NCBI GenBank assembly: GCA_021797675.1
Contig: JAJZZH010000100.1
Location: forward strand, 1 to 40,370
Length of the DNA: 40,370 nucleotides
Source of the DNA: Bacillota bacterium
GTDB taxonomy: Bacteria > Bacillota > Sulfobacillia > Sulfobacillales > Sulfobacillaceae
Direction: 5' to 3'
This document shows positions 1 through 40,370 of this stretch, in pieces. The notes beneath the pieces are model-generated. The model did not search any database and was not told the origin of the DNA. It was given only the letters and a program-made list of their open reading frames with translations. The translations under genes were made by a program, and so were the position numbers. Position 1 is the first letter of the stretch; every line of letters starts with the position of its first letter.

Positions 1-44
1 ACATTGTCGCATTCTGCAACGCAACGGAGGATGGCACTATGCAC

Positions 45-118
45 AAAAACCCATTTCCGCCTAGCGGCGGAAGCCCGCTTTCCTCCCCACGGCTAAAGCC
101 GGGGGCTTCTCGCGGGCA
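45..118 (+). mobile_element. IS200/IS605-type right-end remnant (hairpin)
   Basis: Two nested foldbacks lie here: TTCCGCC-TAGC-GGCGGAA, then an outer CCCGC/GCGGG pair enclosing a CCCC-ACGGCT-AA-AGCC-GGGG stem. GAAGCC and GGCTTC flank the inner stem. From general knowledge, this layout resembles the right end of IS200/IS605/IS1341 elements, where tnpB and its omega-RNA terminate. No tnpB is visible to the right; one could lie left of the window. It could also be an isolated scar or a terminator of an unseen upstream gene. Confidence 0.4.
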
Positions 119-140
119 TTCGGTGAGGGGAGGATGGGGC

Positions 141-425
141 ATGTTCGAAGTTCATAACAAGATCACCGTGATGTCGGCCGAACAGGCCAGACACGTGGAG
201 TCGGCATTTTCCGGGGCCGGTCATCGCATGGCGGCCATTCCGGGCTTTAAGGAATTTCACCTGCTAAAATCGCAAGATGGCAGCCATTACCTGGTGCGCG
301 TCGTCTGGGAATCAGAGGAGAGGTTTCGGCAATGGGTTAAGAGCGATCACTTCAAGCAGGCGCACAGCGGCCAAGCGGGCAACGGTACGAACGCGGAGCT
401 AAGCCAATACGAGATTATCCTGTAG
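141..425 (+). CDS. ABM-domain heme-degrading monooxygenase, IsdG/HmoA-like
   Basis: This 94-residue protein matches the single antibiotic-biosynthesis-monooxygenase (ABM) domain, a ferredoxin-like fold that works as a dimer in the cytoplasm. Family members of the IsdG/HmoA type open heme oxidatively and release iron. The three residues that define that active site appear at the expected places: Asn6, Trp65 and His75, in QWV and KQAH. The ATG at 141 is chosen because GAGGGGAGG sits just upstream; a longer reading from position 39 would translate through the hairpin remnant. It stands alone, with a small stem-loop right after its stop. A generic ABM stress protein without heme activity is the alternative. 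Confidence 0.75.
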   Translation: MFEVHNKITVMSAEQARHVESAFSGAGHRMAAIPGFKEFHLLKSQDGSHYLVRVVWESEERFRQWVKSDHFKQAHSGQAGNGTNAELSQYEIIL

Positions 426-428
426 GAT

Positions 429-446
429 AGAGGGCTTTGGCCCTCT
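429..446 (+). terminator. stem-loop after the ABM gene
   Basis: A perfect 7-bp stem, AGAGGGC and GCCCTCT around the loop TTTG, begins four bases after the stop codon. Only a short T-run follows, so an intrinsic terminator is plausible but weak. Confidence 0.45.
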
Positions 447-1100
447 TCGCGCTTGGCGACGATTGCGTTGATCCCCTCAACCCCGACATGTAGCAGGGTC
501 AGTCGGTGCCTGACATTCCCTCCGTCCTGAAGGCTGGGGATGCCCGGTGGGTTCTGGCAGCCCGTGCATGTCCCCGTGTTCTGGTGTAGTCTCGGGATTG
601 ATCGCGGCGGCACCCCCACCTGGCTACGCCCGGGATCTTCGACGGTTTCCGCCGCTTTCACGTCGATGGGCTTGAGATATCCGGATTGGTAGACCGGCCC
701 GTGCCGCGCGGGCGGTTGGCCGCGGCGGGGTCCCCGCCCGGCGGACATTCCCACGACGAATCCGCGCCCGATGCCCGAATCCACTGCCCTCCGGGGACGG
801 TGAGCGTGTAGACCAACGGGATGCCCCCACCGAGTTCCTAGATCACACGGTTTAGCCCGCCCGCTGCCGCCCGTGCGTCCCGGGGATCCGCGACCGAGCC
901 TTGCGCCCACACCGTCCTGTTGACAATGCCGGGCGGATCTTCGAGTTGCAACCGCCCTGTGGTGTTGGCTGACGGTGGTGCTGAATTTTTGCTGGCGCAC
1001 AGCCTTGTGCGCGGGCGACCAATCCGCCGGCGTAGGTCGCCCACGCGCCCGGGTCGATTTCTTCGTCCACGCTGCCCGCTCAGGATGCGACATGGACGAA
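447..1100. other. gene-free G+C-rich tract
   Basis: I see no gene with a ribosome binding site here. A long open frame on the minus strand (about 347-1120) is rich in Arg, Pro and Gly, overlaps the ABM gene and has no family signature. On the minus strand around 690-1070 short stretches in different frames look vaguely protein-like, for example VYTLTVPGGQWIRASG near 760-810, interrupted by stops. This may be a decayed gene, but I cannot name it. Confidence 0.4.
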
Positions 1101-2780
1101 CTAGGCCGTATCGGAATCATACGGGATGACCACCATGGCCCAAATGTCGAATGAGGGCACCAGGACTCTCAGCGCTTTACCTCGGACGTGATCCACCCAC
1201 ACGGGATCTTCCGATCGCCAAAGGGCCTCCTCCGCTCTCTGCACGAGCACGGCACTCACCGGATGATTCCATTCAATCGTAAGCTCTATCGACGGGGTCG
1301 GCGTAAACGGCTCCTCATGAATCGCATCCCACCGATCGTCTTGGACCCACGTCAAGTTTATCAAGTGCACCACCAGCCCTTGGTCGGTGCAGGTGACCCG
1401 CGTCCATACATGGCCGGCCTCAGGCTCGACGGACGTCGGCACCCCACGTATCAGCACGGTGTCGTTGATGCCCCCACCAAAGCTCCAGGTGACGTCCTCG
1501 ACGGTTGGCCCCGACAGCCAATCGGCGTCAGCCGTGATCAAGTCGTACATCGCACGCAGGGGTTCAACTAGCGTCGACGGCATGGCCACATGATCCGGAT
1601 AATAGGCTTCTGCCAGCATGGCGCCCGCCTCGCCCAGAAATAGATGATGGCCTCCGCTGGCGTGGATAATCGCCGACAGCAGCAAAACACTGCGGGTCAC
1701 GGGCCACGAGACATCAGAATGCAGGGAGGATTTAGCGGCTTTGAGGTAGGCCGCGAGAATGACTTGCTTGCCCGTGCCAGCTGATCGCAATCGGGTGACG
1801 AGCTCGGCGAGATGCCGATATCGCGTCATCGGGGGCCAAACTTCCACATACAGGGCGTCCTGATGCCGAAGTGCGGTGTCGCGGACGGAATACGTTGACA
1901 CATTGTTAAAAACAAGACCGGCCCGGGCACCGAGCCGATCACGGCACGCGTCGATCAATGCGCCATATTCTTGGCCCATCCACACCGTCGCACCGTTGTG
2001 CCTGCGAGCCGATTTGGGGAACCCATATTGATCGAGGTGCAGACCGTCAAAGCCAAATGTCAAGACGCGCTGAAATTCCCCAAGGATATGTTCCCTCCAC
2101 GCGGAATGTTCGCTGATATCCATCAAATGAAAGCGATCGATGAGTGCATATTGGTGGCCTTGATTGTCATACAGCCCTTCCTCCGGGTGCGTTTTCGCAT
2201 AATCGGCCAACGCGGCGTAGACCGGAGCATAAGCCAGGCAGGCCGTTCCCATTGCCTGCATCGCCTGCATCCGTGCCGTGATTCCTGCCGTGGCCAATTT
2301 TCGCCCCATCGGATCGGTGAACTCCGGCGCGTGGGGGACCAAGGCGTCGTGGCGCTCCATCCAATCATAGAACTGGACGACATTCAAGTGAAACGCACGA
2401 AAAAACCGCTGGTAGGACTCATAGGTGTTCTTCAACGTGTAGTCGGATAGGAATCCGTAGCGCGGCGTCTGGCGCCAGTGGTCCCGCACGTCAAATGCGG
2501 TCCGAGCGCGAAGGGTCTCTCCGCCGTGCGTCACGTCGACCAGGACGCGATACCCTCCCCGGGCGAACGGTCCCAGATCCATCACGGAAGACGCGGCTTC
2601 CCGCAGTTCGCCTATCGTCGTCGACCAGATGCCCACCACGCGCTGGACCCTCAACACCATCACCTGCACGACGGCCTGCTCCGGCAGGCCCCTCAACAGT
2701 TCGAACTGGAGTTCGATCGATGCACCGGGGTGGAACTGGGACTGACTCGGCACCACCGAAAGACTCGACGCGTTTTCCAT
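1101..2780 (-). CDS. GH66 glycoside hydrolase without signal peptide
   Basis: This 559-residue protein belongs to glycoside hydrolase family 66, whose members are dextranases and cycloisomaltooligosaccharide glucanotransferases acting on alpha-1,6-glucans. An N-terminal beta-sandwich (about residues 5-100) precedes a TIM-barrel opened by the family-typical GFLSDYT and VVQFYDWMERHD. The likely nucleophile is Asp250 in FDGLHLDQYG and the likely acid/base is Glu313 in LYVEVWP; their spacing of 63 is close to that in characterised GH66 enzymes. No signal peptide is present, so it should be cytoplasmic, which is unusual for the family. The ATG at 2780 has AAAGGA ten bases upstream; an ATG at 2822 is possible. 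It is last in the alpha-glucan operon, 80 bases after the secreted paralogue. Endo-hydrolysis versus transglycosylation cannot be decided from sequence. Confidence 0.82.
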   Translation of the reverse strand: MENASSLSVVPSQSQFHPGASIELQFELLRGLPEQAVVQVMVLRVQRVVGIWSTTIGELREAASSVMDLGPFARGGYRVLVDVTHGGETLRARTAFDVRDHWRQTPRYGFLSDYTLKNTYESYQRFFRAFHLNVVQFYDWMERHDALVPHAPEFTDPMGRKLATAGITARMQAMQAMGTACLAYAPVYAALADYAKTHPEEGLYDNQGHQYALIDRFHLMDISEHSAWREHILGEFQRVLTFGFDGLHLDQYGFPKSARRHNGATVWMGQEYGALIDACRDRLGARAGLVFNNVSTYSVRDTALRHQDALYVEVWPPMTRYRHLAELVTRLRSAGTGKQVILAAYLKAAKSSLHSDVSWPVTRSVLLLSAIIHASGGHHLFLGEAGAMLAEAYYPDHVAMPSTLVEPLRAMYDLITADADWLSGPTVEDVTWSFGGGINDTVLIRGVPTSVEPEAGHVWTRVTCTDQGLVVHLINLTWVQDDRWDAIHEEPFTPTPSIELTIEWNHPVSAVLVQRAEEALWRSEDPVWVDHVRGKALRVLVPSFDIWAMVVIPYDSDTA

Positions 2781-2860
2781 CTCCGTGACATCCTTTCGCT
2801 CGGTCTCGCTCGGTCGAGGCATCCCCGCCCAGCACGTCCCGGGGCTGCCTCGATCGCCCT

Positions 2861-4708
2861 TTACGACTTAGCAACATAGACCATATCCCAATATTTCAAA
2901 GTGGGGAGAACGAACGTCACATAGGTCCCCTGCCTATCGTGCCCGACCTGAAAGGGAAGGCGCTGGGTTGCGCCGTGGGCATAATCCGGCGAAGCCAGAT
3001 ACACCGCGGTGGGATGGGCGGCTCCGACCGCATAGCGCACCGTCGTATGGCGAAGCACCACGGGGGCCGGATCGCTGCCGGTCGCATCTTGCCACAGGGC
3101 AACGGGCTGATTATCCAGGTTGATCAATTGCAATACATCGAATCGGCGATTGGTCCGGCTAAACGCCCACACCGTTTGCGCAGCCCCATCCGTACTCGTG
3201 GGCACCTGGGCGATCGACACCGCAAGCCTTGCCCTATGGAGCGGGCCGCGCAGAAGATTCTCGTAGGCGGTCATGAAATTATAGTAGGACAGGAGGTCGG
3301 CTTTCAAGGACGCGCTCATGATGAGGTCATGATTGGGAAAATACGGACCGTTCAACATTTGTAGGTTGTCGCCCAATTCGATATGATCGCCTCCGCTGGC
3401 GAAGATGGTCGCGTCGGCGAGCAGAACGCCCGGCAGGCCAAAATACCCAGGGTGTTGGTCGGAGTAGCCTTGAGCCTTCGCACTATCCAGATATGCCGCC
3501 AACACCACGCCTTTGGTGTGTCGGGTCAACGTGTTGGCCTCATTGATGACGCCTTGCAGGTCGGAATAGGCCACCTGGCCGGAGCCGGGCCACGCCTCCA
3601 CATAAACCACGGATTCGCGCGACGCACGGGCCACGTGGGTGAGGCCGTAGCCTCCCACGTTGTTAAAGATGACTTGCTTGTGCAACGTCGTGACCGCGGC
3701 GTTCAGAAAGGGCGCAAAGGTGGCGACGAGATTGACCGGCTGCCCCTGTGCGGTATCCACCAATCCCAGATACCCCAATTGATCCACTTGCCACCCATCA
3801 AAAGGGTACAGCTTGAATACTTTCGCCTCTTGGCCCAGGATATAGCGCCGCCATGCCGGGTTTCCCGGATTGAAGACATCAATCGCGCTGGTCTGCCAGC
3901 CGCTGGGCATGGCGTAACTGATCTGGGATTGGCCCTGCGGATCGGAGTACAGGCCCCACTTCGGATTGACGCCGGCTGACCGGTAGTCCGCCCATGCCCC
4001 ATAGAGCAAGTTATAGTTAAAGGACTCCATGCCCAGGTGGTGGCCAACCGTAATCATTTCGACAATGGTCCGGCGGTAATTGGTTCGACCGGCGATGTCC
4101 TGCCAGGAGGCGGCCGGATGGGCCACGGTGCCCGCCACCGGCACGTCATGTTTCCACTGCCAGTCGTAGAATTGCAACGCATCGATATGATATGCGTTCA
4201 GTTGCTCCAGTTCCTGTTGGACTTGAGCCTTGGACCGTTTCGGGTACTCGGAGACGAATCCGTAACGGGGAAACTTGGACCACGTTGAAGAGACGTCTAC
4301 GGCGGTGGCAAACGTGCTGCGGCGGGCACCCCGGTCCGTTTCAAACGTGCCCTCAAGGAAATAGCCCTGGTCGTCACGCGTTGGAGGCTTCCAGCCAAAC
4401 GCCAGGGTAACCGCACGGTGCGCCGGCACGGTGACCGTCTTGGCGGGCAGTTGAGCCACGCGTTGATTGAGATGCATCGCCGTGATCTGCATGACGCCCG
4501 TGATCGGAGCCGGCCCATGGTTGACCACCTTGGCCGCTAGCTGCACGGGCTCTCCGGGAAGGTATCGCGCCCGGTTTGGCGTCAGCGCAATCTGGACCGA
4601 AGCGCTCGCCGACCCGGGGCCCGCCGCCGCCCGGCCGGGCGAGCCCCCGCAGGTCAAAGTGCCCGCCGCCACCACCGAGATGACCCCGATCCACCGTGAT
4701 TTCATCAT
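2861..4708 (-). CDS. secreted GH66 dextranase/CITase-like enzyme
   Basis: This 615-residue GH66 paralogue of the next gene has an N-terminal hydrophobic signal segment (residues 6-20) ending in LTCGGS. The Cys20 could be lipidated although the preceding residues are not a classical lipobox. A beta-sandwich domain (about 36-140) is followed by the catalytic barrel with RYGFVSEYP and LQFYDWQWKHD. The predicted nucleophile is Asp309 in FDGWQVDQLG and the acid/base Glu371 in VYVEAWPGSG. It probably cleaves dextran-like polymer outside the cell to oligosaccharides that the upstream ABC system imports. The start overlaps the GH13 stop by four bases (ATGA), indicating translational coupling, and GGAGGAAG lies upstream. 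A second ATG three bases in is equally possible. Confidence 0.85.
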   Translation of the reverse strand: MMKSRWIGVISVVAAGTLTCGGSPGRAAAGPGSASASVQIALTPNRARYLPGEPVQLAAKVVNHGPAPITGVMQITAMHLNQRVAQLPAKTVTVPAHRAVTLAFGWKPPTRDDQGYFLEGTFETDRGARRSTFATAVDVSSTWSKFPRYGFVSEYPKRSKAQVQQELEQLNAYHIDALQFYDWQWKHDVPVAGTVAHPAASWQDIAGRTNYRRTIVEMITVGHHLGMESFNYNLLYGAWADYRSAGVNPKWGLYSDPQGQSQISYAMPSGWQTSAIDVFNPGNPAWRRYILGQEAKVFKLYPFDGWQVDQLGYLGLVDTAQGQPVNLVATFAPFLNAAVTTLHKQVIFNNVGGYGLTHVARASRESVVYVEAWPGSGQVAYSDLQGVINEANTLTRHTKGVVLAAYLDSAKAQGYSDQHPGYFGLPGVLLADATIFASGGDHIELGDNLQMLNGPYFPNHDLIMSASLKADLLSYYNFMTAYENLLRGPLHRARLAVSIAQVPTSTDGAAQTVWAFSRTNRRFDVLQLINLDNQPVALWQDATGSDPAPVVLRHTTVRYAVGAAHPTAVYLASPDYAHGATQRLPFQVGHDRQGTYVTFVLPTLKYWDMVYVAKS

Positions 4709-6501
4709 GGGGCTTCCTCCCGGTCCCTGTCGTCGGCATCGCTTGGCGCCCCCCCGGACCGCGTGGCGCGGACTGCCACATACACCCGCGTCTCAAAGGG
4801 GCGGAGGGACATCACCCGCGCTATCGTGGGGGGCACCTCCGAATAATTGCTCAGCACGAGCCGCATCGGCTGGGCTGGAAAGGCGGGCGCCGCAGGCCAG
4901 CGAAAGGTCTGCGGGGTCTGGCCAAAGTTCAAAATGGTGACCAGGCAATCGCCGGCCCACGCGCGCATGAACGCGTAGGTCCGTTCGTTCTCGGGATCGA
5001 CCAGCGTATAGTCCCCGTGAATGATAACGGGATATTGGCGGCGCAGGGCAATGAGCCGCCGATAATAGGCCAAAACGGAGTCCGGGTCGGTGCGCTGGCT
5101 TTCCACATTAATCTGACGATAATTGGGATTGACCGTCAGCCAAGGCTCGCCGGTGGTAAACCCCGCTTGCGCCTCGGCCGTCCATTGCATGGGCGTTCGG
5201 GCATTATCGCGACCTTTCGCATAAATGGCGTCCATGACATCGGCAGGCGAGCGCCGTGGTTCGGCGATCTGAGCGGCATACCAATTGAGTGTTTCGATAT
5301 CGCGGTAGGCGTCAATGGTGTCAAATCGGGCGTTGGTCATGCCGATTTCCTCGCCTTGGTAGATAAATGGGGTGCCTTGCAAGGTGTGTAACAAGGTGGC
5401 CAGCATCTTCGCCGACTCCGCGCGAAAGATGCCGTCATGTCCAAATCGGCTGACCATGCGCGGTTGATCGTGGTTGTTCAGGTATAGACTGTTCCACCCG
5501 CGACCGTGCAGTCCCGTTTGCCATCGACTCACGATGCGTTTGAACTCGCTGAGCTGCCAGGGGCGTACATCCCACTTGCCTTCCGGACCCGCGTCGATGT
5601 CCATCAGTTCAAACTGAAACACCATGTCAAGTTCTCCGCGATCGAAGCCAACATATTGCAACGCCTGCTCGGGTGCCACGTCTAGCGTCTCGCCGACCGT
5701 CATGACATCGTAGGAGGCGAGAACTTGGTCTCGCATTTCCTGCAAATACGCATGAACCTCGGGCCTATTCAGAAAATACGCCCCTCCCCACTCCCAGGGT
5801 CGCTCCCCGGGTGCGTTCGGCAGTCCCGGGGCTTTGGCTATGGCATTGATCACGTCCATGCGAAAACCGTCCACCCCCTTGTTTAACCACCACCGCATCA
5901 TGGCATAAATGGCTTGGCGCATCGGCGGATACTCCCAGTTGAGATCCGGCTGTTGCACGGCAAACAAGTGAAGATAGTATTGTTCGGTCGCGGGATGGCG
6001 CTCCCAAACCGATCCTCCGAAAAACGACGCCCAATTGTTCGGGGGTTTGCCATCCACCCCCGGGCGCCAAATATAAAAGTTTCGGTAGGGGCCGTGGGCA
6101 TCCAAGCAGGAGGCGATAAACCAGGGATGCTCATCCGATGTGTGATTGACCACGAGGTCCATCAATAATCGCATGCCTCGGGCGTGCACCTCGCGCAAGA
6201 GGATATCGAAGTCTTCCATGGTGCCAAATTCGTTCATGATGGCCTGGTAGTCACTGATGTCGTAGCCGTTGTCTCGATTGGGAGATTGGTAGATCGGACT
6301 CAACCAGAGCACGTCAACCCCCAGCCATTTGAGATAGTCCAACTTGGATAGGATTCCTCGCAGGTCACCGATGCCGTCGCCATTACTATCTTTAAAGCTG
6401 CGCGGATAGATCTGATAGACTACGGCTTGCCTCCACCACTCCGTGGGCGGCCTCTTTGTCTTCGAAGCTCGCCGGGAGTCGATGCTCGTCTTTGTCGTCA
6501 T
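4705..6501 (-). CDS. GH13 oligo-1,6-glucosidase-type alpha-glucosidase
   Basis: This 598-residue cytoplasmic enzyme belongs to GH13 (subfamily 31-like). It carries the DSNGDGIGD calcium loop (38-46), region I DLVVNHTS, region II GFRMDVI with nucleophile Asp216, region III VGETLD with acid/base Glu271, and region IV LNNHDQPR with Asp345. The QPDLNWEYP segment is typical of alpha-glucosidases and oligo-1,6-glucosidases. The residue after the nucleophile is Val217; in this subfamily Val at that site marks alpha-1,6 (isomaltose) preference, whereas Thr or Ala marks alpha-1,4. This fits the two GH66 neighbours. The ATG at 6501 has AGGAGG eleven bases upstream; the longer frame to 6636 lacks such support. 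Likely role: release of glucose from imported isomalto-oligosaccharides. Trehalose-6-phosphate hydrolase is less likely because no PTS is present. Confidence 0.9.
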   Translation of the reverse strand: MTTKTSIDSRRASKTKRPPTEWWRQAVVYQIYPRSFKDSNGDGIGDLRGILSKLDYLKWLGVDVLWLSPIYQSPNRDNGYDISDYQAIMNEFGTMEDFDILLREVHARGMRLLMDLVVNHTSDEHPWFIASCLDAHGPYRNFYIWRPGVDGKPPNNWASFFGGSVWERHPATEQYYLHLFAVQQPDLNWEYPPMRQAIYAMMRWWLNKGVDGFRMDVINAIAKAPGLPNAPGERPWEWGGAYFLNRPEVHAYLQEMRDQVLASYDVMTVGETLDVAPEQALQYVGFDRGELDMVFQFELMDIDAGPEGKWDVRPWQLSEFKRIVSRWQTGLHGRGWNSLYLNNHDQPRMVSRFGHDGIFRAESAKMLATLLHTLQGTPFIYQGEEIGMTNARFDTIDAYRDIETLNWYAAQIAEPRRSPADVMDAIYAKGRDNARTPMQWTAEAQAGFTTGEPWLTVNPNYRQINVESQRTDPDSVLAYYRRLIALRRQYPVIIHGDYTLVDPENERTYAFMRAWAGDCLVTILNFGQTPQTFRWPAAPAFPAQPMRLVLSNYSEVPPTIARVMSLRPFETRVYVAVRATRSGGAPSDADDRDREEAP

Positions 6502-6726
6502 GCCTTGCTCAACCTCCTGTAGACCTGGCCCATCACGGGCTACGCGACCGGATGGGGTCCCTGCCGGCTTGGACCCTGGATTCCTGCCCGAAGATTGGGG
6601 AGGCCTAGGGCACTCGGGCTGGGGGCCTCCGGGCATCGCGACGGCTCGGCAACCCCACGCCTTCGAATCCCTGCGCCCCGGCCTGGTCTGGGCCCCATAC
6701 AGGCCCAGGCGTCCGCGATCGGCGGG

Positions 6727-7554
6727 TCATCCTTTAATCGCCCCAGCCATGATGCCTCGCACAATGTGACGTTGGAAAATCACAAACATCACGATGATGG
6801 GCATCGTCTGAATAATCGCGGCGGCGAAAAATTCTCCCCATTGCGTGCCGTGTTCGCCCGCAAACATCATGAGCGCGATGGGCAAGGTGAATTTATTGGG
6901 ATTTTGCAGAAACGTCAGGGCTTGGGTAAATTCATCCCAACCGCCCATGAAATTAAACAGCACGGCCGTCACCAGCGACGGCAGCGCCATGGGCATCATA
7001 ATCCGGATAAATTCCGTCCACTTGCTGCCGCCGTCAATCAATACCGCGTCCTCCAATTCCAAGGGCACATCATCGAAAAATCCTTTCATGAGGAAGGTGG
7101 TAAACGGGATCATTCCGGACGTGTAGATGAAGATGAGGCCATAGAGATGATTCAGCAGTCCCAGATACTTCATCAAATCGAACTGGGGCAAGATAAACGT
7201 CATCCCCGGGATCATCATGGAGCCCATGAACACGGCAAAGATCACGTTGCGGCCGAAAAATCGATAGCGGGAGACCACAAACGCCGCGCCGCAGGCAATG
7301 AAGGTTCCGAGGGCCGTCGACGCCACCGAAACATAGAGGCTGCGCATAAAATATCCGGCAAAGTTGTTGGTTTGCCAGGCGGCGACGTAATTCGCGAAGG
7401 ACGGATGATGGGGAAAGAACTCGGGCGGATACACCAAAGACAGTTGATTGGGTTCCAACGAAACGACCGCCATATACCAAAACGGAAACACCATCACGAC
7501 CGCGAAGGCGATGATTAAGAGAAACCGCAGCATGGTCGATTTGGAATAGGTCAC
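6727..7554 (-). CDS. CUT1 sugar ABC transporter permease (MalG type)
   Basis: This 275-residue integral membrane protein has about six transmembrane segments, beginning with a hydrophobic helix at residues 8-28. The cytoplasmic EAA-type loop reads EDAVLIDGGSKWTEFIRIM and ends in MALP, the contact site for the ATPase. It is the second of two permease subunits for an oligosaccharide importer. The GTG start at 7554 overlaps the previous stop (GTGA), with GGAGGG nine bases upstream. The longer open frame upstream only shadows the MalF-type gene. It should form a heterodimer with that neighbour, fed by the binding protein at 10.7-12.0 kb. Confidence 0.9.
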   Translation of the reverse strand: MTYSKSTMLRFLLIIAFAVVMVFPFWYMAVVSLEPNQLSLVYPPEFFPHHPSFANYVAAWQTNNFAGYFMRSLYVSVASTALGTFIACGAAFVVSRYRFFGRNVIFAVFMGSMMIPGMTFILPQFDLMKYLGLLNHLYGLIFIYTSGMIPFTTFLMKGFFDDVPLELEDAVLIDGGSKWTEFIRIMMPMALPSLVTAVLFNFMGGWDEFTQALTFLQNPNKFTLPIALMMFAGEHGTQWGEFFAAAIIQTMPIIVMFVIFQRHIVRGIMAGAIKG

Positions 7555-8507
7555 GATCCTCGTCCCTCCCTTACGTTCAGGACTCGTGGACGGAAAAGCC
7601 AGAACTGCACTAACGTGATGCCGATGATGAGCACCGCAATCAGCCAGGACAACGCGCCCGCATAGCCGAACTGCAGGTTGTCGAAAGCTTGCTCGTACAT
7701 CCATACCAAAGGTACCTGCGTTTCGTTGGCGGGGCCGCCGCCGGTCAAGATGAATATCTGCACAAACACCTGAAAGGCGCCCATCACCAAGAGCACCGTC
7801 ACAAAGAACGTGGCGCTCTTGATGCTGGGCAGGGTGACCGACCAGAACGTATGCCATTTTCCGGCCCCGTCTAGGGCAGCCGCCTCATACAGTTCCTCCG
7901 GAACCGCTTGCAGCCCGGCCAAGAAGATCATCATCGCCCAGCCGATTCCCTTCCATGAACCCAATAACGCGGCCACCACCACCGCCCGCCCAGGGTCCGC
8001 CAACCATGCAATGGGGGAATGGATGAGGTGGATGGACATGAGAAACCAATTAACCAGCCCGTAGTCCGTATTGAAGAGGTATTGAAACAGATAGGTCACC
8101 ACCACCCACGACGTGATGACGGGAAAGTAATAAAAGAGCCGAAGCGGCGTCCGTCCCGGCATCGGCCGATCTAATCCGACGGCCACCAGCAACCCTAAGA
8201 TGATTTGAATGGGGACCGAGACGATCATGTACAGGAGCGCGTTCCCCAGCGCGATCCGATTGGTCGGGTCATTCAGCACTTGAATGAAGTTCTGCAGTCC
8301 GACAAACTGCACCGGTCCGGTGATGGGCCAGTTGGTGAAACTCATCGCGAACGAATAGAGGATGGGATAGACGGAGAACACCAGGAAAAATGCTAACGCA
8401 GGGAGAAGAAACAGATAGATGGCCGCATGATGACGGATAGAACGTCCTAATCGAACCGATCGGCGGCGTACCCCGATCGACGGCGAGGGAACGATAGCCT
8501 TTTCCAT
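7551..8507 (-). CDS. CUT1 sugar ABC transporter permease (MalF type)
   Basis: This 318-residue membrane protein starts with a basic N-terminus, then a hydrophobic helix (about 30-55) containing LFLLPALAFFLVFSVYP, a typical MalF/UgpA-type opening. The EAA loop reads EAAALDGAGKWHTFWSVTLP. It partners the overlapping downstream permease, and the two form the membrane channel of a predicted alpha-glucan oligosaccharide importer. The ATG at 8507 is chosen because the protein family starts about here. The ribosome binding site is poor (GGAGG about 21 bases away), so the start is uncertain; the open frame extends to 8873 with low-complexity sequence. No ATPase follows the permeases. Confidence 0.88.
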   Translation of the reverse strand: MEKAIVPSPSIGVRRRSVRLGRSIRHHAAIYLFLLPALAFFLVFSVYPILYSFAMSFTNWPITGPVQFVGLQNFIQVLNDPTNRIALGNALLYMIVSVPIQIILGLLVAVGLDRPMPGRTPLRLFYYFPVITSWVVVTYLFQYLFNTDYGLVNWFLMSIHLIHSPIAWLADPGRAVVVAALLGSWKGIGWAMMIFLAGLQAVPEELYEAAALDGAGKWHTFWSVTLPSIKSATFFVTVLLVMGAFQVFVQIFILTGGGPANETQVPLVWMYEQAFDNLQFGYAGALSWLIAVLIIGITLVQFWLFRPRVLNVREGRGS

Positions 8508-9400
8508 CGCAGTTTCGCGGCGCGCGGCCTCCGCCGGGTAGGGCAGAGCAGAGCGCCGCTCCCTCCTTTCTGAGGCCGGCCATGCGCATCCGCACGCTGA
8601 GGCCGGCCACGCGCATCCGTGCCATTTTGCATCGTACCCACCGTCTTTGCGTCCAAACCCACGGCCAGGTCCGTACCTCGTCGCCGCCGTGACCCCCTGG
8701 CCACCGCGGTCGGCGATCGGCGCAGATCCCCGACGAGCTTGAGGGCCGGTTGACCGCATTGCGGTGGTCCGCGGGAATTTCCGGTCACCCATCCGCCAGC
8801 GGCAGAGGATTTGCACCCGCCGCGACGGAAGCGATTGCCTCGCGCTCGGTTTCCGTCCGTTCCCGATCTTCACCGCTCAACGTGCCACCCGCGACTTTTC
8901 GCCGCGATCCGCCTCGGCTGCCACCCCCGCCTGGATGTGAGCGCCGAGGCCCGTTTGGCGTCTCCGAGCCAACGTCCTTCCGATTGGGGTCCGCTCCCAC
9001 CCGCGGGCGCTCCCCTCGGTTTACTGCCGGATCCGAATCGGCTCGCGGAGGCTGGGGCCGACGGCATCGCCCTGCCAAGCGGGGATCGAATCGTGCGCAG
9101 GGCTCGCTGGGACCTGACCCGTTCGCGTCGATTCCCCGCCAAGGCCCACCCGCGTTAAGCCGTGAGGTTCTTGCAGGCCCTCCCCGCCAGCAACGCGACC
9201 ACGGGGCCGGCGAGCTCGGCTTCTCCCGGCTCGGGGTGGTGCGCCTGCCCTCGGCCGGGATGGCGGATATGCCAGCTCTTTTGACCGCGGCACCCCGTGC
9301 TTGAGCGGGAAACACCTCGATCCGTCTGAGCCCAAGGAGCGCCATTTTTCGTCCTCCCCAGGGTGCCGGCACTCCGGGTTTGGGGCCGGCGGGCTGCCGC
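8508..9400. other. gene-free G+C-rich tract inside the operon
   Basis: Nearly 900 bases separate the ROK stop from the MalF-type start. Both strands are open for long stretches, but the products are Arg/Pro/Gly-rich without family features. One minus-strand frame, 8785-9345, does have a good-looking GGGGAGG before an ATG; its composition argues against a real protein. The tract also contains a 27-bp tandem pair at 8571-8624. It may be a decayed gene, and any internal promoter for the permeases is not recognisable. Confidence 0.4.
8571..8624. repeat. 27-bp tandem duplication
   Basis: Two adjacent copies of a 27-base unit starting TGAGGCCGGCCA and continuing GCGCATCCG differ at only a few bases. 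It lies in the noncoding tract before the MalF-type permease. Confidence 0.75.
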
Positions 9401-10612
9401 TTAGGTGGATGCCGGTATCTGAAAAAACTGTTCCACCACCAAGAGGGCCGCTCCTTGCAGCCACACCTCTTCCCCGCCGTCGTCGACCACAATCTCGACC
9501 GAGTCCGCCAAGTGGGGAAACGCGTAGTTCTTTACCGTCTGGCGAACGGTGTCCATAAAAAACGGCGCGGCGACGACACCCTCGCCGCCGAGGATGATTT
9601 TGTCCGGATTGAACAGGTTAATCAGGTTTACCAGGCCACATCCCAGGTGTTCGCCAAGCTCGCGGTATATGAGACGGGCCACCTCGTCTCCCGCTTGGGC
9701 CGCCTTATAAAAGGACGCCGGCGTAAGTTGCCCCTCCTTCACCAGCCCGAGCAATCGAGCGGATCGCCCCATCCCCGCCAGATCCGTCGCGCGGGCCAAG
9801 AGAAACTGATCCGAGGCGAGCACTTCTAGACATCCGCGGCGTCCGCACTTGCAAGGAGGTCCATGCAGGTCAATCGTGGTGTGCCCGAATTCTCCCGCTC
9901 CCCCCTGGCTGCCATGATATAATTTTCCTTCCAGGATAATGCCCGCCCCCACGCCCGGCCCCGTCGTGATGCAGATCAAGTTGCGCCGGCCACCCTCGTT
10001 CTCTTGCGCCCACATGCCAAACGCGTAGGCATTCACGTCGTTTTCCACCAGAACATCCAGGCGGGTCATGCGCTCCAGCGTCTCGCGAACCGGAACCTCG
10101 TTCCATCCCAGCAAGGGGCTCGAACGGCAGACGCCGGTGTGCGGATCGATCAAGCCCGAAGTGCTGACGCCGATGCCGAGGATCCAACGCTTGGCCACAC
10201 GGTGCTTGGTACGCAGGGTTTCCATCTGTTTTACGGCCATCTGCGCCAAGTCATCCCACGGCACCGGCGGAATCAACGGAACCTCGACGGTCGCGCGGGG
10301 TTTTCCTTTCAAGTCAACCAGCGACACCCAAAAACGATCGGGAGCCACCTTCATCGCGAAGGCATAGCGAGCATTCGGATTGAGATCCAGCAAGCTCGGG
10401 CGGCGTCCGCCCGTGGACTCCGCTTCACCCACTTCCCGCACCAATTCGGCTTGGATCAATTCCGCAACGATGATAGAAATGGTCGATAATCCCAGCCCGG
10501 TTTGGAAAGCCAAATCCGGTCGGGCGATGGGACCGTATTGTCGAATCAGTTGCAGAATTTGGCGGTTGTTCATCGCCCGCATAAGCTTTCGGTCCGCCTT
10601 GGTCACTCTCAA
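9401..10612 (-). CDS. ROK-family transcriptional regulator (XylR/NagC type)
   Basis: This 403-residue protein has an N-terminal winged helix-turn-helix (about 16-65) and a C-terminal ROK sugar-kinase-like domain. The zinc site is intact, with GEFGHTT (Glu241, His244) and CKCGRRGC (Cys254, Cys256, Cys261). The sugar-kinase aspartate is also kept in ENDVNAYAFG (Asp192). Such regulators bind a sugar or sugar phosphate and release DNA. Lying between the binding protein and the permeases, it most likely controls this alpha-glucan operon. The TTG start at 10612 is preferred because GAGGG lies seven bases upstream; GTG at 10606 and ATG at 10582 are alternatives. The kept Asp leaves room for residual kinase activity, which the family rarely shows when an HTH is fused. 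Confidence 0.88.
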   Translation of the reverse strand: MRVTKADRKLMRAMNNRQILQLIRQYGPIARPDLAFQTGLGLSTISIIVAELIQAELVREVGEAESTGGRRPSLLDLNPNARYAFAMKVAPDRFWVSLVDLKGKPRATVEVPLIPPVPWDDLAQMAVKQMETLRTKHRVAKRWILGIGVSTSGLIDPHTGVCRSSPLLGWNEVPVRETLERMTRLDVLVENDVNAYAFGMWAQENEGGRRNLICITTGPGVGAGIILEGKLYHGSQGGAGEFGHTTIDLHGPPCKCGRRGCLEVLASDQFLLARATDLAGMGRSARLLGLVKEGQLTPASFYKAAQAGDEVARLIYRELGEHLGCGLVNLINLFNPDKIILGGEGVVAAPFFMDTVRQTVKNYAFPHLADSVEIVVDDGGEEVWLQGAALLVVEQFFQIPAST

Positions 10613-10736
10613 TGGTCATCCCTCGCTCGCATCACCTGGTTGGCTTCTCCGGAATCCCGTCGGACCGGCGGCCCCGCCATCGCTTCGCCTTCGATTGCGA
10701 TGGGGACCGCCGCCTTTCGGGATCAACGCGGGCGAC

Positions 10737-12017
10737 TTACCCGGCGTTCGATGATAACAAGGCATCAATTTCCTTCGTTGCGGTATTCAACGCCTTCTTG
10801 ACCGATTCCCGGCCCTGGGCCGCAAGCGCAACTTGATTGCTGATATCGGTATCGACTTGCGAATATTGGGGAATCGGGGGGCGGGCCACGGCGGTGCGCA
10901 GTTGTTGGCGGAAGATATTAAAATATCCGAGCCCTTTCAACAACGGCGTCTTGGGGATGCGTTTGAGCGTCGACATCTGCCCAGCTACTTCCATGCGAAT
11001 CTGCGCAAATGGTGACATCATGAATTTTTCGAACGCCCAGGCTGCCTTTTCGTGGGCCGGGTTGGTTCGGAATACCGCAATATCCTCACCCCCCACCACT
11101 TCTCGGGACCCTCCCGCGCCTTTGGGCCACAACGACATCTTGTATCCCACCTTCCGATACTGCAGTTGCATGGTGGGGACATCCCACGGACCTTCGTCGA
11201 TGGTCCCATATTGTCCTGCGGCCATCCCCGACAGATCGCCGTTAGCGCCAGGCAAAAGGCCGGTAATATAGCCCGCCTTTTCCAGGTTGATCAGCGTGGA
11301 GATGGCTCGTATCGTTTTCGGACTGTTCAGGTAGCCGTTCGCGGTGGTCCGGTTGGGGCTCAATATCGCTCCGCCGAAGGATGCAATCCAGGGAAGCAGG
11401 CCCCACAAGTCGGTGCCTGCGCCCATCATATAGCCGTAGACTTTCTTTTTGCCGCTGCCGCTGGTCATTTTCTTGATGTCGGTGATAAACTGGGGCATCG
11501 TGGTCGGGGGCGCCTTGATCCCATGCGCCTTGAGCACCGCGGTATTAGAATAGAGGACTTTCGTGTTGGTATCTAACGGAAGGCCATAATATATGCGCTG
11601 GTAACGGTTGGTCGAAAGCGGTCCGGCAAATACCTTCCCTTTCAAGGCACCAAACCCTGGCAAGTGGTCTTCAGGAAGCAGCACCCCGAGCTTCGCCAAC
11701 TGAGGCGTCCAAATGATGTCTAGCCTGGCCACATCGGGGAGCACATTGCCCGCCGCCGAGGTCAACAGTTTTGACTGCATGGCGCTGTATGGAAGGGTCA
11801 CATTTTGCACCTTAATTCCGGGATGGGTCTTTTCAAACTGCGGAATCAACTCGTTGACGACGGTTTTCTCCTCGTTGTCGGTGCTATTGTAGGCATTCCA
11901 AAACGTGATCGTGATACTTTTTCTTGCTGCTGCATAAACTGTCAGCGGTCCTCCACCTACCATTCCCGCTGTCACCAGCAACAAACTGCTCAGGCTAACA
12001 ATTGCCGTTTTCACCAT
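10737..12017 (-). CDS. sugar ABC transporter substrate-binding protein
   Basis: This 426-residue protein is a family-1 extracellular solute-binding protein. A Sec signal peptide (about 1-31) ends in VYAAARKS, followed by ITFWNAYNSTDNEE and LIPQFEKTHPGIKVQ, the usual first lobe of CUT1 oligosaccharide binders. No cysteine occurs near the cleavage region, so it lacks a lipobox, which is odd for a monoderm; it may stay anchored by its uncleaved N-terminal helix. GGAGGTGTA sits directly before the ATG at 12017. It is first in the operon behind a recognisable promoter, so it is probably the most strongly expressed gene. Substrate is inferred from the GH66 and GH13 genes to be isomalto-oligosaccharides. 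Confidence 0.9.
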   Translation of the reverse strand: MVKTAIVSLSSLLLVTAGMVGGGPLTVYAAARKSITITFWNAYNSTDNEEKTVVNELIPQFEKTHPGIKVQNVTLPYSAMQSKLLTSAAGNVLPDVARLDIIWTPQLAKLGVLLPEDHLPGFGALKGKVFAGPLSTNRYQRIYYGLPLDTNTKVLYSNTAVLKAHGIKAPPTTMPQFITDIKKMTSGSGKKKVYGYMMGAGTDLWGLLPWIASFGGAILSPNRTTANGYLNSPKTIRAISTLINLEKAGYITGLLPGANGDLSGMAAGQYGTIDEGPWDVPTMQLQYRKVGYKMSLWPKGAGGSREVVGGEDIAVFRTNPAHEKAAWAFEKFMMSPFAQIRMEVAGQMSTLKRIPKTPLLKGLGYFNIFRQQLRTAVARPPIPQYSQVDTDISNQVALAAQGRESVKKALNTATKEIDALLSSNAG

Positions 12018-12247
12018 TACACCTCCGTAAAGAGTGAAGATACACTTGGACTCCGATACGGGAAGGGTCGAACTACAGATACCGTGAACCTCAGGAAAAA
12101 CGAGCGACGCTGCGTCACGCCTAGGGGATGTGCATGGCACCGATTCCCGTCCATCCAGACCGAAGCGACGAATGTCTGCTTAGAAAATCCGATACGGTGT
12201 TATCATTGCGCTGTGAAGTCTCCAACCACCTCGGGTTGAACGCAAAA

Positions 12248-12260
12248 GCAATGCCATTGC
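12248..12260. promoter_or_regulatory. candidate operator palindrome
   Basis: A perfect 13-base palindrome, GCAATG-C-CATTGC, lies about 6 to 18 bases downstream of the expected transcription start of the alpha-glucan operon. Its position suits a repressor site. Binding by the ROK protein encoded in the operon is inference. Confidence 0.5.
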
Positions 12261-12272
12261 CTCTCAAAGCGA

Positions 12273-12301
12273 ATCTTACTATGTTCATTGAATAAAGTCA
12301 A
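12273..12301 (-). promoter_or_regulatory. sigma-70/sigma-A-type promoter of the alpha-glucan operon
   Basis: Read on the minus strand, TTGACT and TAAGAT are separated by 17 bases, close to the housekeeping consensus. The leader to the first ATG at 12017 is about 250 bases, long enough for post-transcriptional control, though I recognise no riboswitch in it. Confidence 0.65.
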
Positions 12302-12936
12302 GAGTCAATTTAACGGTATCGAGCAAATTATGCGCCGGCTCCAACAGGCCGCTTCACCTCCTCTGAAAAATCCTTGCCGACCACCACATCTAGATGGCTC
12401 GATCCTGATCACCACAATATCCCGGTCGCGACCACGCGACCTTCCGGGGTGGCCGTCCCCATTTTTCATTCCTGTGAGTGCCCCGAACCCGGGGCATGGA
12501 CGTCTCCTAGGGAAAAAGAAGAGGCTCCCCCGAGTTTTGTGGCAAATCCGCCGCGCGTCGCCGGCTGAGGATATCTCCACTGGCTGACCTTGCAATTCGC
12601 CCGCTTTCTGCGGGCGAAAGTTCGAGCGGTTCCCCGTAAGGGGTGGCGCGTGGAGCGGTCCGGCCTCGGGGACCCCCCTGTCGGGGACAAGCGGCCCGCG
12701 TGGCCATCTTGTTGAACTGACCCGTGAAACTGGGCCATTTGGGTCCGTAGCGAACGACGGAGAGCCCACCCTCGGTCGCCTGAACGCGCCTATCACTTCC
12801 CGCATTTTGGACGAAGCGGGCATCCAGACCGAATTCTCTACGGTTTGGCACGAGCCAACTTCTCCTCGGTCCGCCCGAGCATCGGCATATCCCTCGATGA
12901 TCGCCAACGTGAAACGCGCGAGGTTTTTCGGCGTCG
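12302..12936. other. gene-free divergent intergenic tract
   Basis: No supported gene lies here. Open frames on the minus strand to 13024 look like shadows and overlap the plus-strand gene. The part from 12596 to 12686 is dense in short perfect foldbacks and is listed separately. Confidence 0.4.
12596..12686. repeat. cluster of four short hairpins
   Basis: Four foldbacks follow each other: TTCGCCCGC/GCGGGCGAA (12596-12618, 5-base loop), CCCC/GGGG around GTAA (12632-12643), GGTCC/GGACC (12657-12674) and CCCC/GGGG around TGTC (12675-12686). They could form a structured RNA or be chance in G+C-rich DNA. No adjacent gene explains them. Confidence 0.35.
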
Positions 12937-12945
12937 TGCTATAGT
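12937..12945 (+). promoter_or_regulatory. extended -10 element
   Basis: TGC directly followed by TATAGT forms an extended -10, about 42 bases before the ATG of the PRiA4-like gene. No good -35 is visible, which such promoters can tolerate. Confidence 0.4.
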
Positions 12946-12986
12946 AAAGCAAAGAGCGTGTCTTTCCCGCTGGGAGGAATGCCGTC

Positions 12987-14279
12987 ATGCCTGAATACAA
13001 AGCCGTCCTTAGCTCGGTGGTCACAACCGGCCCCGGACCCTATTCGGTCCAGGCGCTGACCACGGCATTGGGTGGCTATTGGAACGCATCCGATCCGAAA
13101 ACTCCAACGCGGGTACGCCAGGCGCTCGAAAACATTCCCGGATGTGCGCGGGTGGAGGCAGGGATCTACGTGTACCTGCCTCTCTACCGAACCGAGGCGA
13201 GCATGATGCAACCGGTGTGGACCCAGGAACAGGCTCAAAAACAACAGATGGTGCATAGTCAACTCATCTGGTTACCCGAACTACAGGTGTTACTGAATCC
13301 CCATCGTACGGACATGGCCACGTGCACCTTCGAAACCGAATCAGGGCTGACGTTTAAGGCCATCATCGAGCCGAGGGGGCGCGGGATCGATACCCCGATC
13401 GCGTTCGGTGAGTGGGTTCAACAGGAGATCGATCGGGGCGCATCGGCGATCGAATTCCTGTGTCTCGATGGCAAGCGTGGGCGCTTTAGGATCAAGGGAA
13501 CCGAGCTTGACCGCGACCGCAGGCAAGCTTCCGACCGCGCGCTCAGAGATGCGGCGGTCACGATCTTGCAGCCAGTGCGCAGAGGTCTGTTTCTCTTTGA
13601 GGTTGTCTCCCGACTTTTGGCCTCCGGGGTCTACCATCGGGAGGTAGCGCCTTCGCCGATGGCGTTGGTGCTGTTTGCTCCCGAGGAAGATTTTGTCGCG
13701 CAATCCAGCGGCATCAGCTACCGCCCGGGGTTGCATGAATTCCGCGCCCGCCTCGCGGAGAACGAGCAACGCATCGGCGAGGCACAGTTTGAGGTTTGGT
13801 CGGGCGGATTTGCCTTGCCCCGCCAGCCTATTCCCAAAGCGCCGGCCCAATTCGATGGCAGCGTTCAGATTACCGCGAGTCTTCGCTATGGCCGATCTTC
13901 GCGCACCATCCAGATCGATTGCCGGGAGTCGCTTAACCAACTCCATCAGGCGATCCTCGCGGCGTTCGAATGGTTTGATGACGAACATCTATGGCTGATC
14001 TACCCCGATCCGGTTCGGCGAACGCTGGCTTTCGGCCCGGAGGAATTGGAGGAGGCGTTTGCCGCCGCTCCGGTCACGGTGGGCGAACTGGTCGGGGACA
14101 GTCTTGAGGAATTCGTGTACATCTTTGACCTTGGGGCAGAGCATGAGTTTCGGTGCCGCGTAACTGCACGCATTGCCGGCGTCCGTACCGCGCGCCCGAC
14201 CGTCGTGAGTAAGCGAGGAAACGCCCCGCCCCAATACCCGAGCGTGGAGGAAGACTGGCTGGATGATGACTTCGACTGA
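12987..14279 (+). CDS. PRiA4/ORF-3-like domain protein
   Basis: This 430-residue protein has a C-terminal domain (about 290-405) resembling the plasmid pRiA4b ORF-3 family. It shows SVQITASLRY at its start, LHQAILAAFEW (helix), then FVYIFDLGAEHEFRC, equivalent to the family's YxFDxGxxHxxxxxV core. The N-terminal 60 residues look like a small winged-helix module with ALTTALGGYW. The middle (70-280) is not recognised. The family occurs on plasmids, in IS1096-type elements and scattered in chromosomes; its biochemical role is unknown to me. GGGAGGAAT nine bases before the ATG supports the start. The acidic C-terminal tail reads EEDWLDDDFD. It has no operon partner. Confidence 0.65.
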   Translation: MPEYKAVLSSVVTTGPGPYSVQALTTALGGYWNASDPKTPTRVRQALENIPGCARVEAGIYVYLPLYRTEASMMQPVWTQEQAQKQQMVHSQLIWLPELQVLLNPHRTDMATCTFETESGLTFKAIIEPRGRGIDTPIAFGEWVQQEIDRGASAIEFLCLDGKRGRFRIKGTELDRDRRQASDRALRDAAVTILQPVRRGLFLFEVVSRLLASGVYHREVAPSPMALVLFAPEEDFVAQSSGISYRPGLHEFRARLAENEQRIGEAQFEVWSGGFALPRQPIPKAPAQFDGSVQITASLRYGRSSRTIQIDCRESLNQLHQAILAAFEWFDDEHLWLIYPDPVRRTLAFGPEELEEAFAAAPVTVGELVGDSLEEFVYIFDLGAEHEFRCRVTARIAGVRTARPTVVSKRGNAPPQYPSVEEDWLDDDFD

Positions 14280-14352
14280 CCGTCACGGCAAGGATCGCGA
14301 AACGGCCAGGGAACATGGGTTTGCAGGTGACTACTCCCGTCCTCCGCTATCC

Positions 14353-14394
14353 AAGGGATGGTTATGGGCAATTTAAGGGATGGTTATGGGCAAT
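14353..14394. repeat. 22-base tandem duplication at the edge of repeat A
   Basis: AAGGGATGGTTATGGGCAAT occurs twice, at 14353 and 14375, with a 22-base period. The second copy runs into the dispersed repeat starting at 14381, suggesting slippage or target duplication at its boundary. Confidence 0.7.
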
Positions 14395-14600
14395 CTGAGG
14401 TTGGATTTTCCCGCTTTCTACTCCAAATCGCCCTCAGCGGCCATCGAGACCCAGGTTGCCATGGCCGCTCCGGGCTCTACGGTTTTGCATACCTCACGGG
14501 TTGGAAACGCCACCGGACCGTTCCCTGAGGGAGCGCCTGCTAATCGTGGTCCACAACGACGGGTTGTTGTGGACCGTGCTAGTGCACGAACGCCCCCGTT
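14381..14600 (+). repeat. dispersed ~220-bp repeat, copy A (candidate ncRNA)
   Basis: This segment aligns almost without gaps, at roughly 70 percent by eye, to 35145-35361 in the same orientation. Shared blocks include TATGGGCAATCT, AGGTTGGATTTTCCCG, GGTTGGAAACGC, CTAATCGTGG and ACGCCCCCGT. Copy A contains a perfect 10-bp hairpin, GGTCCACAAC (14548-14557) with GTTGTGGACC (14566-14575). The open frame across it has no ribosome binding site and is not preserved as protein. It could be a structured RNA, an RNA-guided-nuclease-associated RNA without its protein, or a small non-autonomous element. Confidence 0.6.
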
Positions 14601-14681
14601 GCCAGATGATTGGCTTCGTAAAGGGCCGGGGCGTTGGACCAGCTTGCGGAGGACCTTTTCTCAAGGGTAAACCGTTTGGCG

Positions 14682-15470
14682 TCACGGGTTCCACATGGGT
14701 CGCAGTAGACGGTCATAGTAATCGTTGCATGGGCTCGTGTCGTAACAATACTGTTCGGCCTCGCACAGTCGATATTCAGACACCCCGACGAAGTCGAAAA
14801 ATGGGGCCGCGACATAGTATCCCTCGTGCCCCTGCGTGAGCATTTCTTGTTCCACGCGCGATGCCAGCGCCATTCGGACACTACTGACCGGCTTTCCCGC
14901 CGGATCCCGATACACTTTGGAGGCCAGCGGGTCGACCAGAACCCATGCCCGATCCACAAAGCACTCCACAATGACGTGCCCGTCTTCCTGGGAATAGGTG
15001 TAGACGATGCGTGACGGAATGCCGCAGACTTGCGTCAAGCCACACAACACGCGGGCGACCTCCCCACACCAGTCGCTACCCTTGGCAACCACCCATTCCT
15101 CGGTGCCTCCCCAGGCAAAATCGCGGGGCGAGCGATAGAATCCGCGGGCAGCTGGCCAATCGGGTGACGGAAACTGATCCTCGATATGCGCCGTGAAGTC
15201 CGCCATTCGCTGCAGACAGCCATAGGGGTCGCGCTCGGGATGCATCCCCCATTGGTCGGTAATCGCACGGAGCAAGAACCGCCGTGTCCGCAATTCGGCA
15301 AACCGGTACGAGTCGAAGTCGGGCGACTCCAGCAAGGCCGGTCCGGTCTCTCGGGTTATGCGGACACACCGGTCCTGTAACATGGCGTCCACCGTATGTT
15401 TGTGGTAGATCCGATGGCGCAGTAACTCATCGATTCTCGGACTAAATCCCCAACACCCGCGTTCGGTCAT
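14682..15470 (-). CDS. transglutaminase-like (papain-fold) protein
   Basis: This 262-residue cytoplasmic protein has the transglutaminase-core signature. Cys135 sits in GSDWCGEVARVLCGL, His165 in EDGHVIVEC and Asp180 in WVLVDP, forming the expected catalytic triad. Family members are usually cysteine proteases or peptide-modifying enzymes, and many have unknown substrates. The ATG at 15470 has AAGGA nine bases upstream; a GTG at 15515 without a binding site is less likely. It lies 155 bases downstream of the NUDIX gene on the same strand and may be co-transcribed. The C-terminal 60 residues contain several Tyr and Cys and are not recognised. Confidence 0.75.
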   Translation of the reverse strand: MTERGCWGFSPRIDELLRHRIYHKHTVDAMLQDRCVRITRETGPALLESPDFDSYRFAELRTRRFLLRAITDQWGMHPERDPYGCLQRMADFTAHIEDQFPSPDWPAARGFYRSPRDFAWGGTEEWVVAKGSDWCGEVARVLCGLTQVCGIPSRIVYTYSQEDGHVIVECFVDRAWVLVDPLASKVYRDPAGKPVSSVRMALASRVEQEMLTQGHEGYYVAAPFFDFVGVSEYRLCEAEQYCYDTSPCNDYYDRLLRPMWNP

Positions 15471-15601
15471 ATGGACCCATCCTTTCGGCCAAATCGAACG
15501 ATCGCCAAACGGCACCGTTTAAGAAAGAATTTGACCCTCGTAGGACGATTCCTGATACATCCCGTAAGACGAAAAAGGATAACGGTCGGCCAATGGACGC
15601 C

Positions 15602-15616
15602 TGTGCGTGACGCACA
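15602..15616. promoter_or_regulatory. 15-base palindrome between NUDIX and transglutaminase genes
   Basis: TGTGCGT-G-ACGCACA is a perfect inverted repeat between the two minus-strand genes. It may be an operator; no T-run follows, so a terminator is less likely. Confidence 0.35.
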
Positions 15617-15625
15617 AACCGCGGC

Positions 15626-16030
15626 TCAGGACGACGAGATAACCCGGAACCAGCCGCGGGCTTGCTGAAGGGCCGCTTCAATCACCGGACGGCGACTAGG
15701 CAGAATGGGAACCGGCAAGTTTCGCTCGGTGAACCCGTCGAGGCGCTCGATTTCGTCCTTACCGGGTTGGAGAAGTCCGTCTACCCACCGCCCCGCAAAG
15801 ACCACATTCGTTCCCTCGCCGGGTTGGAAACGCGCCACAAACACTCCGACCAGCCCAATGATCTCCATGGTGATCCCACATTCTTCGCGCACTTCACGCC
15901 GGACAGCCTCATCCAGATTTTCCCCCGCCTCTACTCCACCGCCGGGAAGGTCCCAATCGCAATATCCATAGGCCTCGCGGACCAGTAGCAGCCGTCCCGC
16001 TTCGTTGACTATCGCGGCCGACACATGCAT
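15626..16030 (-). CDS. NUDIX hydrolase
   Basis: This 134-residue protein has a complete Nudix box at residues 31-53, from the first Gly of GGVEAGE to the end of REVREECGI. The box binds divalent metal and cleaves a nucleoside-diphosphate-linked substrate in the cytoplasm. Substrate preference (nucleotide pool cleaning, ADP-ribose, dinucleoside polyphosphate) cannot be read from sequence. The ATG at 16030 gives a protein of usual family length with AAGAAGGG upstream. The frame extends to a TTG at 16114 without a binding site. Confidence 0.88.
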   Translation of the reverse strand: MHVSAAIVNEAGRLLLVREAYGYCDWDLPGGGVEAGENLDEAVRREVREECGITMEIIGLVGVFVARFQPGEGTNVVFAGRWVDGLLQPGKDEIERLDGFTERNLPVPILPSRRPVIEAALQQARGWFRVISSS

Positions 16031-16277
16031 ACCCGACCCTTCTTTCTTGTCGCCCTGGACCTGGCGACTTTCGGAAAACTCTGGGTCCCCAGCCCGCAGA
16101 CGAATCTGGTTCAATAGGTTTCAGTTCGTTCACATTCCACTATACCTTGCGCGCCGCCAAGCAATACACGTCATAATATTGCGATACCTAATTAGCCGGC
16201 CCGAGGGAGCGTCTCAGCGGGTCGACTCCCATGAGCCGCCAATGATCGAACATCGATCTCCGCAGCGGTTTCCGCGT

Positions 16278-16889
16278 TCACGAGATCGTGATGTCATATT
16301 CCATCCGTCGAGCGGTTTCTCGTGCAATTTCCGAACCGACTAATCGCTTGACAATGTGGAACGACATATTGATGCCTGCCGAAATCCCCCCTGACGTGAC
16401 AATCACGCCTTCGTCGACAAACTTGACGTTTCGTTGGACGAGGACCCTAGGAAATTCAGACTCCAGGCGGGCGTAACTGCCCCAATGCGTCGTCGCGCGC
16501 TTGCCGTTCAAAAGCCCTGCCTTCGCCAAGAGAAGAGCACCTGTGCACACGGAACTCATTATTTGTACGTCATCCATACGGTCCTGAATCCATGCGATGA
16601 GCTTCGCGTTACGAATCTCCGTCTCTCGTGCCCCGGGCCCTCCGGGAACCACGAGGATGTCGAAGTGTGGGGCGCTGACAAAACTGAAATCAGGGTAGAC
16701 TTTCAGCCCGTTGCGTGCCGTGACCATTTCCCCCGTTTGCGAGATGGTCTTCACCGCAAATGGCTTGTGCTGGGTGACGGGGTTGGTGGCAACCGAAAAC
16801 ACTTCAAAAGGGCCGGCAAAATCAAGGACCTCGACGTCGTTAAAAAGCACAATACCCACTGCCCACTGTTCACCAGTCAAATTCCCCAT
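16278..16889 (-). CDS. DJ-1/PfpI-family protein
   Basis: This 203-residue protein has the class-I glutamine-amidotransferase-like fold of the DJ-1/PfpI family. The nucleophile elbow is SVCTGALLLAKAGLL with Cys115, followed by THWG with His135, and an acidic residue in DVEVLDFAGPFEV near the N-terminus. This layout is close to isonitrile hydratase-like proteins and to the sensor domain of AraC-type regulators such as GlxA/FtrA, but no DNA-binding domain is attached. The ATG at 16889 is preferred over a GTG at 16913. The function, perhaps a small-molecule hydratase or a stress protein, is open. It stands alone, with A+T-rich DNA upstream at 16945-16975. Confidence 0.82.
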   Translation of the reverse strand: MGNLTGEQWAVGIVLFNDVEVLDFAGPFEVFSVATNPVTQHKPFAVKTISQTGEMVTARNGLKVYPDFSFVSAPHFDILVVPGGPGARETEIRNAKLIAWIQDRMDDVQIMSSVCTGALLLAKAGLLNGKRATTHWGSYARLESEFPRVLVQRNVKFVDEGVIVTSGGISAGINMSFHIVKRLVGSEIARETARRMEYDITIS

Positions 16890-16987
16890 CCCCCCGTCAT
16901 TCCTCAATTGCACCCTGGTTCAACTCAACCGACATGGATGTGCATAGGATATTTTACCCATATATTTTCAATAGGGCGCAGCGAACG

Positions 16988-17212
16988 CTATTTCGTGGCC
17001 CAAGCGCGCGCAACGCTATCCACGACACCCGGTGGCAACTGCGGGCGCTGGAGAGCCAGGGCGGCATGTTGATACTCTGCGAGGAATTGATCCAGATGTT
17101 TGATAATGCGAAACACAGAAGCCTTGCGCACCCTACTCCAGGAAATGCTGCTTGGTGCGGCCGAGGCCGCACCAACCCAGCGCCGCAGAGGTGGACCCGG
17201 CTCTTCGAGCAC
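16988..17212 (-). CDS. possible small hypothetical protein
   Basis: A 74-codon frame begins at GTG about 33 bases after the OppF stop on the same strand, with AAGGA eleven bases upstream. Its C-terminal half reads plausibly as helix, for example RIIKHLDQFLAEYQHAALAL. The first half is Pro/Ala-rich and contains a perfect inverted repeat. I do not recognise it. It could be a real short gene, a remnant of a longer one, or chance. Confidence 0.3.
   Translation of the reverse strand: MLEEPGPPLRRWVGAASAAPSSISWSRVRKASVFRIIKHLDQFLAEYQHAALALQRPQLPPGVVDSVARAWATK
17152..17175. repeat. 10-bp inverted repeat downstream of OppF
   Basis: TTGGTGCGGC and GCCGCACCAA enclose CGAG, a strong hairpin on either strand about 75 bases after the OppF stop. 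It may end the operon transcript, although no T-run follows. Confidence 0.45.
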
Positions 17213-17245
17213 CTTATTCAAAGTCCTTAAACATAATAAGTAGAT

Positions 17246-18304
17246 TCATTCCAAGCCGTGATGCCCTCCCTCCAAGACTTCCTCCCGCGGAATTGCCGCG
17301 ACGCTTCTCGGCGTCGGATACCAGCAACGATGCAGGTGTTCTGGGGTGGATCGGTCTTCCGTCGCCAGCACGAGCGGTGGATGGTTGGTTCGACAGCGCT
17401 CGGTAGCAAACGGGCACCTCGGCGAAAAAGAACAACTGGGTTCCTTGGCCACGACTTCGTCCATGTCCCGTTCCAGAAGGTACCGGTCCGGTCCGGGCTC
17501 CTCCATCCCCCGCAAGACCGGCATGGCACTGAGCAGAGCCTGGGTGTACGGGTGCAACGGGCGACGAATCACCTCGTCGGTCGGACCATATTCGACCATC
17601 TCGCCCTGATAGAGCACGCACAGCGCACCATCAGCGGCGATGTAACGCGCTGCCGCGACATCGTGGGTAATGAACAGGATGGCGAGCGTAAGCTGGGTTC
17701 TCAGTTCCGCCAGGAGATTGAGAATATCCAGGCGCATGGACACGTCAATCATGGACACCGCTTCGTCCCCGATCAGCACGGTGGGATTCACGGTGAGGGC
17801 CCGCGCAATGACGACCCGCTGACGCTGCCCTCCAGATAAGGCATGGGGATACTTGTGCAGGGTGCCTTGCGGGTTAAGCCCGACGAGTTCCAGAAGTTCA
17901 CGGGCGCGCCGGTCCACCCAGGATCCTGCGTCGGCTTTGCCCAGCCGGCGGGCTTCGTGCGTCAGCGGCGCATGCAACGTATGTCGGATGGTATGGGAGG
18001 GGTTAAGCGCCGTATAGGGATCCTGATGGATCATCTGCACTTTCAGAAAGGACGCCTGACGCTCCGCCGGCGCTAGGGAAGCCAGGTCCTGGCCATCATA
18101 GATCAGGGATCCGCCACTCGGCGATTCCAATCCTGCCAGGATGCGTCCCATGGTGGTTTTCCCGCATCCCGACTCCCCGATTACCGAAATGACTGCCTGA
18201 TCGTTCAACGTCAAATTGACGCCGCGCAGGGCCTGCACCGGGTTGCGGGTCAACAGGCTCCCGCTTCCCGGAAAGGTCTTTTGCAGATCGCGCACCTCAA
18301 TCAT
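17246..18304 (-). CDS. oppF: oligopeptide-type ABC transporter ATPase (OppF/DppF)
   Basis: This 352-residue cytoplasmic ATPase has Walker A GESGCGKTTMG, signature LSGGQRQR, a Q-loop in MIHQDPYTALNP, and H-loop FITHD. Walker B reads LIGDEAVSMIDVS, where most relatives have DEPVSALD. The C-terminal oligopeptide-transporter extension is present, with SCSFSPRCPFATERC and a later HRCW whose cysteines can hold an iron-sulfur cluster in related transporters. It pairs with OppD as the heterodimeric motor of the importer. The ATG overlaps the OppD stop by eight bases, with GGGAGGG upstream. It is the last recognised gene of the cluster. Confidence 0.92.
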   Translation of the reverse strand: MIEVRDLQKTFPGSGSLLTRNPVQALRGVNLTLNDQAVISVIGESGCGKTTMGRILAGLESPSGGSLIYDGQDLASLAPAERQASFLKVQMIHQDPYTALNPSHTIRHTLHAPLTHEARRLGKADAGSWVDRRARELLELVGLNPQGTLHKYPHALSGGQRQRVVIARALTVNPTVLIGDEAVSMIDVSMRLDILNLLAELRTQLTLAILFITHDVAAARYIAADGALCVLYQGEMVEYGPTDEVIRRPLHPYTQALLSAMPVLRGMEEPGPDRYLLERDMDEVVAKEPSCSFSPRCPFATERCRTNHPPLVLATEDRSTPEHLHRCWYPTPRSVAAIPREEVLEGGHHGLE

Positions 18305-19325
18305 CTAGCGCTCCCTCCCAATAGCAAGCCCTGCGCTGATCCCCCCCCACGTCCTCTAACGGCGGCCGTTCCCGTTCGCACCGGTCAAGACGGTACCGAC
18401 AGCGGTCCCGAAAGACGCAACCCTCGCTCGGGATCATCGTCAGATCGGGGGGAGAGCCATGCAGGGGTCGTATCCGTCGCAAATCGCCGGTCAACCGAGG
18501 CATCGAGCGGGCAAGGGCATGGGTATACGGATGTCGAGGATGTCCCAGGACAACGCGGGTCGGCCCTTGTTCGACGATGGAGCCCGCATACATCACCGCA
18601 ACCTGATCCGCCACTTCGGCCACCACGCCGATGTCATGCGTAATGAGAACCGTGGTGAGCTGACGTTGCTGTTGAACAACCTTAATGATCTCCAACACCC
18701 GGGACTGGGTAAGCAGATCAAGCGCCGTGGTCGGTTCATCCAGCAGCAGGATTTGGGGTTGGAGCACCAGGGCCATGATGAGGCCGATACGTTGCCGCAT
18801 CCCCCCGGAAAGTTGATGAGGATACGCATTCAGTACGCGCTGAGGATTCATGGCCATGGTGCGGGCTAACGTTTCCGCTTCTTTCAACAGGCCGCGGGCG
18901 TCCCGGCCATGAGACCTGGCTAGGTCGACGATCTGCTGACGAACCCGGTTTACCGGGTTCATGGTATTCTGCGAGGCTTGAAACACCGTGCCCACATAGG
19001 CTCCGCGGAGGTTCCGTAAGGCACGGCCCTTCAAGGCCAAGGCGTTCTTGCCATGGTCGGCGTACGATACGCTGCCGCTGACTATCCGTCCCGGAGCGCT
19101 TATGCCGTTGAGCAAGGTCAGCCCCAGGGTGGACTTCCCGGATCCGGACTCCCCAATGATCGCGGTGATGCGCCCGCTCAGGATGTCCAAGTTGATATGG
19201 GAGACCGCCGGAAATTCTCCCGCCTCTGTTTGATAAGTGACCGTGAGATCGCGGATGCGACAGGCTACGTGATGCGAAACCTCATCGGTATCAACCTTCT
19301 GCCACGGCGAAACGCTCTTCTGCAC
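18297..19325 (-). CDS. oppD: oligopeptide-type ABC transporter ATPase (OppD/DppD)
   Basis: This 342-residue ATPase has Walker A GESGSGKSTLG (58-68), Q-loop TVFQASQNTMNP, signature LSGGMRQR, Walker B ILLLDEPTTALD and H-loop LITHD. A C-terminal extension carries CVFRDRCRYRLDRC and a final Cys, the pattern of the OppD/OppF iron-sulfur or peptide-transporter domain. The start is taken as GTG at 19325, two bases after the OppC stop, with GAGGAAGG seven bases ahead. The open frame to 19412 lies inside OppC. It works with OppF, OppB and OppC. Confidence 0.92.
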   Translation of the reverse strand: MQKSVSPWQKVDTDEVSHHVACRIRDLTVTYQTEAGEFPAVSHINLDILSGRITAIIGESGSGKSTLGLTLLNGISAPGRIVSGSVSYADHGKNALALKGRALRNLRGAYVGTVFQASQNTMNPVNRVRQQIVDLARSHGRDARGLLKEAETLARTMAMNPQRVLNAYPHQLSGGMRQRIGLIMALVLQPQILLLDEPTTALDLLTQSRVLEIIKVVQQQRQLTTVLITHDIGVVAEVADQVAVMYAGSIVEQGPTRVVLGHPRHPYTHALARSMPRLTGDLRRIRPLHGSPPDLTMIPSEGCVFRDRCRYRLDRCERERPPLEDVGGDQRRACYWEGALDD

Positions 19326-19327
19326 GG

Positions 19328-20230
19328 CTACACCTTCCTCAACCGGGGATTCAGCATTTCGTCTACCGCTCCCAAGAACAAAACAATCCCCAGCGAGAGC
19401 GACATGATACAAGCGATTGGCGATAGGAGGTACAGCAGCGCCCGCGTGCTATACATGGCCCCCGCTTGGGAAAACGCGAGATTGAGCATGACGCCCCAAT
19501 TGTTGGTCGATACCGGAACCACCCCCAGGAAGAACAGGCCCACCTGGGCGTAAATGGCCCCGGTAACCGCCATCAGGAAGTGCATGGCCACGAAGGGAGC
19601 GGTATTGGGAAAAATCTCGCTGACGATGATTTCGAAGCGGGTCAGCCCCAGCCCCCTGGCGGCCTCGACGAATCCGCGCTCCCGAAGGCTCAGCGTCTGC
19701 GAACGTACCGCGCGGGCAAGTCCCGCCCACCCCGTCAGGCCCAACACCAGCCCCATCGACACCGGGCTGCCAAAGTGCCACACCGTGGACAGCGCCACCA
19801 GCAGGGGAAATCCTGGAACGGTCAGGAAGAAGTCGGCGATGCGCATGATAACGCCGGCAACCAGCCCGGGAAAGTAACCCGATATCAGTCCCAGCATGGT
19901 TCCGATGCCCACGGTGAAAAAAGCCGCCAGGCCCGCCGACGTTAGAACATAGCGGGAGCCCGTGATGATAAGGGCCAGCACGTCGGTGCCTTCAAAGTCG
20001 GTGCCGAGCGGATGGGCCCAGGTCGGCGGGGCATAAACATTGCTGGGATTAATCGGCAACATGCGCGGATAGAGCATGGGTCCCACGATAGCCATCAAGA
20101 TATAGAAGATTAAGATCCCCAGCCCAATCAGCCGTCCCGGCTTTCGCGTGACGGCGTGCCAAGCGATTTGCCAGAAGGACGGGGGATTCCAAGGATTGAC
20201 GGGTCGGGTTGCCATGGGCGCCGCCGCCAT
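19328..20230 (-). CDS. oppC: oligopeptide-type ABC permease (OppC/DppC)
   Basis: This 300-residue membrane protein has the N-terminal cytoplasmic and first-helix segment typical of OppC (WHAVTRKPGRLIGLGIL). HPLGTDFEGTDVLALI follows, the family's substrate-facing loop before the permease core. The EAA loop reads FVEAARGLGLTRFEIIV. About six membrane helices are expected. The ATG at 20230 has GGGAGGT about eleven bases upstream; the frame extends further without support. It heterodimerises with OppB, encoded 37 bases upstream. Confidence 0.92.
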   Translation of the reverse strand: MAAAPMATRPVNPWNPPSFWQIAWHAVTRKPGRLIGLGILIFYILMAIVGPMLYPRMLPINPSNVYAPPTWAHPLGTDFEGTDVLALIITGSRYVLTSAGLAAFFTVGIGTMLGLISGYFPGLVAGVIMRIADFFLTVPGFPLLVALSTVWHFGSPVSMGLVLGLTGWAGLARAVRSQTLSLRERGFVEAARGLGLTRFEIIVSEIFPNTAPFVAMHFLMAVTGAIYAQVGLFFLGVVPVSTNNWGVMLNLAFSQAGAMYSTRALLYLLSPIACIMSLSLGIVLFLGAVDEMLNPRLRKV

Positions 20231-20267
20231 GTGTTCTACCTCCCAAATGTGTTGTGGACTTCTCCCG

Positions 20268-21263
20268 TCAAAACCGCTGAATGCGCGGATCGAGGACGCT
20301 GTACAGCACATCCGCGGCAATATTGGCAAAGATCACGGCAATCGTGATCATGAGAAATGCCCCGTCCATCAAAGGATAATCGCGCGCATTGAGGGCCGAG
20401 TACATCATGTAGCCGAGACCCGGATAGTCAAAGATCGTTTCGATAAAGAGGGCGCCACCAAACATGAACCCAATCGACAACGTAAGGATCGTAAACAGGG
20501 GCAAGATCGCGTTGCGCGCAATGTACCGGAGCTGGATGAGAGGACTTACACCCCTCAACTGCGCTGCCTGAATATAATCCTCGCCGAGGACGGACGTCAC
20601 GCTCCCGCGCATGGCCAGGGCCCATCCGCCAAAGCCGGAGAGCGCATAGGCCGCGACCGGCAGGATCGCATGGCGCAGCAGCGATCCCACAAAGGCTCCG
20701 TTCCATCCCGGGGTAATCGCGGCGTTGTACGGCGCGCCGAACGGAAAGATCTTCCATATCGTGGTGAACACATATGCCAACAGCAGCGCCATCATAAATT
20801 GCGGGATGCCGTGCAAAAACGTGGCCAAGAGCGACAGCCCGTCCCCCGCCTGGGAGTTGCGGTTGGCCGCCGCCAGCACGCCCGTAATCATCCCGATCAC
20901 GAAACTGAGGAGCAGCCCGGTCAATACCATAATGATCGTCCACGGCATAGCCTGCATCAGGAGATGAAGCACCGGTACCCCCGAATACGAGATCGATCTC
21001 CCCAAATCGAAGTGCAGGACCTGCCAGATGTAATGCACATACTGGATATACAGGGGTGCGTGCGGAACAAATCCGTACATGGCCCGAACCTGGGCTTGGG
21101 CTTGCAATGGGGACATGCCCTGTTGAAGCAACGTATCCAGTTCGGTTTGAACGGGGTTCCCGGGCATAACGTGCACGAGAAAAAAGGTGAAGGAGGTGAC
21201 CACCAACACCATCACGACCCCACCGACCACGCGCCGCACCAATCGGATCCACAGGGCTTGCAT
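20268..21263 (-). CDS. oppB: oligopeptide-type ABC permease (OppB/DppB)
   Basis: This 331-residue permease begins with RRVVGGVVMVLVVTSFTFFL, the usual first helix, followed by HVMPGNPV, a hallmark of OppB/DppB. LGRSISYSGVPV precedes the permease core, and the EAA-type loop is YIQAAQLRGVSPLIQLRY. About six helices are expected. GGGAGGAGG stands before the ATG. It is the first transporter-membrane gene after MupG, 113 bases away, so the importer is tied to muramic-acid sugar metabolism by position. The exact substrate (muropeptide, MurNAc-disaccharide or peptide) is inference. Confidence 0.92.
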   Translation of the reverse strand: MQALWIRLVRRVVGGVVMVLVVTSFTFFLVHVMPGNPVQTELDTLLQQGMSPLQAQAQVRAMYGFVPHAPLYIQYVHYIWQVLHFDLGRSISYSGVPVLHLLMQAMPWTIIMVLTGLLLSFVIGMITGVLAAANRNSQAGDGLSLLATFLHGIPQFMMALLLAYVFTTIWKIFPFGAPYNAAITPGWNGAFVGSLLRHAILPVAAYALSGFGGWALAMRGSVTSVLGEDYIQAAQLRGVSPLIQLRYIARNAILPLFTILTLSIGFMFGGALFIETIFDYPGLGYMMYSALNARDYPLMDGAFLMITIAVIFANIAADVLYSVLDPRIQRF

Positions 21264-21376
21264 GGTGACCTCCTCCCTGCCAGAGTTCTGCTATTTGGAC
21301 GCGACCTGGATCAGATCGCCCAGCGCCGAACTCCTCGCCTGGCATAGCCTCAGCCCGACGCGATCTCGCACGGGCC

Positions 21377-22495
21377 CTACCCCACGCTCTGGAACCGAAA
21401 CCGAACGCGGGGACCGAGGCTCTCCAGAAGCGGAAGATCTTCGTCGATGACCCACCCCACCACATTCACCCGGGAATCTGCGGGCAAATCGACCCGGGCA
21501 ATCTGCAGTTCCCCCGCAAATCGTAGATACCGCGCGTTATCCACGGTCACCGCACCGCGGCGCCGGGCCAGGGACCGCGCTTGCGGTAAAATCCCGGAGG
21601 CGCCGGACTTCTGCCTCCATCCGGCTGCGCGGTGGACCAACGCAAAATCCTGCGCCAAGTGGACATGCACCGCGTCCAGCGCCACTGCCCGCTCCGCGGC
21701 GCCGGCTTCGGGGTTCAACCGTATCCGGATCACAAGGCTCGGGTCCTCCGTCGCCGCCAAGAGGGCCTTGAGTTCGCTCGGATCGTCCGTCTGATCGCCG
21801 AGATACACCTGGTCGCACCATCCGAGGCTAAACAACTCCTGCGCGGCGATCCCCGGCGGCACATAGCGATGCCCCTCGAGGGTGGGAAGTCCCTCGGAGG
21901 TCATGTAGCGATGGTTGCTCTGAGACGCCACAAACCCCATCACCACACAGCCGTACCGATGGAGGCGGAGGGCCTGTTCGGCCACGAAGGATCGCGCTAA
22001 TCCACTCTCCGCGCGGGGATAATAATTGTGCGACGCCACCGTGCCGTTCAGCGGGACCCCGAGCCCCTGGAGCCGTTCCAGACTGGCGTCGGTGACCGGA
22101 CTGCCGTTCAACACCACATGCATCTGAAATTGGTCCACGGTGTTCAGCAGTTGCCGGATTTCCTCGTCGGAAAAGCCGGCGTCAAGCCGCAGGCTCTGAA
22201 TACCAAGCTGGCGCAGCGCCCTCAGGTCGTTGAGGTTTCCGCCAATCCGCTGAAACACGATCGGGTGCACGTCTGCCATGATGGCGAGATGCCGCTGCTC
22301 CGCGAGTTTTCCGATGGCCTGGAACTCGTCGAGGCTTCCGGGGATATCGGCTTCGGGCATCTGCAGCGACGTGAAGAAATGCCGGATGCCCAGGTCCGCC
22401 GCCAGCGAGACACAGTCATAGGCCGACGAGCGGGTGGTGGACGGGATGCCCAGGTAAAACGACGTACCCACGACCCGCGAAGCCGGAAGCGTCAT
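21377..22495 (-). CDS. mupG: MupG-like 6-phospho-N-acetylmuramidase (DUF871)
   Basis: This 372-residue protein matches the DUF871/MupG family, cytoplasmic enzymes that cleave MurNAc-6-phosphate from GlcNAc during peptidoglycan recycling. An N-terminal TIM barrel carries GTSFYLGIPS, ADVHP (Asp75) and SHNYYPRAESGL (from 155), the family's central signature. GLPTLEGHR (202-210) and a C-terminal cyclophilin-like domain (about 260-372) follow. The ATG at 22495 has AGGAGG eight bases upstream; GTG at 22504 is too close to it. It lies directly downstream of NamZ, a linkage known from recycling loci. A phosphorylated substrate is expected, but no PTS or MurNAc kinase is visible nearby. Confidence 0.85.
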   Translation of the reverse strand: MTLPASRVVGTSFYLGIPSTTRSSAYDCVSLAADLGIRHFFTSLQMPEADIPGSLDEFQAIGKLAEQRHLAIMADVHPIVFQRIGGNLNDLRALRQLGIQSLRLDAGFSDEEIRQLLNTVDQFQMHVVLNGSPVTDASLERLQGLGVPLNGTVASHNYYPRAESGLARSFVAEQALRLHRYGCVVMGFVASQSNHRYMTSEGLPTLEGHRYVPPGIAAQELFSLGWCDQVYLGDQTDDPSELKALLAATEDPSLVIRIRLNPEAGAAERAVALDAVHVHLAQDFALVHRAAGWRQKSGASGILPQARSLARRRGAVTVDNARYLRFAGELQIARVDLPADSRVNVVGWVIDEDLPLLESLGPRVRFRFQSVG

Positions 22496-22563
22496 ACCAC
22501 GCACCTCCTGTGTTTTGCAAAACCCCTCCGCACCGACCGACGCGCACGATGCGCATCGGCCGC

Positions 22564-23730
22564 TTAGCCCTCCGTCTCGGGATAGAGCAGGGCGTCGGCG
22601 CGCCCGGCCTCATAGGCGGCCCACGCGTCACCCTGCTCCAGGTAGCGATCCGCCTGCCCCACGTGAATCCATTCAGCCAGCTGATCCGTTCCCGCCAGCG
22701 CCTCGAAGTGCGAAGGGCGGTCCGGGGTTTGCGCCTTCTCAATGACAAACTGGTCGGGATAGAGGGTGGTGAGTGCCGTTAACAGGTCGACCCCCAGTTT
22801 GACCGGGCGAGCCGACGCCGGATCGAACACATGGAAGAGAACCCCGCCGCACGCCTCGCCGGCGTACGCGTGCGACGAAGGCGCAAAGCGCACCGGGTAG
22901 GCCCGGACGCCGGGGAGCTCAAGGTCATTCAACTGCCATGCCAATTGATGCCCGTCGATGAACGGCGCCCCCACCATCTCCAAGGGCCGCGCCGTCCCTC
23001 GGCCCACACTCACGTTCGTCCCCTCAAAGAGGCCGAGTCCGGGATACAGGAGCATCATGTTGAGACCGGTCACGTTGGGCGACGGGGGGGCCCAAGGCAG
23101 CCCGGTATCGTTCCATACCATATCGCGCGTCCAGCCGGCCATCTCGACCACGGTCAAGTCCGCGCCTAAGGCGAACTGTTGGTTAACGTAGCGTGCCAAC
23201 TCGCCCATGGTCAGACCATGGCGATTCGGCAGCGGGAAGAAGCCGACGAAGGAACGAAACCGCTCCTCAATGATATTGCCTTCGGTCACCCTTCCGCCAA
23301 TCGGATTGGGGCGGTCGAGGACGACGACGGGAATGCCGTGTTTGGCCCCGGCCATGATCGCCAGGGCCATCGTATTCATATAGGTATAGTAGCGTGCCCC
23401 GACATCTTGCAGGTCGACCACCAAGACCTCGACAGCGTCGAGGAACGGTTCGGGAACATCGCGACTTTGCCCATAAAGGCTCGCGAGGGGCAGGCCGGTA
23501 TGCGCATCGACCGACCCCTGGTCGGCTTGGCCGCCCGGCTTCGCGCCCCACAGGCCGTGCTCGGGTCCCAACAAGGCCACCACCTCACACCATGCGGCAT
23601 GATGCAAGAGGTCGATCGTTGGCACCCACTTTCTGCTCGCTGCAGCATAGTTGGAAACCAGGCCCACCCGTTTGGCTTTCAGCGCTTTGGGCGGATGCTC
23701 CATGACCCGGTCGATGCCCAGTTGGACCAT
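22564..23730 (-). CDS. namZ: NamZ-like exo-beta-N-acetylmuramidase (DUF1343)
   Basis: This 388-residue protein is a DUF1343 family member. The characterised Bacillus subtilis enzyme NamZ (YbbC) removes terminal MurNAc from peptidoglycan fragments. Visible family blocks are GPEHGLWG (Glu57, His58), DLQDVGARYYTY (106-117), PNPIGG (141-146), NRHGLTMGELA, PSPN (216-219), LFEGTNVSVGRGT (234-246) and GAPFIDG. It starts with MVQLGIDRVM and has no signal peptide, unlike the secreted Bacillus enzyme. It should therefore act inside the cell on imported fragments. GGAGGAGGG is seven bases before the ATG. It is encoded between the binding protein and MupG. Confidence 0.9.
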   Translation of the reverse strand: MVQLGIDRVMEHPPKALKAKRVGLVSNYAAASRKWVPTIDLLHHAAWCEVVALLGPEHGLWGAKPGGQADQGSVDAHTGLPLASLYGQSRDVPEPFLDAVEVLVVDLQDVGARYYTYMNTMALAIMAGAKHGIPVVVLDRPNPIGGRVTEGNIIEERFRSFVGFFPLPNRHGLTMGELARYVNQQFALGADLTVVEMAGWTRDMVWNDTGLPWAPPSPNVTGLNMMLLYPGLGLFEGTNVSVGRGTARPLEMVGAPFIDGHQLAWQLNDLELPGVRAYPVRFAPSSHAYAGEACGGVLFHVFDPASARPVKLGVDLLTALTTLYPDQFVIEKAQTPDRPSHFEALAGTDQLAEWIHVGQADRYLEQGDAWAAYEAGRADALLYPETEG

Positions 23731-23809
23731 GACTTGCCCTCCTCCGACATTTCTGGCAAACCTTCCCCAAGGGCAGGACGCGCGCCGCTATCGCATACGT
23801 CACTTCAAT

Positions 23810-25648
23810 TCAACGCGGGCGAATGTATCCGAGCATCATCCAAAGGCCGACCGGAGGGAAATAACCGGCAGCCCCCTCCATGACCTGGGAGTTCTTCAGA
23901 GGAAACTTCGTGTATTGGCGTTGGTTGATAAATCCGGTCTGCAGGTTGTCCCACAACGGAATAAACGGTACGTATTGGTTGGTGAGCAATGCCAATTTAA
24001 CCATCGTCGCTTTGATGGTCTGCGAATTCGAGGTTCTTTCCAACGCATTGGTCAACACCCCGGGGCTAACCTTGCCGACGCCTTTGACATTGACCGTCGT
24101 GGGAAAGTCAATCCAGTTTTCGCCGTTGGGCGTGCCGGGGTTGACGCGGACTAACTGGGAACCCACCGTCTTGTAGCCGTCGGCGGTGCCATAATAGGGC
24201 GACCACGTGTAATAGGCCTCTGGTCCTTCCTGCCCGAAAGCCATCGACACGGGGTACGTCCCGGCGACTTGGTCCGCGAAATACGTGGCCAGTTCGGGGG
24301 TGGCAAATTTGGCGCGGATACCAAACCCCGTCAGTTCGCGGGCGATGATTTCCACCGCCGACACCCAAGCCGGGTAGCCGGCGGGAGCATACAACGTCAG
24401 CGTCCAAGGTTTGCCGTTGGGCATGAGCCACTGGCCCCGCTTCGTCTTGCGAAATCCCGCCTTCCGCAAAATCGCCGCGGCCTTGGCGGGATTGTAGGCG
24501 TAGGGCTGCAGGGCAGATCGTTGTCGAACGGTCAGAACCTTGTTCGTCTCGGAATCGATCATCCCATCCAGGTAGTGCGCCGGCGTCCCCGAGACCGGGT
24601 TCGCCACGTGCTGGATGCTCTTGCGGTTGAGCAAATAGGCGAACGCTTGGCGCACCGGGAGAAGATTATAGGGGTAGTGATGCTCGCCAAAGGCGATGCC
24701 GGCCAAGCCGTACACATGGACGCGGTAAAAGACGTTGCCAGGCGTTTTTTTGGCCTGTTCCAGCACGTTGAGCGGGATCCCGCCGGTGGCCTGATTGATG
24801 CCGTCAATCATATAACTCCAGTCCGAAGGACCGCCGGTATTGTTGCGCAACACCACTTCTGACACATGGATCGTAGCCTGGCCGTAAAAGTGGGGGTTTT
24901 TCTTGAACACCACTTCTCCGGGGTTGACTCCGGTCAGCACGAACGGGCCGGACGCAATGTCCGTGGCGGGCGCAAAGGTCGTAACCGTCTTGTCGAGTTG
25001 GGTAAGTTCGGTTTGCGCCTTGGCCGCCGTCTTCTGGGCAGCCGGGTTATGTCCCGTATATTCTGACTCCTTGATCACGGTCCAGATATGCTTGGGAAGC
25101 AAGTGCCCATATTCGGCCGCAGGAACGATAATTTGCGACAACATGCTGTCCAAGAACATGTTGTAATGCGTCCCGGGCACCTCGACGAACTGTATTTCCC
25201 GCGGGCCGAGCACCTTCACCTGACTCAGATAATAGCCTTGGGCAGTACCCAGGACAAATCGGATGGCCCAGGACGTCTTCACGTCCGCAGCCGTGATGGG
25301 CGTCCCGTTGGACCATTTCGCCGCGCGCAGCCAGACCGTGAGTACGGATCCCGCGCGGTTCAATTTCCAGCGCTGTGCAAGCGCCGGCCAATACGCGGCG
25401 GGGTTGTCCGGATTGGTCGTCTGTTTGAAAAACGCCAAGGGCAAAAGGTCCATCCCAATCTTGGGCAGGCCGTTCGCATTGAAAGGATTGATGGGTGCCC
25501 CGGGCTGAATCATCGTGATACTGGTGAAGGGAGGAACCGTGCTGATCGGCGACCGGTCGGCAGGTCTTCGCCCCATTCCCCCAGAGAAGGCAACCGTGTT
25601 GGCAGCCAACGCCATCGCAAAGCCCGCTACCACAATCTTCTTCATCAT
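23810..25648 (-). CDS. oligopeptide-type ABC substrate-binding protein
   Basis: This 612-residue protein belongs to the solute-binding family 5 (DppA/OppA). After a Sec signal (about 1-25), PFTSITMIQPGAPINPFNAN begins the mature lobe. WKLNRAGSVLTVWLRAAKWS with NGTPITAADVKTSW is the family signature; NLLPVRQAFAYLLNRKSI follows. The signal region contains no Cys, so there is no lipobox. Members of this family bind peptides, and some bind muropeptides (MppA) or oligosaccharides. Placement next to NamZ and MupG favours a cell-wall fragment. Two adjacent ATG codons follow GGAGGGG; the first is used. Confidence 0.88.
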   Translation of the reverse strand: MMKKIVVAGFAMALAANTVAFSGGMGRRPADRSPISTVPPFTSITMIQPGAPINPFNANGLPKIGMDLLPLAFFKQTTNPDNPAAYWPALAQRWKLNRAGSVLTVWLRAAKWSNGTPITAADVKTSWAIRFVLGTAQGYYLSQVKVLGPREIQFVEVPGTHYNMFLDSMLSQIIVPAAEYGHLLPKHIWTVIKESEYTGHNPAAQKTAAKAQTELTQLDKTVTTFAPATDIASGPFVLTGVNPGEVVFKKNPHFYGQATIHVSEVVLRNNTGGPSDWSYMIDGINQATGGIPLNVLEQAKKTPGNVFYRVHVYGLAGIAFGEHHYPYNLLPVRQAFAYLLNRKSIQHVANPVSGTPAHYLDGMIDSETNKVLTVRQRSALQPYAYNPAKAAAILRKAGFRKTKRGQWLMPNGKPWTLTLYAPAGYPAWVSAVEIIARELTGFGIRAKFATPELATYFADQVAGTYPVSMAFGQEGPEAYYTWSPYYGTADGYKTVGSQLVRVNPGTPNGENWIDFPTTVNVKGVGKVSPGVLTNALERTSNSQTIKATMVKLALLTNQYVPFIPLWDNLQTGFINQRQYTKFPLKNSQVMEGAAGYFPPVGLWMMLGYIRPR

Positions 25649-25830
25649 TGCCGTCGTCCCCTCCATTAGTTCATCAACCATATCAATTTATGTTTCGACA
25701 CGTCCCGCCAAATTCCTGCCGCGCTCTGCTAGCAAACCTTTTTTTTTCATTCTGGCGACCCGGCTCTCAACGCGGCCCGTCTAGCGGAGGCGCAGACCGT
25801 ACGGCCATCGATCCCTCGCTGGGTGACGGG
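25649..25830. other. spacer with candidate internal promoter region
   Basis: The 182 bases between the ROK gene and the binding protein are locally A+T-rich near 25681-25750 and contain a nine-A run on the minus strand. A weak TTGGCG / TAAATT pair with 15-base spacing is the best promoter-like match. No clear palindrome is seen. Confidence 0.25.
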
Positions 25831-26997
25831 TTACCACGACGGCAGCGGTTCGCCGTCGTCTTTCCCCACCCCGTAGACCAATTGACCTAGCCCGATCGCC
25901 GCAGCCCCGATCAAACCGATGTTCTCCCCAAAGGACGAGGAGACCACCCGCAGAGGGCGAGGCCAGTACGCCGTACGCTTCGCGACCTCTTCCATCACGG
26001 GATCGCGCAGCATCGGCCATACCTTGTCCACCCATCCCCCAAGCACAATCACTTCCGGATTGTGGTTGTGGTTCACATTAATGAGCGCCGTGGCCATCTG
26101 ATGCACCAACTCCCTGCGAACTGCGGTCGAGGCATTCCGAAAGACCTCGGTCACCGAGGTTTGCTCCGACGCGCCGCAGTTTCTGCGCAAGGTGTCCTCA
26201 CTGAGATAGATCTCCAGACACCCCCGATTTTTGCACCAGCATAGGTCGCCCTCGGGAACCACGGTCGTATGACCGACTTCGCCGGCGAATCCGTGAATCC
26301 CTCGGTAAATGCGGCCATCCGCCCAAATGCCCGCTGCCATGCCCCGCCCTACATATAAGAAGACGAGCCAGCGGGCATCCCGATGGGAACCCAGCAAGTG
26401 TTCCGCCAGGGCCATGCCCCGCGCGTTGTTGTCCAGGACCACAGGAACCTTCATGGCCTCGGCTAGCCATTCGCCCAGGGCAACATTCGCCCAACCATAG
26501 CTCGGAGCGATCTGAATGGTGGCCGTATCATAGTCGACGATGCCCGAGGCGCCCACGCCCACGCCGAGTAAATGCGGCGGTTGCACCTGGTCGATGATGG
26601 CTGCCAACAATCTCTGCACTTGGTCCACCGTGCGCCGCGGATCGGGTTCCGCCTCCAGGTCGTCGACCGCGGTTGCCACTAAGCTGCCATCGAGTTCGGC
26701 AAGCCCCACGCTGACCACACGCCGCTGCAGATGCACCGCCGCCACGTAATGCGTTCCGCTGGCTATCCCGAGTCCGATGGAACGGCGTCCCACCGCACCC
26801 GGGTGGCTGATTTGGCCTTCCTCGGCAATCCATTTCCCTGTAATCAGGCGGGCGGTGATATTCGTAATCGTCGCTGGCGTCAGTCCCGTGATCTGGGCCA
26901 GATTTTGCCGGGCGATGCCTCGCCGCATGAGAATCGTCCGCAGGACCAGCCGCTGATTCAGCCGATGGGCCGATGCGATATTTTGTCCCTGTTTCAT
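25831..26997 (-). CDS. ROK-family regulator of the cell-wall sugar cluster
   Basis: This 388-residue protein has an N-terminal winged helix-turn-helix (about 14-62, with ARQNLAQITGLTPATITNIT) and a ROK domain. The zinc motif is intact: GEVGHTT (His243) and CWCKNRGC (Cys253, Cys255, Cys260). The catalytic aspartate of ROK kinases is replaced: the segment reads LDNNARGMALAE, with Asn191 where DND is usual. It should sense a ligand without phosphorylating it. It is encoded upstream of the binding protein, NamZ, MupG and Opp genes and probably represses them. Its ligand, perhaps a MurNAc or GlcNAc derivative, is inferred. The ATG has only a weak GGACGG upstream. Confidence 0.87.
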   Translation of the reverse strand: MKQGQNIASAHRLNQRLVLRTILMRRGIARQNLAQITGLTPATITNITARLITGKWIAEEGQISHPGAVGRRSIGLGIASGTHYVAAVHLQRRVVSVGLAELDGSLVATAVDDLEAEPDPRRTVDQVQRLLAAIIDQVQPPHLLGVGVGASGIVDYDTATIQIAPSYGWANVALGEWLAEAMKVPVVLDNNARGMALAEHLLGSHRDARWLVFLYVGRGMAAGIWADGRIYRGIHGFAGEVGHTTVVPEGDLCWCKNRGCLEIYLSEDTLRRNCGASEQTSVTEVFRNASTAVRRELVHQMATALINVNHNHNPEVIVLGGWVDKVWPMLRDPVMEEVAKRTAYWPRPLRVVSSSFGENIGLIGAAAIGLGQLVYGVGKDDGEPLPSW

Positions 26998-27841
26998 GGT
27001 TGCGACCGTCCTTGGCTACAGGCTTCGAGGACCCTCCCCGATCCCCCCAACGGAGCCGGCCACCGTCCCGCCCCAGCCGGCGACCTGGTTGCCGTACGTG
27101 CCCTCGCGACGCCCGTCCTTACCCGTCGAGCCAAATCTTCCACCTCGATCCCCCTAACCAGGAATGGTTGTGAGTGGGCTCAGCACCCGATCCGGTTCGC
27201 GTAACGCTGGGTCAGTGCACCAAGACCACCCTTAAGTGTACACGGGGTAGGCCATGCTCCGGCCCATCCGGCTAGGATATTGCGCACCATTTTCCGCAGG
27301 CGCTACCAGCCCCGCCTGCCTCCGACGCCAGGTCAAGCGGCCTCGCTCCGACGACGGCGATAGCCCTGGCTGCGGCAAACGCTCCAACGACGCCTCGAGG
27401 CCCGCACGACGTTGGCCATGCCGGCCTCGCACCCGCGACCCAGGCTCGCGGAGCCGACACCCCACCCCAGATCGCCCGCACCCGTCGCAAGGGCGCCCCG
27501 GACTCCGACGCAGGCTATTTGGCCGAACTTCACGGCCATGCTCCGCGCGGTCATCCCTTGGTGGTTGCGATGAGCCCTCTCCCTCGGGATCCTACCCTGA
27601 TTGTTCAAGCCGACCTTTGGGAAAGCCGTTTCCGCACTTCAGCGCGCTCGGGGCGATTTATCGCGCCAGCGCCGAGGCGGCCCGTCCATCCATGAACATC
27701 CTGACCACCACGATACAATATAGGGGACGAGTCACCACCTCGGTACCATGAATATTGGCGCGGGCTCCCGGTTGAAGACCTGGACACTGCGCGAGGCGAG
27801 CCGGTCTGCTCACCGGGGGACGCTCCGCTGCCCGCCCTCCG
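26998..27841. other. gene-free G+C-rich tract
   Basis: About 840 bases between the serine hydrolase stop and the ROK start hold no gene I can support. Open frames on both strands have Arg/Pro/Gly-biased products and no ribosome binding site. The tract splits the cluster, so the ROK gene probably has its own promoter here, although I cannot point to a good one. Confidence 0.4.
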
Positions 27842-28921
27842 TCATTGACCGCAACCACGGAGCACTTCGCCATAGAACGCTTGGCGCAACGTGCGGATTG
27901 CTTGATCATCCGGTTGGCCCACGGTGAGGGCATGGGTCCGGTTGGTCAGGCATACCCCCACCAGGCGAGCCGACGGTGATATCACCAGCGCTGTGCCGGT
28001 ATACCCGGTATGCCCGAAGGTGTCTTCGGGCCACGCCACCGACGCGATGAACTGAGGGCACCCGGGACGCATCCAGCCTAATCCCCGCCCAGGCAGCCAC
28101 GTCTCGACCGCCAAGTCGCTCAACTTGGTGGACCACGGCAAACCTGCTCGGTCCAGCCAACTTCGGCCATATTGGAGAACCCCGGCGGCCGTACCAAAAA
28201 GCCCAGCGTGGCCCGCCGCCCGTCCCAGCCGATACGTCACCAGGTTTTGCGCCTCCCCCTGAACAACGCGCTGACGCACCGGACACACCCGGGTTGCCGC
28301 CACCAAATCCCGCTGGGGATCCACTCCGGTCCGGAAGTCAAGACCTAGCACGCCGAAGACGCGCTCGTTCACCCAATCAAATAACGGGCGGCGGGTCGTT
28401 GCCTCGCACATCCACCCCAACAAAAACATGCCGACGTCGCTATAGCGAGACTCCCCGGGGCATGGGCTGGGCACGATGCCAAGGATGCTCCGACGGATAT
28501 CCGCTTCCTCGCCCGGCGGCTGAATTTCCGGGAAACCTGATGGCAATCCCGCGCTGTGGGTGAGCAATTGCTTTACGGTCACGTCCGCCAAGGGGTCGGG
28601 GGCTTGCCGCAGAACATCGCCCAGCCGAGTTTCCAGGGTCCACACCTGGTCTTGGACCAAGGTCAACACGGCGGGCACGGTAAGGATGACCTTGGTCAGC
28701 GACGCCAAGTCGAACCAGGTGTCCAACGTGACGGGCTGGCCTGCCCCGTCCCAGCGCGTCACTCCGGAAAATCCCCCCGCGGTCTCATCATGGCAACGGA
28801 CCGCGAAGCTCGCGCCGGCAATCCGGAGGTCCTCGGTGTAACGCGATACGATGGTTTGGAGGTTCTCGCTCAGCATGGCCAACGCAGGGCTTCCTTGTTC
28901 TGATTTCTCATGGTGTCGCAT
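27842..28921 (-). CDS. beta-lactamase-fold serine hydrolase (class C/YbbE-like)
   Basis: This 359-residue protein belongs to the beta-lactamase/penicillin-binding S12-type family. The SxxK motif is SLTK (Ser74, Lys77), the second motif is YSD (160-162) and the third HTG (304-306). QLLTHSAGLPSGFP is the family-typical loop. Proteins of this family are D-Ala-D-Ala peptidases, esterases or, next to namZ in Bacillus, the YbbE/AmiE protein linked to cell-wall turnover. No signal peptide is seen, so it may work on internalised fragments, which is unusual. It follows the metallohydrolase gene by 79 bases. GAGGAAAAGTGAGG precedes the ATG; an ATG at 28876 is an alternative. Confidence 0.83.
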   Translation of the reverse strand: MRHHEKSEQGSPALAMLSENLQTIVSRYTEDLRIAGASFAVRCHDETAGGFSGVTRWDGAGQPVTLDTWFDLASLTKVILTVPAVLTLVQDQVWTLETRLGDVLRQAPDPLADVTVKQLLTHSAGLPSGFPEIQPPGEEADIRRSILGIVPSPCPGESRYSDVGMFLLGWMCEATTRRPLFDWVNERVFGVLGLDFRTGVDPQRDLVAATRVCPVRQRVVQGEAQNLVTYRLGRAAGHAGLFGTAAGVLQYGRSWLDRAGLPWSTKLSDLAVETWLPGRGLGWMRPGCPQFIASVAWPEDTFGHTGYTGTALVISPSARLVGVCLTNRTHALTVGQPDDQAIRTLRQAFYGEVLRGCGQ

Positions 28922-29000
28922 TCATCCTCACTTTTCCTCGCCTTTCACGGTTATGCTCTCTTTCCGATCCGCCACGTCCGAACCCACGCGGTTCAATGCT

Positions 29001-30656
29001 TTATTCAGATTCTTGCCGGGGCGACCAGCGTTCCCGGTCCGGCCACGGCAACACCTCGTCCGCGGGGGCGACGGCCAGGTCCTGCGGAAGTCTTATCACG
29101 ACGCCCTGGCTAGCCAGGGTTCGATCCCCGAGCGATATCCCCGATATTCCTTCGACCGAGAGGTGCACCGTGGGCTGGGTATTGTCCTGACGCACGAGAA
29201 TTTCCAACCCTGGGGTCTCTGTCCGGTCTGCCTTGCGGGGAAAATAAAATTGTAACGAACCCCGGCGGCCCGAAAAATGATATAGGTCGCCCCCATACTT
29301 GGCGGTCAGCAGCCCGTGGTCCCTGCACCGGACCCGTTGAGCCCCTACCATCGCGAGTTCGCCATGAACGTCTTGAGCCCAATCCTTGCCTTGGATCGCG
29401 AGGGCGATCCGGAAAACCCCTGGCCCAACCCGATCCACCGACAGCTCGGCTGCGGGCGCTTCGGCATTCGCACGATACGGCCCAGATGCCTGGTAGGTCG
29501 GAACCATCTCCGCCACGATGGCCACGGGTGCGGTCTTCGACCGGGTTATCCCGCTCTCCCGCCAAAACGGCGAGGTCCACGCCTGGTGCCCGTCCCGTTG
29601 CCGTACCCGTACGTAGTAAAAGGCGGGGCCCGACACCTCGGGTAGCGCGCAGGCAAAGGTCACCCGGTCCGATTCAGGAACCGTCCGGAAAATTGTCCGC
29701 TGGTTACAATGCACCGTCACCTCCGCCAAAAGCCCGGTGCCAATAACCTCCACCTCCATGGTGGGGTCAGCGGACCGGATCGGGTCCCCCATCATGGCGT
29801 TTCCCACCGTGGCGCGAAGAGATATCCTGGCTCCGGTGGTGGCATAAGTGTGCCGAGTCCGAATCGCTTCCCACAGCGATTGCCGGGTCAATGCGTCCGC
29901 CCAAATCGCCGTGATGCCTCGAGTATTGCAGGTATCGTCACCCAAGTGGGCAACGTTGGGGGGGGCCAGCGGATTTTGCCCCATCGGCTCGGTTCCAACC
30001 ACATTGGATTTTACGCGGCCGCCAAAGGTGGGATTGCCGGGTCGACAGTCGTGGCTATCGCTGCCGCCTACGAAACCCAAACGGTAGCCGTCCTCCAAAA
30101 CTTCCGAAAGAAACCGGCCCGGCAGCAGATTGGAAATCCTGGTTTGTCCCGGGGATTGGTAATGAAGAAAATTTCCCCATAAAGACGTCACCTCGGAAAC
30201 CGGCTGAAAACGCGGATGATAAAATGCCCAGTCTATGGCGAATTGGCTGACGGCGACGTGGTGCGGGATACTGAACGCGTCAACGCCATCCTGTTCCCAT
30301 TGATTCCAAAGGGTCGACGGCGTGATGAATTCCCCGTCCTGGCCGCGCGCCCGAATGAGCGGACCCTCCGTCCCCGGAAAATAGACGTTTTGATGCCCAT
30401 AGCGGTTATTCGTCCACTCATAGCCCAACAACGGAACAAAATGCCCCGGTTGGTATTGGTGCTGCACTTCGCCTTGAATCCTGGCCCAGGTCTCATCATC
30501 CAGTGCACGATCATGTTCGGTGAGCGCCACGAAGTCAAGACGGGAAACCCATCGAGCATATTGCAAGAGCTCCTCGGGCATACAGCTGGGACAATTCTTC
30601 CAGTAACACGGCGAGACACTGCCATGCGCGTGCAGGTCACCAAAAAACAATTCCAC
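29001..30656 (-). CDS. CehA/McbA-type PHP-fold metallohydrolase (DUF3604-like)
   Basis: This 551-residue protein carries a PHP-type metal-binding domain in its first 260 residues. FFGDLHAHGS supplies His9 and His11, LTEHD (46-49) the next ligands, PHH (131-133) a pair, and GSDSHD (198-203) the closing site. CehA/McbA relatives hydrolyse carbamate, amide or phosphoester bonds. CYWKNCPSC near residue 20 adds a three-cysteine cluster of unclear role. The C-terminal half is beta-rich and may bind substrate. The GTG at 30656 has AGAGGTGAT five bases upstream; GTG at 30665 lies within that site. No signal peptide is present. It is co-oriented with the serine hydrolase and may share its substrate. 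Confidence 0.78.
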   Translation of the reverse strand: MELFFGDLHAHGSVSPCYWKNCPSCMPEELLQYARWVSRLDFVALTEHDRALDDETWARIQGEVQHQYQPGHFVPLLGYEWTNNRYGHQNVYFPGTEGPLIRARGQDGEFITPSTLWNQWEQDGVDAFSIPHHVAVSQFAIDWAFYHPRFQPVSEVTSLWGNFLHYQSPGQTRISNLLPGRFLSEVLEDGYRLGFVGGSDSHDCRPGNPTFGGRVKSNVVGTEPMGQNPLAPPNVAHLGDDTCNTRGITAIWADALTRQSLWEAIRTRHTYATTGARISLRATVGNAMMGDPIRSADPTMEVEVIGTGLLAEVTVHCNQRTIFRTVPESDRVTFACALPEVSGPAFYYVRVRQRDGHQAWTSPFWRESGITRSKTAPVAIVAEMVPTYQASGPYRANAEAPAAELSVDRVGPGVFRIALAIQGKDWAQDVHGELAMVGAQRVRCRDHGLLTAKYGGDLYHFSGRRGSLQFYFPRKADRTETPGLEILVRQDNTQPTVHLSVEGISGISLGDRTLASQGVVIRLPQDLAVAPADEVLPWPDRERWSPRQESE

Positions 30657-30769
30657 TGCAATCACCTCTCGCTTCGCTGACGGGCTTGACGCACTGAACA
30701 GTCCGCATCAAGATATCGCTGCTCATTCAATATCGCCGATTTTAGTTGTTTTAAATGATTTACCAATGA

Positions 30770-30802
30770 TTGAACGGTAGCACACATTCAAAGTTCGGTC
30801 AA
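30770..30802 (-). promoter_or_regulatory. candidate promoter for the metallohydrolase gene
   Basis: On the minus strand TTGACC (30797-30802) and TACCGT (30774-30779) are 17 bases apart. An inverted repeat, TTGAA/TTCAA (30770-30791), overlaps the -10 and could be an operator. The region is the most A+T-rich around. Confidence 0.4.
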
Positions 30803-30836
30803 CTCGCTCTTGGTTGCCAATCCTTCTTATGATTCA

Positions 30837-30863
30837 CATGACCCGCATGACCCGCATGACCCG
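30837..30863. repeat. 9-base tandem repeat, three units
   Basis: CATGACCCG occurs three times in a row near the end of the degenerate BNR gene, where one frame would encode repeated Gly-His-Ala. Confidence 0.8.
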
Positions 30864-30956
30864 CATTGGGCAGCACATCGTTCCATCCCTTGGGCAGCGA
30901 GGGGTTCGGGGACCGCCCGAGAAGAATCCATAACGACAGCCAGGTTGGCATGGCCT

Positions 30957-32226
30957 CTACCCCGGGGTGCAGGGTGGGGTCGGCCAACACCGGAGCACAG
31001 TCCAATGCGGCGACGTGCGTGCGTTGGCGATCACCGCTTTGGTGGAGGGACGGACCGCCACGATGGCCGTCGTCGTGGACGCACCGACCACGGTCGCCGA
31101 CTCCCGATAGCCAGGTTCCGCCGTCACCGCGTGTCTTGCCGAGCGACCGACCGCTGCGGTGGCCAGGGACGTTCGTCGTCGCCGGAAGCGGTGGCTTCCC
31201 AAGATTCTTCGTGCACATACGAGGCATAAGCGCTTCGTCATCGGCGTTGAGCAGGACCGACGAAACTTCCGGACCGCCGTTCTCTGTGCAGTGGGTGGGG
31301 TACCCGAATTTCTCGGCGATTGGGGTGATCGCGGTCGCCGAGATCGCCTTCCAGGTGCGCCCGCCGTTTTCGCGCGCCAGAAAGCTTCCAAGCGTCTGGC
31401 TCGGCATCGCCACCCGGAATCCCGCGTGGGCAATGGGATTGGCGTTCGACGCGCTGTCCACCGTCTTGGGGATGAGGAGCTCCTCCCACGTCAACGGAGC
31501 CAGCACATGCATGGCGGTCGGAGCGAAAGCCATGGTGGCATCATCGTGCGTAAACAGGTAGCTGATACCGACATGACCAATGCCCATCCAGACATTGGAA
31601 GCAGGGACTCGGAAGGCTCCCGACCGGTGCCCGGTCAACGACTGCGTCAGCCTTGCCGCCACGGGGCTGGAGGTCTTGCCGTGTTGTGACCAGGTGAGGT
31701 TGCACGAAAACGGCACGCCGATAATTTCCGTCAAGGGGGCCCCACCGGTGGCATACACCGTTTCTCCCGGCTTGGCCGCCGAAGGCGACCAGCGCAGATA
31801 GGGTTGGGGTGCGAAAGCCGAAGGAACCTGGGTGAGATTGAACGTGGCCTCCGCCTGGCCCGGGGTTTGGGCGCAACCAATGACGGAAAAAGGCGCTACG
31901 AAACCGTTGATGGCGACCGAATAGGATCCGTCGACCAGTACATGCGTTCCGTTGGGCGTAAGCCAAGCGGTTTCTGGCACCTGGAAGGTGGCCGTAAAGT
32001 GCCTGGGGCCGGTCCGAGACCATTTCGCATTGGCAGCGGCATACTCGAGTCCGTCGGCAAGACCCCCAAAGGCGATCGCTTCATTACAGGGTCTTCGCCG
32101 AGAACCTCTCCAGACTGGGGATGAATCCGTGAATGGTGACCATGGTACCTGGCGGTCCCGCATCGGGACTTCGTGCTCTCGTGTATCGAAGGCACGGACT
32201 CTGCCTGAAACCCGTCCCCAGGGCAC
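30957..32226 (-). pseudogene. degenerate BNR-repeat (sialidase-like propeller) secreted protein
   Basis: The minus strand encodes protein-like beta-rich sequence from about 32100 down to 31170, including ENGGRTWKAIS, a BNR/Asp-box motif (S/N-x-D/N-x-G-x-T-W). It then appears to shift frame. The original frame continues to 30799 with poor composition, while the neighbouring frame gives YRESATVVGASTTTAIVAV and NARTSPHWTVL down to a stop at 30957. The start is also damaged: a good GGAGAGGTGAT at about 32290 leads either to a stop after nine codons or into a different frame at a run of seven G. No intact signal peptide remains. A single long gene of 475 codons is the alternative. Confidence 0.5.
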
Positions 32227-32680
32227 CTGAAATTCCCCATGTTGCGCCGCGAAGCGCCGCTACAAAAGCCCCCCCACTTCGTCACGCATCACCTCTCCTT
32301 GGTGGATATCACGCCATGACATCCTTAGAAGTTACCCAGCGAGGAAAAGTTGTCGCAAGAAGAATAGGTTAGTAGGACGAGCTCAGAAGAAATCCCTGTC
32401 AGCGAGAGGGTCTCCCCAGAACTCCGATCATCGTCGCTGACCCAACGGAATGATTTCGCCTTCGGCGCCATGCTGGCGACGACCCCGAAAATATGGAAAA
32501 GACGCGGCTGGGTGCAACTGACCGTGGGCCGCACCCGGTTGCCCCTGCCGCCACGAGTCGCCAGACGACTCGCCATCGAATCTCACCGCGAAACCAAATC
32601 ACCGACCCAGGCGTTATTCAAGTAGCGGCGGGCGGACCCTGGAGCGTGGAACGGTACGCAACAGCATGGAGGAATGCACA
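32227..32680. other. intergenic tract with possible short ORF
   Basis: No firm gene lies here. A plus-strand frame ending at 32625 gives KIWKRRGWVQLTVGR and more basic sequence; from its ATG at 32470 it is 51 codons, without a ribosome binding site. The 3' part presumably holds the promoter of the following secreted-protein gene, but no clear -35/-10 pair is visible. Confidence 0.3.
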
Positions 32681-34738
32681 GTGCAACATCGGTGGAAACT
32701 CGTGGCCGTGGGCATGGGGGCTCTTCTCATGGCAGCGCCGGTACCGAGCGAAGCGGCTTCCGTCCCCAGCTGGGGCGCACACGTGGGTGCCTCGACTCCG
32801 GTTCAGGGGCTGCCCTCGTCCGGGCCGTTTCAACTGGTGCAGGACGGATCCGGAACCGGCAACTGGGTACTAGGCCCAGGACGACGACTGTGGAAACTCC
32901 AATCCACCTCCGCCGGTCTAACCGCCATCGACCAGGCCATACTGCCCGCAGGTCGCTTGGTCCCTTGGACCGACGGCCAAATGGCGTTGGTGACCGCGAA
33001 TCAGGTCCGATGGATCGGGCCCTCGGGAACCCTTTTGCCCACCGCCACGCCTATTCCCAAGGGATGGCGGTGGGTTGATGGCGCCGGCATCCAGATTCGG
33101 CGTGGCAGGCGCATCTTCGAGTTGACCGCCCGGCACACCTGGAGGTCCGTGGCGACGCTACCGACCGTCCACCGAGGTCATCTGGCGGGCGTGGCCGTGG
33201 TCAATGAAGACCCGTACCACACGGGACCCGACTCCAGCGGATCTCCCCTGTATGCGATCTGGCGGCAAGGGTCGCAGACGGTGCTGGACAGTTTTGACGC
33301 GGTGGACGGTTGGCGAGCGCATGCCCTGCCCCTGGTCAGGCCACACCTATCAGCGGTCTCGAACAAGACGGTGTTGATCGGAAGCCGCCCCGTTACCGCG
33401 CTGACCGTGGCTCCCACCGACGACCTCGCGACCGAAACAGGGTATCATCACCAGACCATCGGTTCGTTGAACGAACATAGCCCTATTCTGACGACCGTGC
33501 ACGGCGGCGTCATCGCGGCTTGGTCGCCCACGTTCTTTCCTGGGGAGCGCAAACCCCTCTTCACGGTCCGCGGTGTTCAGGTTCTGGGCCAAGCCGACGA
33601 GGAGATCCTGTATCGGCCGACCGCCACGACGGTGGCGCTGGTATCGTTTCAACCCCCGCCCTTTCCCCCATTTGCCCGGCCGCAGCCGATCGGGCCGACT
33701 TGGAAAGAAACCCTCGTCCGTCGGGAGCCCGAGGGATGCGATGCATATCTGGTGGGCCGCCGATGGATTAGCTACCAAAGTGAAGATTCCACCATAACGG
33801 TGGCGCGGAAGGCTTATGCCGTCAGTCCCGGGGAGAGCGTGGCCGACCATCGGCGGCTCTGGCTGGTCAGCGCCAACGCTATCTGGGAAGTGGGGCCCTC
33901 GGGTCCGCCCAGGAAGATACCGTGGCCGAAGGGGCTTGGGCTAGGATTGGGAAAGCATTGGCTGCAAGAGGTATTCGCGGTAGCATCCGGCCCCACGCTT
34001 TACGCTGCGGTGGGCAAAGACATTCCAGGCAGCGTGTCTTCGAACAGTCAAAAGAGTCCGCTCGTCCACGCCGTGCTGGTCGAGGTCGCCGGACACCGCG
34101 CCTCCGTGCTGACGCAGTATCCGAAAGTCGAAGGCGCGGTGACCAGTCTCGCCGCCAGTCCCGACCACAGGCTCTACGTCGCACTCTACACCGGCCACCA
34201 CAACGTGAATTACTCCATGAACCTGACCGGTAAGAGCGTTCTCGCCGGTTACAACCTCAAAACCCATCGCTGGCGGTCGGTGCCGGTTCCGCCCGCCCTC
34301 TATCAAACGAATTACCCCCACAGTCTGCGCGGCGAGTCGATCATCAGTCTGGTGGTGCTACCGGGACCGCGATTGTATTTTCTGGTGCAGTTTAATCCAA
34401 ACGGGGAGGACATGGGGCTCGGCGGTACCGTCTGGGCGTTGCACCGCGACGCCGTGCACTACTACAATTTGCCGGCATATCCCATGGAGGTGCCCTACGC
34501 TCTCACGCTGGCTCCGGGAGGGCACGGGGTGCTGGTCAATGGTGGCAATACACTGGCCTTGCTGCGTCCGCGGGAGGGATTGGGGTATCTCGGGGAGCAG
34601 GGACTGGATGCGACGGAATGGTTGGGAACGCGGTTTCTCAGCGAGGTGCCGACCACGCACGAAACGTCCGTCTATGCAGTGCAGACGCCACCCCTACGGC
34701 CCAAGTTTTTGCTTCATGAAACTGTGGTGTGGCCTTAA
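32681..34738 (+). CDS. secreted protein of unknown function, probable beta-propeller
   Basis: This 685-residue protein begins with a Sec signal peptide (positively charged QHRWK, hydrophobic to about residue 21, then PSEAASV). The mature part is rich in short beta-strand repeats with Trp and Gly, such as GPGRRLWKLQST, PLYAIWRQG, TLYAAVGK and DHRLYVALYTG. These suggest propeller blades of an NHL/WD-like type, but I recognise no named family or catalytic site. The GTG at 32681 is the start because GGAGG lies eight bases before it; an ATG at 32666 actually overlaps that site. It is flanked by remnants of other secreted BNR proteins, so the area may be an exoprotein island. Confidence 0.7.
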   Translation: MQHRWKLVAVGMGALLMAAPVPSEAASVPSWGAHVGASTPVQGLPSSGPFQLVQDGSGTGNWVLGPGRRLWKLQSTSAGLTAIDQAILPAGRLVPWTDGQMALVTANQVRWIGPSGTLLPTATPIPKGWRWVDGAGIQIRRGRRIFELTARHTWRSVATLPTVHRGHLAGVAVVNEDPYHTGPDSSGSPLYAIWRQGSQTVLDSFDAVDGWRAHALPLVRPHLSAVSNKTVLIGSRPVTALTVAPTDDLATETGYHHQTIGSLNEHSPILTTVHGGVIAAWSPTFFPGERKPLFTVRGVQVLGQADEEILYRPTATTVALVSFQPPPFPPFARPQPIGPTWKETLVRREPEGCDAYLVGRRWISYQSEDSTITVARKAYAVSPGESVADHRRLWLVSANAIWEVGPSGPPRKIPWPKGLGLGLGKHWLQEVFAVASGPTLYAAVGKDIPGSVSSNSQKSPLVHAVLVEVAGHRASVLTQYPKVEGAVTSLAASPDHRLYVALYTGHHNVNYSMNLTGKSVLAGYNLKTHRWRSVPVPPALYQTNYPHSLRGESIISLVVLPGPRLYFLVQFNPNGEDMGLGGTVWALHRDAVHYYNLPAYPMEVPYALTLAPGGHGVLVNGGNTLALLRPREGLGYLGEQGLDATEWLGTRFLSEVPTTHETSVYAVQTPPLRPKFLLHETVVWP

Positions 34739-34773
34739 CGGTGGCCCACCCTGCGGCACGAAAGGATGGATGA

Positions 34774-35112
34774 TTTCACGCTTGGCGCCTCTATACCACG
34801 ACGTTTAGCTGGCCCGAGGTCGACGGGAACGTTGACCTGGGCGTTGCCGGCAGCCAGAATATCACTCCTGCGTGGTTTCGAACGCTTGACGGCGGCAAGC
34901 GCTGGACGTCCGTGGCACTACCACCGGACGCACCCGGCGATCATCGGGCCGCCACCATTCATCGTCTAAGGCCCGCCGACGTTTGTGAACCGGAATGTGG
35001 GGTTCTTGAGCCTGGGGGCACCCCGTGCACTCAAATTTACCGTACGGCGAACGCCGGTAAGACTTGGCTGCCGATGACAACCACCCCGGTGCCCTCGGGA
35101 AAGGTTATAAAA
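34774..35112 (+). pseudogene. fragment of a BNR-repeat protein
   Basis: In one plus-strand frame, without start and after an in-frame stop, the sequence reads WFRTLDGGKRWTSVALP and later IYRTANAGKTWLPMTTT. These are two Asp-box (BNR) motifs about 70 residues apart, as in sialidase-like or photosystem-stability-factor-like propellers. Between them lies a Cys-containing loop, CEPECGVLEPGG. Protein-like sequence stops where a perfect hairpin and dispersed repeat B begin, suggesting truncation by that element. It begins 35 bases after the unknown secreted protein and may once have been part of a neighbouring gene. Confidence 0.6.
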
Positions 35113-35145
35113 TCCAGCCGAGAAAAGCTGTCGGCTGGATTTTAT
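35107..35145. repeat. perfect 15-bp hairpin at the edge of repeat B
   Basis: ATAAAATCCAGCCGA and TCGGCTGGATTTTAT pair perfectly around the 9-base loop GAAAAGCTG, with further wobble pairs outside. It marks the junction of the BNR fragment and repeat B. It could be a transcription terminator or an element terminus. Confidence 0.7.
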
Positions 35146-35361
35146 GGCTATGGGCAATCTCAGGTTGGATTTTCCCGTTTTTTAGCCCAAGCCGCCCTCG
35201 GCCGCAATCCCGTCCCAGGTTGGAACGGACGCTCCGTGCTGCAAGGATTTTTGTGCCTCGTAGGTTGGAAACGCAAGCGGACGGCTTTCTGTGATGGGGC
35301 ACCTAATCGTGGATCACAACGATGGGGAGATGTCAGGTGCCAGTGCGCTGACGCCCCCGTC
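35145..35361 (+). repeat. dispersed ~220-bp repeat, copy B (candidate ncRNA)
   Basis: This copy matches 14381-14600 in the same orientation with few gaps. Conserved blocks are spread over the whole length, while codon frames are not conserved, favouring RNA or DNA function over protein. The strong hairpin of copy A is not kept exactly here (TGGATCACAACGATGGGGAG replaces it). No nuclease or transposase gene adjoins it. Confidence 0.6.
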
Positions 35362-35395
35362 CGTCGATGACCCGCTACATACCGTAACGTGGTGA

Positions 35396-35641
35396 TTACC
35401 GCGGTATTCCCGAGATACCGAACACTAATTTAAACGCCCGACGATTCTTGTTCATCATCTTCAAGCCCTCGTTACTACTTAAAATCCATACGGTCTTGCC
35501 CATCCAACAACGAAAATAAATGCCATAAACCCGGCTGAAGGGTCGGATTCCCCTTACCTCGTTTTCCGTTCCATCAGGATGCTCAACTTCTGTGCGTACC
35601 CACCACGTATTTCCGATTCCGATTTCGACATACTGCTTCAT
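35396..35641 (-). CDS. DUF3977-like small protein
   Basis: This 81-residue protein begins KQYVEIGIGNTWWVRTE and continues EVRGIRPF, WMGKTVWIL and NRRAFKLVFGI. The arrangement recalls the DUF3977 family of short Bacillota proteins, whose function is unknown. GGAG lies six bases before the ATG at 35641. It is compact, rich in aromatic and beta-forming residues, and has no signal peptide or membrane helix. It sits about 130 bases downstream of the HIT gene on the same strand. The family assignment comes from memory of the pattern. Confidence 0.6.
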   Translation of the reverse strand: MKQYVEIGIGNTWWVRTEVEHPDGTENEVRGIRPFSRVYGIYFRCWMGKTVWILSSNEGLKMMNKNRRAFKLVFGISGIPR

Positions 35642-35770
35642 CGCCAACTCCGAATGCGATATTGTCTAGCAAGGTTCTCTGCTGAACGGACGCAGATGAG
35701 GATTTGCCCTGGGACACTCATCCGTCTAAGTCGGTCAGACACCGAGACCAGACTCTTCGCCGAAAATCGC

Positions 35771-36241
35771 TTAACGGTCATATTCCTCGATGAGTTTCTC
35801 CAGTCGCTGGGTAATGTTGGTCCGCATGGCTCCATGGAGCGCTTCCGTATATTGCAACGTCGGCATCCGCCACATTTCGGTGGGGTAGTGCCACACCGGA
35901 CGGTGCCTCCGTTCTTCCGGCTCCCAGATGTACCGGGGAACCACGTGAGCGTGAAGAAATTCGTCGGAGTTCCCGTAAATCGCATAATTCATGCGCCAAG
36001 GGTGGCACACATCGGCCACGGCTTGGCCTAACCGTGCCATATCGGCCAAATATTGGTTGCGGTCAGCAATCCTCAGGTCTTCCAACGCATTGACCTTCGG
36101 ATAGGCCAGCAACACACAATACCCCGGCAGAAATTGCGTATCACCGATGACCGCATAGCCGCTTTGCATTCGGGCCAGGACCATCGGATTCTTCCCTCGT
36201 TCTATCGCCCCAAATCGGTCCTGCTTCCATTCTTCGTTCAT
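35771..36241 (-). CDS. HIT-family nucleotide hydrolase/transferase
   Basis: This 156-residue protein has the HIT core: YCVLLAYPKVNALEDL near residue 41, then the triad segment FLHAHVVPRY. His97 aligns with the nucleophile and His99 with the last His of HxHxHxx; the first His is replaced by Phe95. The following IWEPEERRHRPVWHYP is typical of a HIT subgroup with a longer C-terminus. Members hydrolyse dinucleoside polyphosphates or adenylated substrates in the cytoplasm. The ATG at 36241 has AAAGGG eleven bases ahead. It is divergent from the SNF2 gene. Confidence 0.82.
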   Translation of the reverse strand: MNEEWKQDRFGAIERGKNPMVLARMQSGYAVIGDTQFLPGYCVLLAYPKVNALEDLRIADRNQYLADMARLGQAVADVCHPWRMNYAIYGNSDEFLHAHVVPRYIWEPEERRHRPVWHYPTEMWRMPTLQYTEALHGAMRTNITQRLEKLIEEYDR

Positions 36242-36667
36242 CCGCAGTCAGCCCTTTCATGGTCATTTGCCTCACCTCGTCTTGTTCTCATCGAATTCGT
36301 GCATGTCCATGCCGACATTCCAGCGAAGCTTGAGTCCTCCTAACGCGAGGTTTCGACAAACTTAGTGGGCATTCCTGCCAGTATGTGCATAAAGGCCCCA
36401 CCTCGGGCGGCTGATCCAACCACGTCTTGCACAATACAGCCGTTTATTCGGCAGACCCATCCAACCCTAGATTGCAAATAGCCGATTTCATAACCACGAG
36501 GGCGTCGGCGCTGAAAAGGTCACCGGTTTGCCTAAGCCGGGAAAGGGCGGGCATAATGTTCAAAGAATGGTCAGCGTAGTATTAAACGAATATTTTGAAG
36601 TCCATTCCGCGGCATGTCGAACCTGTATACTATCGCTAAGCATACTCATTCGGAGGGGTCGTACCTC
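36242..36667. other. divergent intergenic region
   Basis: This 426-base region separates the HIT gene from the SNF2 gene. The plus-strand part near 36580-36660 is A+T-richer and holds TATACT at about 36625, a possible -10 for the helicase gene with no good -35. No gene is supported. Confidence 0.35.
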
Positions 36668-39600
36668 ATGTCCAAGTATAAGTATCTGCATAGTATTGCG
36701 CCGTTGGTGGGATTTGATTCGTTCACCGAAGGATACCGATTGTGGTTGAACGGACACATATATCTCGCTGCCCTGCCCGAACCCCGACACTGGATCTGGA
36801 AAACCTATCTGCCAGGTAGTTCGGTGACCATTCACGCCACCGCCGAGAGCGGTCAGTTGACGGTGAGCTGTGACTGCGGTCACGGCAATCAAGCGGGTTG
36901 GTGCGTTCACATGGTTGCAGCGGCGATCGGAGTCGAGTCGATTGAAAGCAAGATTCCCATTCATCTCCCAGACTTTTACGACATGGAGCCGCCCGAGCAA
37001 ATTAGCAATTTTGACCGTAGTCGGGTCCAAAACCTGCTCACCGGATTGGCGCCGGCCACGGACCCGCGAATGCCGTCTCATCCTCGGACGCGCCTACGTG
37101 CACAGTTCAACCTTTTTTGCAGCCAGACCTCCCAAAATCAGCAAGTGTCCAACATATTCCTCAGCCTCGCCATCGGACCGTCGCGAGCTTACTTGATTAA
37201 AAATGTACGCAGGTTCTTAACCCTGGAACTGGATAAGTCGACCATCGCCTTGTCTAAGGCGTTCACTTACGACCCCTCGCTGCATACGTTCAGTCGTGAG
37301 GACCGCGAAGCGTTCGAGCTGTTGCTCAGTCTGCAGCATCGTTCGGATGTGCACGTGGATTACTATTCGCCTCGAGGATATGGGCTGCCCGGCACCGCGG
37401 AACGATATTTTAAGATTACGCCCTTGGCCTGGGACAGGCTGTGGCCCGTCCTGCGAAACACCACGTTCACCGTTAATCAAACTGCGGTCAGCGTAAAACC
37501 GCTTCCCCTGCCCTTGCGGTTTCACCTTGAGCAATTGGCTGACGAAGTCTATCGTTTCTCGGCCGAAGGCTTGCACACTTTGATGGTTCTACCCGCCTAT
37601 CACTTCGCCGTGGCGGGAAATGCCGTCTACGATATTCCCGACGAGTTAGGCAAGCCGCTCGAGGATTTGAGGGCCATTATCACCCAGCAGAACACGGCAA
37701 GCGTCAAGCTCCCCAAATCTTCCCTAGAAGGATTCATGGCTAAGGTGGTTCCCCTCACTCGACAACTGGGCGTCGTAGAGGTCGCCACCACGGTCGCGGA
37801 ACAGATGCTACAGGCCCCCTTAACCGCACGTCTCTTTCTCGATTGGCAGGAAGACAAGCTCGTGGCGCGCGTGGAGTTTGGCTATGGCACGGTCAGCATC
37901 GATCCGCTGGCTAGGCGCGAGCCGGGATCCCAAGAGACGCGCGTTGTCTTGCGCGACCGAGCGGGAGAAGGGAAAATTTTGACCCTGCTGGCCGACCATG
38001 GGTTCGAGGTCAAAAACCAGTGCTTCGCGCTGGCTGATGAAGTGCGCGTGTTTGAATTCATGACTGATGGTATTTCGAACCTTGAGACGATGTTGGAAGT
38101 CTATGCCACGGATCGCTTTGATCGGATGATGTATCACTCCCCCTCAACCCCCAAGGCCCGTGTCGACCTAAACGCCACCATGGATTGGCTAGAGATTTCT
38201 TTCGAGGTGGGAGATTTGGACCAGGCGGAGATCCAAGGGCTCCTCAGATCCTTAGTCGAAAAGCGGCCTTATCATCGTTTGCAGTCAGGACGGTTTCTTT
38301 CGCTGCAGGATCCCGACTTTCAGGGCATTCGTGGGTTAGTCGCCGACCTCGACCTCAAAGGTCGTGAGATATCTGCAAACATCATCAAACTTCCTGCCTT
38401 GAGAGGGCTAGGCCTTTTAGACGCAACGCAAGAATCTTCGAGCGTTCGACTAGGCAAACTGCTGCGGCGTTGGCTCGACGACTTGAAACATCCCGAGAAC
38501 CTAGACACGAGTGAACCTGAGAGCCTGCGACATATTCTAAGGGACTATCAACGCTTTGGCATGCAATGGATGAAGACGCTGACCCATTATGGATTTGGGG
38601 GCATTTTGGCCGATGACATGGGTCTCGGCAAGACCCTCCAAAGCATCGCCTTTTTATTGTCGGAACACGAAGAAGGCAAGCTTAAGGATCCTGCGCTGGT
38701 TTTGTGCCCGGCGTCTTTGATGTACAACTGGGAGCGAGAGTTTCAGACCTTCGCACCGAGTTTAAAGGTGATCGTTGTGGGGGGAATTCCCGAGGAGCGC
38801 GAGCGCATTCTCGCGTCGTCACCCGACTATGACGTGTTAATTACCTCGTATCCGCTCTTGCTCCGCGATATCGCATGGTATCAATCGCACCAGTTTCATG
38901 CGCTTATCGCTGACGAGGCGCAGACCATAAAGAACCGAGCGACCAAGACCGCGCAAAATGTCGCCTCGGTCCAAAGTCCCCGCCGCATTGCCCTGACTGG
39001 TACGCCCGTGGAAAATTCGCTTGACGACCTCTGGTCCATCTTTCACGCCATCTTTCCCGAACTTTTTGCTAGCCAAGAGGCCTTTTCACGAATGACGCCG
39101 GAGGCGGTCGCCAAACGCGTGCGTCCCTTTCTCCTTCGACGCTTGAAAAAAGACGTCTTGAAGGAATTACCGGATAAGATCGAAACGGTCGAGACCTCAG
39201 AACTGACCACGGAACAGCGCAAGCTTTACGTGGGCTACTTGCAACAATTGCGTGATGAGGCCAGAGAAAGCATCGCAGGGGCTGGGTTCGGAGCCAGTCG
39301 GTTCAAAATCCTGGCCGGTCTAACGCGCCTTCGCCAGATTTGCTGCCATCCCGGTCTCTTCGTCGAAAACTATGAAGGAGAATCCGGAAAACTAGACTTG
39401 CTGATGGAGATCGTCGACGAAGCCATGGCGTCGAATCGCAGGATGCTCATCTTTTCTCAATTTACCTCCATGCTGGCGATTATTCGAGGGAAATTGGAGA
39501 TGCGGTCGTGGCCCTTTTACTATCTGGACGGAGACACGCCCACTCGTGAACGGCTGGGTTTGACTGAAGGTTTTAACCGCGGAGAACGCCCTATCTTCCT

Positions 39601-39895
39601 CATATCCTTGAAAGCCGGAGGCACCGGCCTTAATTTAACCGGAGCGGATACGGTCATTTTGTACGATCTGTGGTGGAATCCTGCCGTGGAAGAACAGGCG
39701 GCAGACCGGGCCCACCGAATTGGGCAGAAAAATGTCGTCCAAGTCATTCGGCTGATCACCAAAGGCACCATCGAGGAGAAGATGTATGAGCTCCAAGAGA
39801 AAAAACGCGACCTCATCGACCGGGTGGTCCAAGCGAACGAGCAAGGGTTAGGAGCGCTAACCGAGGACGATGTCCGTGAACTCCTAACCCTATAG
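36668..39895 (+). CDS. SWIM-domain SNF2-family DNA translocase/helicase
   Basis: This 1075-residue protein has an N-terminal SWIM zinc finger (Cys68, Cys70, Cys79, His81 in VSCDCGHG and WCVHM), a long unrecognised middle and a C-terminal SNF2 ATPase. Motif I is ADDMGLGKTLQS (about residue 648), motif II ADEAQTIKN (about 747), motif III TGTPVENSLDDLW, motif V GGTGLNLTGAD and motif VI RAHRIGQKN. Such bacterial proteins (HepA/RapA2-like) move along double-stranded DNA and remodel protein-DNA complexes. The ATG at 36668 has GGAGGGG eleven bases upstream; the ATG at 36614 lies before it without a site. No restriction, methylase or other defence gene accompanies it here, so housekeeping chromatin or transcription work is as likely as defence. 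Confidence 0.9.
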   Translation: MSKYKYLHSIAPLVGFDSFTEGYRLWLNGHIYLAALPEPRHWIWKTYLPGSSVTIHATAESGQLTVSCDCGHGNQAGWCVHMVAAAIGVESIESKIPIHLPDFYDMEPPEQISNFDRSRVQNLLTGLAPATDPRMPSHPRTRLRAQFNLFCSQTSQNQQVSNIFLSLAIGPSRAYLIKNVRRFLTLELDKSTIALSKAFTYDPSLHTFSREDREAFELLLSLQHRSDVHVDYYSPRGYGLPGTAERYFKITPLAWDRLWPVLRNTTFTVNQTAVSVKPLPLPLRFHLEQLADEVYRFSAEGLHTLMVLPAYHFAVAGNAVYDIPDELGKPLEDLRAIITQQNTASVKLPKSSLEGFMAKVVPLTRQLGVVEVATTVAEQMLQAPLTARLFLDWQEDKLVARVEFGYGTVSIDPLARREPGSQETRVVLRDRAGEGKILTLLADHGFEVKNQCFALADEVRVFEFMTDGISNLETMLEVYATDRFDRMMYHSPSTPKARVDLNATMDWLEISFEVGDLDQAEIQGLLRSLVEKRPYHRLQSGRFLSLQDPDFQGIRGLVADLDLKGREISANIIKLPALRGLGLLDATQESSSVRLGKLLRRWLDDLKHPENLDTSEPESLRHILRDYQRFGMQWMKTLTHYGFGGILADDMGLGKTLQSIAFLLSEHEEGKLKDPALVLCPASLMYNWEREFQTFAPSLKVIVVGGIPEERERILASSPDYDVLITSYPLLLRDIAWYQSHQFHALIADEAQTIKNRATKTAQNVASVQSPRRIALTGTPVENSLDDLWSIFHAIFPELFASQEAFSRMTPEAVAKRVRPFLLRRLKKDVLKELPDKIETVETSELTTEQRKLYVGYLQQLRDEARESIAGAGFGASRFKILAGLTRLRQICCHPGLFVENYEGESGKLDLLMEIVDEAMASNRRMLIFSQFTSMLAIIRGKLEMRSWPFYYLDGDTPTRERLGLTEGFNRGERPIFLISLKAGGTGLNLTGADTVILYDLWWNPAVEEQAADRAHRIGQKNVVQVIRLITKGTIEEKMYELQEKKRDLIDRVVQANEQGLGALTEDDVRELLTL

Positions 39896-40134
39896 CGAAG
39901 GTGCGCCATGTCGGGAAACGAATATGCTGGGGGGTGCATCTTATCTTGGTGAGTCTATATGTCTGGTACGAACTGGGAAGTAGCGAAGTGCCTGCCGAAC
40001 GCTATGACACCTCCCTGCCGGCGAGACGTCCCGCCAACCGACGTTTCCAACCAATGCCGATGCATGGTGGTATGGAAGGGAAGTGGACGTCTCCCCTGGT
40101 GGAGTTTGCGGTTTTTTTCGAAGACCGATGCGGA

Positions 40135-40370
40135 TCATCCTGCTTCCGATAAGATCCGGAGAATTTCCGGGGTAATTTTCGAGGATAGGGCTTCTGGTTC
40201 TGGTGCGGTTTCCCCCAAAATTCGGTCGGTCCACACCGTCGTGCGCAGGGTGGCTAGGGCGTCCAAGAACGAGGGGTGTTCCTTGCGAGAATACCACGGC
40301 TGTTTCGTGACGGTCGGCTGGTCGCCTTGCGTCAACAGGTACCACAGCCACACCAAGCCATAGGTCAAAA
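40135..40370 (-). CDS. C-terminal part of a probable transposase (cut by window edge)
   Basis: An open frame enters from the right edge and ends at 40135. It includes YGLVWLWYLLTQGD and HPSFLDALATLRTTVWTDRI. The latter resembles the C-terminal segment of DDE transposases, where a short helix with ATLRxxxW is common, but the IS family cannot be named from 78 residues. The element's left end should lie in the 239 bases between the SNF2 stop and this gene; I could not identify its terminal repeat. It may be intact or already decayed beyond the edge. Confidence 0.5.
   Translation of the reverse strand, partial: LTYGLVWLWYLLTQGDQPTVTKQPWYSRKEHPSFLDALATLRTTVWTDRILGETAPEPEALSSKITPEILRILSEAG

Follow-up and report, generated by a model that had tools for sequence, protein, structure and literature searches.

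A dispersed repeat of about 215 bp in a family of Bacillota is very probably the end of ISL3-derived transposons that carry cargo and mostly lack a transposase

The window analyzed here, a whole stretch of 40,370 nucleotides, is contig C166 of the genome that we call G000. It contains, as an earlier note had reported, two repeats on the same strand, copies A and B, which are alignable at about 74% over their full length. These repeats of about 215 bp are very probably the ends of transposons derived from the ISL3 family, most of them devoid of a transposase, carrying cargo and presumably moved in trans. The earlier note had proposed a structured RNA or a small mobile unit as candidates. The second proposal came close, in view of the sharp outer edges, the inverted partners, the 8-bp target duplications and one empty target site, whereas the structured RNA did not hold.

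The further copies that the note suggested looking for are numerous, both in the window's own genome and in 26 of the 34 searched genomes of its taxonomic family. In the own genome, for which all counts rest on searches, blastn returned 12 to 17 related stretches, the number varying with the query. A 25-bp terminal pattern with up to 3 mismatches matched 30 times in that genome, against 0 for a backward control pattern, and had 3 real matches in the window, against 0 in dinucleotide shuffles of the window. The same pattern occurred in 25 of the 34 family genomes and in 0 of 120 other genomes of the class. Among the genomes searched, which are drafts and in many cases metagenome-assembled, the transposon family is confined to the window's taxonomic family. 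Named genome contigs gave 11 exact matches, all in metagenome-assembled Bacillota/Clostridiales, and a search of phages, plasmids and IMG/VR gave no match to the repeat. The copies fall into several subfamilies. Subfamily III is 94–99% identical across genera, so that its movement was recent.

Paired ends, units and target sites

The repeat is one of two related ends. The first, the I end, has a sharp outer edge, where an A+T-rich flank gives way to GGCTATGTGCAATCTGAGGTTGGA, followed by about 190 bp of conserved subterminal sequence. The second, the B end, was noticed in the sequence flanking many copies, as a rule in the orientation opposite to the I end, and consists of an outer GGCTATTTGCAATCTAGGGTTGGATG followed by one or two inner copies of TGTRTTGTGCAAAAYNYGGTTGGA. 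The terminal inverted repeats begin with GG at opposite ends (GGCTATGTGCAATCT... and GGCTATTTGCAATCT...). We had also considered the repeat of about 215 bp as a complete element ending at CTAACGCCCCC. This reading was rejected because no duplication was found around it and because the right flanks were partly shared; CTAACGCCCCC is the inner border of one end.

Units were defined by their ends alone, as convergent I/B pairs, which gave 36 units of 99 to 5,040 bp. One of them (L210 from 1041) reflects a nested I end paired in an alternative way, thus the true number lies slightly below 36. Flanking 8-bp repeats were identical at 8/8 positions in 21 units and at 7/8 in 4 more, which makes 25/36 at 7/8 or better; when flanks were re-paired among units in 10,000 trials, the mean was 0.97 and the maximum 6 duplications. 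The target duplications are 81% A+T. The smallest units (99, 244 and 370 bp) consist of ends only, without a transposase, and those of 244 and 370 bp have perfect duplications, the one of 99 bp a match of 6/8. Some ends stand alone or are broken. A sister type of end, GGCTTTGTGCCATACCTGGTTGGAA, was also observed (L159 2065-2434; G000:C136 and C51), and includes an end-only unit of 370 bp with a perfect 8-bp duplication.

An empty target site was recovered for a 1,928-bp unit in G019:C96, which interrupts a tnpB-like gene: query positions 173-180 occur on both sides of the unit, as the 8-bp duplication, and uninterrupted tnpB-like homologues span the join in many relatives (G043, G003, G008, G023 and G048 among them). 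Examples of these homologues are G043:C127 1-359, at 82%, and the many copies in G023. In at least three further contigs, G003:C109, G043:C58 and the transposase-bearing G045:C392, the break falls on this target position too, so that units with and without a transposase are tied to one target preference. The tnpB-like gene, itself part of another mobile element, contains an insertion hot spot: several elements in different genomes sit at the same position with the duplication AGAATTTC or close variants of it.

The features of the window are given in Table 1. Copy B is explained by an inverted third end on the opposite strand, missed in the earlier note, with which it bounds a complete unit. 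The B end of this unit is without the middle repeat of full B ends. The unit encodes no transposase, only the DUF3977 and HIT-like ORFs and a fossil of about 27 codons, and is a non-autonomous derivative of ISL3. An empty site for it was sought in relatives and none was found, the flanks not being conserved there. Its target duplication sits at the T-rich tail of the perfect hairpin AAAATCCAGCCGA..TCGGCTGGATTTT, which the earlier note had placed next to copy B and which is indeed present. This hairpin (window 35109-35143) recurs in G000:C60, G018:C17 and G043:C12, that is, in the own genome and in two relatives, and is therefore a small dispersed repeat itself or a common terminator. As for copy A, a search of the window at maximum sensitivity for a partner B end gave a single credible match, the one at 36483 that belongs to copy B; copy A is best read as a left-over single end. 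The duplicated 22-base edge described for it was recovered. Elsewhere in the window, two adjacent minus-strand genes (1101-2822 and 2861-4708) encode similar proteins in which the motifs RYGF.S.Y..K and QFYDW were seen by eye in the ORF list, and are probably tandem glycoside hydrolase paralogues.

Table 1. Features of the transposon unit and of the solo end in the window.
Feature	Position	Strand	Evidence
Solo I end (copy A)	14382..14598	+	nhmmer E=7e-44
22-bp tandem duplication over outer edge of copy A	14346..14389	+	86% identity
Fossil transposase C-terminus in copy A	14421..14504	-	tblastn, residues 407-434, 43%, E=0.024
Complete non-autonomous transposon unit, 1,338 bp, containing copy B	35146..36483		Convergent I and B ends, 7/8 flanking repeats
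Left target-site duplication GATTTTAT	35138..35145	+	7/8 positions match GATTTCAT
I end (copy B): TIR GGCTATGGGCAATCTCAGGTTGGAT, subterminal GGTTGGA motifs, inner border CTGACGCCCCC	35146..35359	+	nhmmer with I-end profile, E=2e-48; alignment
Fossil ISL3 transposase 3' end in copy B: PTYEAQKSLQHGASVPTWDGIAAEGGL, then in frame one codon and stop	35188..35268	-	tblastn with intact transposase as query: 41% identity over residues 407-433, E=0.001 (small database)
Passenger ORF, 83 aa, DUF3977	35396..35647	-	PF13122 E=7.1e-20, above cut-off
Passenger ORF, 156 aa, weakly HIT/Ap4A-type	35771..36241	-	NCBIfam NF052622 ATP adenylyltransferase E=6.6e-8, below cut-off; no Pfam match at 0.01
B end: TIR GGCTATTTGCAATCTAGGGTTGGAT, inner repeat TGTATTGTGCAAGACGTGGTTGGA, ends near TTTATGCACATACTGGCAGG	36369..36483	-	nhmmer E=1e-18 for 36460-36369 plus outer 27 bp; terminal pattern with 0 mismatches
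Right target-site duplication GATTTCAT	36484..36491	+	One mismatch to GATTTTAT

The ISL3 transposase and its traces in the ends

A single intact transposase was found adjoining an I end, on contig G045:C392. It is a protein of 434 amino acids of the ISL3 family (PF01610, 2.4e-57; HTH_Tnp_ISL3 and Zn_ribbon_ISL3; NCBIfam ISL3 transposase, 5.5e-95), with Pfam and NCBIfam matches above the cut-off, and its stop codon lies 37 bp from the outer edge of the I end. A truncated copy stands beside the I end in G014:C200. When the bacterial family was searched with the G045 transposase, over a dozen I ends were matched through its residues ~386-434, with an identity of about 60–86%. The earlier note had seen no conserved reading frame; read antisense, both copies of the window keep a short frame and stop that match the C-terminus of the ISL3 transposase. 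As the I ends contain this antisense frame and stop, part of their conserved blocks is the 3' end of a lost gene, and the remaining conserved sequence is terminal and subterminal end sequence. In the 187-bp and 215-bp I ends, the sequence past about base 127 is not transposase-derived.

No clear B end of the transposase-bearing element can be made out on G045:C392, where a weak B-like double repeat was seen at L267:908-988. On the same contig (L267, 219-10167), a ThsB-like TIR gene, hsdM, a DUF4357 gene, hsdS, hsdR and the ISL3 transposase gene follow one another in one orientation, the last of them overlapping the end of hsdR and being followed by the I end. This stretch may be a transposon with a type I restriction system as its cargo. 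As direct parents, the canonical ISL3 elements of the bacterial family were tried and set aside, as their ends do not match: one such copy in these genomes has a different terminal sequence (GGYTCYTCGCTRTTTAGTGT).

The units go back to an ISL3-family element in which the transposase gene stopped 37 bp inside the I end. Most of them have lost this gene and carry unrelated accessory genes between the I and B ends, which makes them mobile insertion cassettes or transporter-IS-like derivatives. To judge from the sequences, a G045-type DDE transposase, provided in trans by another element or cell line, would bind the repeated TGTGCAA..GGTTGGA motifs at both ends and join both ends to a staggered 8-bp cut in an A+T-rich target. 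Both ends and intact 8-bp duplications are found around intact accessory genes without a transposase, and such copies thus moved as units after the loss of the gene.

A search of the window's own genome for an intact cognate transposase found none, so that its units are either dormant or dependent on a gene that the assembly lacks or on a more distant relative of the transposase. Two of them, L008 and L158, nevertheless have perfect duplications, and the genome contains other, remote ISL3-like ORFs. These observations would suit an alternative in which the same ends are now moved by another transposase, either a divergent ISL3 relative or a member of another DDE family, the adjoining ISL3 gene being ancestral or a chance neighbor. 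However, over a dozen I ends contain the 3' end of the transposase gene, and the transposase-bearing element shares its tnpB target position with several transposase-less units. We thus consider this alternative unlikely and retain movement by the cognate transposase as the mechanism suggested by the sequences.

Cargo, inner borders and rival readings

The passenger genes differ from unit to unit, most units holding one or a few unrelated accessory genes between their ends. Among those identified are AbiD/Abi_2 (L015), PD-T4-7 (L116), a TacA-like antitoxin with GNAT (L142) and ParE (L087). Others encode a YgiT/MqsA-type zinc finger (L083), an Rpn-type PDDEXK_2 protein (L030), GNAT proteins (L096, L108), AAA_33 kinase-like proteins (L114, and L135 by similarity), ArsR (L053), an SDR protein (L175) and an alpha/beta hydrolase (L173). 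Further cargo resembles, by eye, methyltransferases or an antitoxin. The window unit and most of the 36 units therefore combine IS-type ends with a passenger gene and no transposase.

Whatever the cargo, likeness among I ends stops at CTAACGCCCCC and among B ends near CGGGCCGG. Past these inner borders, about 12 bp are weakly conserved despite the differing cargo (GWWNGYNSNNNA on the I side, WTAG.. on the B side; for example window 35357-35372), and this motif may mark where the transposase makes its innermost contact, or may be left over from cargo exchange. We considered a Xer/dif-like or integron reading of the inner border. A second, site-specific reaction would then exchange the cargo there, as integron-like cassettes inside transposon ends, and would account for both the sharp stop and the motif beyond it. 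Yet the units have no recombinase consistently linked to them, the motif lends itself to the transposase-contact reading just given, and homologous recombination or long-gone intermediates could also account for the replacement of cargo. Such an exchange seems to us quite doubtful.

Fossil transposase codons in the ends, together with the solo or broken ends, could also suggest that the repeats are merely decayed copies of an ordinary IS and that the cargo consists of host genes caught by chance. This is very improbable, as there are units with both ends, intact accessory genes and no transposase, and perfect duplications are present in 21 of the 36. Transposon units with genuine passengers remain the reading that we prefer.

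Under a further alternative, the repeats would be dispersed genes for a structured non-coding RNA, HEARO/omega-RNA-like or of another type. A structured RNA had been suggested by conserved blocks amid a diverged background, and this reading could also invoke the sharp edges and the good local hairpin of copy A. The blocks proved to be terminal and subterminal transposon sequence and the antisense transposase 3' end, the sharp edges are explained by the inverted partner ends and the 8-bp duplications, and the strong hairpin, although present in copy A, is not common to the family. The Rfam scan and the covariation analysis that had been proposed were both negative: no match was obtained for the window at the gathering threshold or for the copies at E<=1, and the consensus fold of 26 I ends reached only -3.6 kcal/mol, with 13 pairs in three short helices, of which 1/13 showed two-sided changes, no better than shuffles by that measure. 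We therefore regard an RNA gene as hardly credible. Separately, a sub-threshold Rfam match to the group-II-D1D4-6 intron (20.9 bits, cut-off 49) was seen near a contig edge at L007 1-58 (minus strand).

Relation to known mobile elements and meaning

The units share with the ISL3 family the transposase family (PF01610, NCBIfam NF033550), ends starting with GG, 8-bp direct repeats and A+T-rich targets. For example, imperfect inverted repeats of 19 bp and direct repeats of 8 bp have been described for one ISL3-family element (PMC12554700). The units differ in their complex ends, where conserved subterminal sequence, with repeated motifs, extends over about 215 and 170 bp instead of one short inverted repeat, and in that most copies contain other genes and no transposase.

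By their layout they recall mobile insertion cassettes (MICs), in which IS ends surround passenger genes without a transposase, and transporter IS (tIS), which carry passengers plus a transposase; both may be activated by a cognate transposase (PMC3129680). An example of a MIC is MIC231 of Bacillus cereus (cited in PMC6542083). Here too, IS-type ends flank passenger genes without a transposase. MIC231 belongs, as its name suggests, with the IS231/IS4 group; in the present units the parent is ISL3, and one end pair surrounds many unrelated cargos in several genera. The smallest, end-only and transposase-less units resemble MITEs, whereas most units carry genes and the ends are asymmetric.

Like integron gene cassettes, the units hold interchangeable accessory genes, such as toxin-antitoxin genes and acetyltransferases, between constant borders. 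They differ from these cassettes by terminal inverted repeats, 8-bp duplications, the lack of an integrase and a dispersed, not arrayed, distribution. It is conceivable, and we put it forward only tentatively, that they form a transposon-based cassette system, in which one complex ISL3-derived end pair with precise inner borders would serve to exchange defence, toxin-antitoxin and metabolic genes and to move them in trans between genera, as a functional counterpart of integron cassettes.

In the literature searched, we found no description of these ISL3-derived cassettes. The units are ISL3 by transposase and duplication, and MIC or tIS by layout; the new part is the combination of complex ends with a wide range of cargo within one bacterial family. 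Gene cassettes of this kind are easily overlooked in annotation because there is no transposase inside. Once the ends are known, the cargo can be listed mechanically and searched for new defence genes. Also, the mode by which cargo is swapped between fixed borders becomes a testable question. A single end pair marks dozens of units with accessory genes, phage-defence and toxin-antitoxin genes included, across most genomes of the family, and this swarm of gene-carrying cassettes represents a genuine type of gene mover that has been little described.
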